Positions 1 to 64,000 of a stretch of DNA of 64,000 nucleotides are shown piece after piece. The notes below the pieces were generated by a model. It had not been told where the DNA came from. It made no database searches and was given only the letters and a program-made list of their open reading frames with translations. Numbering within the stretch: position 1 is the stretch's first letter; the number at the start of each line of letters is the position of its first letter. The stretch spans positions 2,232,001 to 2,296,000 of the forward strand of contig NC_014220.1 in assembly GCF_000092405.1 (NCBI RefSeq), read 5' to 3'. The translations under genes and the position numbers were made by a program. The DNA comes from Syntrophothermus lipocalidus DSM 12680. GTDB taxonomy: Bacteria; Bacillota; Syntrophomonadia; Syntrophomonadales; Syntrophothermaceae.

Positions 1-822
1 GAAAGTCACCAGCCACATAAAACCGAAGTAAAGAGTGAGAGGGATTACCACCCTCAAAACATCGAGCGGCAGGGTTACGATTACATTCCCTTTTAACGAA
101 AACATTACCAAGATGGTGAAAAGAAGCGCGATCAAGGTAAGCTTGCTGATGCGGGGGATGAACTGGCCTTCGTACCATTCCCGGCCTTTCGAGCGCACCA
201 TGGTCGTGCGGGTGAGAAAGCCTGCTATAAAAGGAATGCCCAGGTAAATGAAAACGCTCTTGGCGATCTCGGCCATCGAGACATCGACCGCCGCACTGGT
301 CAGTCCCAGCCATTTGGGTACTATGGTCAAAAAGATGTAGGCGTAGATAGAGTAGGTCAGAACCTGAAATATCGCGTTGAACGCCACCAAGCCAGCAGCA
401 TACTCGGGGCTGCCTTCTGCCAAGTCGTTCCAAACCAAAACCATGGCGATGCAACGGGCCAATCCCACCAGGATGACGCCCTGCATAAGCTCGGGCTTGT
501 CGGGCAAAAGCAGCACTGCCAGGACAAACATGACTATGGGACCTACGATCCAGTTCTGGATCAGGGAAAGAGACAGGAGCTTCCTATCCCTGAAAACGGT
601 GGGGAGTTCGTCATACCGGACCTTGGCCAGGGGCGGGTACATCATCAGTATCAGGCCGATAGCTATGGCTATGTTGGTGGTCCCGATCTGAAACTTGCCC
701 CAAAAGTTGGCTATCGAGGGGTAGAAGTAGCCAGCCCCTACCCCTATGACCATCGCCAGGAATATCCACAAGGTAAGGTAGCGGTCTAAAAAGGACAGTT
801 TAGCACCGACCGATTCACTCAT
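1..822 (-). CDS. acr3: ACR3-family arsenite efflux permease (3' end beyond window)
   Basis: The reading frame is open from an ATG at 822 to base 1 (274 codons), so the C-terminus is missing. GGAGGG lies just upstream of the ATG. The protein is very hydrophobic with about eight visible membrane segments. The stretch [17 protein letters not shown], with its membrane-buried Cys, is characteristic of ACR3 arsenite/H+ antiporters of the BASS superfamily; the family is usually 340-400 residues. It exports arsenite (and sometimes antimonite) across the cytoplasmic membrane. It is last of a minus-strand run after arsR, a SafE-like permease and a Cys-rich protein, which fits arsenic control. Confidence 0.9.
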
Positions 823-876
823 TCTCTCGCCCTCCACTCTTTTCTCTGTGAATCGCTTGTAAATTTATGGGTCTAC

Positions 877-1224
877 CTAGGCACTCAAAACCTCATCTAG
901 CATGGACTGTATCTGCTCCACATCGATGGCTCCCGCCAACCGCGGCTTGCCTCCTATGCTTATGATAGGAAAGGGGTAGCCGACCTCAGCCAAACGCTGA
1001 ATCATCGGGTATGCCTTGATCCCCTTTTCTCTCGTATCCACATACTTGACTTCAACCTTTTCTCCATAAGTCCGGCTCAAATCGCAAGCCAGCTTCTCAG
1101 TTGCTTCCTTCCAGGAGATGTCTGCCCCGCAGCCTTCATCACTCCCACAGGGAGCAGAGCACCCGCATCCTATGGCTACTGCCTTGCCATCAAACACCTC
1201 TACCAGTACCTTTTCGTCCGCCAT
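877..1224 (-). CDS. Cys-rich thioredoxin-fold-like small protein of the ars operon
   Basis: A 115-residue protein (114 after the initiator Met). The ATG at 1224 is preceded by AAAGGAGG, which is better than the upstream in-frame start at 1263. An N-terminal strand is followed by a Cys cluster (C20, C22, C26, C32; GCGCSAPCG then EGCG), another Cys at 47, and a C-terminal half (YPFPIISIGGKPRLAG) with a beta-strand and Gly-Gly turn like a thioredoxin or glutaredoxin fold with a cis-Pro-like position. No standard CxxC active site at the usual place. I do not recognise a named family; it is not an ArsD or an ArsC of the usual type. Lying 54 bp upstream of acr3, it may bind or hand over arsenite, which is inference. 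Confidence 0.75.
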   Translation of the reverse strand: MADEKVLVEVFDGKAVAIGCGCSAPCGSDEGCGADISWKEATEKLACDLSRTYGEKVEVKYVDTREKGIKAYPMIQRLAEVGYPFPIISIGGKPRLAGAIDVEQIQSMLDEVLSA

Positions 1225-1326
1225 TTTCTTCACCTCCTTTCCTTCTATAACTGCCGGTAACACCCAGAAAAGCCCGGGTCATGCTTCCCAAGCAAGAGTT
1301 TGGCTTCCAATCGGCACCGCGGTAAC

Positions 1327-2121
1327 CTAAATGGTTATGCCGAAGTATATCAGAATGTACTTCAGGGAAACGTACAGGAACAAGAGGCCAAACAAGGTCT
1401 TCAGAGCCGCAGGCTTGAACCGGGCCACCAGTTTTGCTCCATAGATGGCACCGATGACTGCTCCCAGACCGAGGGTAATGGCCACCGGGATATTTACCAC
1501 GTGCTGGTACAGCTTGAAAATAGCTCCCACCAAAGCCATCCACACAAAGGAAGCCATAGAAGTTCCGATAGCGAACCGCATGGGTGCCTTAAACAGGTAG
1601 AGAAAAGAAGGCACCAAAGCGTACCCGCCTCCGAGTCCAATTATACCGGTGAGAAAACCGATGGCTGAACCCAATATGCTCTTGCTCAAAGGAGTTCCCG
1701 GCAGCCCTTGACCGCTGGCTGGAGCAGGCTGAGGCTGTGCCGCCGCTATTAACCCGGTTATACCCTCGTACAGCATGCGCAGAGTAACCACAATAAAAGC
1801 GATGCCGATAATCAAGTCGATCAACGAACCGTAAGGCTTGATATATCCGAAGACGATGGACCCTATGATAACCCCCAGAATACCGCTGTAACCTGTAAGC
1901 ATAGCGGTTTCTTTGTCGACATTACCCATCTTGATGTGCTGGATAGCCCCCGAGCTCGCAGTAAAGACCACGGCGGTCAAAGTCGTACCTACTGCTAAGG
2001 CCGGGGCAAAATCAAACCCGAACCTGATAACCGGCATGATCAAGGCACAACCACCTGTTCCCAACAGCCCGCCAATCACTCCCGCCAGAATACCCACTAT
2101 AAAGAAAACAAGATAAGTCAC
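1327..2121 (-). CDS. TauE/SafE family (DUF81) membrane permease
   Basis: About 264 residues when started at the GTG at 2121, which is preceded by GGAGGAGG; an in-frame ATG at 2175 would add 18 unlikely residues. Eight or so membrane segments and the two internal repeats typical of TauE/SafE proteins are visible: GGLLGTGGCALIMPVI near the N-terminus and GIIGLGGGYALVPSFL in the second half. Family members export sulfite, sulfoacetate or other sulfur anions. Here it sits between arsR and the Cys-rich protein/acr3, so a role linked to thiol or thioarsenic chemistry is possible but unproved. About 275 bp without a recognisable gene separates it from arsR. Confidence 0.88.
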   Translation of the reverse strand: MTYLVFFIVGILAGVIGGLLGTGGCALIMPVIRFGFDFAPALAVGTTLTAVVFTASSGAIQHIKMGNVDKETAMLTGYSGILGVIIGSIVFGYIKPYGSLIDLIIGIAFIVVTLRMLYEGITGLIAAAQPQPAPASGQGLPGTPLSKSILGSAIGFLTGIIGLGGGYALVPSFLYLFKAPMRFAIGTSMASFVWMALVGAIFKLYQHVVNIPVAITLGLGAVIGAIYGAKLVARFKPAALKTLFGLLFLYVSLKYILIYFGITI

Positions 2122-2396
2122 TAATCTGCCTCCTCCAATAGACTGTTCCACCGTCATTGACCGTTCGTCAACCAACCATTTACTTCAACATCATCTTTGG
2201 CTTCGGTCTCATGTCCAACCCCTTCCAAGCTTCATGGCACCCTGCCCGTTCTAAAACCCTCTGAGCAAAAAGTCGACAATAGGGGGAAAACTAGAAACAG
2301 CCTCGCGCAGCAGCGCAAATTTTGTGCCCATGCACTCTCAACCGTTTTTAAAAAGCATTACTGGGCTTTTCGGCGGCCGTTACTGGTACTTTTCGC

Positions 2397-2777
2397 TCAA
2401 GAAATTGGAACCGGCTTTTCTCCCGCCTTACACTGTCTCACCCTAACGTCTTCGTCCAAGACGGCCAGGCGTTCTTTTTCCGGCGCCAACTCTTGTATGT
2501 CCTCCAGGTTCCTCTTCATGTAATCGGCAAACAGCTCTATAACCCCAGAACCTATAACCGGGTCCAGGCTGTAAAAACACCTCTGCCGTTCTTTCCTTTC
2601 TCTGATCAGACCGGCTTTCTTCAAGACCTTCAGGTGCTGTGACACCCGCGGCTGGCTCATGTCTAAAACAGCCACCAGCTCGCACACGCACAGCTCTTGC
2701 AAGGAAAGTAGTTTGACAATCTTTAGCCTGGTCGGTTCACCTAGTGCTTTAAAGAAAATCTCAAGTTCGTTTATCAT
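2397..2777 (-). CDS. arsR: ArsR/SmtB-family metalloregulator
   Basis: A 126-residue winged-helix repressor. The alpha3 metal box ELCVCEL places C30 and C32 in the arrangement used by ArsR to bind As(III)/Sb(III). The recognition region MSQPRVSQHLKVLKKAGL is a standard ArsR helix-turn-helix. A further Cys lies near the C-terminus (VRQC) and could be a third ligand. Its promoter carries an inverted repeat at 2794-2813, placed so that bound repressor would block transcription. Expected role: dissociate from DNA on binding arsenite and so induce the downstream SafE-like, Cys-rich and acr3 genes. Confidence 0.95.
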   Translation of the reverse strand: MINELEIFFKALGEPTRLKIVKLLSLQELCVCELVAVLDMSQPRVSQHLKVLKKAGLIRERKERQRCFYSLDPVIGSGVIELFADYMKRNLEDIQELAPEKERLAVLDEDVRVRQCKAGEKPVPIS

Positions 2778-2793
2778 CGCAGTTCACCTCTAT

Positions 2794-2856
2794 ATATAAG
2801 CAATGCCTTATATTATTGTGTAGTTTTATAATAATTTGTTTATTAAATCGTGTCAA
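2794..2856 (-). promoter_or_regulatory. arsR promoter and probable ArsR operator
   Basis: On the minus strand TTGACA (2856-2851), a 17-base spacer and TATTAT (2833-2828) form a sigma-A promoter. Just downstream an inverted repeat, ATATAAG-6 nt-CTTATAT (2794-2813), lies between the expected start of transcription and the ribosome binding site. Size and position suit an ArsR operator. Binding is inferred. Confidence 0.8.
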
Positions 2857-2897
2857 CATTCTTGGCAACTTTTTGCGAATCAGGCTGGCTACGGACA

Positions 2898-2926
2898 TTG
2901 ACAGCTTCAACGTATATCTCTACAAT
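2898..2926 (+). promoter_or_regulatory. sigma-A promoter of the padR unit
   Basis: TTGACA (2898-2903), a 17-base spacer and TACAAT (2921-2926) on the plus strand, 49 bases before the PadR start codon. It is back to back with the arsR promoter, about 40 bp apart. Near-repeats of the form TATnTATgGG / TATGTATATCC lie just downstream (2927-2960) and could bind a regulator, but I see no clear palindrome. Confidence 0.75.
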
Positions 2927-2974
2927 GTATCTATGGGCTATGTATATCCTCAATAGGTATAGGGGGTGGCGGTT

Positions 2975-3331
2975 ATGATTAGGTACGACTCGAGGGAATA
3001 TTGGGTCAGCCTTATAAGGATGAGTCTTTCCCGTTTTTTTATACTTCATGCCCTCCATCTGAGACCACTGCACGGGTACGAGATTAGCCGACAGGTGGCG
3101 TCTTTTACCAACGGTTGCTGCGCGCCGACCGAGGGCAGCCTGTATCCCTTACTGAGAGACATGGAAGAGTCGGGGATTCTGTCGGTGGCAGTGCAGGTGG
3201 TGTCGGGGCGCGAGCGCAAGGTGTACACCCTGACCGAAAAAGGCGAACAGGCATATCAAGTTGCTGCTCAGGCCTGGGGCGAAGCCGCCAGGTACGTGCT
3301 GGAAGCGGTAGCAGAGGAATCTCATGTCTGA
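2975..3331 (+). CDS. PadR-family regulator with vicinal cysteines
   Basis: About 118 residues from the ATG at 2975, which has AGGGGG eight bases upstream (a GTG at 2966 is also in frame). The fold signature of PadR winged helices is clear: FILHALHLRPLHGYEI, then EGSLYPLLRDMEESGIL and GRERKVYTLTEKGE. Unusually, a Cys-Cys pair (FTNGCCAPTEG, C48-C49) sits in the segment leading into the recognition helix, where most PadR proteins have no cysteine. It is the first gene of a three-gene plus-strand unit ending in an ArsP-type permease. A role as thiol-based sensor of a metal(loid) is inferred. Confidence 0.85.
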   Translation: MIRYDSREYWVSLIRMSLSRFFILHALHLRPLHGYEISRQVASFTNGCCAPTEGSLYPLLRDMEESGILSVAVQVVSGRERKVYTLTEKGEQAYQVAAQAWGEAARYVLEAVAEESHV

Positions 3332-3398
3332 GCGGTCATCCCGCCTCGTACGCACTTCTGGTTTCAACGATTATGCTTGGAAAGGAGGTGAGGCAACA

Positions 3399-3587
3399 GT
3401 GGCCAACACCAAAGGTGAGAAAGATGAGAAGAAAGGCAGTATTCTATCCCGAATCTTCGGAAAGAGCAGCGGCGGTTGTTGTGGAGTCCAGATTATTCCT
3501 GTAGACGAAGCAGCTGATGCTGTCAAGGAAGCCAATGTAGACGCCTCCGCCGGGGATAGCGCGCAGCAGGAAACAAAGAAAAACTAG
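3399..3587 (+). CDS. Small Gly-Gly-Cys-Cys protein
   Basis: 62 residues from a GTG at 3399, chosen because a perfect AAAGGAGGTG precedes it; an ATG at 3324 gives a longer frame overlapping padR. The protein is hydrophilic with a Lys/Glu-rich N-terminus, a central SSGGCCGVQIIPVDEA motif (C27-C28 the only cysteines) and an Ala/Glu/Gln-rich tail. No signal peptide or membrane segment. I do not recognise a named family. Between a Cys-containing PadR regulator and an ArsP-type permease, the vicinal thiol pair suggests a metal(loid) carrier or accessory of the permease, by inference only. Confidence 0.75.
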   Translation: MANTKGEKDEKKGSILSRIFGKSSGGCCGVQIIPVDEAADAVKEANVDASAGDSAQQETKKN

Positions 3588-3703
3588 CAAGGGTAATTCC
3601 GCAATACCTGGGTATAACCACCATGAAACCGCGGCTCGGGTCGTCTATAAAGATCCTGCCGCAGGGTATTAATGGCATATAAACGCCACTGAGGAGGATA
3701 GTA

Positions 3704-4636
3704 ATGGACGGTCTGAACAGCCTGCGAGAAGCTGCTTATTGGTTTGTGTATATCTCACTAGAGCTAACCATCCTTTTTGTCGGGATTACCTTCATCATCG
3801 GGTTGATAACGACCTACGTTTCACCTAAGAAAGTGGAGGGCATCCTCTCCCGATATGGTCGAGGAATTGCTGGAAACATTTTGGGCGCGGTTTTCGGAGG
3901 CCTTCTTCCGTTCTGCTCCTGCTCCACTATTCCAGCATTGGTAGGATTGCTAAATGTCGGTGTTCCGTTTCGCATTGCCATGTCCTTCCTGATCGCTTCA
4001 CCGCTGGGGGTTTTCAACATAGCCGTGATTTCGCTTTTCGCCGTGATCTTTGGATTCAGAGTGGCTGTGCTCTATGTTGTCGCCACTTTCGTAGCCGCGG
4101 TTCTCGCGGGCATCATCCTCGGCGGCTTGAACCTCGAGCGCGAGGTTAGAGCGGTGAGGATCGTTGGAGCTCAAGAAGAGGTAGCTATCACAACGGTTGA
4201 GGATGCCTCTGGGTGGGAAGCCCTGAAACCAAGACTGGCTGTTGCCTGGGGATTCGCCCAAAACCTTTACCGACAGATGATCCCTTATCTTTTGGTCGGG
4301 GTAGGTATCGGCGCTTTCATTTACGGATTCGTTCCGGAAGGCTTTTTCATCAAGTACGCGGGAGCAGGTAATCCTTTCGCTGTGCCGCTGGCAGCCGCGA
4401 TAGGTGTTCCCATGTACGTCAGAACCGAGACTATGATTCCTATTGCCTCTGCATTTGTAAAGAAAGGCGTTTCGGTCGGCACTGTCATGGCCTTGCTGAT
4501 CGGAGGAGCCGGAGCCAGCATACCCGAACTCACCCTCTTGTCATCGATATTTAAGCGGAAACTGATGATAGCATACATCGTTACCATCTTTGGTATCGCT
4601 ACAGTTGTCGGCTACTTATTCAATTTTATTGCCTGA
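3704..4636 (+). CDS. ArsP-type permease (DUF318/COG0701)
   Basis: 310 residues from an ATG preceded by GAGGAGGA. Eight predicted membrane segments in two halves split by a hydrophilic loop (about residues 145-175). The family motif LLPFCSCSTIPALVGLL carries C71 and C73, and the second half has the matching GVPMYVRTETMIPIA. Family members include ArsP, which exports trivalent organoarsenicals, and permeases of unknown substrate. Context (PadR regulator, CC protein, ars operon next door) supports metal(loid) export. Last gene of the plus-strand unit; a strong palindrome follows at 4683. Confidence 0.88.
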   Translation: MDGLNSLREAAYWFVYISLELTILFVGITFIIGLITTYVSPKKVEGILSRYGRGIAGNILGAVFGGLLPFCSCSTIPALVGLLNVGVPFRIAMSFLIASPLGVFNIAVISLFAVIFGFRVAVLYVVATFVAAVLAGIILGGLNLEREVRAVRIVGAQEEVAITTVEDASGWEALKPRLAVAWGFAQNLYRQMIPYLLVGVGIGAFIYGFVPEGFFIKYAGAGNPFAVPLAAAIGVPMYVRTETMIPIASAFVKKGVSVGTVMALLIGGAGASIPELTLLSSIFKRKLMIAYIVTIFGIATVVGYLFNFIA

Positions 4637-4682
4637 TTGAAAGAATCTATTAAGACTACATCTATCCTGTTCTACCAAAACA

Positions 4683-4710
4683 ATAGCAGGTCGCGCGACC
4701 TGCTATAATT
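4683..4710 (+). terminator. Terminator after the ArsP-type permease
   Basis: A perfect 24-base palindrome (4683-4706, centre GGTCGCGCGACC) is followed by AATTTT. It lies between the convergent permease and YaaH-type transporter genes. The T-run is on the plus strand, so it mainly serves the permease. Confidence 0.8.
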
Positions 4711-4784
4711 TTGCTCTTTTTCACAACTATCTTTCTTTAAATGAGTGCAAAATATCTTATCCTAATGTTAAACCGACGCTACCC

Positions 4785-5378
4785 CTACTTAGCCAGCGGA
4801 CCGCCGGTCGGGATAATGGTCTTTCCGTACGTTGTATTAAGAACTATAGCAGTAGCTTGCCACAGGCCGAAAATCCCGGTGAAGAGCAGGAAATACCCAG
4901 CTATCGGGCTAGCAGATGCTCCTAAGATGCCGAGGTCTCTCAAAGCTACCAGTGGAACAGCCACGTCTAAGCATAGCAAAAGAAGTGTCATCACGAGTGT
5001 AGACTTGAAGTATGCGGGAGTCCACAGCCAGAGCGCTATCCACAGGACTAACCAGGCCCAACCATCGATCCTAGCATCTATCTGCCATCCGTTCAATGCA
5101 GCAAAATACTTGAATAAGAATTCAAAAGCACCGACAAACATGAAGAAAGCCGCGAAGAAAGTGAACACGTTGCCGCCAGTAACTGCGCCCTCGTTCAGCT
5201 CAATCAAGCCGACTATCAGCTGTACAATGCCGCCGCCGATCAACCAGATACCCAACAGGGGAATACAGGTGTGTTCAACTTTGCCGCACAATACTGCGAA
5301 GAAAGTGAAACACGCTACTGCCAGTGCTACCAGTCCTGCCGGGGCAGGATTTGCCCATCCTCCACCATGTCCTGACAT
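4785..5378 (-). CDS. GPR1/FUN34/YaaH (AceTr) family transporter
   Basis: 197 residues from an ATG at 5378 with GGAGGGG upstream (an ATG at 5396 is also in frame but has the ribosome site after it). Six hydrophobic segments. The N-terminal NPAPAGLVALAV matches the NPAP(L/A)GL signature of the acetate/succinate transporter family (SatP, AcpA). GGGIVQLIVGLIE in the second helix region is also typical. It probably moves acetate or a related small carboxylate across the membrane. Monocistronic: the next gene upstream (crotonase) ends at a hairpin. Confidence 0.85.
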   Translation of the reverse strand: MSGHGGGWANPAPAGLVALAVACFTFFAVLCGKVEHTCIPLLGIWLIGGGIVQLIVGLIELNEGAVTGGNVFTFFAAFFMFVGAFEFLFKYFAALNGWQIDARIDGWAWLVLWIALWLWTPAYFKSTLVMTLLLLCLDVAVPLVALRDLGILGASASPIAGYFLLFTGIFGLWQATAIVLNTTYGKTIIPTGGPLAK

Positions 5379-5532
5379 TAAAAACCCCTCCTCCAAAGAA
5401 TTAATTCAAGAAATAAATAACACAGACACCTCGGGATAAAGTTTGAAAGCTCACCCCCCCTGCTAACGACTTATGGTAAAGAGGTAACTACAACCTCTTT
5501 GCCACCTTACGGCTCCTATCCCGGGTAAAATG

Positions 5533-5570
5533 GGGTCAGCCCTTTTTGTGTATCTCTTCAGGGCTGACCC
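5533..5570 (-). terminator. Hairpin after the crotonase gene
   Basis: GGGTCAGCCCT (5533-5543) and AGGGCTGACCC (5560-5570) form an 11-bp perfect stem with a 16-base loop, 33 bp past the crotonase stop. On the minus strand it is followed only by CATTTTACC, so the uridine tract is weak. Confidence 0.6.
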
Positions 5571-5602
5571 GCCTGCCGCACGCTTAGCCAGTGATCTAAT
5601 CC

Positions 5603-6382
5603 CTATTTCCCGGTGAACGCCGGCTTTCTCTTTTCTACAAATGCGGTCATGCCTTCCTTCTGTTCCTCGGTCGAGAACAAGATGCCGAAGATATCGGCCT
5701 CGATGCCCATAGCCCGGTCGATGTCGACCTGCATGCCTTCGTTGATAGCCTTCTTGCATGCTCTAACCGCGAGTTGTCCCTTGCTAGCGATCCTCTTGGC
5801 CACGTTTTTGACATAAGTCATCAGTTCGTCAGCCGGAACCACGTGGTTTACCAAGCCTATACGCAGGGCTTCATTCGCGTCAATCGTGTCGGCGGTGTAG
5901 CACAGTTCTTTGGCCATGCCTTCACCCACTAGTCTCGGCAGCCTCTGAGTGCCGCCAAATCCTGGGGTGATGCCCAGTCCAACTTCGGGCTGCCCGAACT
6001 TCGCAGCGTCTGACGCTATACGGAAGTCGCAAGCCATAGCCAGCTCACAGCCACCACCAAGCGCAAACCCGTTCACCGCAGCTATGACAGGCTTTTCCAT
6101 CGTTTCGATCTTCCGGAAAACGGCCTGTCCTAACATGGCAAAAGCCCTGCCTTCCAGAGGTTTCATGTTCTGCATGAAAGTAATATCCGCGCCGGCCACA
6201 AAAGCTCGCCCTGCTCCTGTAAGTATAACGACCTTTACTTCCGGATCGGCCGCAGCTGCATCCATAGCTTTTTCGATATCGGCTAACGTTTCTGCATTAA
6301 GAGCATTCAGGGCTTTAGGCCGGTTCACGGTTACTATTGCTATGTCTCCTTCTTTCTCGTACAATACATTCGCCAGTTCCAC
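5603..6382 (-). CDS. crt: Short-chain enoyl-CoA hydratase (crotonase)
   Basis: 259 residues, full length for the crotonase family. Oxyanion-hole residues are visible in AFVAGADITFM and NGFALGGGCELAMACD; the two catalytic glutamates appear in GGGCELAM and in FGQPEVGLGITPGFGGTQRL. It hydrates crotonyl-CoA to 3-hydroxybutyryl-CoA (or the reverse) in butyrate formation or beta-oxidation, in the cytoplasm. It stands alone here, without the dehydrogenase or thiolase genes that often accompany crt, so the direction of the pathway cannot be read from the window. The short-chain preference is from overall similarity. Confidence 0.92.
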   Translation of the reverse strand: MELANVLYEKEGDIAIVTVNRPKALNALNAETLADIEKAMDAAAADPEVKVVILTGAGRAFVAGADITFMQNMKPLEGRAFAMLGQAVFRKIETMEKPVIAAVNGFALGGGCELAMACDFRIASDAAKFGQPEVGLGITPGFGGTQRLPRLVGEGMAKELCYTADTIDANEALRIGLVNHVVPADELMTYVKNVAKRIASKGQLAVRACKKAINEGMQVDIDRAMGIEADIFGILFSTEEQKEGMTAFVEKRKPAFTGK

Positions 6383-6584
6383 CTTACAGATACCTCCTCG
6401 TATTATATTTTTATCTACGTGAGACCAGCATTATACCTTCAAGTTAAAGATCGGCTGTTCCAACGTCGCTAATGGCTGCAAAAGTTGCTAGTCCCCTTTA
6501 TTTAGATTTCTATTCTAGCTATTCTTTCAAAATCCTTCTCCTGCTAAGAATAAAATTAGATAAAATTCTGCAGGCTTAATAGGA

Positions 6585-7592
6585 CTAGACGTTTTGGTCC
6601 CCAACTATAGGCACCGATCCTCCACAACCAGAACATTTTCCTTCCCGAACGCCTTTGATACCTGTATAATAGCCCGAACGCTCCACCAGCAAGTTTCCGC
6701 AATCTCGACAATAGGTATTATTGTCGACAGATCCCAGATTGCCAAGGTAAACGTGCTTCAAGTACTGCCTGGCGGTTTCCCGTGCCTGGTGCATAGTGGT
6801 GGCAGGAGTAGGCGGAAGGTTGAATTCGCGGGCCGGGTGATAGCGCGACAAATGCAGGACTATATCGGGACTGATAGACGCCAACCACCCCGCCAGCTGG
6901 CTAATCTCCTCTGGGCTATCGTTCAATCCCGGAATCAAGAGAGTCGTCACTTCGACATGAGTTCTGCGGCTACAAATCTCTATGGTGCGCATAACAGGGG
7001 CCAACCGGCCTTTACAGGTTTTACGATAAAACTCGTCCTTAAAAGATTTTAGATCTATATTCACGGCGTCTACATATGGTAGCAGATCGAGTAGCGGCTC
7101 TTCTTCAACGAACCCGTTAGTTACTAGAACATTCTTCAAAGCTCTTTTCCTTGCCAGACGAGCCGTATCGGCCACAAACTCGTACCACACCAGGGGTTCT
7201 GAGTATGTGTATGCGATACCGATGTTTCCCCGGCTCCTTACTTCTTCCGCCAGTTGGACTACTTCTTCGGGGTCCAGTCTTCGCCGAGGAACATCCCCCA
7301 CAACCAGTTCGTAATTCTGGCAAAAGCCGCAAGACAAGTTGCAGCCCACCGTCCCAACCGACAGTATTGCCATGCCCGGATAAAAATGGTATAAGGGTTT
7401 CTTTTCAATAGGATCAAGGGCAAGGGCTCCTATTTCGCCGTAGTTGAGGGTGTAAAGCATGCCGTTTTGATTAACCCTGACCCGGCAAATCCCGTTTTTG
7501 CCGTTATCTAGGACACATCGGTGGGGGCAGAGCAAACACCGCACTTTGCTTTGTTCTTGTTTCTCCCAAAATCTCGCCTCGTGTCTGTCCAT
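6585..7592 (-). CDS. AmmeMemoRadiSam-system radical SAM enzyme
   Basis: 335 residues. The radical SAM cluster motif is CNLSCGFCQ (about residues 99-107), inside GTVGCNLSCGFCQNYEL. Extra cysteine pairs lie at both ends: CLLCPHRCVLDNGKNGICRV near residues 19-37 and CRDCGNLLVE / GKCSGCGG at the C-terminus, as in the PflA-like enzymes of the AmmeMemoRadiSam system. The reaction of this system is not established. Its start lies one base past the stop of the AMMECR1 reading frame, so it is probably co-transcribed with cwlD and the damaged memo-ammecr1 gene. Confidence 0.92.
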   Translation of the reverse strand: MDRHEARFWEKQEQSKVRCLLCPHRCVLDNGKNGICRVRVNQNGMLYTLNYGEIGALALDPIEKKPLYHFYPGMAILSVGTVGCNLSCGFCQNYELVVGDVPRRRLDPEEVVQLAEEVRSRGNIGIAYTYSEPLVWYEFVADTARLARKRALKNVLVTNGFVEEEPLLDLLPYVDAVNIDLKSFKDEFYRKTCKGRLAPVMRTIEICSRRTHVEVTTLLIPGLNDSPEEISQLAGWLASISPDIVLHLSRYHPAREFNLPPTPATTMHQARETARQYLKHVYLGNLGSVDNNTYCRDCGNLLVERSGYYTGIKGVREGKCSGCGGSVPIVGDQNV

Positions 7593-7593
7593 G

Positions 7594-8540
7594 TTACTTG
7601 TACCTCGTTACCTTAAAACGCTCTATCTGGTAAGGCTCGTCTGGTCTAATACCGGCTTTTTGGAGAGCAATACTGATCTGCTGGTCTACCGTATCAACCC
7701 CCTCCAAGTCTGGCAGCAGCACCCCGGTCCGGCCTCCGCACCTGACGATAACCCCATACTTCTTGGGGTCCAGCTGATCTCTGCCCGACACAGCTTCCGG
7801 CTGGCCCAGTACATCGACCGAGTAAACCAGTTCATCCAGTTCCTCTTCGGTAACCGGAGAAAAGCGGTAATCCCTGGTCCCGGCACTGACCGCATTCTCC
7901 CTGATTTCCAAGGCCAGGTTTTTTTGCGTGGGCAAAATGGTACCTATACAACCGCGGAGTTGCCCTTCCTTTTTCAGGGAAACAAATGCACCGGCTGGCT
8001 TCTTTAATTCCTGTGGGAGTTCGGGAGGTAGCTCCGCCTTTTTACCCTGACGTACGTACGTCTCCAAGCATTCGCGAGCCCACCTGACTATGGGGGACTC
8101 CTGCTGGCGCCGGGACTCGATCTGGCGCCTGTTATCCTCTCTAAGACGGGATAAAAACATCCTGGACTGGTCAGAGCATCCGGGAATAAAACCGGCGACA
8201 AGATAACCGACCCCAAACGGGCCTTCGTAAGAAAAGACCAGGCTGGAAAAAGACCTGCCTTCCAAAGCACCCATTAGCACTATTATGGAGCGGTAACCAC
8301 ATTCTCCTGCATTCTCGACTAACTGGGATGGTAGTTCCAGTACCCCCTTGACATCTCCTTGCGCTAGGAGCTCCTTTACCTTCAGGTCGAAGACTTGTCC
8401 GTCGGGATGGTAAGAATACGGACCCTCTGAGCGAGTTCTCTCATTCCCTGCACCGTGGCTTGGGCCTCAAGTAGATCGGCCCCTCCGATTTCCGGAACGA
8501 TAATTGGGGGGTGTGGCATCAAGGCCCCGTAAACTATCAT
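7594..8540 (-). pseudogene. Memo-like/AMMECR1 fusion with internal deletion and frameshift
   Basis: An ATG at 8540 starts the expected Memo (LigB-like) N-terminus, MIVYGALMPHPPIIVPEIGG, but the frame ends at a TGA at 8382-8384 after 52 codons. Near 8425 the sequence jumps, in another frame, to the C-terminal end of the same domain (GPYSYHPDGQVFD, then LVENAGECGYRSIIVLMGAL and YEGPFGVGYLVAGF). About 150 residues are missing compared with intact homologues, by memory of the family. The AMMECR1 domain is complete (KKPAGAFVSL, LRGCIGTI, CGGRTGVLLPDL) and open from 8280, but no good ribosome site is seen there. Assembly error would be the other explanation. Confidence 0.8.
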
Positions 8541-9262
8541 TCTCCCGCCTCCTCAACGTGGTATTTGACGATCCCAGAAAAGATGGCATAAGCTAGGCGA
8601 GCTTGGTATGCTTTATCGGCGAGCAAGAACTCTTCTTGCGGATTAGACAGGAATCCGACTTCCAAGATGACAGCAGGCATAGATGTTTTTTCGGTTATGA
8701 AGTACACCGCCGGCTTAGCTTCACGGTTAGTATTCCCCAGAATCCTCCTCAATTCCTGCTGGATAGAGATAGCTATGTGCCTGCTTTCTTCGCTGGTAGG
8801 ACAGTAAAAAACCTGGGCTCCGCTCCACCGGGGGGAGAAGTCGGCATTGCAGTGTATGCTGATGAACATATCGGCTTTTACCTCTTGGGCCTTGGCTGCT
8901 CGACGGGCTAGATCCTGTCTCTTCCTTTCGATAAGGCTCCCCTCAAATCCTGAGTCTGCCAGGTCATTGTCTGTTTCCCGGGTCATCACCACTACTGCTC
9001 CTGCCTGGCCGAGATAGGTAGCTAAACGCCTTGAAATCTCCAGATTCACATCTTTCTCAAGGGTGCCATTACGCCCGACCGCTCCCGGATCGATTCCCCC
9101 ATGTCCGGGGTCGATAACGATGATTTTATTCGCAATCGCATAAGATAGCACGCTGTAATCTTCCTCTGCCCCGACTTGTAAACTAGCGATGAACAAAACA
9201 GCGGCAAATACCACCGCCATAACGGACTGCACCCTTTTCAGGCGAATAACCAATAGCCACAA
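8537..9262 (-). CDS. cwlD: N-acetylmuramoyl-L-alanine amidase CwlD
   Basis: 241 residues with an N-terminal membrane anchor or signal (about residues 13-31) and an Amidase_3 catalytic domain. Zinc ligands are visible: the first His in DPGHGGIDPG, the Glu in NGTLEKDVNLE, and the His in FISIHCNAD; the catalytic Glu is in AVILEVGFLSNP. CwlD removes peptide side chains so that muramic-delta-lactam can form in spore cortex. B. subtilis CwlD has nearly the same length and also lies close to rplM-rpsI. The stop codon overlaps the next ATG (ATGA at 8537-8540). Confidence 0.9.
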   Translation of the reverse strand: MWLLVIRLKRVQSVMAVVFAAVLFIASLQVGAEEDYSVLSYAIANKIIVIDPGHGGIDPGAVGRNGTLEKDVNLEISRRLATYLGQAGAVVVMTRETDNDLADSGFEGSLIERKRQDLARRAAKAQEVKADMFISIHCNADFSPRWSGAQVFYCPTSEESRHIAISIQQELRRILGNTNREAKPAVYFITEKTSMPAVILEVGFLSNPQEEFLLADKAYQARLAYAIFSGIVKYHVEEAGE

Positions 9263-9401
9263 CCGACCCAGCTGCTATCCCCCCAAGCCTGGAAGCTTAC
9301 ATACCCCCTCTCGTAAACTTATATGCGGCTATTGAAAAATTAAAACCCCGCTTGGTGTGAGAGCGTGAGTAGCGATGGGTGTTGGGCCCCATTTAGAAAG
9401 C

Positions 9402-9432
9402 AAAAAAGGAAGGTTCTTTGCCTTCCTTTTTA
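9402..9432 (-). terminator. Terminator after rpsI
   Basis: On the minus strand the rpsI stop TAA runs into AAAAGGAAGG-CAAAGAA-CCTTCCTTTTTT, an intrinsic terminator with a T-run. It separates the L13/S9 operon from cwlD; the 139 bp beyond (9263-9401) hold no gene or clear promoter that I can see. Confidence 0.85.
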
Positions 9433-9822
9433 GCGTTTGGAGTATTGCGGAGCTTTTCTAGCTTTGTGTAAGCCGTATTTTTTGCGTTCCTTCATGCGCG
9501 GGTCTCTGGTCAAGAAACCGGCTCTCCTCAATTGAGGACGGAGATCAGGGTTAGCCTGCACCAAAGCCCTGGCAATCCCCAACCGGACGGCTCCCGCTTG
9601 CCCGGTTATTCCTCCTCCGTCCACCCTTGAAATCACGTCAAAACGTCCGGTCATACCGGTCAACTCCAAGGGCTGCATAACCAAGAGCCTCCGGGTCAGG
9701 TTGGGAAAGTATTCTTCCATTCGCCGCCCGTTTATGATTATGTTGCCTTCTCCTGGGATAAGCCTAACCCGAGCTACTGCCGTTTTTCTCCTGCCTGTCC
9801 CCCAGTACTGGACCTTAGCCAT
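9430..9822 (-). CDS. rpsI: 30S ribosomal protein S9
   Basis: 130 residues, full length. The start [19 protein letters not shown], the central [19 protein letters not shown] and the basic tail ending in YSKR, which reaches the P-site tRNA in the 30S subunit, are diagnostic. It follows rplM by 12 bp, the usual L13-S9 operon. Confidence 0.98.
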
Positions 9823-9834
9823 TCTCTCGCCTCC

Positions 9835-10269
9835 TTACCCTCTTAGTATCCAGGCTTCGGGCTTCTGCGCTTGATGTGGATGATCCGGCCCCCGGTAGAC
9901 TTTCAGCTTCTTAAACATCTTTTTCCCCAACCGGTTATGGGGGAGCATCCCTTTAATAGCTATCTCCACTGCCTTTTCCGGGTTCTTGTCGAGTAGATCC
10001 CTGTACGTCATCTCGCGTAAGCCACCTGGATAACGGGTATGATAAATGTATTTCTTCTTGAGAAGCTTGTTACCGGTCAAGCGAACTTTGTCGGCATTCA
10101 CCACGATAACGAAATCGCCGGTATCGATGTGCGGAGTGTACGTCGGTTTATGTTTTCCCCGCAGAAGGTAAGCGGCTTGGGCTGCCAACCTTCCGAGGGT
10201 CTGCCCGTCCGCGTCTAATACATACCACTTGCGTTCGACATCGGATGGCTTGGCCATAAAGGTCTTCAA
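9835..10269 (-). CDS. rplM: 50S ribosomal protein L13
   Basis: 144 residues. Family features include [34 protein letters not shown] and [14 protein letters not shown]. An early-assembly protein that binds 23S rRNA. First gene of the rplM-rpsI operon with its own promoter at 10369-10398 and an untranslated leader of about 90 bases. Confidence 0.98.
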
Positions 10270-10362
10270 ACTCGTTCCCTCCTATATCCTATTCGAATAG
10301 CTGGTTCTTAAAAGGCTTTGCCCGGTAGCGGGGCTCTACCTCCGGGTATTAGCCTGATGTAC
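10270..10362 (-). ncRNA. Probable L13 leader of rplM mRNA
   Basis: The 5' untranslated region of rplM has complementary segments: AGGCT(AATA)CCCGG near its 5' end and CCGGGCAAAGCCTTT farther on, with GGTAGAGCCCCGCTACC between them as an inner hairpin. Position and fold suit the Firmicutes ribosomal L13 leader, through which L13 is thought to control its own operon. Assigned by position and base pairing, without a covariance search. Confidence 0.55.
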
Positions 10363-10368
10363 CTTTTA

Positions 10369-10398
10369 ATATTACGAAAATCACCACGTATTTGTCAA
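10369..10398 (-). promoter_or_regulatory. rplM promoter
   Basis: TTGACA (10398-10393), an 18-base spacer and TAATAT (10374-10369) on the minus strand. The -35 box overlaps the last codons of truA, so rplM-rpsI can be transcribed independently of the long upstream ribosomal operon. Confidence 0.8.
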
Positions 10399-11129
10399 TA
10401 AAATACCCTCTTGAGGTACAGGCCGCAGGCCGGCACCGTGGGTCCGGCGCGCTGCCGGTCCCTAGATAGCAATATCTGCTCAACCTCTTCAGGGGCAAGC
10501 CGTTTCCTACCGACTTCCAGCAAGGTACCTACCATTATCCTGACCATGTTATACAAAAAACCGTCACCGCAGACGTCGATTTGAAGAAATGGCGGTTTTT
10601 CATTTATGCTGACTTCAAACACTGTTCTGACATAGTTCCTGACCCCGCTTCCACTTGCACAAAACGCCATGAAGTCGTGGGTACCTTCCATATATCGCGC
10701 TGCCTTCGCCATTGCCGGTAGGTCCAGTGGTTGAGGGTAGTAGTAAGCAAGGTTACGGTAAAAGGTACGTCCTTCTTCCTGGCGATATATCAAGTACCGA
10801 TAAGCCTTAGCCCGGGCTTGGTAACGAGGATGGAAACCTTCTTTCGCTTTTTCGCTCTTGAGCACCCTGATATCTGAGGGCAGAACAGAGTTGAGAGCTG
10901 GGGCAAACCTTTCAGGTGGTATCGGGCTTTCGGTGTCAAAGGCGATAACCTGCCCCAGAGCGTGAACCCCGGCATCAGTGCGACCGGCTGCCAAGACCTT
11001 CACCCTTTCGCCTGTGAGCTTGCAGATGGCTGCTTCCAGTTCCCCCTCTATCGTCAGGCCTCGGGGCTGTCTCTGAAAACCGCTGTATCGGGTTCCTTCG
11101 TACTCAACTAATGCTTTGATTCTGTTCAT
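10395..11129 (-). CDS. truA: tRNA pseudouridine(38-40) synthase TruA
   Basis: 244 residues from the ATG at 11129, which overlaps the ecfT stop as ATGA and has GGAGGG upstream. The catalytic Asp is in AAGRTDAGVHALGQV, and YEGTRYSGFQRQP marks the N-terminus. It converts U38-U40 of tRNA anticodon arms to pseudouridine. The ecfA1-ecfA2-ecfT-truA arrangement is the usual one in Firmicutes. Confidence 0.96.
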   Translation of the reverse strand: MNRIKALVEYEGTRYSGFQRQPRGLTIEGELEAAICKLTGERVKVLAAGRTDAGVHALGQVIAFDTESPIPPERFAPALNSVLPSDIRVLKSEKAKEGFHPRYQARAKAYRYLIYRQEEGRTFYRNLAYYYPQPLDLPAMAKAARYMEGTHDFMAFCASGSGVRNYVRTVFEVSINEKPPFLQIDVCGDGFLYNMVRIMVGTLLEVGRKRLAPEEVEQILLSRDRQRAGPTVPACGLYLKRVFY

Positions 11130-11926
11130 CCTCGCCCTCCGGTGAATTGGACACCTATCAATAGAAGGACACCAATTGCCAAGAAAAGATAATCGGTCAA
11201 CGTCATCTTTGACCTCCTGACCCGACTTCTCTTGCCACCGGCCCCGTATCCCCTGATCTCCATAGCCAGGGCCAGGTCTTCTGCCCTCCGCCAACACCGG
11301 CTTACAAGAGGAACTAAAACCGATATTATGCTGTTTAGCCTTGCGCGAAAGTGAAGGGATTCAAAATCGGCGCCCCTCGAGGCCTGGGCCTTTACCATTT
11401 CCTCTGCTTCATCAAAAACGATGGGCACAAAACGGATGGCTATGGTGGCTATCATGGCCAGCTCTTCCACCGGAACCCCTACCCTCCGGCAAGGTGTCAG
11501 TAAAACCTTTATCCCTTCAGCCAGTTTCACCGGAGAAGTAGTAAAGGTTAGCCATTGGGCTACCCAACAAACCAGCAGCAGTTTCATCCCTGTGGTTAGG
11601 GCCTGCCTAACCCCTTCTTCTTTAAGGGCGATGCCGTGTTCAGCGGTGAGATTTAACACCTGACTCAGGAAAAGCTGAGCAGCCACCGTCACTGCCACCA
11701 GCACCAGCATCGGTTTGAGGCTTCGAACGTACTGCGTAGCGGGTACTCGGGACAAGATGGTAAAAACAATTACCAGCCCTGTTACCAAGCTGAGCTCGAC
11801 AAAATCGCCGGCTAGGAACGCCGCCGTCGCCAAGATGAGCGTCAAAAGCAGTTTAGTATGAGGTTCTAACCTGTGTACGGGAGATTCTACCGGTATATAC
11901 TGTCCAAGTACATTTCCGCCAGACAT
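11126..11926 (-). CDS. ecfT: ECF transporter transmembrane component EcfT
   Basis: 266 residues with five or so membrane segments. The two coupling motifs typical of EcfT are visible: ASRGADFESLHFRARL (Ala-Arg-Gly type) and AMEIRGYGAGGKRSR. It links the ATPase pair to substrate-binding S components encoded elsewhere, allowing uptake of vitamins or metals. Eight bases separate it from ecfA2. Confidence 0.95.
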   Translation of the reverse strand: MSGGNVLGQYIPVESPVHRLEPHTKLLLTLILATAAFLAGDFVELSLVTGLVIVFTILSRVPATQYVRSLKPMLVLVAVTVAAQLFLSQVLNLTAEHGIALKEEGVRQALTTGMKLLLVCWVAQWLTFTTSPVKLAEGIKVLLTPCRRVGVPVEELAMIATIAIRFVPIVFDEAEEMVKAQASRGADFESLHFRARLNSIISVLVPLVSRCWRRAEDLALAMEIRGYGAGGKRSRVRRSKMTLTDYLFLAIGVLLLIGVQFTGGRG

Positions 11927-11934
11927 TGTCTTGT

Positions 11935-12846
11935 TTACGCTCCGTTTTCTCGAGGGCCCGAATGCTCTTGCTTTCGGCTGCGGCAGCGCAGGTGCGCAGA
12001 CCTGAGTAACCTTTCCAGTTCGTCGGCGGCTTCTTCCACATCAGTCACCGCCAGGTTAATCTCGGGACACCGCTTTTTAATCTCCAACAATACCCGATGC
12101 CACACGGGAACCTCAATACCGGACGCCACCAATTCGCTGCAATGATTCAGCACAGTTCTGGTCGGCCCTTGCATAATCAGACGCCCTTCTTTTAAAAGCA
12201 ACAACCTATCACTTATCTCGACCAGGTCTTCCAGGTCATGGGATACTAATACAACCGTGGTGCCTTCACCTTTCAGACGAAGTATAAACTGCTTCAGGTG
12301 CTGGCGAGCAACAGCGTCAAGCCCTGCCCATGGCTCATCTAAGAGAACATAATCAGGCCTCATCGCCACCATCCCGGCCAAGGCCACCAGCCGTTTTTGC
12401 CCTCCGCTTAAAGAAGCGCAGGTCCGTTCAGCGTATCTTGCCGGTGGTAGCCCCACCTGTTCCATGGCCCAGCATACCCGATTTTCCAATTCTTCTCCCC
12501 TCAATCCCAACTGCCGCGGACCGAAGGCTATATCTTCTCTAACGGTCAACTCGAAGACCTGCTTTTCCGGAAACTGAAAGGCAAGAGCCACCTTCCTGCG
12601 CAATTGAGTCAGCTTTTCTCCACCTAATTGGTCGATGCGCTCGCCGTCGATGAAAACCTGTCCTGAGCTCGGTTTGAGCAGGCCGTTTAAAAGCTGTAGA
12701 AGGGTCGACTTTCCCGAGCCGGTCGGTCCGGTGATTCCCGTGATGTCGCCTTTGGTCATGGTGCAGGTAATGCACTCAAGTGCCGCAGTTTGGAAAGGAG
12801 TGCCCGGGTGGTAGATTAAGCTTACCTCTTCTAAACGGATTGACAT
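11935..12846 (-). CDS. ecfA2: ECF transporter ATPase EcfA2
   Basis: 303 residues from the ATG at 12846, which lies inside the end of ecfA1 (16-base overlap); an upstream in-frame start at 13047 is ignored because it would run 67 residues through ecfA1. Walker A is GPTGSGKSTLL, signature LSGGQKRLVALAGM, Walker B YVLLDEPWAGLD, and the switch His is in VLVSHDL. It pairs with EcfA1 to power EcfT. Confidence 0.95.
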   Translation of the reverse strand: MSIRLEEVSLIYHPGTPFQTAALECITCTMTKGDITGITGPTGSGKSTLLQLLNGLLKPSSGQVFIDGERIDQLGGEKLTQLRRKVALAFQFPEKQVFELTVREDIAFGPRQLGLRGEELENRVCWAMEQVGLPPARYAERTCASLSGGQKRLVALAGMVAMRPDYVLLDEPWAGLDAVARQHLKQFILRLKGEGTTVVLVSHDLEDLVEISDRLLLLKEGRLIMQGPTRTVLNHCSELVASGIEVPVWHRVLLEIKKRCPEINLAVTDVEEAADELERLLRSAHLRCRSRKQEHSGPRENGA

Positions 12847-13652
12847 AGTGTTTTTACCATCTCTTCTACGGTTAGAATCGGCTTTGGAAGCTGGAATCCG
12901 CGGCGTCTTAGTGCATCTGCCAACCGGGACAAAGGGGGAGGATCTATCCCCGATGCTATCAGGAGTTCTTCGTCTCCCATTATGTCCTTCGGGTATCCTA
13001 TCGCCCGTACCTGTCCTTCGTCTAGGATGACTACTCTCTTGGCCCAAATCATCTCTTCTGCCCGGTGCGATGTCATCACAACGCCGATCCCTTCGGTCTC
13101 ATTGAGCTGAGCGAGGACGGCTAACACTTCTCTACGACCCCTAGCATCTAGCATGGCGGTGGGCTCGTCTAAGACAAGGTACCTGGTCCGTATAGCCAAA
13201 AGGCCGGCAATAGCTAATCTCTGTTTTTCTCCGCCCGACAAGAACCGGGGAGAGCTATTCCGGTAGCCCGTTAGCCCCACACTTGCCAGTGCTTCCTGCA
13301 CCCGGTGCTCAATTTCCTCTAGAGGCACCCCCAGGTTTTCCGGCCCAAAAGCCACGTCCTCTTCGACCAGGGTTGAGACAATCTGGTTTTCCGGGTCAGA
13401 TAACATCAGGCTTACAAACCGGCGAATGGTCCTCTTATGGGACCTTTCCCTGGTGTCCAGTCCCATTATCCGAACTGTTCCCCGGATAGGAACTATCACT
13501 CCGCTCATCAGTTTAGCCAGAGTCGATTTACCCGAGCCGTTTCTACCCAGTATCACCACAAAATCTCCGGGTTCGACAGAAAAAGTTATGCCGGTTACCG
13601 CGGGGGGTTGACCGGCTTCGTAAACGAAATGCACGTTGTTCAGTTCTAGCAT
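12831..13652 (-). CDS. ecfA1: ECF transporter ATPase EcfA1
   Basis: 273 residues. Walker A is GRNGSGKSTLAKL, the signature LSGGEKQRLAIAGL, Walker B YLVLDEPTAMLD, and the switch His is in MTSHRAEE. It starts seven bases after rplQ, so the vitamin-transporter module is transcribed with the alpha ribosomal operon, as in Bacillus. Confidence 0.95.
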   Translation of the reverse strand: MLELNNVHFVYEAGQPPAVTGITFSVEPGDFVVILGRNGSGKSTLAKLMSGVIVPIRGTVRIMGLDTRERSHKRTIRRFVSLMLSDPENQIVSTLVEEDVAFGPENLGVPLEEIEHRVQEALASVGLTGYRNSSPRFLSGGEKQRLAIAGLLAIRTRYLVLDEPTAMLDARGRREVLAVLAQLNETEGIGVVMTSHRAEEMIWAKRVVILDEGQVRAIGYPKDIMGDEELLIASGIDPPPLSRLADALRRRGFQLPKPILTVEEMVKTLCQSV

Positions 13653-13659
13653 AAGCCTC

Positions 13660-13998
13660 CTAGACCAGCTCTAGAATAACCAAAGGCGACCCGTCACCCC
13701 GGCGAAAGCCAGCTTTAACTATCCTGGTGTACCCGCCCTGACGTTCGCTGTATTTATCCGCCAGCTCGCTGAAGAGCTTGTGCACAACCCCCTCGTCCTG
13801 GATAAAAGCCAAGGCTTGTCTGCGCGCATGCAGATCGCCTCGCTTGCCGAGAGTAATCATCTTGTCGGTGAGCCGCTTCACTTCTTTGGCCCTGGTTTCG
13901 GTAGTGGTTATCCTTTCATTGCTAATCACTGCAGCCACCATGTTGGCAAGCATTGCCCTGCGATGACTGGTCCTCCTTCCAAGTTTGCGATATCCCAT
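13660..13998 (-). CDS. rplQ: 50S ribosomal protein L17
   Basis: 112 residues. It opens [17 protein letters not shown] and has [17 protein letters not shown], both diagnostic of bacterial L17. Last ribosomal gene of the alpha operon, 14 bp after rpoA. Confidence 0.98.
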
Positions 13999-14012
13999 GT
14001 CTGTATCCTCCT

Positions 14013-14960
14013 CTACTCTTCAGGCTTCTTGAACGATAGGCCCAGTTCTTTTAATTTCCTTTCGATTTCGTCCAGGGACTTCTGCCCCAGGTTTCTTATT
14101 TTGCTCATTTCTTCACGGGTCTTTTCGACCAAATCACCAACCGTATTAATGTTAGCCCGCTTGAGCCCGTTGGAAGCCCGCACTGATAACTCCAATTCCT
14201 CGATGGACATATCCAGTATCTTGTCCTTCTGGTCTTCTTCTTTTTCTACCAAGATCTCGACCGGGGAGTAAGAATCATTGATCTCGGTGAATAATTTCAA
14301 GTGATCGATAAGTATATGGGCAGACAGGCTGACTGCCTCTTCTGGGCTTATGCTTCCGTTTGTCCAAACCTCTAGCATCAGGCGATCATAGTCGGTAACT
14401 CGACCTACGCGGGCGTTCTCAACCGTAAAATTGACCTTGTTTATCGGGGTAAAAATCGAATCGATAGGAATCAGCCCGATAACGTTTTCATCCTTCTTTT
14501 TCTGATCGGCACTCACATATCCGCGGCCGCGTTCAACTGTCATTTCCATGGCCAGGCGCCCGTCTTCATTTAGAGTAGCGATATGCAGCTCTGGATTAAG
14601 TATTTCGATTTCAGCATCGCGGATAATGTCCCCTGCTTTTACCTCTTTAGGGCCTCGCTGTTCCACAAATACGGTCTTAGGTTGATCATAGTCGTACCTG
14701 AGAACTACCTGTTTGAGATTAAGAATAATCTCGGTAGTATCCTCAACTACACCAGGTATGGTTGAAAACTCATGTAAAACCCCGTCAATCTTTATGGTGC
14801 TGATAGCCGCTCCAGGCAAGGACGAAAGTAGTACCCTGCGCAGGGAATTGCCCAAGGTTATTCCGAACCCGCGCTCCAAGGGCTCTATCACAAACTTGCC
14901 ATAACGGTTGTCCGGGGTCCTTTCCACGCACTCTATTCTCGGTCTTTCAATCTCAAGCAT
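14013..14960 (-). CDS. rpoA: DNA-directed RNA polymerase subunit alpha
   Basis: 315 residues. The N-terminal dimerisation domain ([20 protein letters not shown]) is followed by a linker and the C-terminal domain ([21 protein letters not shown], then [13 protein letters not shown]), which contacts UP elements and activators. Nucleates assembly of the polymerase core. Lies between rpsD and rplQ as in nearly all Firmicutes. Confidence 0.98.
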
Positions 14961-15006
14961 CGATGCCTCACCCTCCTTTTTGACCCGGGCTGGATCCCCT
15001 GGTCTC

Positions 15007-15636
15007 TTATCTAGAGTACAGCTCTACGATCAGGTGTTCATCGATAGGAGCATCGATCTGGTCTCTCCTGGGTAAGGCCAGCACTCTTCCAGAGAGGTTA
15101 TCGGCATTGACTTCCAACCACTCGGGAGGGGTTTTGTAGGCTGCTTGGGCCTGCAATTCCTTGAATTTCGCAGATTCCATGCTCTTTTCTTTTACCTGAA
15201 TGACGTCCCCGACCTTAACCAGGATCGAAGGAATGTTAACTTTTCTACCGTTCAGCAAGAAATGCCCATGGGTAATCAGCTGCCGTGCCTCAGGGCGCGA
15301 CCCGGCAAATCCCAAACGGTATACGACGTTATCCAGCCTTCTCTCCAGCAAAGCGAGCAGGTTTTCCCCCGTAATGCCCGGCTGTCTTTCTGCCTTTTCA
15401 AAATAGTTGCGGAACTGGCGCTCGAGTATTCCATAAATCCGCTTTGCCTTTTGCTTTTCGCGCAGCTGCGACCCATACTCGCTCGGTTTGCCACGGCGAC
15501 CCCGCCCGTGCTGGCCGGGAATATAAGGTTTCCTTTCAAGCGCACATTTTTCTGAATAACACCTTTCGGCCTTTAGATAAAGCTTTATCCCTTCTCTACG
15601 ACATAGCCGACAGGCTGGTCCTGTGTATCTTCCCAC
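15007..15636 (-). CDS. rpsD: 30S ribosomal protein S4 (zinc-type)
   Basis: 209 residues. The N-terminus holds four cysteines (C9, C12, C26, C31 in [10 protein letters not shown] and CYSEKCAL), the zinc-binding C+ form of S4. The S4 RNA-binding domain follows ([20 protein letters not shown]). A primary 16S rRNA binder. Confidence 0.98.
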
Positions 15637-15651
15637 TCGTCGATTACCTCC

Positions 15652-16044
15652 TTAAACTCTTCTTCTCTTGGGAGGGCGGCACCCGTTATGAGGAATTGGA
15701 GTGACATCTTTAATCACGCTGACATCAAGTCCTGCAGCCTGGAGACTCCTTATGGCCGCTTCTCTTCCTGCTCCTGGACCTTTAACATAGCACTCCACTT
15801 CCCGCACCCCGTGTTCCATAGCCGCCTTGGCCGCGTTTTCCGCCGCTTGCTGCGCGGCAAACGGAGTGCTTTTACGCGAGCCTTTGAACCCCACTGTACC
15901 CGCGCTGGCCCAGGAAATGACGTTTCCCTGGCGATCAGTAATCGTAACTATAGTATTGTTAAACGTCGATTTGATATGGGCAATTCCGTAATCGATGTTC
16001 TTCCTTTCTTTTCTCTTAACCCTAGTCGTAGTCTTACGCGCCAT
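15652..16044 (-). CDS. rpsK: 30S ribosomal protein S11
   Basis: 130 residues. [36 protein letters not shown] and the C-terminal [16 protein letters not shown] are S11 signatures. Part of the 30S platform; 15 bp after rpsM. Confidence 0.98.
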
Positions 16045-16059
16045 CTAGCCAATTCCCCC

Positions 16060-16431
16060 TTACTTCTTCCGTTTAGTCCCTACCGTGCGACGTGGACCCT
16101 TTCGGGTGCGCGCGTTGGTCCTGGTCCTCTGTCCCCTGACCGGTAGCCCACGGCGATGCCGTATTCCACGGTAACACCCGATATCTATGAGTCTTTTGAT
16201 GTTCATACTTATTTCTCTACGCAATTCACCCTCGACCTTGTAACCCCGGTCAATGGCTTCCCTTATTTTGGCTATTTCTTCCTCAGTTAGATCTTTCACC
16301 CTGGTGTCCGGATTTATACCCGTTTCTTTCACTATCTTCTCTGCCGAAGACCGTCCTATTCCGAATATATAGGTAAGGGCCACAACTACTCGCTTATCCC
16401 TGGGTAAGTCTACCCCTGCTACTCTCGCCAA
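16060..16431 (-). CDS. rpsM: 30S ribosomal protein S13
   Basis: 123 residues. It opens [20 protein letters not shown] and has the C-terminal [20 protein letters not shown], the conserved extension that reaches the P-site tRNA. It sits in the 30S head. Confidence 0.98.
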
Positions 16432-16449
16432 ATCAATTCACCTCCAGAT

Positions 16450-16563
16450 TTAGCCTTGCTTCTGTTTGTGTTTTGGGTTTTCGCAGATAACCATTACTTT
16501 GCCTTTTCTCTTTATAACCTTGCACTTTTCACATATGGGTTTAACTGAGGGTTTAATTTTCAC
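16450..16563 (-). CDS. rpmJ: 50S ribosomal protein L36 (zinc-type)
   Basis: 37 residues read directly from the sequence: start GTG at 16563 with AAGGAGG nine bases upstream. The product begins [20 protein letters not shown] and ends [11 protein letters not shown]. The Cys/Cys/Cys/His zinc ribbon marks the C+ form. Lies between infA and rpsM as expected. Confidence 0.97.
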
Positions 16564-16620
16564 CAATTCAAACCTCCTTGAACAAGTCACTTTACCTTAA
16601 TCCGCAATTCTGATAATCCC

Positions 16621-16839
16621 TTATTTAAACCTGTATATGATTCTTCCCCGGTTTAAATCGTAGGGCGATAGCTCCACCATGACCCGATCCCCTGGGAGTA
16701 TGCGGATAAAGTTCATTCTCATTTTTCCCGAGATATGAGCGAGGACCTTGTGGCCGTTGTCCAACTCAACCCTGAACATGGCGTTGGGCAGTGACTCTAC
16801 CACTTTGCCCTCGACCTCGATTACATCTTCTTTAGCCAT
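16621..16839 (-). CDS. infA: Translation initiation factor IF-1
   Basis: 72 residues, the standard length, a single S1-like OB fold: [20 protein letters not shown] and [20 protein letters not shown]. Occupies the A site during initiation. Its start overlaps the end of the upstream KOW-protein gene by eight bases. Confidence 0.98.
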
Positions 16840-17134
16840 CCTCCAGTCCTCCCCCCCCTGAGTCTCGATAGAGTAAATCTTCGATGGCTTTCCTAACCTC
16901 AGAGTTACTCAACGGATCACCCCGCGCCATCTTTTCTACAATGGCTGATGCAACGCGATTAGTTGTCTGCAGGTGCCTCAGGTTCTTAATCTTAGGTTTT
17001 TCTACCGTTCGCAAATCGCCATCCACCACCAAAACCAGTCTGTTGTCGATGACTCTTATTACTAACAAGGGCCGCCCTTGGTCCCTACCAGCCTTGGAAT
17101 ATACCAACCTGCCTACCAGGTTTTCTTCGGACAT
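16832..17134 (-). CDS. KOW-domain RNA-binding protein (YbzG/L14e-like)
   Basis: 100 residues. The N-terminus [20 protein letters not shown] is a KOW motif like that of archaeal/eukaryotic ribosomal L14e and the B. subtilis YbzG protein found at the same map-infA position. C-terminal half is helical and charged. Likely RNA or ribosome associated; function unknown. Twelve bases after map and overlapping infA, so it is translated with them. Confidence 0.85.
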
Positions 17135-17146
17135 ACTTCACCCCCA

Positions 17147-19820
<2,674 letters not shown>

Positions 19821-19821
19821 A

Positions 19822-20262
19822 CTAAATCACCTCTACCTTGCCACCCCGGGCCGCTATCTTCTCGGCCGCCTGCTGGCTGACCTTGTGAGCTTTAACAACC
19901 AGGGTCCGCTCTAATTCGCCTTCTCCCAAAATCTTGACTCCATCTTTTATCCTCTTGATCAAACCACTTTCTAAGAGCAATTCCGGTGTGATCTCGGTTC
20001 CATCCGGAAACCGATTCAAATCCCTGACATTCACAATGGCAAATTCCTTTTTAAATATATTAGTAAATCCCCGCTTAGGCAAGCGTCTTTGCAAGGGCAT
20101 TTGCCCGCCTTCAAAGCCCGGCCTGACCCCGCCCCCGGAACGCGCTTTCTGTCCTTTGTGCCCGCGCGTAGAGGTTTTTCCATGTCCGGAACCTATGCCC
20201 CGGCCCACCCTCTTGACCCGCTTATTGGTCCCAGGAGGCGCTTTTAGTTCGTGCAATCTCAT
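19822..20262 (-). CDS. rplO: 50S ribosomal protein L15
   Basis: 146 residues. Gly/Arg/Lys-rich N-terminus with [20 protein letters not shown] and [17 protein letters not shown], diagnostic of L15. Confidence 0.98.
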
Positions 20263-20276
20263 GCTAATCCTCCTCG

Positions 20277-20462
20277 CTAGTCGATATCTTCTACCTCTAA
20301 AAGGTGCCCAACCCGGGCAATCATCCCTCTAACCGTCGGAGTATCTTCCCTGACCACACTCTGGTTCAATTTTCGCAGCCCGAGGCTTGCGATGATGGCT
20401 CGCTGAGTCTTAGGGCAGCCAATGGTACTCCTCTTCCATGTAATCTTCAGCTTCTTGCCCAA
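20277..20462 (-). CDS. rpmD: 50S ribosomal protein L30
   Basis: 61 residues. [20 protein letters not shown] and the closing [12 protein letters not shown] match bacterial L30. Between rpsE and rplO as usual. Confidence 0.97.
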
Positions 20463-20473
20463 TTGACGCCCTC

Positions 20474-20992
20474 CTACTTGATGATTTCTTCAACAGCCTT
20501 TCCTCTCAGCCTAGCTACTTCTTCTGCTTTCTTCAAGTTTTTCAGAGCCTCAATAGTCGCCCTAACCATGTTGTTAGCATTGGATGAACCTAAGGATTTG
20601 GTCAGAATATCTTTGATTCCAGCCAACTCCAGAACTGCTCTAACCGGTCCCCCAGCGATTACTCCAGTACCAGGTGCTGCCGGTTTGAGCAACACTTCTC
20701 CAGCTCCGAACCTGCCAATGATTGGATGCGGAATGGTCCTCTCGTCGATTAGGGGAACCGCTATCATATTCTTCTTGGCATCTTCGATGCCTTTCCTTAT
20801 GGCCTCCGGTACCTCTCCGGCTTTGCCCAGCCCGGCCCCCACGTTGCCCTTCCCATCTCCAACTACCACTACAGCACTGAAGCTAAATCGCCGGCCGCCC
20901 TTTACTACTTTGGCAACCCTCCGTATAGCCACGACCCGCTCCGAAATCTCCCGGCCTTCCTGCTCTTTTTCGATCATCGTTTCCCTCCTCAT
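20474..20992 (-). CDS. rpsE: 30S ribosomal protein S5
   Basis: 172 residues. The N-terminal double-stranded RNA-binding domain ([20 protein letters not shown]) and the C-terminal [20 protein letters not shown] are clear. Acts in decoding accuracy at the mRNA entry. Confidence 0.98.
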
Positions 20993-20998
20993 ATCAGC

Positions 20999-21364
20999 CT
21001 AGAACTTTAAGCCAGCTTCCCTGGCTGCATCGGCCAGAGCGGCAACTCGGCCATGATACTTGTAACCGTTTCGATCAAAAACTGCTTCGGATATACCTTT
21101 TTCTAAAGCCTTCTTAGCCAAAGCCGTTCCGACGGCCCGGGCCCCTTCTACTGTGTCCTTCCCCGGCAGGTCTTTAAACTCGCCTTCCAGAGTCGAACAT
21201 GTCAACAGGGTACGGTGAGTAGAATCATCTATGAGTTGAGCATATATATGCTTGAGACTCCGATAAATACAGAGCCGAGGTTTCTCTGCTGTTCCCGAAA
21301 CCCGAACTCTTACCCGCTTGTGTCTCTTCTGTCTCAGGCTAGCACGGCTAGGTTTCTTAATCAC
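20999..21364 (-). CDS. rplR: 50S ribosomal protein L18
   Basis: 121 residues. RKRV-type basic N-terminus, [18 protein letters not shown], and the closing [20 protein letters not shown] are L18 features. Binds 5S rRNA. Confidence 0.98.
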
Positions 21365-21396
21365 GGGTGTTCACTCCCTTCCTAGAATTTATCGTC

Positions 21397-21936
21397 TTAG
21401 CGTCCGCCTGCCTTGCCGGCCTTGCGTCTGACTACTTCGTTTTCATACTTGATGCCCTTGCCTTTGTAAGGCTCAGGTCTTCTGATAGCCCTTATCCTTG
21501 CGGCCATTTCTCCCACCTGCTGTTTGTCAATACCTTTGACTACAATCTTGGTAGGTGCCGGCACTTCTATCTCGATGCCTTGTGGGGGATCTACCTCTAC
21601 GGGATGTGAGTAGCCCACGCTGAGCACCAGTTTCCTACCCTGCACCTGGGCGCGGTAACCTACTCCTACCAGATCCAGGCGCTTTTCAAATCCCTTGGTG
21701 ACCCCTTCAACCATGTTAGCAAGAAGGGCCCTCGTCAGTCCGTGTAAGGCCCTGTGCTCCTTCTCATCGCTGGCCCGGGTAATTAACACCTGATTATCTT
21801 CCACCTGAACCTCTATCCCGGCCGGAATCCCTAATGTCAACACGCCTTTTGGGCCCTGGACTGAAACGGTATTTTCCTGCACTGTAACTGTAACCCCTTC
21901 TGGCTTTTCGATCGGTTTTTTGCCTATTCTAGACAC
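21397..21936 (-). CDS. rplF: 50S ribosomal protein L6
   Basis: 179 residues. [15 protein letters not shown] at the start and [20 protein letters not shown] at the end are conserved in L6; two related alpha/beta domains lie between. Near the factor-binding site of the 50S subunit. Confidence 0.98.
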
Positions 21937-21961
21937 TCTGATTTACCCCCTTTGACTACGA

Positions 21962-22360
21962 CTACCAGATGTAACAAACCACTTCACCGCCCAGTCCTTG
22001 TTTACGGGCCTTCTTATCGGTCATCAATCCTTTGGGCGTCGATATCACAGCCGTTCCCAGCCCGCCCAAAACCTTCGGTATTTCATTCTTACCTACGTAC
22101 ACCCGCAAGCCTGGTTTACTAATACGTTTGATCCCAGTTATAACCTTTTCCTTGTTGGGGCCGTATTTCAAATAAATACGGATGATCCCTTGCTTACCGT
22201 CAGCGATAAACTCGTAATCTTTGATATAGCCTTCTTCTTTCAGTATCTCAACGATTCCGAGCTTCATTTTGGAAGCCGGTACTTCTACGCTTTTGTGCAT
22301 TACGGTATTAGCATTCCGGATGCGAGTTAACAAATCGGCGATTGGATCAGTCATGACCAT
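21962..22360 (-). CDS. rpsH: 30S ribosomal protein S8
   Basis: 132 residues starting [18 protein letters not shown], with GGAGG eight bases ahead of the first ATG. The C-terminal GVVISTPKG-like segment appears as [17 protein letters not shown]. Primary 16S rRNA binder and, in other bacteria, translational repressor of the spc operon. Confidence 0.98.
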
Positions 22361-22387
22361 AGTTTAAACCTCCTCTTCTAGTTACAT

Positions 22388-22573
22388 TTACCAACTCGCC
22401 TTGGTTATGCCAGGAATCTCGCCCCGATGCGCCAAGGTGCGGAAGCATATACGGCACATGCCAAATTTTCTCATATAGGCCCTAGGCCGACCACATATTT
22501 TGCAGCGATTGTAATGTCTGGTGGAAAACTTGCCGGGACGTTTTTGCTTCGCGATCAAAGACTTCTTGGCCAT
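22388..22573 (-). CDS. rpsN: 30S ribosomal protein S14 type Z
   Basis: 61 residues, the short zinc-binding form. Two CxxC pairs: [11 protein letters not shown] and [18 protein letters not shown]. This position in the spc operon is standard. Confidence 0.98.
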
Positions 22574-22586
22574 TGCTTTTCCCTCC

Positions 22587-23129
22587 TTATTGTTCGCGGA
22601 ATGGCATACCCATCAGGCGGAGCAGCTCTCTCGCTTCTTCGTCGGTCTTAGCGGTTGTAACTATGATAACCTCCAATCCCCGAATCTTGTCGATCTTGTC
22701 GTAGTCTATTTCCGGGAAAATAACCTGCTCCCTGATCCCCAAAGTGTAATTCCCGCGCCCGTCAAATGCTGTGGGTGATACTCCTCTGAAGTCCCGGACC
22801 CGAGGCAAAGCCACGTTAATAAGCTTATCGAGGAAATCGTACATCCTATCCCCGCGCAAGGTAACCTTGCAACCTATAGACATGCCTTGCCTGAGCTTAA
22901 AGCCGGCTATGGATTTTTTGGCCTTGGTCACAACGGGCTTCTGCCCGGATATGGCCATCAAATCGTTGACCGCCCCGTCCAAAGACTTGGGATTCTGAAT
23001 CGCTTCTCCGACCCCGATGTTGAGCACAACCTTCTCTAATTTCGGTACCTGCATTCGGTTACGGTAATTGAACTTTTCCATCATTTTATCGACTATCTCA
23101 GTCTTGTATATTTCTTTTAGTCTGACCAT
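22587..23129 (-). CDS. rplE: 50S ribosomal protein L5
   Basis: 180 residues. [39 protein letters not shown] and [20 protein letters not shown] are diagnostic. Holds 5S rRNA in the 50S subunit. Unusually, 147 bp without a gene lie between it and rplX. Confidence 0.98.
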
Positions 23130-23276
23130 ATATTCTTTCCTCCTTCTCCCAGGTTCTCCCTACATCAGGCAGGTTCCAAATTACGTACAGGTATTGGGTC
23201 AGGCGTGCTCTACCGGATACAGGGCTGGGAGGTATTAGTTATCGCCTTCGCTCTCCGTTTGCCTTTAGTAACAACG

Positions 23277-23597
23277 TCAGTCCACGATTTCCCCGCACTT
23301 CTTGCAAACGCGCACTTTTTCCCCGCTTTCCAGTACCTTTCGACCGATACGAGTGGGCTTGTTACATTTATTACATAGCAGCATCACGTTCGAAACGTGA
23401 ATAGGTGATTCTATCTGTAGAATCCCGCCCTGCGGCAAGGCGCGGGTAGGCTTCTGATGCTTCTTCACCCGGTTTACGCCTTCTACTACTATCCTGTTCT
23501 TGGCTGGTTCGACTTTCAACACTTTGCCTTTCTTGCCTACGTCCTTACCGGCGATGACCTGTACCGTATCCCCTTTTCTTATCTTTAACTTACCCAT
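23277..23597 (-). CDS. rplX: 50S ribosomal protein L24
   Basis: 106 residues from the ATG at 23597, preceded by GGAGGTAAGG. KOW motif: [22 protein letters not shown]-terminal pair of CxxC motifs (LLCNKCNKP and [11 protein letters not shown]) suggests a zinc ribbon, seen in many Gram-positive L24 proteins. Confidence 0.97.
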
Positions 23598-23613
23598 CAA
23601 CCTTACCTCCATC

Positions 23614-23982
23614 CTATAGGACTTCGGGTGCGAGTGAAATAATCTTCATGAAGTTCTTTTCCCGAAGCTCTCTCGCTACCGGACCGAAGATCCGGGTACC
23701 TTTCGGATTGTTGTTGTCGTCTATGATCACCGCTGCGTTTTCTCCGAATTTGATGTAAGACCCGTCCGGCCGCCGAATTTCCTTGGTGGTTCGAACAACC
23801 ACCGCTTTAACCACATCGCCTTTCTTCACTACCCCTCCCGGACTTGCCTCTTTGATCGATACCACTATAATGTCTCCAACTGTGGCGTACTTCCGGTGGG
23901 AGCCACCGAGCACCTTTATACACATTGCCCGTTTGGCACCAGTATTGTCACCAACCCGGAGCATGGTTTGGGGCTGTATCAT
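23614..23982 (-). CDS. rplN: 50S ribosomal protein L14
   Basis: 122 residues from the ATG at 23982 (GGAAGGAGGTAGCTGAC upstream). [20 protein letters not shown] is the canonical start; [20 protein letters not shown] the canonical end. The frame extends upstream to 24042 but that part overlaps rpsQ. Confidence 0.98.
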
Positions 23983-24007
23983 GTCAGCTACCTCCTTCCA
24001 GATAAGT

Positions 24008-24280
24008 TTACTGCAAGGTCTTGGCCCTTTCGATAATTTCAACTACCCGCCAGCGCTTTCTTTTGCTTAACGGCCTGGTTTCCATAATCCTTACCACGTC
24101 ACCTGTCTTGCACTCGTTGTTTTCGTCGTGGGCCATATATTTTTTGCTCCTTCTAACAACTTTCCGGTACAAGGGATGTTGCATTACTCTCTCTACTTTG
24201 ACAGTGACTGTCTTATCCATCTTGTCGCTTACAACCGTGCCGATTCTCACTTTCCGTTGTCCTCTTGTCTCTGACACCAT
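24008..24280 (-). CDS. rpsQ: 30S ribosomal protein S17
   Basis: 90 residues with an OB fold: [20 protein letters not shown] and [20 protein letters not shown]. Primary 16S rRNA binder. Confidence 0.98.
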
Positions 24281-24291
24281 TTAGGCCCCCT

Positions 24292-24498
24292 TTAGGTCAG
24301 TTTGAGCCGCTTAATCTCGCGTTCTCTCTGTATGGTCTTAATCCTGGCGATGTTCTTCTTGACCTCACGTATTCTCATCGGGTTGTCCAGTTGCCCCGTT
24401 GCCAGTTGAAACCTGAGATTAAACAATTCTTCCTTGAAATCATTTGCCCGCTTACTCAATTCTTCATCAGTCAGTTCCCGCAGCTTATTAGCTTTCAC
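24292..24498 (-). CDS. rpmC: 50S ribosomal protein L29
   Basis: 68 residues from a GTG at 24498, chosen because homologues begin at this [13 protein letters not shown]; a GTG at 24510 is also possible. [20 protein letters not shown] is conserved. Either start overlaps the end of rplP by 11-23 bases. Binds near the peptide exit. Confidence 0.95.
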
Positions 24499-24922
24499 CA
24501 GCCTCACCACCCAATTCTTCTCGTTTTACAAACCTGCACTTGATCGGCAGCTTGTGCGAGGCCAATCTCATCGCTTCTTTCGCCACTTCTTCGCTCACGC
24601 CAGCTAGCTCGAACATGACCCGCCCTGGTTTGACCACTGCAACCCAGTATTCAGGCGAGCCTTTGCCCTTTCCCATTCGGGTTTCTGCGGGCTTCGCTGT
24701 AATGGGTCGGTCCGGGAAAATCTTTATCCATACCTTCCCTCCGCGTTTCACATGCCTGGTAATGGCCACGCGTGCTGCTTCAATCTGGCGGTTAGTTATC
24801 CATGCTGCCTCCAGTGCTTGTAGGCCGTATTCCCCGTAAGTGACGGAGTTACCCTTAGTAGCCTTGCCCTTAAGACTCGGCCTATGCTGTTTTCTGTATT
24901 TAACACGTTTAGGTACCAGCAT
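24488..24922 (-). CDS. rplP: 50S ribosomal protein L16
   Basis: 144 residues. [20 protein letters not shown] and [20 protein letters not shown] are diagnostic. Its ATG overlaps the rpsC stop by one base (TAATG). Confidence 0.98.
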
Positions 24923-25590
24923 TACTTATCTTCCTCCCCCGTCTTCTTCGCTGGTTGCTTGGCCGCTGGTAACACTTCGCCCCGGTTTATCCATATCTTT
25001 ATTCCGATCTTGCCATACGTGGTCATAGCCTCGGCAAACCCATAGTCGATATCAGCCCGCAAGGTGTGGAGCGGTACTCTACCCTCAGCGTACCATTCAG
25101 TTCTGGCAATTTCTGCCCCTGCCAGCCGTCCCGATACCGCTATCTTGATGCCCTCGGCTCCGGCTCTCATTGTACGTTGGACTGCCTGTTTCATAGCTCG
25201 GCGGTAAGCTACCCGTCGTTCAATCTGAGCCGCTACGTTTTCAGCAACTATCTGAGCGTCTAGCTCCGGTTTCTTAATCTCCACTATATTGATATTTACA
25301 GTCTTGCCGGTTAGCTTGCCCAGGTCCTGACGCAACCGTTCAACCTCTGTTCCTCCACGGCCTATGATAATTCCGGGTTTCGCCGTGTGAATTGACACGC
25401 GCACCCGATTGCCCGTACGCTCGATCTCGACCTTCGATATCCCTGCAGCGAAGAAATTTTCCTTGATATATTTTCGAATATGGTAATCTTCATGGAGCAG
25501 GTCAGTGTAGTCCCGATCTGCATACCACTTGGAATCCCAATCCCTGATAATTCCTATCCTTAGCCCTTTGGGATGAACCTTTTGACCCAC
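24922..25590 (-). CDS. rpsC: 30S ribosomal protein S3
   Basis: 222 residues from a GTG that overlaps the rplV stop (TAGTG). [18 protein letters not shown] starts the protein; a KH domain follows ([19 protein letters not shown]). Part of the mRNA entry channel and helicase site. Confidence 0.98.
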
Positions 25591-25931
25591 TATCTAACCT
25601 CCTTTTCCTTAACTACCACCGTTATATGGCTAGTTCTCCGCTTCATCACATCAGCCCGCCCATAGGCTCTGGGCTTAAGCCGTTTCAAGCTCGGGCCTTC
25701 ATTAACATAGATCTCGGCCACATACAGGGCATCTACGTCCATGTCGAAATTGTTCTCGGCATTGGCCATAGCTGACTTCAAAACCTTGGCTATCAACGGT
25801 GCCCCCTTTTTGTTGGTGTACCTAAGGATAGCCATAGCCTCTTGCGCATTCTTGCCCCGTACAAGGTCTGCCACTTGTCGTGCCTTAAATGGTGATACCC
25901 TTAAGTATTTTGCCACTGCTCTTGCTTCCAC
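25590..25931 (-). CDS. rplV: 50S ribosomal protein L22
   Basis: 113 residues. [19 protein letters not shown] and [20 protein letters not shown], the latter containing the exit-tunnel loop, are typical. Confidence 0.98.
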
Positions 25932-25949
25932 TGGTCTCCCCCCTTTTTG

Positions 25950-26234
25950 TTATCTGCGCTTGCTCGTCTTCTCCGACTTGTCGGCGTGACCCCGGTAAGT
26001 CCGAGTAGGGGCAAATTCACCCAGCTTATGGCCTACCATGTCTTCAGTTATATAGATGGGAACGTGCTTTCTTCCTTCATATACGGCCAGCGTGTGTCCC
26101 ACCATTTCAGGTAGTATCGTCGACCGGCGGGACCAGGTTTTGATAACCCTTTTTTCGCCAGTTTCATTCATTTTCTCGATCTTCTTTAGCAGTTTCTCGT
26201 CACAGTAAGGGCCCTTTTTTAGAGACCTGCCCAT
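25950..26234 (-). CDS. rpsS: 30S ribosomal protein S19
   Basis: 94 residues. [20 protein letters not shown] and [15 protein letters not shown] are diagnostic. In the 30S head with S13. Confidence 0.98.
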
Positions 26235-26252
26235 GTCCGTACCTCCTTCAAA

Positions 26253-27077
26253 CTACTTCCTCTTCTTTACTATCATCTTATCAGACGGCTTCTTTTTCCT
26301 GGTTTTTCCGCCAATGGCGATTTTACCCCAAGGCGATACCGGGTATTTTCTTCCCACAGGAGCCCTTCCTTCCCCGCCCCCGTGCGGGTGATCTACGGGG
26401 TTCATTGCTGTTCCTCTAACTGTGGGACGAATCCCCAACCAGCGAGAACGTCCAGCCTTTCCCAGGGTAATGTTCTCGTGGTCTAGGTTGCCTACCTGCC
26501 CTATGGTGGCCCGGCAACTCAAATGAATTAACCTCACTTCTCCTGAAGGTAGCCTTACGTGAGCGTAATCTCCTTCTTTGGCCATCAGCTGGGCGGAAGC
26601 CCCAGCTGATCTGACGATCTGCGCTCCTTTGCCCGGCCTCAGTTCGATGTTATGAATAGTAGTACCTACAGGAATGTTCCTCAGGGGGAGAGCATTGCCT
26701 ACTTTGATATCGGCATCCGGCCCCGATACCACTTTGTCCCCAACCTTGAGCCCATTAGGAGCAACAATATAACGTTTTTCTCCATCAGCGTAGTGCAAAA
26801 GCGCTATATTTGCCGACCGGTTGGGGTCGTATTCGATGGCCGCAACCTTGGCCGGCACGCCGTCCTTATTGCGCTTGAAATCGATGATGCGGTATAACCG
26901 CTTATGACCGCCGCCCCGGTGACGGACCGTTTGGCGCCCCACGGCGTTCCTGCCCCCGGTCTTTTTAAGGGACACGGTCAGGGCTTTTTCTGGCTCAACT
27001 TTAGTTATTTCTTCAAATGTCAGTACTGTCATCTGCCGCCTTCCCGGTGAGGTAGGCTTGAACTTTTTTATACCCAT
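26253..27077 (-). CDS. rplB: 50S ribosomal protein L2
   Basis: 274 residues from [14 protein letters not shown]. The peptidyl-transferase-proximal segment around [17 protein letters not shown] is intact, with the conserved His. Two in-frame ATGs adjoin at the start (27080, 27077). Confidence 0.98.
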
Positions 27078-27109
27078 CAAAACTGCCTCCTTATTAGGAT
27101 GGACTACTC

Positions 27110-27397
27110 TTACATCCCCTCAAACAGGGGTATTTTGTGTCCCGCTTTTAGTGTCACGATGGCTTTTTTTCGGTCTGGTTTGTACCCTTCAAACCTTCCC
27201 ATACGCCGCTTCTTGCCTTTTACGTTTATTGTTCTAACGTTGTCTACTTTTACGTGAAATATCTCTTCTATAGCTTTGCGTATTTCCGTCTTGTTGGCCT
27301 GTTTGTCAACGATGAACGTGTACTTGTTTTCTGCCATGAGATTCATGGATTTCTCAGTAATAACCGGTCGCACGATAATGTCTCTGGCATCCTTCAT
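27110..27397 (-). CDS. rplW: 50S ribosomal protein L23
   Basis: 95 residues. [18 protein letters not shown] and [20 protein letters not shown] mark L23, the exit-site protein that docks SRP and trigger factor. Its ATG overlaps the rplD stop (ATGA). Confidence 0.98.
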
Positions 27398-28020
27398 CGG
27401 GCCAATACCTCCTCTACCTTGGCGACAGCATCCTTGGTTATAACCAGTTTGTCGTGATTCAGTATGTCATACACGCTCATGAAGTCGGCCCTGACCGGCT
27501 TAATTCCAGGGATGTTGCGCGCTGATTTATACACGTTCACATCCCCGTCAGCCGTAACTATCAGGGCTTTTCGATCAACCTGCAGAGCATTCAGGATTTC
27601 CACCATTCTTTTGGTCTTCGGAGCTTCTAAAGTAAGTTCATCCATCACAATCATGTTCCGCCCTTTGACTTTGCTGGAAAGGGCAGACTTTAAGGCCAGC
27701 CGCCTGATTTTCTTGGGAAGAGTATATGAGTAGTCACGGGGTTGCGGGCCGAACACTACTCCTCCTTTACGCCATAGAGGAGAACGGATACTTCCCGCTC
27801 TGGCGCGTCCGGTTCCTTTCTGGCGATAGGGCTTACGCCCTCCTCCTCTGACTTCTCCTCGGGTCTTAGTAGCTGCGGTGCCTACCCGATGGTTAGCCAA
27901 CTGCATCTTTACCACCTGATGCATTGCGGCCTGATTAGGCTCTATCCCGAAAACCTCATCGCTGAGCTCAATTTCTCCTACCTGAGTTCCGTTCATGTTA
28001 TAAAGTGGCACTTTTGGCAT
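27394..28020 (-). CDS. rplD: 50S ribosomal protein L4
   Basis: 208 residues. [20 protein letters not shown] is the exit-tunnel loop; [20 protein letters not shown] the start. In other bacteria L4 also represses the S10 operon through its leader. Confidence 0.98.
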
Positions 28021-28047
28021 CTTTTTAACCTCCTTCGCCCGACCTCT

Positions 28048-28686
28048 TTAAGCCTTGGCGGAATTCTTAATCGTGACTAATCCCCGCCTCGGGCCTGGAA
28101 TCGCACCTTTTATCAAGAGGATGTTTTTTTCGGGATAGACTTTAACCACCCGTAAACGTTGTACTGTAACCTTCTCCCCACCTAAACGTCCTGGCAGTTT
28201 ACGTCCCTTAAAAACCCGAGCCGGTCCTTTCGCCCCCAAGGCTCCAGGTCTGCGGTGATACTTTGAACCATGGGCCATAGCTCCCCGTTGGAAGTTGTGA
28301 CGCTTGATGCCCCCAGCAAAGCCTTTCCCTTTGGAAATGCCGGTGACGTCAATTATGTCGCCTTCCTTAAAGATATCAACCCGTATCTCCTGTCCTACCT
28401 GGTAATCATCGATATTTTCCACTCGGAATTCCCTGATAAAGCGAACTGGTTTCACGTTGGCGTTAGCCAAGTGTCCTTTCAAAGGCTTTGTTATCTTACT
28501 TTCTTTTACACTACCAAAACCGACTTGGATGGCATTGTAGCCGTCAGTAGCCACCGTTTTTTTCTGTAATACTATGCATGGACCCGCTTCTACCACTGTA
28601 ACCGCGGTAGCCCGGTCATTTTCATCAAAAAGCTGTGTCATCCCTAGCTTTACGCCTAAGAGACCCTTCTCGACATGCTTGCTCAC
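28048..28686 (-). CDS. rplC: 50S ribosomal protein L3
   Basis: 212 residues. GLLGVKLGMTQLFDENDRAT and QRGAMAHGSKYHRRPGALG are diagnostic. A 104-bp spacer separates it from rpsJ. Confidence 0.98.
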   Translation of the reverse strand: MSKHVEKGLLGVKLGMTQLFDENDRATAVTVVEAGPCIVLQKKTVATDGYNAIQVGFGSVKESKITKPLKGHLANANVKPVRFIREFRVENIDDYQVGQEIRVDIFKEGDIIDVTGISKGKGFAGGIKRHNFQRGAMAHGSKYHRRPGALGAKGPARVFKGRKLPGRLGGEKVTVQRLRVVKVYPEKNILLIKGAIPGPRRGLVTIKNSAKA

Positions 28687-28790
28687 TTTCGTTTACCTCC
28701 CATGTTGATGGGGCATGGCTTCAGTTCCCACTAGATGGTGCCCTTCTGATCCCGGTAGCCCTTGTTCGACGTCCGAGTCTGTTAAAGACT

Positions 28791-29102
28791 TCAAAGCTTG
28801 ATCTCTATGTCCACCCCGGACGGCAGATCTAGATGCATCAGGGCATCGATAGTCTTCGGATTAGGATCCAGTATATCTATTAGACGTTTGTGGGTACGCA
28901 TTTCAAACTGTTCCCGCGAATCTTTGTTAACGTGTGGAGACCTGAGAATCGTATAAATACTCTTCTCGGTCGGTAATGGTATCGGCCCTGAAACCTTAGC
29001 CCCGTTCTTTTTTGCTGTTTCGACTATCTTGCTGGCGGATTGGTCTAAAAGTTTGTGGTCGAATGCTTTTAACCTTATTCTGACCTTCTGCTGGCCTTTC
29101 AC
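28791..29102 (-). CDS. rpsJ: 30S ribosomal protein S10
   Basis: 103 residues. [40 protein letters not shown] and [14 protein letters not shown] are diagnostic. Also NusE, a partner of NusB in antitermination. First gene of the S10 operon. Confidence 0.98.
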
Positions 29103-29295
29103 TTCTTGCTTTACCTCCTTATACAGGTAACTCCTATTCCACGCATCCGGGCGTGTTAATAGGCAAACGTCACAAACACCCTTCGGCCTGGTTTGCTACC
29201 AGGCAGCACATCCCCCGCTATACGGCAAAAGCCTTACCTTCTCCTAACCGGGGACATGCTCCTGGTTAGATTTCCGACCAGACCTTTGAACCCAG
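29103..29295 (-). promoter_or_regulatory. Leader region between tuf and rpsJ
   Basis: 193 bp with no gene. It holds at least one clear stem, GCCTGG (29186) with CCAGGC (29204), and further GC-rich arms. A T-run terminator or a sigma-A promoter is not evident. Probably the 5' leader of the S10 operon and the junction with the str operon; any control by L4 is inference. Confidence 0.45.
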
Positions 29296-30498
29296 TTATT
29301 CGATAACAGAAGTTACCACACCAGCGCCTACGGTACGACCGCCTTCTCTAATCGCGAAACGGAGCCCTTTTTCGATAGCGATGGGTGTGATCAACTCTAT
29401 GGTCATCTGAACATTATCGCCCGGCATAACCATTTCTACCCCTTCGGGCAACCGAATGCTACCGGTAACGTCGGTAGTACGGAAATAAAACTGCGGGCGG
29501 TACCCGTCAAAGAACGGGGTATGTCTGCCACCTTCTTCTTTGGTCAAAACATAAACCTCGGCGTTAAACTTGGTATGCGGCTTAATGGAACCCGGCTTCG
29601 CCAGAACCATCCCCCGCTCCACTTCTTTCCGGTCAACACCCCTGAGCAAAGTCCCGATGTTGTCACCGGCTTGAGCAAAGTCCAGTATCTTGCGGAACAT
29701 TTCTACACCGGTAACGACGGTCTTGCGAGTCTCGTCTCTCAAACCGATTATCTCGACTTCGTCGCCCACTTTAACAGTACCTCTCTCCACTCTGCCGGTC
29801 GTCACTGTACCTCTTCCGGTAATCGTGAATACGTCCTCAATCGGCATCAAGAAAGGCTTGTCAATGTCTCTTTCAGGCAGCGGTACATAATCGTCTACCG
29901 CGTCCATCAACTCCCATATCTTGGAGCACCACTCGCATTCCCGACTGCCGCACCCGCATTCCAGGGCTTTCAAAGCAGACCCTTTGACTACCGGTATATC
30001 ATCGCCGGGAAAACCGTATTCGTTAAGCAGGTCGCGAACTTCCATTTCCACCAGTTCAAGCAGCTCTTCATCGTCTACCATATCGACCTTGTTCATGAAT
30101 ACTACGATATACGGCACCTGTACTTGCCTAGCCAAAATAATATGCTCCCGGGTCTGCGGCATGGGTCCATCGGCCGCCGATACTACTAGAATAGCCCCGT
30201 CCATCTGGGCAGCTCCTGTAATCATGTTCTTAATGTAGTCGGCATGCCCAGGACAATCCACGTGAGCATAGTGCCGCTTGTCGGTTTCGTACTCGACGTG
30301 AGCGGTATTGATGGTGATGCCTCTTTCCCTTTCTTCCGGAGCTTTATCGATTTCTTCATAGCTAGTAGCTTTTGCCTTACCGACTTTGGAAAGACACACA
30401 GTAATAGCCGCCGTTAAAGTCGTTTTCCCATGGTCAATGTGCCCAATAGTACCGACGTTAACATGAGGTTTTGTCCTTTCAAACTTCGCTTTAGCCAT
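29296..30498 (-). CDS. tuf: Elongation factor Tu with a cysteine-rich insertion
   Basis: 400 residues from the ATG at 30498 ([20 protein letters not shown]). GTPase motifs: [25 protein letters not shown] and GSALKAL. Right after the last motif there is an unusual stretch, [20 protein letters not shown], with C181, C183, C188 and C191 (29926-29958), where most EF-Tu proteins have a short loop without cysteines. The rest (domains 2 and 3) is standard. Delivers aminoacyl-tRNA to the ribosome. 39 bp after fusA. Confidence 0.97.
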
Positions 30499-30537
30499 TG
30501 GTTTGTTCACCTTTCCTTTCTTAAAGTGTTTTTAAAT

Positions 30538-32622
30538 TTAATTAGGCAAGCCGTATCGCCTGGCTATAATCTCCTTGGTCTTATACTCTGGAACTTCCTC
30601 GTAGTGCGAAAACTGCATGGTAAAAGTCCCCCGACCCTGGGTCAGGGATCTGAGATCGGTCGCATATCCGAACATCTCGGACAGGGGTACATATCCCCTA
30701 ATGGTTCTGATCCCCTTGTTCTCCTCGAGTCCTAACACCCTGCCTCTCCTGGCATTGAGGTCGCTAATAGCATCGCCAGTATGTTCCTCGGGAACAACTA
30801 TCTCAATATCCATTACAGGTTCGAGTAGAACAGGCCCGGCCTTATCCAAAGAATCTTTGAACGCCATCGACGCCGCAACCTTAAAGGCTATCTCGCTCGA
30901 ATCCACCTCATGGTATGAACCCCCGATGAGTTTGACTTCGACATCTACCACCGGATAACCCGCCATTATTCCAGCCTCCATGGCCTCTCTTATTCCGGCC
31001 TCAATCGCCGGAATAAATTCCTTGGGTACAACCCCTCCACTGGTAGCATCGATAAATCTGAATCCCTCACCCTGAGCCAGCGGGCTTACCTGTAGCAATA
31101 CGTGCCCGTACTGCCCACGGCCACCGGATTGCCTGATAAATTTGCCTTCCCCTCTGCCTGTCCCCTTAATAGTCTCCTTATAGGACACTTGGGGCCTGCC
31201 TACGTTGGCATTTACCTTGAACTCCCTTACCAACCTGTCAACGATTACCTCCAGATGCAGTTCGCCCATACCAGAAATAATGCTTTGCCCTGTTTCCGGG
31301 TCTATGAAGGTCTTAAAAGTAGGGTCTTCTTCGGCTAGGCGCTGGAGAGCTTCGCTGATTCTCTCTTCGTCTGCTTTGGTCTTTGGTTCAATGGCCACAG
31401 AAATGACCGGTTCCGGAAAAGTCATGGCTTCTAGAAGTATAGGACACTTTTCATCGCTCAGCGTATCTCCGGTAGTCGTTTCCTTCAGCCCTACCCCAGC
31501 CACTATATCACCGGCTGAGGCCTCAGCCACCTCTTCTCGATGGTTAGCGTGCATTCTCAAAATGCGACTTAAACGTTCTTTTCGGCCTTTCCTAACATTA
31601 TATACCAGGCTCCCTGTCTTCACCACCCCCGAGTATACACGAAAATAAGTCAGTTTACCCACATAAGGGTCCACTGCAATCTTGAAGCTAAGAGCACTAA
31701 AAGACTCGTCTTTACTGGCAGCCCGGATAACCTCTTCCCCAGTCACGGGATCTACACCTGCCACCGGCGGGATGTCGAGAGGAGATGGTAAATAATCTAC
31801 GACCGCATCCAACAGGAACTGGACCCCCCGGTTTCTAAAGGAAGAGCCGCACAAGACCGGCACCAATTCATTAGCCAAGGTCTGCTGGCGTATGGCTGCC
31901 ACGAGCTCGAGCTCGGGAATTTCCTGTCCTTCCAAATACCTTTCTAATATACTCTCGTCTCTCTCCGCCAAGAATTCTATCAGATCCGTTCGCCAACGCA
32001 GTGCCTCTTCTTTCTCTTCGCCGGTCAGTTCTCTCTCCCTGATGTCCAAGCCCAGTTCATCATGGTAAGTATAGGCTTTCATTCGGACCAGGTCGATGAC
32101 CCCAACAAAGCTGTCTTCTACACCAACAGGCAGTTGAATCGCACACGCTTTTTGCCCTAGGTTGCGGTTGATCATTTCGAGCACCCGGAAAAAATCGGCT
32201 CCGATCCGGTCCATTTTGTTGATGTAAGCTATTCGAGGTACCCTGTACTTGTCTGCCTGCCGCCACACGGTTTCCGACTGGGGTTGCACTCCCGCTACGG
32301 CGCAGAATATGGCTATTGCCCCATCCAGTATTCTGAGCGAGCGTTCTACCTCAACCGTAAAGTCCACATGGCCTGGCGTGTCAATAATGTTGATCCGCCG
32401 CCCTTTCCAATAACAGGAGGTGGCCGCTGATGTTATGGTAATGCCGCGTTCCTGTTCTTGAATCATCCAATCCATGGTCGCGGTTCCCTTGTCCACTTCT
32501 CCCATCCGGTGCACCCTTCCCGTGTAAAAAAGGATACGCTCGGTGGTTGTGGTCTTGCCAGCATCGATATGGGCCATTATACCTATATTGCGAGTGTTCT
32601 CTAACTCATGTGCATCGCTCAC
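30538..32622 (-). CDS. fusA: Elongation factor G
   Basis: 694 residues from a GTG at 32622 that has GGGAGGT six bases upstream; an ATG at 32637 is in frame but precedes that site. GTPase motifs are visible ([31 protein letters not shown]). Five domains through to [17 protein letters not shown]. Translocates tRNA and mRNA. In the str operon between rpsG and tuf. Confidence 0.98.
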
Positions 32623-32651
32623 GCTGCTACCTCCCATAAACGGGAAAAGCT

Positions 32652-33125
<474 letters not shown>

Positions 33126-33136
33126 CTACCTCCCTT

Positions 33137-33517
33137 CTACTTCTTGACTTTTGGCCTCTTGGTACCGTATTTGGAACGCCCCTGATTCCGGTTCTGAACC
33201 CCTGAACTATCGAGGGCCCCCCGGATTATGTGATACCTCACTCCTGGCAGGTCCTTAACCCTGCCCCCGCGAATCAGTACCACCGAGTGTTCCTGGAGAT
33301 TATGTCCGATACCCGGTATATACGCGGTTACCTCTATACCGTTGGTCAACCTCACCCTGGCTACTTTCCGCAAGGCAGAATTAGGCTTCTTAGGAGTGGT
33401 GGTGTAAACCCGAGTACAAACACCCCTTTTCTGGGGGTTGCCCTTAAGAGCCGGGGCCGTCGACTTCTTGACAACCTGCTGTCTCCCTTTCCTAACTAGC
33501 TGATTAATTGTGGTCAC
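33137..33517 (-). CDS. rpsL: 30S ribosomal protein S12
   Basis: 126 residues. [18 protein letters not shown] holds the Lys linked to streptomycin response and is wild type; [17 protein letters not shown] holds the conserved Asp of the second decoding loop. Confidence 0.98.
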
Positions 33518-33538
33518 TCAGCCACCTCCCTTCAGTGT

Positions 33539-33787
33539 CTATTGGGAAAGTATGCCGCAAGATGCCGCCCCCACATTCAGTCCGCAGGCTCGACCTAACC
33601 CCAGCATAGAATCCACGAACTCGACTTGAACCCCCCGCTCCTCACAAAGTCTGAGCAAAGGGGCGGTGATGTGCTGGTCAGCATCCTTGGCTATATATAC
33701 TTTGCGCACAATGCCTTTTTCCACCGCTTTGGCCACTTGCTTGGTCCCCACTACCTTCTTGGCTCTCTTGAGGTCATCCCAGGACAT
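33539..33787 (-). CDS. rplGB: L7Ae-family ribosomal protein (YbxF type)
   Basis: 82 residues. VGTKQVAKAVEKGIVRKVYI and the middle KDADQHITAPLLRLCEERGV match the L7Ae/L30e/YbxF family, which binds kink-turns in RNA. Lies between rpoC and rpsL, the same place as ybxF in Bacillus. Confidence 0.93.
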   Translation of the reverse strand: MSWDDLKRAKKVVGTKQVAKAVEKGIVRKVYIAKDADQHITAPLLRLCEERGVQVEFVDSMLGLGRACGLNVGAASCGILSQ

Positions 33788-33881
33788 CCCCGACTACCCC
33801 CTTTGTGCCGGCCAACAGCTAAACGGCGGAGCTGATCGTACTTCGCGCACTTAAACATTTTAGCACCTGACTTACTCACAG

Positions 33882-36800
33882 TCAATTGCCGGACTCGGTT
33901 TGCTCTGCATCCTCTACTACAAGATTGCGGTATTTGGCGTACCCGGTTCCGGCCGGAATAAGCTTGCCTATGATCACGTTTTCCTTCAAACCGATCAAGC
34001 TGTCTACCTTACCCTTGATTGCAGCTTCGGTCAAAACCTTGGTCGTCTCCTGGAAAGAAGCAGCCGACAAAAAAGAATCCGTATTAAGAGAAGCCTTGGT
34101 AATACCTAAAAGCATAGGTTTAGCCACGGCAGGGAGACCCTTGTTTTTCTCAAACACCCGACGGTTCTCCTCTTCAAAATCAGAAATGTCCACGTAAGCC
34201 CCGGGCAGCAGGTTAGTATCACCGGCTTCTTCAACTTTAACCTTCTTTAGCATTTGCCTGATCATTATTTCTATATGCTTATCGCTTATGTCCACCCCTT
34301 GTAGACGGTAGACCTTTTGGACCTCGTGCAAGAGATAGGCCTGCACTGCCCTTAACCCTTTGGTCCGCAAAATATCGTGGGGGTTAAGAGGCCCCTCGGT
34401 CAATTCGTCTCCGGGTTCCACTATGTCGCCGTCTTGAACCTTCAAACGGGAACCGTAATGGGCCTGGTAAGCTGCTAAGACTTCACCCTCAGCGTTGACG
34501 ATTTGTACCTCTCTCCGTCCTTTGTTGTCCACGATTCTTACCGAACCGGAAACCTCGGTAACAACCGCCTGCCCTTTAGGTTTTCTAGCCTCAAACAACT
34601 CTTCTACCCGAGGCAAACCGCGGGTAATGTCATCCCCCGCTACCCCTCCGGTGTGGAAAGTGCGCATCGTCAGCTGCGTCCCCGGCTCTCCGATGGATTG
34701 GGCTGCTAAAATCCCGACTGCTTCTCCGATCTCGACCTGGTAGCCGGTAGCTAGATTACGCCCGTAACACTTCTGACACACCCCGTGCCTAGTCTTGCAG
34801 GTTAAAGCAGACCTGATTTTCACGCTGGTAATGCCCGCCTTGATTATTCGCTCGGCTGCCTCTTCGTCAATTTCCTGATTCTCTTGAACTAGAATCTCGC
34901 CGGTTTGCGGATCGACGATATCGTCTACTGCTACTCGGCCGATTATCCTTTCTTCCAGTTTTTCTATTACTTCGGTCCCTTCCGTAATCTCTGAAACCAC
35001 GATACCTTCGTGGGTACCGCAATCTTCCTCTCTGATGATCACGTCTTGAGAAACGTCAACTAACCTTCGGGTCAGGTAACCGGAGTCAGCTGTACGCAAG
35101 GCGGTGTCAGCCAAGCCTTTTCTCGCCCCGTGGGTTGAGGTGAAGTACTCGAGTACGGTCAGTCCTTCCCGGAAGTTAGCTTTTATCGGAAGGTCGATGA
35201 TCTTGCCCGAAGGATCCGCCATCAGGCCCCGCATTCCCGCCAATTGTCGTATCTGCTGGAAATTACCGCGGGCTCCGGAAATGGCCATCATATACACCGG
35301 ATTATCCTCATCTAATTGTTGTTTGAGAGCTTCTGTAACCCGGTCTGTCGCTTCGTTCCAGACGTCGACCACCAAGGAATGCCTTTCCTCCGCGGTTATT
35401 AGACCAGCCTGGTAGTTTTCTTCTATCTCACTGACCTTCTGATCAGCTTCTCTCAATATCTCCGCCTTGGCATCTGGCGTCTGAAAATCGGTAACACCCA
35501 CAGTAATGCCGGCCCGTGTGGCAAACGTATATCCAACCGACTTTATTCCGTCTAGCATTCGAGCCGTAACGTCGTTGCCTAGCTTACGATAGCAATTGTA
35601 AACCAGGTCCCCGAGCTCTTTCTTACCCACCACTTGGTTCAAATAGCCAAGTTCTTCGGGGATAGTCTCGTTGAATATTATCCTGCCAACCGTAGTCTTT
35701 ATCTTTTCCCCGTTCTTCATCCTGACGTAGATATTAGCGTGCAGGCTTATGTGTCCCATTTCATAAGCCATTCTTGCCTCTTCCGGTGAAGAGAAATGGC
35801 GACCTTCTCCTTTTTCTCCCTCCCGGCTCAAGGTCAAGTAATAACACCCGATGACCACGTCCTGGGTGGGAGTAACGACCGGACGGCCGTCCTTGGGGTT
35901 AAGGATGTTACCGCTAGAAAGCATGAGCAACCTCGCCTCGGCCTGAGCTTCGGCTGACAAAGGCACGTGAACCGCCATCTGGTCACCGTCAAAGTCGGCG
36001 TTATAGGCCGTACAAACCAACGGGTGTATCTGCAGAGCCCGTCCTTCCACCAGCACCGGTTCAAAAGCTTGAATGCCGAGACGGTGAAGAGTAGGAGCCC
36101 GGTTCAATAGTACGGGGTGTTCCTTAATAACGTCGTCCAGAATGTCCCATACCTCGTCCTTTCCTCTCTCAACCATCTTCTTCGCGCTCTTAATGTTGGA
36201 GGCCATACCCTTGTCTACCAGTTTTTTCATTACAAAAGGTTTGAACAATTCCAAGGCCATCTCTTTCGGCAACCCGCACTGGTGCATCTTGAGATTCGGT
36301 CCCACCACGATGACCGAACGACCGGAGTAGTCCACCCTCTTGCCCAACAGGTTCTGCCTGAAACGCCCCTGCTTACCTTTTAGCATATCGCTCAGCGATT
36401 TTAGAGGACGGTTGCCCGGGCCGGTTACAGCCCTTCCCCGGCGCCCGTTGTCGATGAGCGCGTCTACCGCTTCCTGCAACATCCGCTTTTCATTGCGCAC
36501 TATGATGTCGGGTGCTCCCAAGTCCAGCAACCGCTTGAGCCGGTTATTGCGGTTGATAACCCGCCGGTACAAGTCGTTTAGGTCGGAAGTAGCAAACCTA
36601 CCCCCGTCCAGCTGCACCATTGGCCGAAGCTCGGGTGGAATAACCGGCAACACCTCCAGTATCATCCATTCCGGGCGATTGCCCGACATGCGAAAAGCCT
36701 CAACTACTTCCAGGCGCTTAATGGCCCTGCTCCGTCTTTGCCCGGTGGAAATGCTTATCTCTTCTTTGAGTTCTCTCGACAGTTCCTCAAGGTCAATAGC

Positions 36801-37340
36801 TTCCAACAACTCTTTGACTGCCTCAGCTCCTATACCAACCCTGAACTTGCCCTCGTACTTTTCTTTGAGCTCGCGGTACTCCCGCTCGTTCAAAAGCTGT
36901 TTTCGCAAAAGCGGCGTGTCCCCCGGGTCCAGAACAATATAGTTTACGAAATAGATGACTTTTTCCAACACCTTGGGGGACAAATCTAGCAAAAGACCCA
37001 TACGGCTGGGTATGCCTTTAAGGTACCAGATATGGGACACCGGAGCTGCCAGTTCGATATGTCCCAGACGTTCGCGCCTGACTTTCGAAGTAGTCACTTC
37101 TACCCCGCAACGGTCACACACGATACCTTTGTGTCTGACTCTCTTGTATTTGCCGCAATGGCACTCCCAGTCCTTCACCGGTCCGAATATTTTCTCACAA
37201 AACAGACCTTCTTTTTCCGGCCTCAAGGTACGGTAGTTTATAGTTTCTGGTTTCTTTACTTCGCCGCTGCTCCAGGAACGGATTTTTTCGGGGGAAGCCA
37301 GTGATATCCGGATACGCTCAAAATTGTTAACATCCAGCAA
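33882..37340 (-). CDS. rpoC: DNA-directed RNA polymerase subunit beta'
   Basis: 1152 residues. N-terminal zinc finger C60, C62, C75, C78 ([15 protein letters not shown]). The catalytic magnesium motif is [13 protein letters not shown] second zinc site lies near [15 protein letters not shown]. The trigger region [17 protein letters not shown] and [12 protein letters not shown] are conserved. 53 bp after rpoB. Confidence 0.99.
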
Positions 37341-37393
37341 ACTTCGTCTCTCCCTTCTCAGAAGATAAACCTGGCCCTTTCCAAAAAGGCCAC

Positions 37394-40300
37394 CTAATCT
37401 AAATCGAAATCGTCATCATGCTCTGGAAGGTCTTCATCCAAGTAATCACCGTCTCCGTAATCACCGTCTTCCTGGTAGCCATCTGCTTCCGTGTCAACAA
37501 AAATGTCGTCTTCGTCTTGTTCGTCCTGATCCAATTCCGCCTTTTCCACCTCTTGCCGCTTCGGTCTTGCCAAAGCAGGAATATCGAAACCGAGATCCCT
37601 GGCCCTTTCCTCTTCACTCAGGTTATGGTCAGACTCCTGAATCTCTATCTCCCGGTCTTCTTCTGAGAGTATGCGGACATCTAAACACAAGCTCTGAAGT
37701 TCTTTTATCAAAACCTTAAACGATTCTGGAACCCCTGGCTCTGGAATATTCTCGCCTTTGACGATAGATTCGTACGTCTTTAGACGCCCAACCACATCGT
37801 CTGATTTTACAGTAAGTATCTCCTGCAAAGTGTAGGACGCCCCGTAAGCTTCCAGGGCCCACACCTCCATCTCTCCGAAACGCTGTCCCCCAAACTGGGC
37901 TTTTCCACCCAGAGGTTGCTGGGTAACCAAAGAATACGGACCGATTGATCGGGCGTGGATCTTGTCATCGACCAGGTGAGCCAGCTTCATCATGTAGACG
38001 TAACCAACCGTAACCTTGTTGTCAAACGGTTCCCCTGTTCTTCCATCATAAAGCTGGATCTTTCCATCTGGGGGCAAACCGGCCTCCGCAAGTTTCTTGA
38101 AAATAAGCTCCTCCGTGGCCCCATCAAATACGGGGCTGGCTACGTTAAAGCCCAAGGTCTTGGCCACCAATCCCAGGTGACACTCGAGCACCTGCCCGAT
38201 GTTCATACGCGAAGGCACACCCAAAGGATTGAGCACTATCTCCACCGGGGTCCCGTCAGGCAGGTAAGGCATGTCTTCTACAGGCAGTATCCGAGAAATA
38301 ACGCCTTTGTTACCGTGACGCCCTGCCATCTTATCGCCTTCAGATATCTTCCGCTTTTGAGCTACATACACCCTGACCAGTTGATTCACTCCCGGCGCCA
38401 ATTCGTCCCCAGCTTCACGCGAAAAAACCTTGACATCGACTACTTTGCCAGACTCCCCGTGCGGCACCCGCAAAGAGGAATCTCTGACTTCGCGCGCTTT
38501 TTCCCCGAAAATGGCCCGAAGTAATCTCTCTTCCGGAGTCAGCTCAGTCTCTCCTTTAGGAGTGACTTTTCCTACCAGAATATCATCCGCCCTTACCTCT
38601 GCTCCCACCCGGATAACGCCTCTTTCATCCAGGTTTTTCAACATATCCTCAGACACATTCGGTATGTCGCGGGTTATCTCTTCCGGACCTAGCTTAGTAT
38701 CCCGGGCTTCACACTCGTACTCTTCAATGTGGATAGAGGTAAAGACATCTTCCATGACCAGTTTTTCCGATATCAGGATAGCATCCTCGAAATTGTAGCC
38801 TTCCCAGGGCATAAACGCTACCATTACATTTCGTCCCAAGGCCAGTTCGCCCTGGTCTGTTGCCGGACCATCGGCGATTATTTCATCCGCTTCAACCCTC
38901 TGCCCTGCTACCACTATGGGCCGTTGGTTGATACAGGTACCGTGGTTAGAACGGACAAACTTGAGAAGATGGTAGGTATCGATTTCTCCATCGTCATTCA
39001 ATATCTGTATGAAATTGGCCGATACCTTCTTAACCACGCCTCCTTTTTTGGCGATCACCACCGCTCCCGAGTCCTTGGCCGCTCTGTACTCCAATCCGGC
39101 ACCCACTATGGGAGCTTCGGTACGGATAAGAGGTACTGCCTGCCTTTGCATGTTAGCCCCCATCAAAGCCCTGTTGGCGTCATCGTGTTCCAAGAAAGGA
39201 ATGAGGGAGGTGGCAACGCTGAACACCTGTTTAGGAGAAACGTCCATGTAATCTACTCGCTCCACTCCAACTTCTATGATCTCAGAACCATAACGAGCGA
39301 TGACTCTGTCGGTCAGAAAGTACCCGTCAGCATCAACCGGGGAGTTGGCTTGAGCGATAACGTATTCTTCTTCCTCGCTGGCAGACAAGTAATGTATTTC
39401 ATTGGTCACCCTGCGGTTTTCCTTATCCACTTTCCGGTAAGGCGTCTCAATGAAACCGAAGCGGTTGACCCGGGCATAAGTGGATAAAGATCCGATCAAG
39501 CCTATATTCGGGCCTTCAGGAGTCTCGATCGGACAAATCCGGCCATAGTGAGAATGGTGCACGTCTCTAACCTGGAAACCGGCCCTTTCCCTGGTCAGAC
39601 CTCCTGGCCCCAATGCGCTGAGCCTTCGCTTGTGGGTGAGCTCGGCCAAAGGATTAGTCTGATCCATGAATTGGGATAACTGTGAACTGCCAAAGAATTC
39701 TTTGACTACTGCGGTGATCGGTCTGATATTGATGAGAACCTGCGGAGTAAGCGCCTCGACGTCGTGAATTGACATCCTTTCCTTGACTACTCTTTCCATG
39801 CGGACTAGTCCAGTCCGAAACTGGTTCTGAAGAAGTTCCCCTACCGACCGTAAACGCCTGTTCCCTAAATGGTCGATAATGTCGGTTTTGCCTTCGCCCC
39901 GAACTAATCCCAGCAAGTAGCCGATGGTGGCGATGATATCCCGCGGCTGCAGACACCTAACGTCGTCCGGAGTATCAAGATTTAGCTTCTTGTTGATCTT
40001 GTACCTCCCTACGGCGGCCAAGTCATAGCGACGTGGATCAAAGAAAAGATTGTGGAGCAGCTGTTCGGCACCGTCGACCGTAGCCAATTCGCCCGGTCGC
40101 AGCCGGCGATAGAACTCGATCAAGGCTTCTTCCCGGTTAGTGGTAGTGTCTTTTTCCAAAGTCTTGACTATTGTCTCGTCGTTGTTAAACAAAGCCAGTA
40201 TATCTTCGTTGGTGGGATACCCCAATGCCCGCAGAAGCACAGTAACCGGTATCTTCCGCGTCTTATCAATCCTGGTGTAGACCGCTCCGGAGCTGTCCAT

Positions 40301-40813
40301 CTCCAACTCAAACCAGGCCCCGCGGTTAGGAATAATGGTTGCCCCGTACAACGTTTTTCCGGTGATATCCACCCGGTCGTTGAAATACACGCCAGGAGAC
40401 TTGACGAGTTGGCTGACGACAACTCTTTCAGCCCCGTTAATGATGAACGTTCCTTTGTCTGTCATAATGGGAAGATCTCCCATATACACTTCGGATTCCC
40501 TGATTTCGCCGTTCTCTTTGTCGGTTAACCGTACCCGGAGCTTCAAGGGCGCCTGATAACTTACGTCCCTTTCTTTGCATTCCTGCACTTCGTATTTGGG
40601 CTCGCCAAGAGTGTAGTCGATGAAATCAAGTTGTAAATTACCGGTGAAATCCTCTATAGGGAAGACCTCTTGCAAAGCCTCCCGCAACCCCGTCTCCAAG
40701 AACCACTGGTATGATTTTTTCTGGACCTCAATCAGATCAGGGAGTTCCATGACCTCCTGGATAGATGAATAACTGACGCGTTCGCGGCGGCCGTATTTCA
40801 CTACCCTTTCCAT
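37394..40813 (-). CDS. rpoB: DNA-directed RNA polymerase subunit beta
   Basis: 1139 residues. The rifampicin region ([20 protein letters not shown], then [10 protein letters not shown]) is wild type at the residues usually changed in resistance. [15 protein letters not shown] and the C-terminal [15 protein letters not shown] are conserved. The last 45 or so residues form an almost continuous Asp/Glu tail with Tyr and Gly, ending DDDFDLD. Confidence 0.99.
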
Positions 40814-40993
40814 TTACGGACTTCACCCCTCGTCGTGTATTCCTAAAAGAGTTAAAAGCAAGGTCTGTAAACTAACCTCGCTTCTTCGAACCTGTTCCGT
40901 GTATTAGCTGCTTTAGCTGCTTTCCATTCCTTAGCACATACAGAAAAGCACATACAGAAACTTGCCGTAAACTCCTACGAATGGCAATTGTTA

Positions 40994-41022
40994 ATGTTAC
41001 CATATGTACCACCTGGAGTCAA
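40994..41022 (-). promoter_or_regulatory. Promoter upstream of rpoB
   Basis: TTGACT (41022-41017), a 17-base spacer and TAACAT (40999-40994) on the minus strand, 180 bp before the rpoB ATG. It would allow rpoBC and the str operon to be made without reading through from rplL. The rest of the 265-bp space (40814-41078) holds no gene I can see. Confidence 0.7.
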
Positions 41023-41078
41023 GATTTCTAAACAACAAAGTTGCAGAAACTCGACGGGCAAAGCGAAGATACCAACAT

Positions 41079-41252
41079 CTAGTAATCTAAAGAATTGATG
41101 TTCTCTTTCTCCTCTTCTTCCTCCAGTTCACCTGACTCCAATTCTTCAATCAGACGCTCCGTTTTTCGCAGTTGTTTGAGGAAAAAAAGCACAGTAAACA
41201 ACAATGCCCCTACCAAGCACAGTCCAATAAAAATAAGATACTTACCCGTCAA
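41079..41252 (-). CDS. Small single-pass membrane protein between rplL and rpoB
   Basis: 57 residues from a TTG at 41252, with GGAGGG eight bases upstream. One hydrophobic helix (residues 5-25, KYLIFIGLCLVGALLFTVLF) is followed by a basic patch (KQLRKTE) and a very acidic tail (ELESGELEEEEEKENINSLDY). Topology looks like a N-out, C-in anchor. No family recognised. Coding is supported by the ribosome site, the sensible helix and the stop placement, not by homology. Confidence 0.6.
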   Translation of the reverse strand: MTGKYLIFIGLCLVGALLFTVLFFLKQLRKTERLIEELESGELEEEEEKENINSLDY

Positions 41253-41350
41253 TTCGATCCCTCCAGAAAGAATCTAACAAAAAGCATTCCCAAAAACCCT
41301 AGCTGTGACCGGATTCTAACTGGTTCCTAATACAAGCCATTCATTGACAC

Positions 41351-41384
41351 AGACCCCCATCACACCTTGGTGTTATGGGGGTCT
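41351..41384 (-). terminator. Hairpin after rplL
   Basis: AGACCCCCAT and ATGGGGGTCT enclose a second arm ACACC/GGTGT with one mismatch. On the minus strand no T-run follows, so it is not a standard intrinsic terminator; processing or partial attenuation before rpoB is possible. It matches the first half of the repeat at 42571, 48844 and 49258. Confidence 0.55.
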
Positions 41385-41437
41385 GGCTAGCAATTCTACG
41401 GTACTTCTTAATCTTGGCGCCGTCAGTCCTTTAATAT

Positions 41438-41818
41438 CTACTTGATCTCAACCGTTCCTCCGGCTTCCTCAATTTTAGCTTTGATGGCTTCTGCTTCCTC
41501 CTTTGAAACCTTTTCCTTTATCGGCTTCGGAGCTTCGTCTACTAGAGCCTTGGATTCTTTCAACCCTAGTCCGGTTAGTTCGCGCACAACCTTGATTACA
41601 TTAACCTTTTTGTCGCCGGAACTGGTAAGTATCACGTCGAATTCAGTCTGCTCCTCTTCCGCTTCCGCCGGAGCAGCCGCAACTGCAGGGCCCGCTGCTA
41701 CCGCTACTGGAGCAGCCGCACTTACTCCGAACTCTTCTTCCAAAGCTTTCACCAACTCAGAAAGCTCCAGAACCGTCATGTTCTTAATAATTTCAATTAC
41801 CTCTTGCACCCTACTCAT
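41438..41818 (-). CDS. rplL: 50S ribosomal protein L7/L12
   Basis: 126 residues. N-terminal dimer domain ([20 protein letters not shown]), an Ala-rich hinge, and the factor-binding domain with [20 protein letters not shown]. Stalk protein that recruits translation factors. Confidence 0.98.
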
Positions 41819-41852
41819 TTTCTCATCCTCCTATGCTAATAATTCATTAAGC

Positions 41853-42377
41853 TTACGATGCTTCTCTTTTCTCCTTGATAGCGTTTATTGCCCGAGCCAA
41901 CCCGGACAAATTGGCGTTCAATACATAAACCAGGCCACGTACCGGGCCTTGAAGTCCGCCTAGAACCATGGCGATGATAACCTCCTTGGGAGGCAGAGCA
42001 GCTAGTGACTCGATGTCCTTTACCTTGATGACCCTACGGTCCAGTATACCGGCTTTGACCTCTAATTTCTTAAACTCCTTGATGAAATCGTTGACGATTT
42101 TGGCCGGCTCGACCGGATCCTCGTACCCGAAAACTACCGCGTTTGGCCCCTCTAGGTGAGGCTCGACTTCTTCCAGACCACATTCCCGCAGAGCAAATCT
42201 GGCCAATGTGTTTTTGACTACCTTCAGCTCTACGCCGGCTTTTCTTAGGCGGTTCCGTAGTTCAGTCATCTCAGCCACTGTTAACCCGCGATAGTCAGTG
42301 AATATGGCCACTGTTGACCTGGAAAACCTGTTCTTGAGATCGTCAACTACCTGTCTCTTGGCTTCGATATCTGGCAT
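41853..42377 (-). CDS. rplJ: 50S ribosomal protein L10
   Basis: 174 residues from the ATG at 42377 with AAAAGGGGGTG upstream. IFTDYRGLTVAEMTELRNRL and VVKNTLARFAL are L10 signatures. It anchors L7/L12 on the ribosome and regulates its own operon through the leader at 42408-42536. Confidence 0.97.
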   Translation of the reverse strand: MPDIEAKRQVVDDLKNRFSRSTVAIFTDYRGLTVAEMTELRNRLRKAGVELKVVKNTLARFALRECGLEEVEPHLEGPNAVVFGYEDPVEPAKIVNDFIKEFKKLEVKAGILDRRVIKVKDIESLAALPPKEVIIAMVLGGLQGPVRGLVYVLNANLSGLARAINAIKEKREAS

Positions 42378-42407
42378 TCGACTTTCACCCCCTTTTGCCT
42401 GTGCATA

Positions 42408-42536
42408 CAAAAAAACAAAACCTCCGCAGACACCAAGACGCAGAGGTTACCGGCTGTTTGAACCTATTTTCCTCTGACCTCGGTGGGCCAAACTATTAAG
42501 GCTCCAAAAGCCACCCACTGTCTACGGTCAATCAGG
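42408..42536 (-). ncRNA. L10 leader with attenuator upstream of rplJ
   Basis: On the minus strand the transcript contains GACCGTAGACAGTGGGTGG and CCCACCGAGGTCAGAGG, the conserved kink-turn and pairing segments of the bacterial ribosomal L10 leader. It ends in CCTCTGC-loop-GCGGAGG followed by TTTTGTTTTTTT (42408-42446), an attenuator terminator. Binding of L10(L12) would end transcription before rplJ. Confidence 0.88.
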
Positions 42537-42570
42537 TATTTAATTGTGCCCTGTTACAGGAATGAGATGC

Positions 42571-42615
42571 AGACCCCCATGACACCTCCAGGTGTCACCG
42601 CTGGAGAATAAAAAC
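42571..42615. repeat. Hairpin repeat unit, copy 1
   Basis: AGACCCCCATGACACC-tcca-GGTGTCACC then GCTGGAGAATAAAAA. The GACACC/GGTGTC arms form a short hairpin. Near-identical units lie at 48844 and 49258. Does not overlap a gene. Confidence 0.75.
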
Positions 42616-42673
42616 CTGGTCGTTTTAATAATGATGAAAGATTTTCGGTCATAAGACCATCTGTGTTCATCCG

Positions 42674-42765
42674 CCCGGCACTCAGTTAGCTGAGTTTGTA
42701 GCACCATGCTGTTTCGCATGCAAAAGGACAGTTGCTAAGAATTTAGAACTTGGCTGAGTGCCGGG
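42674..42765. repeat. CCGGCACTCA inverted-repeat element, copy 1
   Basis: 92 bp bounded by CCCGGCACTCAG (42674-42685) and CTGAGTGCCGGG (42754-42765), a perfect 12-bp terminal inverted repeat. Inside there is an AT-richer core without an ORF. It is flanked by ATCTGTGTTCATC on the left and TCTGTGTCCATCTGTGGC on the right, which look like broken halves or copies of one common motif. Same family as the elements at 48983 and 49138. Confidence 0.75.
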
Positions 42766-42767
42766 TC

Positions 42768-42821
42768 TGTGTCCATCTGTGGCATGTTTTCGTGGCAGAT
42801 TAATAACCATCGATGGACACA
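42768..42821. repeat. Inverted repeat and ATCTGTGGC tail, copy 1
   Basis: TGTGTCCATC (42768-42777) and GATGGACACA (42812-42821) are inverted copies. Between them GTGGCATGTTTTCGTGGCAGA matches, with a few changes, GTGGCTATTTTCGGGGCAGA at 49387-49406. Together with the two repeats above this explains most of the 485 bp between rplJ and rplA that is not L10 leader. Confidence 0.65.
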
Positions 42822-42861
42822 AATTAGTTCGGATTTACACAAATCAAAAACTTCGAGAAAG

Positions 42862-43563
42862 TTACCTGGCCTTTTGCATAACACTGACAGGATTTATCTT
42901 AATGCCAGGGCCCATGGTCGATGAAACAGCTATGGAGCGCAAATACTGTCCTTTAGCAGCCGGCGGTTTGGCCTTGATCAGTGCTTCTACAAACGCACCG
43001 AAGTTTTCTTCCAGTTTATCAAGATCGAAAGAGACCTTACCAATAGGACCGTGAACGATAGCTGTCTTATCCACCCTGAATTCGATTCTCCCGGCCTTGA
43101 GTTCCTTAACAGTCCGGGCTATGTCAAAGGTGACCGTACCTGACTTCGGATTCGGCATAAGCCCGCGAGGGCCGAGAATCTTACCCAGCTTACCAACTAC
43201 CCCCATCATGTCAGGAGTAGCCACGGCCACGTCAAAGTCAAGCCACCCTCCTCGTATTTTCTCCGCCAGTTCTTCTCCTCCCACTACATCGGCTCCTGCT
43301 TCTTCCGCTTCCTTCACCTTTTCGCCTTTGGCAAACACCAATACCCTCCTCGTCTTTCCGGTGCCGTGCGGAAGTCCAACTGTACCCCGAACTTGCTGAT
43401 CAGCGTGGCGAGGATCAACCCCCAGCCTAACCGACAGCTCCACCGTCTCGTCGAACTTGGCACTAGCCAGCTCCTTAACCAGCTGCAGGGCTTCACCTGG
43501 CTCATAAAGCCGATTGCGATCGATTTTCTTTAGAGCTTCCAAATACTTCTTTCCTCTCTTCAT
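42862..43563 (-). CDS. rplA: 50S ribosomal protein L1
   Basis: 233 residues from the ATG at 43563 (AAGGAGG ten bases upstream; a TTG three codons earlier is too close to it). [20 protein letters not shown] and [16 protein letters not shown] are conserved. Forms the L1 stalk. 53 bp after rplK. Confidence 0.97.
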
Positions 43564-43616
43564 TGCGGACAAACCTCCTTGTGGTAGTCTCGGACTTACG
43601 TCCTCCCACTGGTTTC

Positions 43617-44039
43617 TTATTCGATGGTGATTCCCATGCTACGGGCTGTTCCCTCAATCATCCTCATCGCGGCCTCCAAGTCACAGGCATTTAGGTCCTG
43701 CATCTTCTGCTCGGCGATCTCTCTGACTTTGGCCCGGCTTATCTTCGCTACCTTGTTTCGGTTAGGTACCCCAGAACCCTTCTCAATGCCAGCTGCCTTT
43801 TTCAGAAGATCCGAGGCCGGGGGTGACTTCAGGACGAACGTAAAAGAACGGTCATCATAAACCGTAATCTCTACCGGAATGATAAACCCGGTCTGGTTGG
43901 CCGTCCTAGCATTGTAATCCTTGCAGAAAGCCATTATGTTAACGCCGTACTGACCCAAAGCTGGACCAACAGGGGGAGCCGGCGTAGCTTTCCCGGCCGG
44001 AATCTGTAGTTTGACTATTCCTATAACCTTTCTTGCCAT
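43617..44039 (-). CDS. rplK: 50S ribosomal protein L11
   Basis: 140 residues from the ATG at 44039 with GGAGGTG upstream. [20 protein letters not shown] and the closing [15 protein letters not shown] are diagnostic. Base of the L7/L12 stalk; binds the GTPase-centre rRNA. Confidence 0.98.
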
Positions 44040-44088
44040 CTCTACACCTCCTCGAATCAAAACTAATCACAATACTAATTACTGGAAG

Positions 44089-44688
44089 TCACAGTTTCTC
44101 TACCTGCTCGTAATCTAACTCCACCGGGGTCTCACGGCCAAACATCGAAATGTTTACCCTCAGCTTCCCCCGATCAGCCAGAATCTCCTTAACCATGCCT
44201 TCGAAGTTTTCAAACGGACCGCTTTTAACCCGCACGTATTCCCCTACTTCAACATCGATTTTAGGCTTGGTTTCCAACATGCCCATGTGCTTAAGTATCT
44301 TTTGAACCTCGTGCGGCTGCAAAGGAATAGGCTTGGTCCCGCTGCCTACAAATCCAGTGACTCCTGGAGTATGCCTGACCGTGACCCAAGAATCGTCAGT
44401 CATTATCATTTCAACCAAAACGTACCCCGGAAAGATGCGCTTCTTAGTGACTTTCTTCTGCCCGCCTTTGTATTCGACCTCGTCCTCTTCCGGAATCAAT
44501 ACCTGGAAAATCTGGTTTTCCATGTTCATCGAAGCTACTCTCTTCTCGAGGTTCGCCTTGACCTTGTTCTCGTAACCGGAATAGGTATGTACTACATACC
44601 AGCGCCTTTCCGGATTGTCTGTCCCTACCTCAACATTCCTAGATTCCTTTTCCTCGTCCAAGGATATAAGGGACACCTCCTCCACCAC
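44089..44688 (-). CDS. nusG: Transcription termination/antitermination factor NusG
   Basis: 199 residues as read from a GTG at 44688. The N-terminal NGN domain starts at about residue 29 (RRWYVVHTYSGYENKVKANL) and the KOW domain is near the end (YVRVKSGPFENFEGMVKEI). The acidic 28 residues before the NGN domain are longer than usual, so a start farther in is possible. Follows secE directly. Confidence 0.95.
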   Translation of the reverse strand: MVEEVSLISLDEEKESRNVEVGTDNPERRWYVVHTYSGYENKVKANLEKRVASMNMENQIFQVLIPEEDEVEYKGGQKKVTKKRIFPGYVLVEMIMTDDSWVTVRHTPGVTGFVGSGTKPIPLQPHEVQKILKHMGMLETKPKIDVEVGEYVRVKSGPFENFEGMVKEILADRGKLRVNISMFGRETPVELDYEQVEKL

Positions 44689-44690
44689 TC

Positions 44691-44930
44691 CTACTGAACA
44701 GCGTTAAAAAGCAGTTCCAACAAATACGATAATAAGAAATCAAAGGCCCATATGATTACTGCCACCAAAGCCACTGAGATCAAAACCACTGCCGTGTAAG
44801 CCACTAACTGGTTACGGTTCGGCCAATGGACCTTTTTCAGCTCGTTATAAACCCCCCTAAGGTAATCCCTTACGTACCCCCAGCGAACCATGAGAGAGGA
44901 CTGCTCTTGCTTCTTCACTCCAGCCACCAT
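44691..44930 (-). CDS. secE: Protein translocase subunit SecE
   Basis: 79 residues: an amphipathic stretch (YLRGVYNELKKVHWPNRNQL) with the conserved KKVxWP motif, then one membrane helix. Clamps SecY. Position rpmG-secE-nusG is standard. Confidence 0.96.
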   Translation of the reverse strand: MVAGVKKQEQSSLMVRWGYVRDYLRGVYNELKKVHWPNRNQLVAYTAVVLISVALVAVIIWAFDFLLSYLLELLFNAVQ

Positions 44931-44975
44931 GTATTCACACCTTCAATTATTTACTGTTACCGCGAGATACCTGCC

Positions 44976-45125
44976 CTACTTCGTCTCTTTGTGTAGGGTA
45001 TGGGTATTACAGAACCTGCAATACTTTCGTATCTCCATCTTCTCCGGATGTTTTCTCTTATCCTTGGTAGTGACATAGTTGCGTTGTTTGCACTGACTGC
45101 AGGCTAAGGTTATTCCTACGCGCAT
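44976..45125 (-). CDS. rpmG: 50S ribosomal protein L33 (zinc-type)
   Basis: 49 residues from the ATG at 45125 ([17 protein letters not shown]), with GGGGGTG just upstream; a longer frame to 45224 has no ribosome site. Two CxxC pairs, CSQCK and CRFCN, mark the C+ form. Confidence 0.97.
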
Positions 45126-45327
45126 TACTGCACCCCCTAATCGCAAATTGCCTATCCTACTGTAGCATAAGCCAAAATCACTGTCAACCTTGACCCGACA
45201 ACCGTCTAAACTCTCAGCCATCAATCACCTTACCGGTCCATCCCACGGAACACGTCGATCAAGTAAGTCATGACCAAGCGACGATATAAAATAAAGGAAG
45301 TGAGTTATCCCACTTCCCTGATTGCTT

Positions 45328-45404
45328 TGGTAGCGGTGCAGGGACTCGAACCCCGGACACTGCGGGTATGAACCGCATGCTCTAGCCAGCTGAGCTACAC
45401 CGCC
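45328..45404 (-). tRNA. tRNA-Met (CAT), elongator
   Basis: 77 nt with encoded CCA. Acceptor GGCGGTG/CACCGCT, anticodon loop GGTTCATACC, T-loop GGTTCGAGTCC. The 5' G, rather than an unpaired C, marks it as the elongator form. Last of a five-tRNA cluster read on the minus strand. Confidence 0.93.
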
Positions 45405-45428
45405 ACGACTCTATTCGTAGACATGAAA

Positions 45429-45504
45429 TGGAGCCCATAACCGGATTCGAACCGGTGACCTTATCCTTACCAAGGATACGCTCTGCCTCCTGAGCTATAT
45501 GGGC
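45429..45504 (-). tRNA. tRNA-Thr (GGT)
   Basis: 76 nt with encoded CCA. Acceptor GCCCATA/TATGGGC, anticodon stem-loop ATCCTTGGTAAGGAT (anticodon GGT), T-loop GGTTCGAATCC. Confidence 0.95.
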
Positions 45505-45508
45505 ACGT

Positions 45509-45584
45509 TGGTTGCGGGGGCTGGATTTGAACCAGCAACCTTCGGGTTATGAGCCCGACGAGCTACCTGCTGCTCCACCCCGCG
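45509..45584 (-). tRNA. tRNA-fMet (CAT), initiator
   Basis: 76 nt with encoded CCA. It begins CGCGGGGTGGAGCAG and has the three G-C pairs around the anticodon (CGGGCTCATAACCCG), both hallmarks of the initiator. The first base C is unpaired with A72. The D-loop is one base shorter than in common relatives. Confidence 0.95.
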
Positions 45585-45670
45585 ACGTTGATGAGACCGC
45601 CTCAATGGCTAGACCATCTCAAGATTTATTTGATCTTTCTCCGAACCGCGCAGTACTCGGTTGTAACAAA

Positions 45671-45755
45671 TGGTGGAGGGAGCTGGATTCGAACCAGCGA
45701 AGGCTGTGCCAACAGATTTACAGTCTGCCCCCTTTGGCCGCTTGGGTATCCCTCC
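45671..45755 (-). tRNA. tRNA-Tyr (GTA)
   Basis: 85 nt with a long variable arm and encoded CCA. Acceptor GGAGGGA/TCCCTCC, anticodon arm CAGACTGTAAATCTG. Confidence 0.95.
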
Positions 45756-45768
45756 ATTTTTTGCTGGT

Positions 45769-45843
45769 TGGAGCCGAGCACAGGACTCGAACCCGCAACC
45801 TGCTGATTACAAATCAGCTGCTCTACCATTGAGCTAGCTCGGC
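45769..45843 (-). tRNA. tRNA-Thr (TGT)
   Basis: 75 nt with encoded CCA. Acceptor GCCGAGC/GCTCGGC, anticodon arm GCTGATTTGTAATCAGC. First tRNA of the cluster, directly after a promoter; together with the GGT isoacceptor it covers most Thr codons. Confidence 0.95.
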
Positions 45844-45854
45844 TCAGCATTTAT

Positions 45855-45882
45855 ATTATACGGCATTCTTTCGGTTAGTCAA
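45855..45882 (-). promoter_or_regulatory. Promoter of the tRNA cluster
   Basis: TTGACT (45882-45877), a 16-base spacer and TATAAT (45860-45855) on the minus strand, 12 bp before tRNA-Thr(TGT). It probably also drives rpmG-secE-nusG and the L11 operon by read-through, since no other strong promoter is seen before rplK. Confidence 0.8.
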
Positions 45883-45903
45883 GAATATAACTCGCCGCAT
45901 TTT

Positions 45904-46557
45904 TCAGGATTCCATTTCTTCTCTGTCTTCCAAAAACTTTTCTAATTTCCGTTTAACCCTCTGCAAAGCGTTATCTATAGACTTAACGTGCCGCTTGAGA
46001 TCCAGGGCGATCTCTTGATACGACTTGCCTTCCAAGTAGGCCATCAAGACCTTCCATTCAAGCGAACTCAGTATTTCTCCCATCTTCTGTTCGATACAGA
46101 CAAATTCTTCCCTACTTATTACGATATCTTCCGGGTTAGTTATGCGAGTAGTTGCCAGGATATCCATCAAAGTCCGATCCGATTCATCGTCATAGATAGG
46201 TTTGTTCAATGAAACGTATGAATTGAGCGGAATGTGCTTCTGCCGCGTAGCGGTCTTTATAGCAGTGATAATCTGCCTGGTTATACACAGTTCTGCGAAA
46301 GCCCTAAAAGAGGTAAGCTTATCACCTTTATAATCTCGAATAGCCTTGAATAGTCCGATCATCCCCTCCTGGATGATGTCTTCCTTGTCCGCTCCGATGA
46401 GAAAATACGACCTAGCCTTGGCCCTGACGAAGTTCTTATACTTGTCCACCAAGTACTCAGTAGCCAACTGCTCGCCTTCCTGGGCAAGTTCCACTATTTC
46501 TTCATCGGATAGATCGTCATAAGCTACGTCGCACCTCTTGTAGGCAAGTAAGCTCAT
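45904..46557 (-). CDS. sigH: RNA polymerase sigma-H factor (sporulation)
   Basis: 217 residues. Region 2 is visible as YKNFVRAKARSYFLIGADKE and EDIIQEGMIGLFKAIRDY; region 4 has EWKVLMAYLEGKSYQEIAL. Closest to SigH, the stationary-phase and early-sporulation factor, by length and by its position before rpmG-secE-nusG. Confidence 0.94.
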   Translation of the reverse strand: MSLLAYKRCDVAYDDLSDEEIVELAQEGEQLATEYLVDKYKNFVRAKARSYFLIGADKEDIIQEGMIGLFKAIRDYKGDKLTSFRAFAELCITRQIITAIKTATRQKHIPLNSYVSLNKPIYDDESDRTLMDILATTRITNPEDIVISREEFVCIEQKMGEILSSLEWKVLMAYLEGKSYQEIALDLKRHVKSIDNALQRVKRKLEKFLEDREEMES

Positions 46558-46631
46558 CTAACCGCCCCCAGACTTTGGTATCTATTCAGTTTTATAAAGC
46601 TCGAGAAACCCGGACATATACAAGCAATTTA

Positions 46632-46661
46632 ATTATATAGCCATTAAATTTCTTAAGTCAA
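46632..46661 (-). promoter_or_regulatory. sigH promoter
   Basis: TTGACT (46661-46656), an 18-base spacer and TATAAT (46637-46632) on the minus strand, in the 210-bp gap between yacP and sigH. Confidence 0.78.
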
Positions 46662-46767
46662 GCTATGGTACGTCCTGCCTGCCGAACCGGTAGGTCACTT
46701 TGCTGTACACACGCCCTAAATTAATATCATCGCCTCCCCACCCGTCGAGCTACCACGCCCGCTCTGG

Positions 46768-47283
46768 TCATCGCTTACGCCTGATATCCAGCAGCTTCCT
46801 GACCTTCTCGCTCAACCGGTTTACTAAAAGCCTGTCGGATATGGATTCCGGTTTTTCCCATTCCTTGAGTTTGAGCAAGGTTTCTTCTACCTCGTGATAC
46901 AGTTCCCTGGCGGAAACCCTGTAAGCTCCTTTTCCAAAGACTATCCTCTGTTCGGTCCAATCCGAGGTCGCCACGTAGACCTCCTGTTCCTCTTCAGCCG
47001 CGTAGTCCCCAACCAATCTCTCTATAACTTCGTCCGCGGTCTCACCTTCTCGGGAAAACAGAACCTCAACCCCGTTAAACGTTTCCCTGCTACCGACAGC
47101 CCCTTTCACCTGATGAGCATCGAAAACGATGACAACCTGCCGGCCTGTGAAACCGGCGTAGTTGATCATCAATTCCACCAACTTCTCCCGAGCCCTCTGT
47201 AAATTGTCGCTTTTCAGCCTCGACAGTTCCGGCCAAGAATTGATGATGCTGTACCCGTCTACAAGAAGTACTGTTTTTCTCAT
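46768..47283 (-). CDS. yacP: NYN-domain endoribonuclease YacP/Rae1
   Basis: 171 residues from the ATG at 47283, which overlaps the rlmB stop (ATGA). The PIN-like NYN domain shows its acidic residues in LLVDGYSIINSWPEL, VVIVFDAHQVKG and ETADEVIERLVGDY, and in YVATSDWTEQRIVFGKG. Rae1 of B. subtilis is a ribosome-dependent mRNA endonuclease of this length in the same place. Confidence 0.92.
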   Translation of the reverse strand: MRKTVLLVDGYSIINSWPELSRLKSDNLQRAREKLVELMINYAGFTGRQVVIVFDAHQVKGAVGSRETFNGVEVLFSREGETADEVIERLVGDYAAEEEQEVYVATSDWTEQRIVFGKGAYRVSARELYHEVEETLLKLKEWEKPESISDRLLVNRLSEKVRKLLDIRRKR

Positions 47284-48032
47284 CCCTTTACTCCGCCATC
47301 CTGGTACCTCTGACGCAACACTTCGAAGGTAACCAGAGCACAAGCTGTTGAAACATTAAGAGAATTAAGCTGGCCAAACATAGGGATGCTTACAAGGATG
47401 TCGCAGTGTTCTCTCACCAACCGCCTGATGCCCCTGCCCTCGCCGCCAAAAACCAGCGCCAAAGGTGCTGCCAATGAAACCTCAAAATAGGTGTGGTTGG
47501 CCATCGCGTCTGCTCCTACTATCCACAAGCCACCTTGTTTTAGTTCCTCTATAGCCCGAACCAGATTAGTAACCAACGCTATCTTCATGTGTTCTACTGC
47601 ACCAGCCGAAGCCCTTCCTACTGCCGGCGTAACCTTCACCGAATGGTGGAGAGGCAGCACTATGCCATGAACCCCCGCACACTCAGCTGTCCGTATGATG
47701 GCTCCTAAGTTTTGCGGATCCTCCACCCCATCCAGCAGTATGAGAAATGGCTGTTCGCCCCGACTTTGGGTAAATTCCAAGATGTCTTCGATAGGCCAGT
47801 AATGATAAGGAGAGGCAAGGGCAACGACTCCCTGCGGTGAACCTGAAGCCGACATGCTCCTCAATTGATTCTTGCCGACGCTTTCGACCGGAATCCCCCG
47901 TTTGTGAGCATGGGCCAGTATTGACTCCACCCTGCGATCCTTCCTGGAATCATCCACGTAAATCCTATGAATCTGACGACCGGCCTTCAAAGCCTCGCTG
48001 ACCCAGTTTATCCCTTCAATCTGCTCGTTCAA
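47280..48032 (-). CDS. rlmB: 23S rRNA (guanosine-2'-O)-methyltransferase RlmB
   Basis: 250 residues from a TTG at 48032 (AGGGG six bases upstream), overlapping thyX by 17 bases. N-terminal L30e-like domain, then SPOUT methyltransferase motifs: LDGVEDPQNLGAIIRTAEC, LVFGGEGRGIRRLVREHCD and IPMFGQLNSLNVSTACA. Methylates a G in 23S rRNA using SAM. Confidence 0.94.
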   Translation of the reverse strand: MNEQIEGINWVSEALKAGRQIHRIYVDDSRKDRRVESILAHAHKRGIPVESVGKNQLRSMSASGSPQGVVALASPYHYWPIEDILEFTQSRGEQPFLILLDGVEDPQNLGAIIRTAECAGVHGIVLPLHHSVKVTPAVGRASAGAVEHMKIALVTNLVRAIEELKQGGLWIVGADAMANHTYFEVSLAAPLALVFGGEGRGIRRLVREHCDILVSIPMFGQLNSLNVSTACALVTFEVLRQRYQDGGVKG

Positions 48033-48816
48033 TTGGCACCCCTGTTAAATTCCTATATTTCTCTTGAATTTCCTTGCTCTTGCCGCAGCTCATCTTCCCT
48101 TCGGGGCATTTCCCCAACATGTAGCACCCGGGTCCGGCTTTGGCAAAAAGAGTAGGGGCTACCTGTCTCACCAGTCTCAACATCTCTTCTGCCAGTCTTC
48201 TTATCTCCCATTGAGCCCGATTACAGCAACGCTGGCGGAAGAAATTGAACAAGCTCCTGGCGTTCATCGTGACTATAAGCTTGGTTTCGCAAGCATTGGG
48301 CAAAACATAGCGGGCATCCTCGATTGCTTGTTTCTCTGCCTCCCGCTTCGCTACCTTTTCGTCTTTTCCTTCCTCAAGCAACTTTTTAAAATGCCGTTCA
48401 AAAAGGATTTCGGTCAGGGCACGGTAGTAGGCCTGATCCTCCTGCATCGCCTTCTCGAAAATATCTTTGGCTGCGGGGATCGCCTGTATCTCAGGCGGAA
48501 TCACATAATCAAACTGATCCTCTCTTACCCACCGCTGCGATTTTACGCTGTAGCTTGCTATTCGATGCCGTGTTATTTGGGCCAAAAGACTCCGGCTTAC
48601 ACCCTCAATCCCAAAAGTAAAGGTAGCATGTTCAATAGGACTTTCATGCCCCAATTCCGTCAGCATGTTTAAAAAATCGCTCGTTGTCTTGCTGTCTAAT
48701 CCTTCCATTATCCCGTCTATCCCCGATGGGGAGTAGCACAGCTTGGCAGCCACAGCTACAAGCTTCTCCGGTTCATAAGTGTGCTGAAGCAGCCTGACCT
48801 TGAGCCTGGTCTCCAT
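48016..48816 (-). CDS. thyX: FAD-dependent thymidylate synthase ThyX
   Basis: 266 residues. The ThyX motif RHRIASYSVKSQR (RHRx7S) is intact. It makes dTMP from dUMP using methylene-THF, FAD and NADPH, replacing ThyA. C-terminal part contains several cysteines (GPGCYMLGKCPEGKMSCG), which are found in some Firmicutes homologues. AGGAGG precedes the ATG. Upstream is a 668-bp repeat region, so its promoter is unclear. Confidence 0.95.
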   Translation of the reverse strand: METRLKVRLLQHTYEPEKLVAVAAKLCYSPSGIDGIMEGLDSKTTSDFLNMLTELGHESPIEHATFTFGIEGVSRSLLAQITRHRIASYSVKSQRWVREDQFDYVIPPEIQAIPAAKDIFEKAMQEDQAYYRALTEILFERHFKKLLEEGKDEKVAKREAEKQAIEDARYVLPNACETKLIVTMNARSLFNFFRQRCCNRAQWEIRRLAEEMLRLVRQVAPTLFAKAGPGCYMLGKCPEGKMSCGKSKEIQEKYRNLTGVPIERAD

Positions 48817-48843
48817 CTAATCAAGGCCTCCTGTTCCTTACAT

Positions 48844-48888
48844 AGACCCTCACGACACCTATCGGTGTTACCACTAGAGAATGAAAAT
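48844..48888. repeat. Hairpin repeat unit, copy 2
   Basis: AGACCCTCACGACACC-tatc-GGTGTTACCACTAGAGAATGAAAA. Only about five mismatches to copy 3 at 49258, in the same orientation. The two copies flank the 335-bp inverted-repeat element. Confidence 0.8.
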
Positions 48889-48982
48889 GCGGCTATGGAG
48901 GAGTGTTAGCCAGCTCGCTCCAAGACTCCTCGCCTGCAACACATCGGCTCTCTTCGGTGCGAAGCGGACCGCTCGGGATTCG

Positions 48983-49065
48983 TCCGGCACTCAGGGAATG
49001 GCATGCTCCGGGAAATCGCTGCTTACGGAAAGGGCTTCCAAGCTACACTCATCCTGAGTGCCGGA
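48983..49065. repeat. CCGGCACTCA inverted-repeat element, copy 2
   Basis: 83 bp bounded by TCCGGCACTCAGG (48983-48995) and CCTGAGTGCCGGA (49053-49065), a perfect 13-bp inverted repeat. The core differs from copies 1 and 3. Confidence 0.8.
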
Positions 49066-49137
49066 ACTCAGTCCCTCGCTGCTCGAAACCTCCTGTTTCT
49101 CGCTCCGCTTCGCAGCCCTCAGTTTCGCCGTGTGTTG

Positions 49138-49200
49138 TCCGGCACTCAACGGTAGTAGCGAGCGTCGTTCTATCATTGAGCCGTCGGGTTGAGTGCCGGA
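49138..49200. repeat. CCGGCACTCA inverted-repeat element, copy 3
   Basis: 63 bp bounded by TCCGGCACTCAAC (49138-49150) and GTTGAGTGCCGGA (49188-49200). The three bases inside the shared core vary between copies (CAG/CAGG/CAAC) but always pair within a copy, which points to selection for, or copying of, the pairing. Confidence 0.8.
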
Positions 49201-49244
49201 GCTCGTCATACGTCGCTCGCCCGGCTAACACTCCCCCTTCGACT

Positions 49245-49406
49245 CTATTTTCGGGGCAGACCCTCACGACACCTTCCGGTGTCACCACTACAGAATGAAA
49301 ATACCGACACGCTTGCCAACAACGCGGACATCTATATGCCAATTTTATAATCATCTGTGAACATCTGTTAAAATCTGTGTTTATCAGTGGCTATTTTCGG
49401 GGCAGA
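49245..49406. repeat. 16-bp direct repeat enclosing hairpin unit copy 3
   Basis: CTATTTTCGGGGCAGA occurs exactly at 49245-49260 and 49391-49406. Between them lie hairpin unit copy 3 (49258-49302; GACACC-ttcc-GGTGTC) and a run of near-repeats ATCTGTGAAC, ATCTGTTAAA, ATCTGTGTTT (49352-49383). The 78 bp from 49407 to 49484 hold nothing I recognise. Confidence 0.75.
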
Positions 49407-49484
49407 TGATATTAGTTGCTTCTTATTCTACAACTTCTACAACCGCTGCGGTCCTATATAAGAAAATTTTCTCTGTAAACCGGC

Positions 49485-49940
49485 CTAGATCGCCGGTACC
49501 TCCAATTTTTCAAACTCCGACAATACCAGGCTCATGTACTTGTTAAGCTTTTCTTCTTCCCCTTTCAAGTAGAGATAGCCAAAAAGAGCTTCTAACCCCG
49601 TACTCAATCGGTAGTCAGAAATATCGACATTGCGAGGGGGTGTAAGTCTTTTGTTGTTCCTGGCTCGCCTTATAACGTCTTTTTCCTCTTCACTCAACTG
49701 AGGACTGATCTCCTTCAGCAGCCTGGCCTGAGTAGAAGCCCTGACCAGGCTAACCGCATCTCTATGAACCTCGCCCACCGGTCGGTTGCCTTTCGCCAAC
49801 AGCTGGGTCCTCACATAAAGCTCATACACCGCATCACCGACATAAGCCAAAAGAACCGGTGACATTTGATTAACCCGTTCGCCTTCAAATCTTTCCAGTA
49901 GCTTCAATTCTCCATCTTGCCCCTTCTCTGGTGTCTTCAA
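49485..49940 (-). CDS. mrnC: Mini-ribonuclease III
   Basis: 151 residues from a TTG at 49940 with AGGAG six bases upstream, inside the end of cysS (56-base overlap). RNase III-like catalytic core without an RNA-binding domain: LLAYVGDAVYELYVRTQLL and LEALFGYLYLKGEEEKL, holding the acidic metal ligands. Trims 23S rRNA precursors in Bacillus. Confidence 0.93.
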   Translation of the reverse strand: MKTPEKGQDGELKLLERFEGERVNQMSPVLLAYVGDAVYELYVRTQLLAKGNRPVGEVHRDAVSLVRASTQARLLKEISPQLSEEEKDVIRRARNNKRLTPPRNVDISDYRLSTGLEALFGYLYLKGEEEKLNKYMSLVLSEFEKLEVPAI

Positions 49941-51504
49941 CGACGACTCCTATTTTCTTGAGGTTGTCTCGGATAACATCGGCGGTGGTGAAGTCCTTGT
50001 TCCTTCTGGCCTCCGACCGCCAGCTGAGCAAAGGCTCTATCAAATCAGACACATTCACCGGTCGGTTTGCTCTCCAGGTACTGCCGCTAAACGTGTCTTC
50101 AATCTCTATTCCCGCCGATTGCAAACAACTTAGAATGCGTTCGACCCTCTCTAAACTCCCTGACTCCAGCGCCTCTTCCTTCATCTCAAACAATATCTCA
50201 ATGACTTTATCCGATATTCCATGCCCTTTATGCTCGAAGTCTTCGCTCAAAAAACCTAAGATATTCCCTCCCAACAACGTGAATACTCGATAAGCTTCCT
50301 TAATCGCAGCCGGCGCCTTTGAGCTTCCTTCTCCTTCCCAGAAATCAAGGTAAGCGTTGATCTCACGGGCCATATCAAAAAGATACCCTATCGCCTGAGC
50401 CGTGTTAAAATCATCGTCCATGGCCACTTCAAACTTCTCTTTCAACTCATGCAGGCGAGATACAAAACCCTTGTCTGCATCTCTAGTCTCATCATTCGCT
50501 TCCACTTCTTCATTTTTCACCACTTCGTTCAGCCGACGGAGCGTGTTGTTAAGCCTAGCTAAGGCCCGGCCAGCTTCTTCCAGTTTCGTATTGTCGAAGT
50601 CGAGCGGGCTCCGGTAGTGGGTGGACCCTAAGTAAAACCTTACCACTTCGGCTGGATACTGGCTGAGTATTTCTCTCAGAATAAAGAAGTTTCCGAGAGA
50701 CTTCGACATCTTCTCCTTGTTCACGGTTATAAATCCGTTGTGTAGCCAGTAGCGCACAAATGGCCGTCCGCTGTACGCCTCGCTTTGTGCAATCTCGTTT
50801 TCATGGTGGGGGAAAACCAAGTCCGCTCCCCCGCCGTGAATATCCAAGGTTTCCCCCAGGTACTTCATGGCCATAACCGAGCATTCGATGTGCCAACCTG
50901 GTCGTCCCGGTCCCCAGGGGCTTTCCCAAGCAGGTTCACCCGGCTTCGCCTCCTTCCACAGAGCAAAATCCATAGGATCCTCTTTACGTTCGTCCACTTC
51001 CACCCTGGCCCCAGCCAACATCTCCTCCAACGAACGCCCCGAAAGCTGCCCGTAACGTTCAAACGCTCTTACCCGGTAATACACATCTCCACCTATTCTG
51101 TAAGCGTAACCTTTCTCAACCAGGGTTTCGATAACTCTTATAATATCGGGGATATGGTCGCTTACCCGGGGATGGTAGTCAGCTCTTTTTACTCCAAGAG
51201 CATCTGCATCTCGAAAGTATTCGTCGATGTATTTTCCGGCCACTTCGGCTGCCGATTTCCCTTCTTCTTGACTCCGCTGGATTATCTTGTCATCGACATC
51301 GGTGAAGTTCTGGACATACGTAACCTCGTATCCTTTATATTGTAAATACCTTCTTATAATGTCAAAAACAACTAACGGCCGAGCATTCCCCAGGTGAATG
51401 TAGTTGTAAGTGGTAGGCCCGCACACGTACATCTTGACCTTGTTCGGTTCAAGCGTATTTAGTCTTTCCTTTCTTCTGCTTAAGGTGTTGTAAACCTGTA
51501 TCAC
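49885..51504 (-). CDS. cysS: Cysteinyl-tRNA synthetase
   Basis: 539 residues from a GTG at 51504 (GGAAGG upstream), giving the normal start [15 protein letters not shown] and overlapping cysE by 56 bases. Class I motifs are HIGH-like YIHLGNARP and KMSKSLGNF; zinc ligands include the Cys in VCGPTTYN and in HIECSVM, and the following His in [12 protein letters not shown] somewhat long C-terminal region compared with E. coli. Confidence 0.96.
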
Positions 51505-52168
51505 GTCTATCCTTCCTTTCGAACATCTCAATCTTGGTCTCTAATTCCTGTATCTTCTCCTGCAAAGCCGCCAAGGTATCGGCTATGGGGTCAGGCAATA
51601 AGTGGTGTTCTAGGTCCACTTCAACCCGACCATCCTCTACCTTAGCCCCGTCCCTGATAACCAATCGCCCCGGGACCCCCACGACTGTAGAATTCGGAGG
51701 AACGCTCTTTAAAACAACCGACCCTGCTCCGATTTTCGAATTGTCGCCCACAGTAAACGAACCTAAAACCTTGGCTCCCGCACTTATGACCACGTTGTTT
51801 CCTATCGTGGGATGACGCTTTCCTTTCTGTTTTCCAGTGCCTCCCAGGGTTACTCCCTGGTAAATCGTGACGTTATCCCCTATCTCCGTCGTTTCACCTA
51901 TAACGACTCCGCTGCCATGATCGATAAAAAATCCTCTACCAATACGAGCCCCCGGGTGGATTTCGATGCCCGTAAGGAACCGGCTGATGTGAGAAATCAA
52001 CCTTGCTATCAAGAAAAACCGGTGACAATAAAAATAATGCGCTATGCGGTGGAAGACAATGGCATGAAACCCAGGATAACATAGTACAACCTCCAGCACG
52101 CTTCGAGCAACCGGATCCCTCTCGAACACCACCTCAATGTCTCTTTTCAAAGTACTGAACCAACCCAT
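51449..52168 (-). CDS. cysE: Serine O-acetyltransferase
   Basis: 239 residues from the ATG at 52168 (GAGGGGG upstream). Left-handed beta-helix hexapeptide repeats run from about residue 65; [20 protein letters not shown] holds the catalytic His-Asp region. Makes O-acetylserine, the precursor of cysteine. Behind a T-box together with cysS. Confidence 0.95.
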
Positions 52169-52194
52169 ATTTACCAACCCCCTCAGAACCTAAA

Positions 52195-52474
52195 TAAAAA
52201 AGCCTGCCGTACAGAGACGGCAAGCCCGCGGTTCCACTCTGTTTGGACACATTCGTGTCCCTCCTCGATAGCTCTAACGGTGCCTAACCGGGTGGACTTA
52301 CTTCGTGAGTCCTTTTGCTTTCGATTCAGCCCACCTGCTCCCGGGCGCACTTCAGTCCATCCTAACCTGGAAAGGCTCTCAGCCGCTGACCTTTCCTCTC
52401 TTATAGGCAGGCACAAGGACCTACTCTTCCCGTTCCCAGCATTTGCGGTCATGTCGTTGTTATTACAATTATGT
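52195..52474 (-). ncRNA. T-box leader of cysE-cysS
   Basis: The minus-strand transcript has the T-box sequence AGAGTGGAACCGCGGG near 52230, followed by the terminator GCTTGCCGT-ctct-GTACGGCAGGC with a T-run (52195-52228). Stem I elements GAAGAGTAGG and AGAGAGGAAAGG lie upstream. In the specifier region (GGACTGAAGTGCGCCCGGGA) a TGC (Cys) codon is present, although the overlapping GCC cannot be excluded by eye. The downstream genes favour tRNA-Cys. Uncharged tRNA would stabilise the antiterminator. Confidence 0.92.
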
Positions 52475-52480
52475 GAGTTA

Positions 52481-52510
52481 ATTATAGGGTGAGGTTTCAG
52501 CTACTGTCAA
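52481..52510 (-). promoter_or_regulatory. Promoter of the T-box cysE operon
   Basis: TTGACA (52510-52505), an 18-base spacer and TATAAT (52486-52481) on the minus strand, 16 bp before the gltX stop region ends. Transcription should begin near 52474. Confidence 0.88.
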
Positions 52511-52525
52511 CCGGTTTCCGGTCCG

Positions 52526-53980
52526 TCAGCTTTCGGTTTCCGTTCTCTTTACAGCTCGCTCCAAACGCCTTCTTACCTCATTCGTTCCCCACAAGGCCAT
52601 CAAATAAGGCAGTTCCGGCCCTTTGACTTTCCCCGTGAGCGCCGCCCGCAAAGGCATATACACCTTCTTGGCTGATACGCCAGCATCCTTGACCAAGCTT
52701 TTCAGAAACTTGTCCATTTCTTGGGGACTCGCCTCCTGATCCAGGATGCGCTCAGAGCAAAGCCGCAAAACCTGAACCACACCCTCTTGTAGGAGAACCT
52801 TTTCGGCTTCATGGTCAGGTTCGGCATCCTTAAAGACAAGGTCAAGCTTGTCTGTGATATCCGACAAGCACACCAAATAATCGCGCATGGTTTCAACCAG
52901 CAAGGTATATTTCTCATCACCTAAGGACTTTACCTCATCCCGGTATCCCGCCCTTTCTATAAAAGGCCATAGCAGTTCTTTGAGTTCTTCAGTCGATTTC
53001 CGTTTGATGTACTGCTGATTTATCCAGTTCAGCTTATCTACGTCAAAGACTGCGGGATTCTTCGCCACTCGTTCCAGAGAAAAACTGTTGGCTATATCCG
53101 CCAGGGACATTATCTCTTCTTCGCCTTCAGGCGCCCAGCCAAGAAGAGCTAAGAAATTAACCAGAGCCTCCGGCAGGTATCCTTGCTGTCTGTATTGAAT
53201 TACCGAAGTTGCCCCATGCCTTTTGCTCATCTTCTGGCGATCGTCCCCCAGTATCAACGATATATGAGCAAACTTCGGCGGTTCAAGCCCTAATGCTTCG
53301 TAGATCATGAGCTGGCGCGGCGTATTGGAAAGATGCTCTTCAGCCCGTATGACGTGGGTTATCCCCATCAGATGATCGTCGATAACGACGGCGAAGTTGT
53401 AGGTTGGCAACCCGTCAGACTTGACTATTATGAAATCTCCCATGTTTTCACTTTCGAACGCTACCCGCCCCCGGACCAAATCCTCAACCACGAACACCCG
53501 GTGTTCAGGAACCCTGAACCTGATAGTGGGCCGCAATCCCTGAGCCAGCTTGGCCTGCCGCTCTGCTTCGTCGAGGTTACGGCAGCGTCCAAGATACCTA
53601 GGGGTTTCCCCCTGCTTCATCAGCTGCTCCCTTTCTTCCTCCAGCTCCTCCTCCGTACAAAAGCAAGGATAAGCCCAGCCAGTGGACACCAGGATATCTA
53701 CCCATCTTTGGTAGATGTCCAGCCGTTCAGTTTGGCGATAAGGCCCGTTCGGTCCCCCTACCTTTATCCCTTCATCCCAAGTGATTCCCAACCATTCCAA
53801 GGACTCGATTATCTCCGCTTCATAGTCCCGCGAGGAACGTTCCAAGTCAGTATCCTCAATCCTTACGATGAATTCTCCCCCGTATCTTTTGGCAAAAAGA
53901 AAATTAAACAGGGCTGATCTAGCCCCTCCGATGTGAAGCGGTCCTGTAGGGCTGGGAGCGAATCTTACTCTCACTTTCAT
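52526..53980 (-). CDS. gltX: Glutamyl-tRNA synthetase
   Basis: 484 residues from the ATG at 53980 (GAGGAGGG upstream); the in-frame extension to 54121 has no support. HIGH motif: [24 protein letters not shown] motif: [15 protein letters not shown]. Class I synthetase; may also charge tRNA-Gln where an amidotransferase exists. Confidence 0.97.
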
Positions 53981-54059
53981 CCCTGCACCCTCCTCGTTTT
54001 CTCCGCCAATTATAGCATTACTAGGATTGCCTAGCAACGGGAAGTCCGGGTATGGTAAG

Positions 54060-54536
54060 TTACTCCAAATTTTTGAGCAAAACCACAGCATAGGCCGACA
54101 TACCCTCACCCCGTCCCTCAAATCCCATCCCCTCCGTGGTGGTAGCTTTGACGTTCACCCGAACGGGGTCGATCTCCAAAACCTCTGCCAAGTTGGCGAC
54201 CATTCGGCCAACAAACGGAGCTAAGCGGGGTCTTTGGGCTACTATGACCGCGTCTATATTCACTACGGCGTAGCCAGCTTTTCTCACCATTTCCCCTATT
54301 TGCTCGAGCAAAAAAAGGCTCCGAATGTTGCGGTATCTCTCATCGGAATCCGGAAAGTGTTTCCCTAAGTCACCTAGCCCCGCGGCCCCCAACAAGGCAT
54401 CACATACCGCATGGGTCAAAACGTCGGCATCGGAATGGCCCAAAAGCCCTAGGTCAAACGGAATATTGATCCCTCCCAGTACCAGAGATCGACCCTCAAC
54501 CAAGCGGTGGGCATCATAACCTATACCGATTCTCAT
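54060..54536 (-). CDS. ispF: 2-C-methyl-D-erythritol 2,4-cyclodiphosphate synthase
   Basis: 158-159 residues; ATG at 54539 or 54536, the first overlapping the ispD stop. Zinc ligands in GYDAHRL and [19 protein letters not shown]. Fifth enzyme of the MEP isoprenoid pathway, right after ispD as in most Firmicutes. Confidence 0.96.
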
Positions 54537-55246
54537 CACTGTCTGTTTCTCTCCTTTAAACTATCGCTCCGGCTTGCCCTGATGAGGGCTTCGGCTATCA
54601 ACAGGTCGTCGGGTGTAGTTATTTTGATGTTGCGGTAGTCCCCAGTTATTACCCTTACCCGCCCGCAGTACCGTTCGTATAAAGACGCGTCATCTGTTGC
54701 ATAAAAGCCCTCGGCCACGGCCTGCTCGTAGGCATATACCAGGCTTCGATAAGGAAACACCTGAGGAGTCTGCGCCTGCCATATTTTGGTACGATCAAGG
54801 GTACTCACAATTACACCGTCATCGGTAACTTCCTTGAGCGTGTCTTTGACTGGCACCGCTGGTATCACCGCTCCCCACTCGGTTGCCTTGTGAAGCAAAG
54901 ACAAAACCAACGCCGATGACAAAAGAGGCCGAGCACCATCGTGCACGGCCACCAGTTTCGTGTCTTGGGCCAGGGTTCGAAGCCCAAGATAAACCGAATC
55001 CTGTCTTTCCTTCCCCCCCGCGACCACTTGAACCCGCTCGTTTCCCAGGAGCCTTCGACAATGCTCAACCTCTTGGGGATGAGCTACGACCACCACCTGA
55101 CTCACTTCTTTTAAGGCTGAGAAAGTCTCGACCGAATACTTTAGAACCGGCTGGCCTGCCAAAAGCAAGAACTGCTTGTTAATATCGGTTTTCATTCTTT
55201 GGCCTTTGCCGGCGGCCGCAATAACCACGCCGACGACCTCATCCAA
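54536..55246 (-). CDS. ispD: 2-C-methyl-D-erythritol 4-phosphate cytidylyltransferase
   Basis: 236 residues from a TTG at 55246 with GAGGTG upstream, overlapping yacL by eight bases. Nucleotide motif VIAAAGKGQRMKTDINKQFL, then VAVHDGARPLL and TDDASLYERYC. Third enzyme of the MEP pathway. Confidence 0.96.
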   Translation of the reverse strand: MDEVVGVVIAAAGKGQRMKTDINKQFLLLAGQPVLKYSVETFSALKEVSQVVVVAHPQEVEHCRRLLGNERVQVVAGGKERQDSVYLGLRTLAQDTKLVAVHDGARPLLSSALVLSLLHKATEWGAVIPAVPVKDTLKEVTDDGVIVSTLDRTKIWQAQTPQVFPYRSLVYAYEQAVAEGFYATDDASLYERYCGRVRVITGDYRNIKITTPDDLLIAEALIRASRSDSLKERNRQ

Positions 55247-56351
55247 AAAAGTTCACCTCTTGTAGCCTCTGCACCTGGTGCGCTGTCTTTACTCCCAGAT
55301 TCTCTTTGGTTTTCTTGCTAAATATCATCCGACCGGCTGAGGTCTGGAAAACACTAGTCACCATGACTTCGACCTCATTCCCAATGTCATCCGCACCGTT
55401 TTCCACTACCACCATGGTCCCGTCCTCTAAATACCCTACTCCCTGCCCGTCCTCTTTTCCGGCTTTGATTATATGAACCTTGATAGTCTCTCCCGGGAAC
55501 ACGATAACCTTGACCGCATTGGTCAGTTCGTTGACATTGAGAACTCGAATACCTTGCAATTCTGCTACTTTGTTGAGGTTATAATCATTGGTAACGATGC
55601 TCGCGTTCAGTTCCTTGCAGAGGCGGATTAGCTTGTTATCAACTTCTTTTTCATCAATGTGATCTCCTTCCACTATTTCAATATTTATTTTAGGGCTTTT
55701 CTGCATCTTAGCCAAGATTTCTAATCCGCGTCTGCCTTTATTCCTCCTGATGTAATCTGAAGAATCGGCAATGTGACGTAACTCCTGCAAGACAAAAGAA
55801 GGCACCACCAAACGTCCATCCATAAAATTGGCTAAACAAACGTCATAGATGCGTCCGTCTATGATGGCGCTCGTGTCCAGAACCTTGATGTCACTTTTCC
55901 TGCCTTCAGAAATGTGAGCCTGAGTTAGCCCGCTACGCCCCCTGGAAAATACCGCGATCATCTCAGCTCCGCGCTTTTTACCGATCTTAAAACCCAGGTA
56001 GCCGCAGACCAGGAAAGCCCACAGAATAACATATAACCCCACGCCGCTGACCGACGAGAATGGGAAACCGATGAGAAAACCCGCCAAGAGCCCAAACAAA
56101 AGCCCTGCGATGCTCCCGAGCAAAACCTCTGGATCCGTGTTCTCTAGAAAATGGTTTATGTTATTCCATGTCCTCTTGCAAAGGGAAGACGTCTCGACAA
56201 GTCCGACATAGACCATGATAGAAAATAAGGCCCCGCTGCCAATTCGAATGCCAAGGTGCTCAAGCCATACCCCGGTTACCTGAAAGAACCAAACCCCAGC
56301 CAATAGCGCTATTACAGGCAAAATCCTGATCATCTTAAAGAAGCGCAACAT
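55239..56351 (-). CDS. yacL: PIN/TRAM-domain membrane protein (YacL)
   Basis: 370 residues; AAGGAGGTG precedes the ATG. Four N-terminal membrane helices (to about residue 135), then a PIN nuclease-like domain with acidic residues in VLDTSAIIDGRIYDV, VLQELRHIADS and SIVTNDYNLNKVAEL, and a C-terminal TRAM domain (DGQGVGYLEDGTMVVVENG). Function unsettled; possibly RNA binding or cleavage at the membrane. A TATAAT at about 56394-56399 may be its -10 box but I see no good -35. Confidence 0.93.
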   Translation of the reverse strand: MLRFFKMIRILPVIALLAGVWFFQVTGVWLEHLGIRIGSGALFSIMVYVGLVETSSLCKRTWNNINHFLENTDPEVLLGSIAGLLFGLLAGFLIGFPFSSVSGVGLYVILWAFLVCGYLGFKIGKKRGAEMIAVFSRGRSGLTQAHISEGRKSDIKVLDTSAIIDGRIYDVCLANFMDGRLVVPSFVLQELRHIADSSDYIRRNKGRRGLEILAKMQKSPKINIEIVEGDHIDEKEVDNKLIRLCKELNASIVTNDYNLNKVAELQGIRVLNVNELTNAVKVIVFPGETIKVHIIKAGKEDGQGVGYLEDGTMVVVENGADDIGNEVEVMVTSVFQTSAGRMIFSKKTKENLGVKTAHQVQRLQEVNFFG

Positions 56352-56508
56352 TATTGTTCACCTCCTTTATGTATTCTTGTAATATATTTCAAATATTATA
56401 CATCTACGGTAATTATCCTACTCTCTTTAGGAAAATTTTTCCGTAACTCTTTGGCATCTTTCTGCACCTCGGGTTTCTTGGACGCCAAATCATGTTAAAT
56501 TCCGTCAA

Positions 56509-56538
56509 TTGACAATGCTTCCGGCTCAGGGCTATAAT
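56509..56538 (+). promoter_or_regulatory. Promoter of the lone plus-strand gene
   Basis: TTGACA (56509-56514), an 18-base spacer and TATAAT (56533-56538) on the plus strand, 44 bp before the GTG start. A near-consensus sigma-A promoter. Confidence 0.88.
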
Positions 56539-56581
56539 TAAAAAAACCGCATGAAATCGGCAAAAGGAGGGTGTCCTGATT

Positions 56582-56980
56582 GTGAAAGATCTTTTGTGTG
56601 ATGAGTTTCAGAACGTAGTAGGCGAATTGCTCATCCGTCATCATAGCATCCTCGATGTCCTATCTAAACTTTCCGAATCCTCTGCGCGGATTAATCGGGC
56701 TATTTGTAAATCAGTTACCGATTGCGGGTGTCTTTCAATAGATGCTAAGAAAGTTCAGTTTCCTGACCACGTCAACTCCCTGGAGGACCTGAAAAAATTC
56801 TTGGATAGCCACCTCCGTGGAACCCTTTGCCCTGAATGTGAAGATATCGTTATCAGTGAATTGGGCAAATCCCTCTTTTATACCGCCGCCCTCTGTAATT
56901 TGCTAGGACTCAATCTTCACGACATATTTATTGCCGAATATAAGAAAGCTACAGCCCTAGGAGTTTTTAACCTAACTTGA
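56582..56980 (+). CDS. Cys-containing protein, DUF1573-annotated/MazG-like type
   Basis: 132 residues from a GTG at 56582 with AAAAGGAGGG upstream. Mostly helical. Cysteines at 42, 48, 50, 83, 86 and 105 include DCGC and LCPEC, a possible metal site. The C-terminal half (ELGKSLFYTAALCNLLGLNL) resembles the helical core of MazG-like pyrophosphohydrolases, although one expected acidic residue is Lys here. I recall homologues at this same yacL-disA position in many Clostridia, often labelled DUF1573; function unknown. It is the only plus-strand gene after 5 kb. Confidence 0.8.
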   Translation: MKDLLCDEFQNVVGELLIRHHSILDVLSKLSESSARINRAICKSVTDCGCLSIDAKKVQFPDHVNSLEDLKKFLDSHLRGTLCPECEDIVISELGKSLFYTAALCNLLGLNLHDIFIAEYKKATALGVFNLT

Positions 56981-57010
56981 TAACGAACGCGATCTGCCAC
57001 AGGTAACCGA

Positions 57011-57046
57011 AAAGGAAGCCGGACTGAAAGTCCGGCTTCCTTTTTT
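57011..57046 (+). terminator. Terminator after the lone plus-strand gene
   Basis: AAAGGAAGCCGGACT-gaa-AGTCCGGCTTCCTTTTTT: a perfect 15-bp stem, tri-loop and T-run on the plus strand. Also able to stop disA transcripts from the other side, though the minus-strand T-run is only four bases. Confidence 0.92.
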
Positions 57047-57079
57047 GCCATTATGACCCTTTGCCCTTGGTACCAGGTT

Positions 57080-58171
57080 CTATACCATATATTCCAAAAT
57101 AAGCTGCTCTTGCATCCGCTTGAGACCGTTACGGATTGAACGAGCCCTGACTTCGCCTATGCCTTCCACGTCATCCAGCTCCTCTATAGAAGCACGAATG
57201 ATGTTCGAAAAACTTCCAAACGTAGCTACCAGGTTATCGATGACCTGAGACGGTATTCTAGGTAGTTTTTGCAGAATTCGGTAGCCGCGGGGTGATACGT
57301 GTTGCTCTAAGACGCTGGCCGCACTCCCAAACCCCAAGGCTTTCGCTATGGCCAAATAATCGGACACGTCTTCCTCAAAAGACCGCAATAACGCACCCAG
57401 AATCTCAGAAGCCCCCCGATCCTGTCCCCGAGAGTAGTCCTTGACTATTGAAATAGCTTCTTCCTCGACACTGGTCAGTAGCTCGTCTAGCTGCATCTTG
57501 ACCAGCCGTCCTTCTACTCCCAATTCGATGATATAGTTCTCAATCTCCTGGCCAACTTTAAGTACCATAATGCATCTGCGCAGAACCCGACAGATGTCGT
57601 TGACCGTGGCCATATCCTCGAATTCAGTCCCGCCCAGCCGGATAAGATCCTTCTCCAAAACGTTACGGTATTTCTCCAAGGTCTGCAAAGCCTGATTCGC
57701 TTTTGCCAGAATAGTCCCTATATCCCGTAGCACGTAAATAAAATTGCCTTTGTATAACGTTATCATCCCTCGCCGCTGGGATATGGCAATAACAAGCTCT
57801 CCCGTCTGCTTGGCCACGCGTTCGGCGGTCCGATGGCGGATACCCGTTTCTATGGAAGTAATACTAATATCTGGCACCAACTGGGCGTTAGCCACCAGGA
57901 TGCGCGTAGCATCCGCGTTCATAATAATAGCCCCGTCCATTTTAGCCAGCTCGTACAGGTTGGCAGGTGAATACTCGCAGTCGAGCCTAAACCCGCCGTT
58001 AACCAGGTTCATTATCTCGGGAGTATCTCCAACAACGATCAACGCTCCTGTCTTGGCCTTAACCACGTTTTCCAGGCCCACTCTGAGAGCAGTCCCCGGA
58101 GCAACCATCTGTAGTGCCTTTTGTAACCCAGTTCCAATTACGCTCTCAGGCCTCACCGCCCATACCCCCAC
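57080..58171 (-). CDS. disA: DNA integrity scanning protein / diadenylate cyclase DisA
   Basis: 363 residues from a GTG at 58171 overlapping radA by 19 bases. Diadenylate cyclase motifs DGA (KMDGAIIMNADATRI) and RHR (ETGIRHRTAERVAK) are intact; C-terminal HhH DNA-binding domain (ASIEELDDVEGIGEVRARSI). Makes cyclic di-AMP and scans DNA for branched structures, linked to sporulation control. Confidence 0.96.
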   Translation of the reverse strand: MGVWAVRPESVIGTGLQKALQMVAPGTALRVGLENVVKAKTGALIVVGDTPEIMNLVNGGFRLDCEYSPANLYELAKMDGAIIMNADATRILVANAQLVPDISITSIETGIRHRTAERVAKQTGELVIAISQRRGMITLYKGNFIYVLRDIGTILAKANQALQTLEKYRNVLEKDLIRLGGTEFEDMATVNDICRVLRRCIMVLKVGQEIENYIIELGVEGRLVKMQLDELLTSVEEEAISIVKDYSRGQDRGASEILGALLRSFEEDVSDYLAIAKALGFGSAASVLEQHVSPRGYRILQKLPRIPSQVIDNLVATFGSFSNIIRASIEELDDVEGIGEVRARSIRNGLKRMQEQLILEYMV

Positions 58172-59517
58172 TCACCCATAACCTCCAGCACCTCTTTGAC
58201 ACTATGTATGCAAACTACTTTGATGCTATCCAAACCGCTGTTTCCTCTCAGGCCGTTGGACGGAACCACAGCAGTAGTAAAGCCGAGCTTCGCCGCCTCT
58301 CTTAGTCGAGACTCCAATGCCGGAACAGTTCGAATCTGACCAGAAAGTCCAACCTCCCCAATGAACACCATATCTTTAGGAACGGGAACCTCGGCAAAAC
58401 TTGAAGCTATGGCGGCTGCCATTCCCAGGTCAGCAGACGGGTCACGGAGGAAAACCCCTCCCGTCACTTTAACGTATACGTCACAGGAAGATAAAGCCAA
58501 GCCACACCTCTTTTCCAACACAGCCACAATTAGAGCCAGCCGGTTCTGATCAAACCCAGACACCATCCGGCGAGGATAACTATGACCGGAGGGAGCTACC
58601 AGGGCCTGTACTTCCACTAACAACGGCCTTGTACCTTCAAAAGCCGCAACCACCGTGGAACCACTTACGCTGTTATCACGCCCATCAAGAAAAACCCTAG
58701 ACGCATCAGGAACCTCTATTATTCCGCCTCCCGACATCTCCAACAGCCCTACCTCATCGGTGGAGCCAAACCGGTTCTTCACTGCTCGCAAGATTCTAAA
58801 TACTTGTTCTTTGCCGCCTTCGAAATAAACCACCGTGTCGACCAGATGTTCTAGTATCTTTGGACCAGCCAACAAACCTTCTTTGGTAACATGACCTACC
58901 AGGAAAAAAGCTACCCCCGAAGTTTTGGCCAGGTTCAGTATGCGGGCCGCACACTCTCGCAACTGACCGACCGATCCCGGAATAGAAGGCACTTCCCCCG
59001 TAAATACAGTCTGAATAGAATCTACAATTACTACGGTCGGCTTCGTTTCCTCCAAGTACTCGGGCAGCAAATCCAGGTTCTGCTCATTCAAAAGGTAAAT
59101 GGACTCGCTGTCGATACCTAAACGCAAAGCCCGCATCCGAATTTGATAGCCGGATTCTTCCCCGGAAAGATACAGAACCCGCCCACCTCGCGCGGCAATA
59201 TGTCCCGCTGCTTGCAAGAGAAGGGTAGATTTCCCTATTCCAGGGTCTCCGCCGATCAGAACCAACGAACCAGGAACTATGCCTCCACCCAAAACCCGAT
59301 CCAACTCTTGCAAACCAGAACTAAACCGACTAGATTCTTCTCCGGTGATAGACGAAAGAGGCGTTGCCCGTTGGTTAGGTTTGGAACGCTGGGTTACGCT
59401 GGTTATAATCTCTTCGGACAGGGTGTTCCAGGCCCCACATCCGGGACATCTTCCTAGCCATTTGGCCGCAACGTGTCCACATTCATTACAAACGTATTTT
59501 ACTTTATTCTTTCCCAT
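58153..59517 (-). CDS. radA: DNA repair protein RadA
   Basis: 454 residues. N-terminal zinc finger CNECGHVAAKWLGRCPGCG, RecA-like Walker A GGDPGIGKSTLLLQ, the RadA motif VKNRFGSTDEVG and a C-terminal Lon-protease-like domain (VKVTGGVFLRDPSADLGMA). Promotes branch migration in recombination. Between clpC and disA as in Bacillus. Confidence 0.96.
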   Translation of the reverse strand: MGKNKVKYVCNECGHVAAKWLGRCPGCGAWNTLSEEIITSVTQRSKPNQRATPLSSITGEESSRFSSGLQELDRVLGGGIVPGSLVLIGGDPGIGKSTLLLQAAGHIAARGGRVLYLSGEESGYQIRMRALRLGIDSESIYLLNEQNLDLLPEYLEETKPTVVIVDSIQTVFTGEVPSIPGSVGQLRECAARILNLAKTSGVAFFLVGHVTKEGLLAGPKILEHLVDTVVYFEGGKEQVFRILRAVKNRFGSTDEVGLLEMSGGGIIEVPDASRVFLDGRDNSVSGSTVVAAFEGTRPLLVEVQALVAPSGHSYPRRMVSGFDQNRLALIVAVLEKRCGLALSSCDVYVKVTGGVFLRDPSADLGMAAAIASSFAEVPVPKDMVFIGEVGLSGQIRTVPALESRLREAAKLGFTTAVVPSNGLRGNSGLDSIKVVCIHSVKEVLEVMGEWGYGR

Positions 59518-59630
59518 TGTCTCACCTTTGAGCAGTCCTGTAAAAATTATAGTATGATAAAAGAAGGTAATCTAATGTTTTCTAATTTCTTTTTCACGAG
59601 GAGTAGGCGGCTTTGTGCCTTAAGGTAAAA

Positions 59631-59657
59631 GGCCGGGGTTTCTCAGAGACCCCGGCC
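59631..59657 (-). terminator. Terminator after clpC
   Basis: GGCCGGGGT-loop-ACCCCGGCC followed on the minus strand by TTTTA, 16 bp past the clpC stop. It separates the CtsR operon from radA. Confidence 0.85.
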
Positions 59658-59672
59658 CTTCATTTGCGTAGG

Positions 59673-62165
59673 CTAAGCTTTTCTTACTTTTATTTCATCG
59701 TTTTCAACATCGATGAGAATCGTGTCCCCTGGTTCTACCGTTCTTTTAAGAATCTCTTCCGAAAGCAGGTTTTCTACGTTCTTTTGAATAGCCCTCTTCA
59801 ACGGCCGAGCACCAAAGACCGGATCATGGCCTTGCTTGATGATAAACTTTTTGGCATCATCCGTAACCTGCAGCCTGAATCCCTGGTCTTCTAAGCGTTT
59901 GCGCAGATCCCGAATCAGCAACTCGAATATCTGGCCTAGTTCGGTGTCATTCAAGCTGTGGAAAACGATGACTTCATCTATGCGGTTCAGGAATTCAGGC
60001 CGGAAAGTTGCCTTTAATTTCTCCATAATCTTTTCTTTCATCTTTTCATGATCCTGTTCATCAGCGTCCTGCCTGCCAAACCCCAAGTTCCGCGCCTTGC
60101 GAATAGTATCCGCCCCTACATTGGAAGTCATGATAACCACAGTGTTGCGGAAATCCACAGTCCTACCCTTGCCATCAGTCAAACGACCATCTTCCAATAC
60201 CTGCAAAAGAATATTGTAGACGTCGGGGTGAGCTTTTTCAATCTCGTCTAGGAGAATGACTGAATAAGGCTTTCTCCTGACCTTTTCTGTGAGCTGCCCG
60301 CCCTCGTCGTATCCCACGTAACCCGGCGGCGAACCGATCATCCTGGCTACAGCGTGCTTCTCCATGTACTCGGACATATCAAGCCGGATGAGGGCTTCTT
60401 CACTCCCAAAAAGCGCTTCCGCCAAAGCCCGGGCCAGTTCGGTCTTACCTACTCCAGTCGGCCCCAAGAAGATAAAAGAACCTATCGGCCGTTTGGGGTC
60501 CTTAAGTCCAGCCCTGGCTCTTCTGACTGCCTGAGCTACGGCTTTTACCGCTTCATCTTGGCCTATCACCCGCTGGTGCAAAATCTCTTCCAGCTTGACC
60601 AAACGTTCGCTTTCTTCCTCTGCCATCTGAACCACCGGAATTCCAGTCCAACTGGAGACTACGTGTGCAATCTCATCAGGGGTCACGACACCGCTATCCC
60701 GATCACGGCGGCTCATCCATTCTTTCCTTTGTTTTTCGATTTCTTCTTTGACTCTCTGCTCTTCGTCTCTTAATCCTGCAGCTTTCTCATACTCCTGAGC
60801 CATGATCGCTTCTTCTTTTTCCTTCTCTATCTCTTCAAGACGGGCCTCCATTTCTTTCAGCTCGTCCGGCAAAACGTAGTTTCTAAGCCTAACTTTGGAA
60901 GCAGCCTCGTCGATGAGGTCGATGGCTTTGTCCGGCAAGAAACGATCCGTTATATAACGGGCTGATAACCTAGCCGCGGCCTCAATAGCTTCGTCGGTTA
61001 TCTTGACTCCGTGGTGAGCTTCGTAGCGATCCCGTAATCCTCTCAATATCTCGATTGTCTCTTCGACAGTAGGCTCATCCACCATGATCGGCTGGAAACG
61101 TCTCTCTAAAGCAGCGTCCTTTTCTACGTGTTTTCTGTATTCGTCTATGGTGGTGGCCCCAATGCATTGAAATTCTCCTCTAGCCAAAGCCGGCTTTAAA
61201 ATGTTAGCTGCATCAATGGCTCCTTCGGCCGCTCCAGCCCCGACTATGGTGTGCAACTCGTCTATGAATACGATGATATCCCCTGCATTCCTTATTTCAT
61301 TAACGACTTTGGTCAACCTGTCTTCGAATTCTCCCCGGTATTTGGTGCCAGCAACCATGGTAGATAGGTCCAACACCACCACCCGCTTGTCGGAAAGAAC
61401 CTCCGGCACTTTGTTTTCAACTATTCTTTGGGCCAGCCCTTCGACGATCGCTGTTTTCCCTACCCCAGGGTCTCCTATCAAGACCGGGTTATTCTTGGTG
61501 CGTCTGGACAAAACCTGAGTCACCCTGTCTATCTCTTTTTCTCGACCGATGACCGGATCGAGTTTGTGTTCCCGGGCCAGTTGGGTCAGATCCCGGCTAA
61601 AAGTATCCAAAACCGGAGTCTTGCCCCTGCCTCTGCCCCGACGACCAGCAACCCCAGGCCCTTGAGATTGGTTCTTCATTTCGCCCGTGCCGGGTTCTTG
61701 ATAATTGGCTTGAAACCCTTCTGCTCCTAAAAGCAGCATAACTTGCTCACGCACCGCATCAGGCCGTATGCCCAAGGAGTTCAACACCTGGGCTGCTACG
61801 GACTGCTCCTCGCGCAGCAGGGCTAGTAAAAGGTGTTCGGTCCCCACATAGTTGACCCCTTGTAACCTCGCCTCTTCAAAGGCTAGGTTAAGCACTTTTT
61901 TGGCCCTGGGCGTGATCGGAAGGTCTGTGCTGGTTGCGGACTCTTTCCTCTCGCCCACGTCTCCCAACACCTTTTTCAACTCGTTCCTCACTGTCTCTAG
62001 GTCAACGCCGAGAGCCAGAATAGCTTTGGCCCCAACACCTTCGCCCTCTCGAATCAACCCCAACAAAATGTGTTCAGTCCCAACAGCCGGATGCCCAAGA
62101 TTCCTGGCTTCTTCTTGAGCGTGTATTATAGCTCGCTGTGCTCTTTGCGTAAATCTTCTCAACAT
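59673..62165 (-). CDS. clpC: ATP-dependent Clp protease ATPase subunit ClpC
   Basis: 830 residues. Two Clp_N repeats (residues 1-145), first AAA domain with [13 protein letters not shown], a UVR-like coiled-coil linker ([20 protein letters not shown]), second AAA domain with [14 protein letters not shown]. It unfolds substrates for ClpP, including arginine-phosphorylated proteins marked by McsB. AAAGGGGGG precedes the ATG. Confidence 0.98.
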
Positions 62166-62186
62166 TTAAAAACCCCCCTTTGGTTT

Positions 62187-63257
62187 TTATTGTTTTTTCC
62201 CAGTCAGCTTTTCCTTAATTATTTCAGCTCTTTTCAGGTCTCGCTCTACTGGATCCATTTCTTTCCCTGCCGCCTTTTGCAGGTGAGCAGGCTTAATCGC
62301 GACTATCAGCTCGTTCAAAACCTGGCGATTGACCCATGTTATAATACCCAGATCCATCCCCATGCGCACGTCTGACAGTAAACCCAGAGCTTCGTTCGAA
62401 GTTATCATCCTGGCATTAGTCAGTAAACCATAGGACCTGAGTATGCGGTCTTCAAGTTGGAACTTCATTTCTTTAAGCAGTCCATTTCTCAAGTATCTCT
62501 CCTGTTCAACAATCTGTATGACCACCGTCCAAAGGTTGTTGATTATATCCTCCTCGGTCTGCCCGAGCGTAACCTGGTTTGATACCTGGTAAAACCTGCC
62601 GGTAGCCTCAGTCCCCTCCCCGTACATGCCCCTTACTGTCAACCCGAATTGGGTTACGTTTTGAATCAGAGAGTTGATCTGATTGGTCATGGCGGTTGCT
62701 GGTAAATGAAGCATGACTGACGTTCTCATGCCGGTTCCAACATTAGTCGGGCAAGCAGTCAGGTATCCACGTCTCGAATCAAAAGCGTAGTCTAGACTTT
62801 CCTCGAGCTTGTCATCAACCGTCTGGGCATACTTGTATGCCTGGTTTACCTGCAGACCAGACAACAGACACTGAATACGCAAGTGATCTTCTTCGTTTAC
62901 CATTATGGCCACGGAACCGTCATAGTTGACAGCTACGCCGCGATAAGGCGAATTGCTTTCGGCATGTTCAGGGCTAATCAGATGCTTTTCCACCAAAATA
63001 GTACGGTCCAGGGGAGAGAGCTGGCTCAAAGACACCAGTTCCAGCCCCCGAAAAATACCTTCCTCATTCTCAGGTAGAGCTGCACGGATTTTTTGCATCA
63101 ACTGTTTTCCCGTAGCCTCGTCCGTCAAATGCGGAAAAGGTAATTGATTCAAGTTCCTTGCCAGCCTTACTCTTGTGCTTATGACTATATCCGACTCGGG
63201 GCCAGCAGCATCCATCCAACTCACGTAGGTGCGATTAAGGATGTCGGTTATGCCCAC
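62187..63257 (-). CDS. mcsB: Protein arginine kinase McsB
   Basis: 356 residues from a GTG at 63257. Phosphagen-kinase fold: DIVISTRVRLARNLNQLPF, and LTACPTNVGTGMRTSVMLHL with the conserved Cys. Phosphorylates arginines on substrates and on CtsR. Six bases after mcsA. Confidence 0.96.
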   Translation of the reverse strand: MGITDILNRTYVSWMDAAGPESDIVISTRVRLARNLNQLPFPHLTDEATGKQLMQKIRAALPENEEGIFRGLELVSLSQLSPLDRTILVEKHLISPEHAESNSPYRGVAVNYDGSVAIMVNEEDHLRIQCLLSGLQVNQAYKYAQTVDDKLEESLDYAFDSRRGYLTACPTNVGTGMRTSVMLHLPATAMTNQINSLIQNVTQFGLTVRGMYGEGTEATGRFYQVSNQVTLGQTEEDIINNLWTVVIQIVEQERYLRNGLLKEMKFQLEDRILRSYGLLTNARMITSNEALGLLSDVRMGMDLGIITWVNRQVLNELIVAIKPAHLQKAAGKEMDPVERDLKRAEIIKEKLTGKKQ

Positions 63258-63263
63258 GCTACT

Positions 63264-63803
63264 CTACCCCCTCTCCTCTCCGGTCTTTTTCTCCAATTCC
63301 TTTATCTTGTCTCGCAATTCGGCGGCCTTTTCGTATTGTTCCCGTTTTATGGCTGCCTGAAGTTGTTTCTTCAAGTCCTCTATCATTTGCTTCAATTCGA
63401 ACTTCCCTCCAGCTCGCCGGGGAACTTTCCCTGCGTGCTTAGTGTTACCGTGAATCCGGCGCAAGACCGGTTCAATTTCTTGTTCAAAAGTCGTGTAGCA
63501 TTCGCTGCACCCCAAGCGACCTATTTGTCCGATTTGCTGAAAACTCATGCCGCACTTGGGACAATTTTGGACCCGTGTCCTGGGAGTAGGAGCTATTTCT
63601 CCCATCACAGGAACTTCCTGTCCGAATATGCTGCCCAGCAGCTTGGGCAAAGAGAAATAATTATCAAACTTCAATACATGGGTACCTTTCTGAGCAGCAC
63701 ACTCCTCGCATAGATGCATCTCGGTTTTCTGCCCGTCGTGAATCTGAGTTATGTGAACCGTAGCGGGTTTCATCTTGCATTCTTCACAATACAAACCGCA
63801 CAC
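63264..63803 (-). CDS. mcsA: McsA, zinc-binding activator of McsB
   Basis: 179 residues from a GTG at 63803. Four CxxC-type zinc pairs: CEECKMKPATVH, HLCEECAAQKG, NCPKCGMSF and LGCSECYTTF, then a C-terminal UVR motif (KREQYEKAAELRDKIKELEK). Starts 22 bp past ctsR. Confidence 0.94.
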   Translation of the reverse strand: MCGLYCEECKMKPATVHITQIHDGQKTEMHLCEECAAQKGTHVLKFDNYFSLPKLLGSIFGQEVPVMGEIAPTPRTRVQNCPKCGMSFQQIGQIGRLGCSECYTTFEQEIEPVLRRIHGNTKHAGKVPRRAGGKFELKQMIEDLKKQLQAAIKREQYEKAAELRDKIKELEKKTGEERG

Positions 63804-63824
63804 CCCCTTGGCCCTCTCTTGGCC

Positions 63825-64000
63825 CTAGTTTTCGCTTCGCAGCCATTGTATTATGGCTTCTAACATCCTGGCCCGAATCACGTCAGCCTGTTCTCCTAGT
63901 TGCCCCAAAACCTGGTTATCTATTAAAGCCCCAATCAGACGCGCCTCTCTCCCGTTTAACAACCCTTGCTGGATCAAAGCGTCAACCCAGTCACAGGCCT
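63825..64000 (-). CDS. ctsR: Transcriptional repressor CtsR (N-terminal part beyond window)
   Basis: 58 codons of the 3' end, stop at 63825-63827. The visible C-terminal domain includes ALIQQGLLNGREARLIGALI and ADVIRARMLEAIIQW, matching CtsR. It represses the clpC operon and is released on heat shock. Identified from the tail and the ctsR-mcsA-mcsB-clpC order. Confidence 0.9.
   Translation of the reverse strand, partial: ACDWVDALIQQGLLNGREARLIGALIDNQVLGQLGEQADVIRARMLEAIIQWLRSEN

Follow-up and report, generated by a model that had tools for sequence, protein, structure and literature searches.

To our knowledge, the repressors known to control arsP genes are ArsR-family proteins. In Shewanella putrefaciens 200 the repressor SpArsR is encoded next to an ArsP gene (arsR4-arsP), has two cysteines, is selective for methylarsenite (MAs(III)) and controls arsP (PMC11868830, PMC9213503, PMC12124457). 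Binding of MAs(III) takes two thiols while As(III) sites normally have three, and SpArsR, which is without a third cysteine, responds to MAs(III) and not to As(III) (PMC11868830). Induction of arsP is controlled by an arsR4 of this two-cysteine kind (PMC9213503). For the ArsP permease of Campylobacter jejuni, MAs(III) and trivalent roxarsone are export substrates and arsenite is not (reviewed in PMC6205960), and all surveyed ArsPs have a C(S/T)C motif (PMC4435449).

Here we describe a three-gene unit in the complete genome (2,405,559 bases) of Syntrophothermus lipocalidus DSM 12680, in which an ArsP_1 family permease follows a PadR-type regulator and a small protein, each with a vicinal Cys-Cys (CC) pair. 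The window is the whole stretch of 64,000 nucleotides that was analysed. The unit occurs in bacteria and some archaea, and it is not a product of chance: the grouping of its genes, their cysteines and the palindrome at the promoter are found again in unrelated genomes. It is real and conserved, and apparently undescribed in its present form. Its probable role is to detect soft poisons, trivalent methylated arsenic for example, and to pump them out.

Organization of the gene unit

The following features were placed in the window.

2400..2777, minus strand: ArsR with a CVC motif, heading the ACR3 operon; divergent, sharing its intergenic region with the PadR unit
2898..2926, plus strand: sigma-A promoter (-35 box TTGACA, 2898-2903; -10 box TACAAT, 2921-2926; 17-bp spacer; 11 of 12 matches)
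2924..2946, no strand assigned: predicted operator of the PadR protein, AATGTATCTATGGGCTATGTATA, a 23-bp palindrome over the end of the -10 box and the expected transcription start
2909..2931 and 2939..2961, no strand assigned: two weaker, overlapping predicted operator copies, 15 bp either side of the main site (11.4 and 9.8 bits)
2975..3331, plus strand: PadR-type repressor (118 aa; vicinal C48-C49, codons 3116-3121)
3399..3587, plus strand: small CC protein (62 aa; GTG start; CC27-28, codons 3477-3482)
3704..4636, plus strand: ArsP_1 family permease (310 aa; C71-S-C73, codons 3914-3922, in PFCSCSTIP)
4683..4706, plus strand: terminator-like 12-bp perfect inverted repeat ATAGCAGGTCGCGCGACCTGCTAT, closing the unit

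The initial annotation had proposed three genes with a shared sigma-A promoter and a terminal palindrome, a 62-residue protein with one CC pair and a permease with CSC, and every one of these elements was found in place. The three plus-strand genes follow a single promoter, whose TTGACA box occurs again upstream of many homologous PadR genes, and the small CC gene has its own ribosome site (AAGGAGGT, 3382-3389). RNA from 4660-4720 folds at -18.9 kcal/mol (z = -5.5), and none of 200 shuffles was equally stable. The hairpin resembles an intrinsic terminator and may stop transcription from both directions, since its U-run is short and the hairpin symmetrical. An attenuator between the small CC gene and the permease gene (3588-3703) was considered and rejected, as this region folds like its shuffles (z = -0.3). 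Based on a whole-genome family search, the window PadR and the window ArsP_1 permease are the sole members of their families in this genome.

The regulator is a PadR protein with a conserved cysteine pair

The regulator matches Pfam PF03551 with 72.6 bits (cut-off 27), and the PadR fold is supported by AlphaFold2 and Foldseek. C48 and C49 are the only cysteines in the protein. In the AlphaFold2 model (mean pLDDT 93) they lie in the turn between helix 34-44 and the recognition helix 53-65, which bears out the earlier placing of the pair beside the recognition helix. The nearest solved folds are Rv3488 and LmrR, the latter a multidrug sensor of the PadR family; the Rv3488 equivalog model NF053635 is matched with 44.9 bits, well below its cut-off of 140. 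When the three best-scoring solved PadR relatives were aligned, none had a CC pair at this position.

Matches to the DNA pattern for GCCxPTEG are present in 14 of 398 genomes of the phylum, eight of which are also genomes with a small CC protein (<1 expected, p = 2e-7). A scan of named genomes for PadR proteins with this pair (PadR-CC) retrieved 27 loci, including Pelotomaculum, Moorella, Desulfotomaculum relatives, Dethiobacter, Chloroflexi and an archaeon. An ArsP_1 open reading frame is present at 25 of the 27, directly downstream at about 23 of them. A small CC protein accompanies 16, as counted here and in the other neighbourhood counts with a profile seeded from several of the loci that it then scored, and a recognizable one is missing from the remaining 11.

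Both the named-genome and the pattern scans demanded GCC, and the invariance of the CC pair in the resulting set (A3) is therefore partly circular. For this reason the search was repeated by plain similarity. The E-values of the PadR relatives leave a clear gap between two groups, one at E <= 1e-22 and the other starting at 5e-14. Of the 19 upper-group relatives whose sequence spans the site, 18 have the CC pair, so that its conservation, on which the initial annotation had made its proposal depend, is confirmed. The sole close relative without it (L201, GSCSPAEG, with SC in place of CC) has no pump, small protein or operator. ArsP adjoins 13 of the 18 PadR-CC relatives, and 16 of the 18 have ArsP or a small CC protein beside them; three of these have the small CC protein only, ArsP having been lost. 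Neither the 10 PadRs of the lower group nor 30 control PadRs have a CC pair or an adjoining ArsP. Overall, ArsP adjoins 13 of 18 CC PadRs versus 0 of 41 non-CC PadRs (Fisher p = 2e-9), and within the similarity search alone 13 of 18 versus 0 of 11 (Fisher p = 1e-4). A few PadR-CC loci are without ArsP, a point against the export scheme proposed below.

At five Moorella-type and related loci (L050, L055, L059, L077, L101) ArsP has seemingly been lost while PadR-CC and a small CC module remain, and at L059 and L077 the initial ArsP residues read directly into the CC module.

A shared palindrome overlies the promoter

A palindrome search on 32 PadR-CC promoters gave an operator model with the consensus tATgCATtGancntCaATGcATa and a log-likelihood of 273, compared with 27-39 in shuffled sets. 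The palindrome sits at a near-constant distance from the PadR-CC gene. When the window was scanned with this model, 2924-2946 was the best site (21.2 bits) and the next unrelated site scored 10.2 bits. The two weaker overlapping copies are the second and fourth best sites of the scan, and tandem PadR binding is possible on this pattern. In the whole genome a loose form of the operator pattern finds three sites, 2924-2946 among them. Held-out promoters (L187, L188 and an alphaproteobacterial plasmid) scored 18-25 bits, with none of 300 shuffles as good. The consensus is absent at the divergent PadR-CC loci L056, L110 and L203 and at the CC-less L201. By its position and rarity, the predicted operator has the anatomy of a local autorepressor site.

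The small CC protein belongs to an unnamed family

The window small CC protein consists of a KKG-SILSRIFG helix, a single CC pair (CC27-28), a GVQIIP segment and a disordered tail. Against Pfam and NCBIfam it matched no family at E <= 1 apart from a galactokinase model, and neither it nor its homologues matched ArsD or another named metallochaperone in these databases. The galactokinase match, and a match of one homologue to the YM-216391 RiPP family, are at chance level. A single-sequence search found nothing convincing beyond the window genome because the protein is too short; a match at L002 was rejected, as neither permease nor regulator adjoins it. Relatives were instead reached through permease loci, and a profile built from them (A1) matched in 25 of 398 genomes of the phylum, with an ArsP_1 open reading frame at 20 of the 25 loci.

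Across the 25 aligned proteins the CC pair is the sole invariant, within a layout of a KKG-[LIF]-[LF] helix, CC and then hydrophobic-x-[IV]. The number of CC copies per protein ranges from one to three or more, with two or three repeats in Pelotomaculum, Dehalococcoidia and Cupriavidus plasmid versions. The module is also fused to DUF2703 and to an MTH895/ArsE-type thioredoxin domain. Versions of 44-73 aa occur on Staphylococcus ars plasmids and in Priestia, Halobacterium and the archaeon Methanosuratincola, and in 26 Staphylococcus-type plasmid records the protein is either annotated 'hypothetical protein' or left unannotated. The gene order of the window, PadR, small CC protein and ArsP, is found again at L056, L107 and L110. 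The small CC protein represents a family without a name, found mostly within a single ArsP_1 subclade. PadR-CC units can evidently do without it, since 11 of the 27 loci have no recognizable copy. Some PadR-CC loci without it carry another unnamed cysteine-containing protein (MGKKCCDPDAPKIYKLNVGG... at L088).

Instead of carrying its ligand, the protein may serve as a thiol buffer, a co-regulator or a pump adaptor at the membrane surface. The AlphaFold2 model of the 62-aa protein (pLDDT 58) has one helix, 15-21, and the rest is predicted to be disordered. Little structure beyond a short helix and the CC pair, a CC number that varies as expected of a buffer, and absence from some units all suit a role other than carrier. 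The constant helix-then-CC layout, the confinement to one subclade and the thioredoxin-like fusions suggest a directed role instead, and we consider the non-carrier alternative a serious one that falls somewhat short of probable.

Two further proteins were observed at related loci. An unnamed protein of about 80 aa that begins with MSSCCDPxAPKIYQLNVGG, and has no Pfam or NCBIfam match, lies beside PadR-CC/ArsP at several of them (L084:2337-2582, L078:3-329, L088:6337-7298). At L066:1199-1435 an FmdB-type zinc-ribbon protein has a C-terminal GKGFLGRLLGGSRGSGCCG that resembles the small CC module fused to another domain.

The small CC protein tracks one subclade of ArsP_1 permeases

The window permease matches Pfam ArsP_1 (PF03773) with 191 bits (cut-off 32.3), with PFCSCSTIP at residues 69-77. 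No relatives were found in a viral scan with this permease, and no solved structure of an ArsP_1 relative was found. Its closest curated models are the SO_0444 Cu/Zn efflux family (NF033936, 107.7 bits) and SaoE (NF040736, 104.4 bits). Together with the breadth of the ArsP_1 superfamily, whose characterized members are not all arsenic pumps (SO_0444, Cu/Zn; SaoE, organometallic), these matches raise the question of whether the unit acts on a different soft metal or organometal (Hg, methyl-Hg, Cu, Zn or Cd) after the manner of SO_0444 or the SAO system. The closest solved PadR fold, Rv3488, points the same way, as it is a PadR reported to have a cadmium-bound crystal structure. However, both permease scores are far under their cut-offs (300 and 325, respectively), and the recognized neighbours at the homologous loci are arsenic genes, with no mer, czc or cop among the annotated ones; we therefore regard a metal other than arsenic as quite unlikely.

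Among 30 same-order permease loci, a small CC protein lies beside the 10 most similar permeases (the window and nine at 42-47% identity) and beside none of the 20 others, nor does it lie beside any of the 30 best-scoring ArsP_1 proteins of the phylum. The nine similar loci have the order MarR-type regulator, permease, small protein, often followed by ArsR and ACR3. Their MarR-type regulator has two CC pairs (GECC and GRVCC), and their small protein reads NEKKGLFxRL..KKSSCCxFxIEEIP. In a maximum-likelihood tree of 89 ArsP_1 proteins, made by a quick method with long rows flagged and without the characterized C. jejuni ArsP, a single branch of 40 members (SH-aLRT 95) holds 32 of the 35 proteins that have a small CC protein beside them. 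Within this branch, PadR-CC, MarR-CC and ArsR regulators are interleaved, from which we conclude that the pump and the small CC protein form the stable core and that the regulator is swapped.

These patterns modify two earlier proposals. The small gene had been expected wherever the same permease occurs, and it does follow one subclade, but it is missing beside some members of that subclade as well as from the PadR-CC loci noted above. The three-part unit, described as self-contained, is recurrent without being fixed, its regulator having been exchanged around the core.

Vicinal-Cys MarR regulators of two kinds head pump/small-CC units, one with GECC and GRVCC (L016:1024-1473 and homologues) and the other with GAQCCGVSL and a terminal SSCC (L184:2425-2877).

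The unit lies in an arsenic island

The divergent operon next to the unit encodes a TauE-like and a thioredoxin-like protein in addition to ArsR and ACR3. ArsM, which is intact and scores 302 bits against a cut-off of 263, is located 9 kb upstream, outside the PadR unit. A TAG flagged inside ArsM proved to be its stop codon. Homologous units elsewhere adjoin ACR3, ArsM and ArsC, and those of Staphylococcus adjoin arsDA. The PadR unit had been called separate from ArsR/ACR3. It has its own promoter and predicted operator, in keeping with that description, but the two are divergent neighbours in one arsenic island with ArsM.

On a Roseomonas plasmid (L215:3953-7123), PadR-CC is followed by an FAD oxidoreductase and an MFS protein under the same operator as in the PadR-CC units. 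The best model for the MFS protein is ArsK, with a score below cut-off. Judged by these matches, the PadR-CC switch is joined there to a different type of pump, ArsK-like instead of ArsP.

Since ArsK is named an arsenite pump, this plasmid bears on whether the same scheme of sensing, binding and export serves inorganic As(III) or Sb(III), in which case ACR3 would be joined by a second unit for arsenite. The divergent ArsR/ACR3 operon, the arsDA genes next to the Staphylococcus units and the use of a CC pair, in which the small protein is like ArsD, are all consistent with such a role. It is unlikely, given that inorganic arsenite is not moved by characterized ArsP (PMC6205960) and that the window PadR and small protein have two cysteines each where As(III) sites normally have three (PMC11868830).

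The same surroundings could be read in terms of sulfur. A thiol-redox or persulfide switch, with the CC pair going to a disulfide or trisulfide and a sulfur compound as the cargo of the permease, would be in line with the TauE-like exporter of sulfur type, the DUF2703 and thioredoxin-like partners and the lipoyl proteins of the divergent operon. The TauE and lipoyl genes belong, however, to the ArsR operon and not to the PadR unit, and the CSC motif of ArsP_1 and the swap to ArsR-type regulators favour metalloids, which leaves this alternative very improbable.

Several other observations concern the ArsR/ACR3 side of the island. A palindrome seen by eye just upstream of ArsR in the shared intergenic region (TATAAG-CAATGC-CTTATA, 2795-2812) is a likely ArsR operator. 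The gene at 880-1263 (minus strand) encodes a Cys-rich thioredoxin-like protein (GCGCSAPCGSDEGCG) without a confident family, and it recurs near CC-ArsP loci. The operon appears to extend over window positions 1-2777 (minus strand) and 14 kb upstream (L178:8570-16777), with genes for GcvH, two DGC-domain proteins (PF08859), OsmC, dihydrolipoyl dehydrogenase, a radical-SAM (LipA-like) protein and a lipoate ligase. A set of lipoyl proteins thus appears to be joined to arsenite efflux in this operon.

A proposed sense, bind and export scheme

What we observe is the gene unit and its conservation, where the CC pair lies in the modelled fold, a shared palindrome overlying the promoter, and a specific link of the small CC protein to one ArsP subclade. 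From these we infer a ligand, its release of the repressor and a hand-over from carrier to pump. The reading that we favour, with modest confidence, is that the unit regulates itself and exports a soft poison that binds thiols, by means of an autorepressor, a carrier or buffer and a pump. By analogy with the known chemistry, the ligand is most likely a trivalent organoarsenical such as MAs(III).

In this scheme PadR-CC would sit on the palindrome over its own -10 box and repress all three genes. A trivalent arsenical caught by C48-C49, the pair that borders the DNA-reading helix on its N-terminal side, would release the repressor. The small CC protein, with its short helix and at least one CC pair, would bind the arsenical by two thiolates and either buffer it or hand it over to the permease, and the ArsP_1 permease with its CSC motif would export it.

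More broadly, and with greater reserve, we suggest that repressors sensing organoarsenicals could have arisen a second time, independently, as PadR-CC, whose thiol site would lie in the HTH turn. The small CC protein could be the founder of a widespread mini-metallochaperone family that serves an ArsP subclade under PadR-CC, MarR-CC or ArsR in several bacterial phyla and archaea. This wider proposal is plausible, if a little less than probable.

Comparison with described systems

Both the PadR switch and the small CC helper protein appear to be undescribed. The initial annotation knew of no described PadR arsenic sensor of this type, and a search of a library of 5.39 million papers likewise found none. 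The small CC protein tracks one pump subclade across phyla despite its 'hypothetical' annotation. With a predicted operator in common and a natural exception that has SC in place of CC, the idea lends itself to direct testing.

ArsD and the halo-CC-star proteins HcsS and HcsL are, like the small CC protein, small vicinal-Cys proteins from ars loci. HcsS and HcsL differ in having CC at the end and in being without the KKG helix-CC core. A carrier role for the small CC protein, if true, would give organoarsenical export a chaperone step, as ArsD does in the arsenite pathway. SaoE of the Sec-assisted organometallic (SAO) system belongs to the same permease superfamily as the window permease, and that system also has Cys-Cys (seleno)proteins such as SaoC (PMC13188914); the three unit genes are free of in-frame UGA codons, and none of the genes recognized in the unit is a Sao partner.

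With the MAs(III)/roxarsone(III) permease of C. jejuni, the window permease has PF03773 and the C(S/T)C motif in common. Its motif is preceded by PF, as in cluster 2 of Yang et al. 2015 (PMC4435449), and, in contrast to C. jejuni ArsP, the window subclade is accompanied by a CC protein.

The nearest parallel is with SpArsR, of which PadR-CC would, by analogy, be the PadR counterpart. Each is a two-cysteine repressor adjoining an ArsP gene, and the window PadR has, in a trait like that of SpArsR, only two cysteines (C48 and C49) in its putative sensor site. SpArsR is of the ArsR family, whereas by both Pfam and NCBIfam the window regulator is PadR and not ArsR. Further differences from SpArsR are the place of the CC pair, in the HTH turn, a conserved palindrome as its own predicted operator, and a small CC protein as an additional component. 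If true, a PadR switch with two thiols next to the recognition helix would show that evolution has met the same chemistry in a separate way, and would provide a new part for biosensors.
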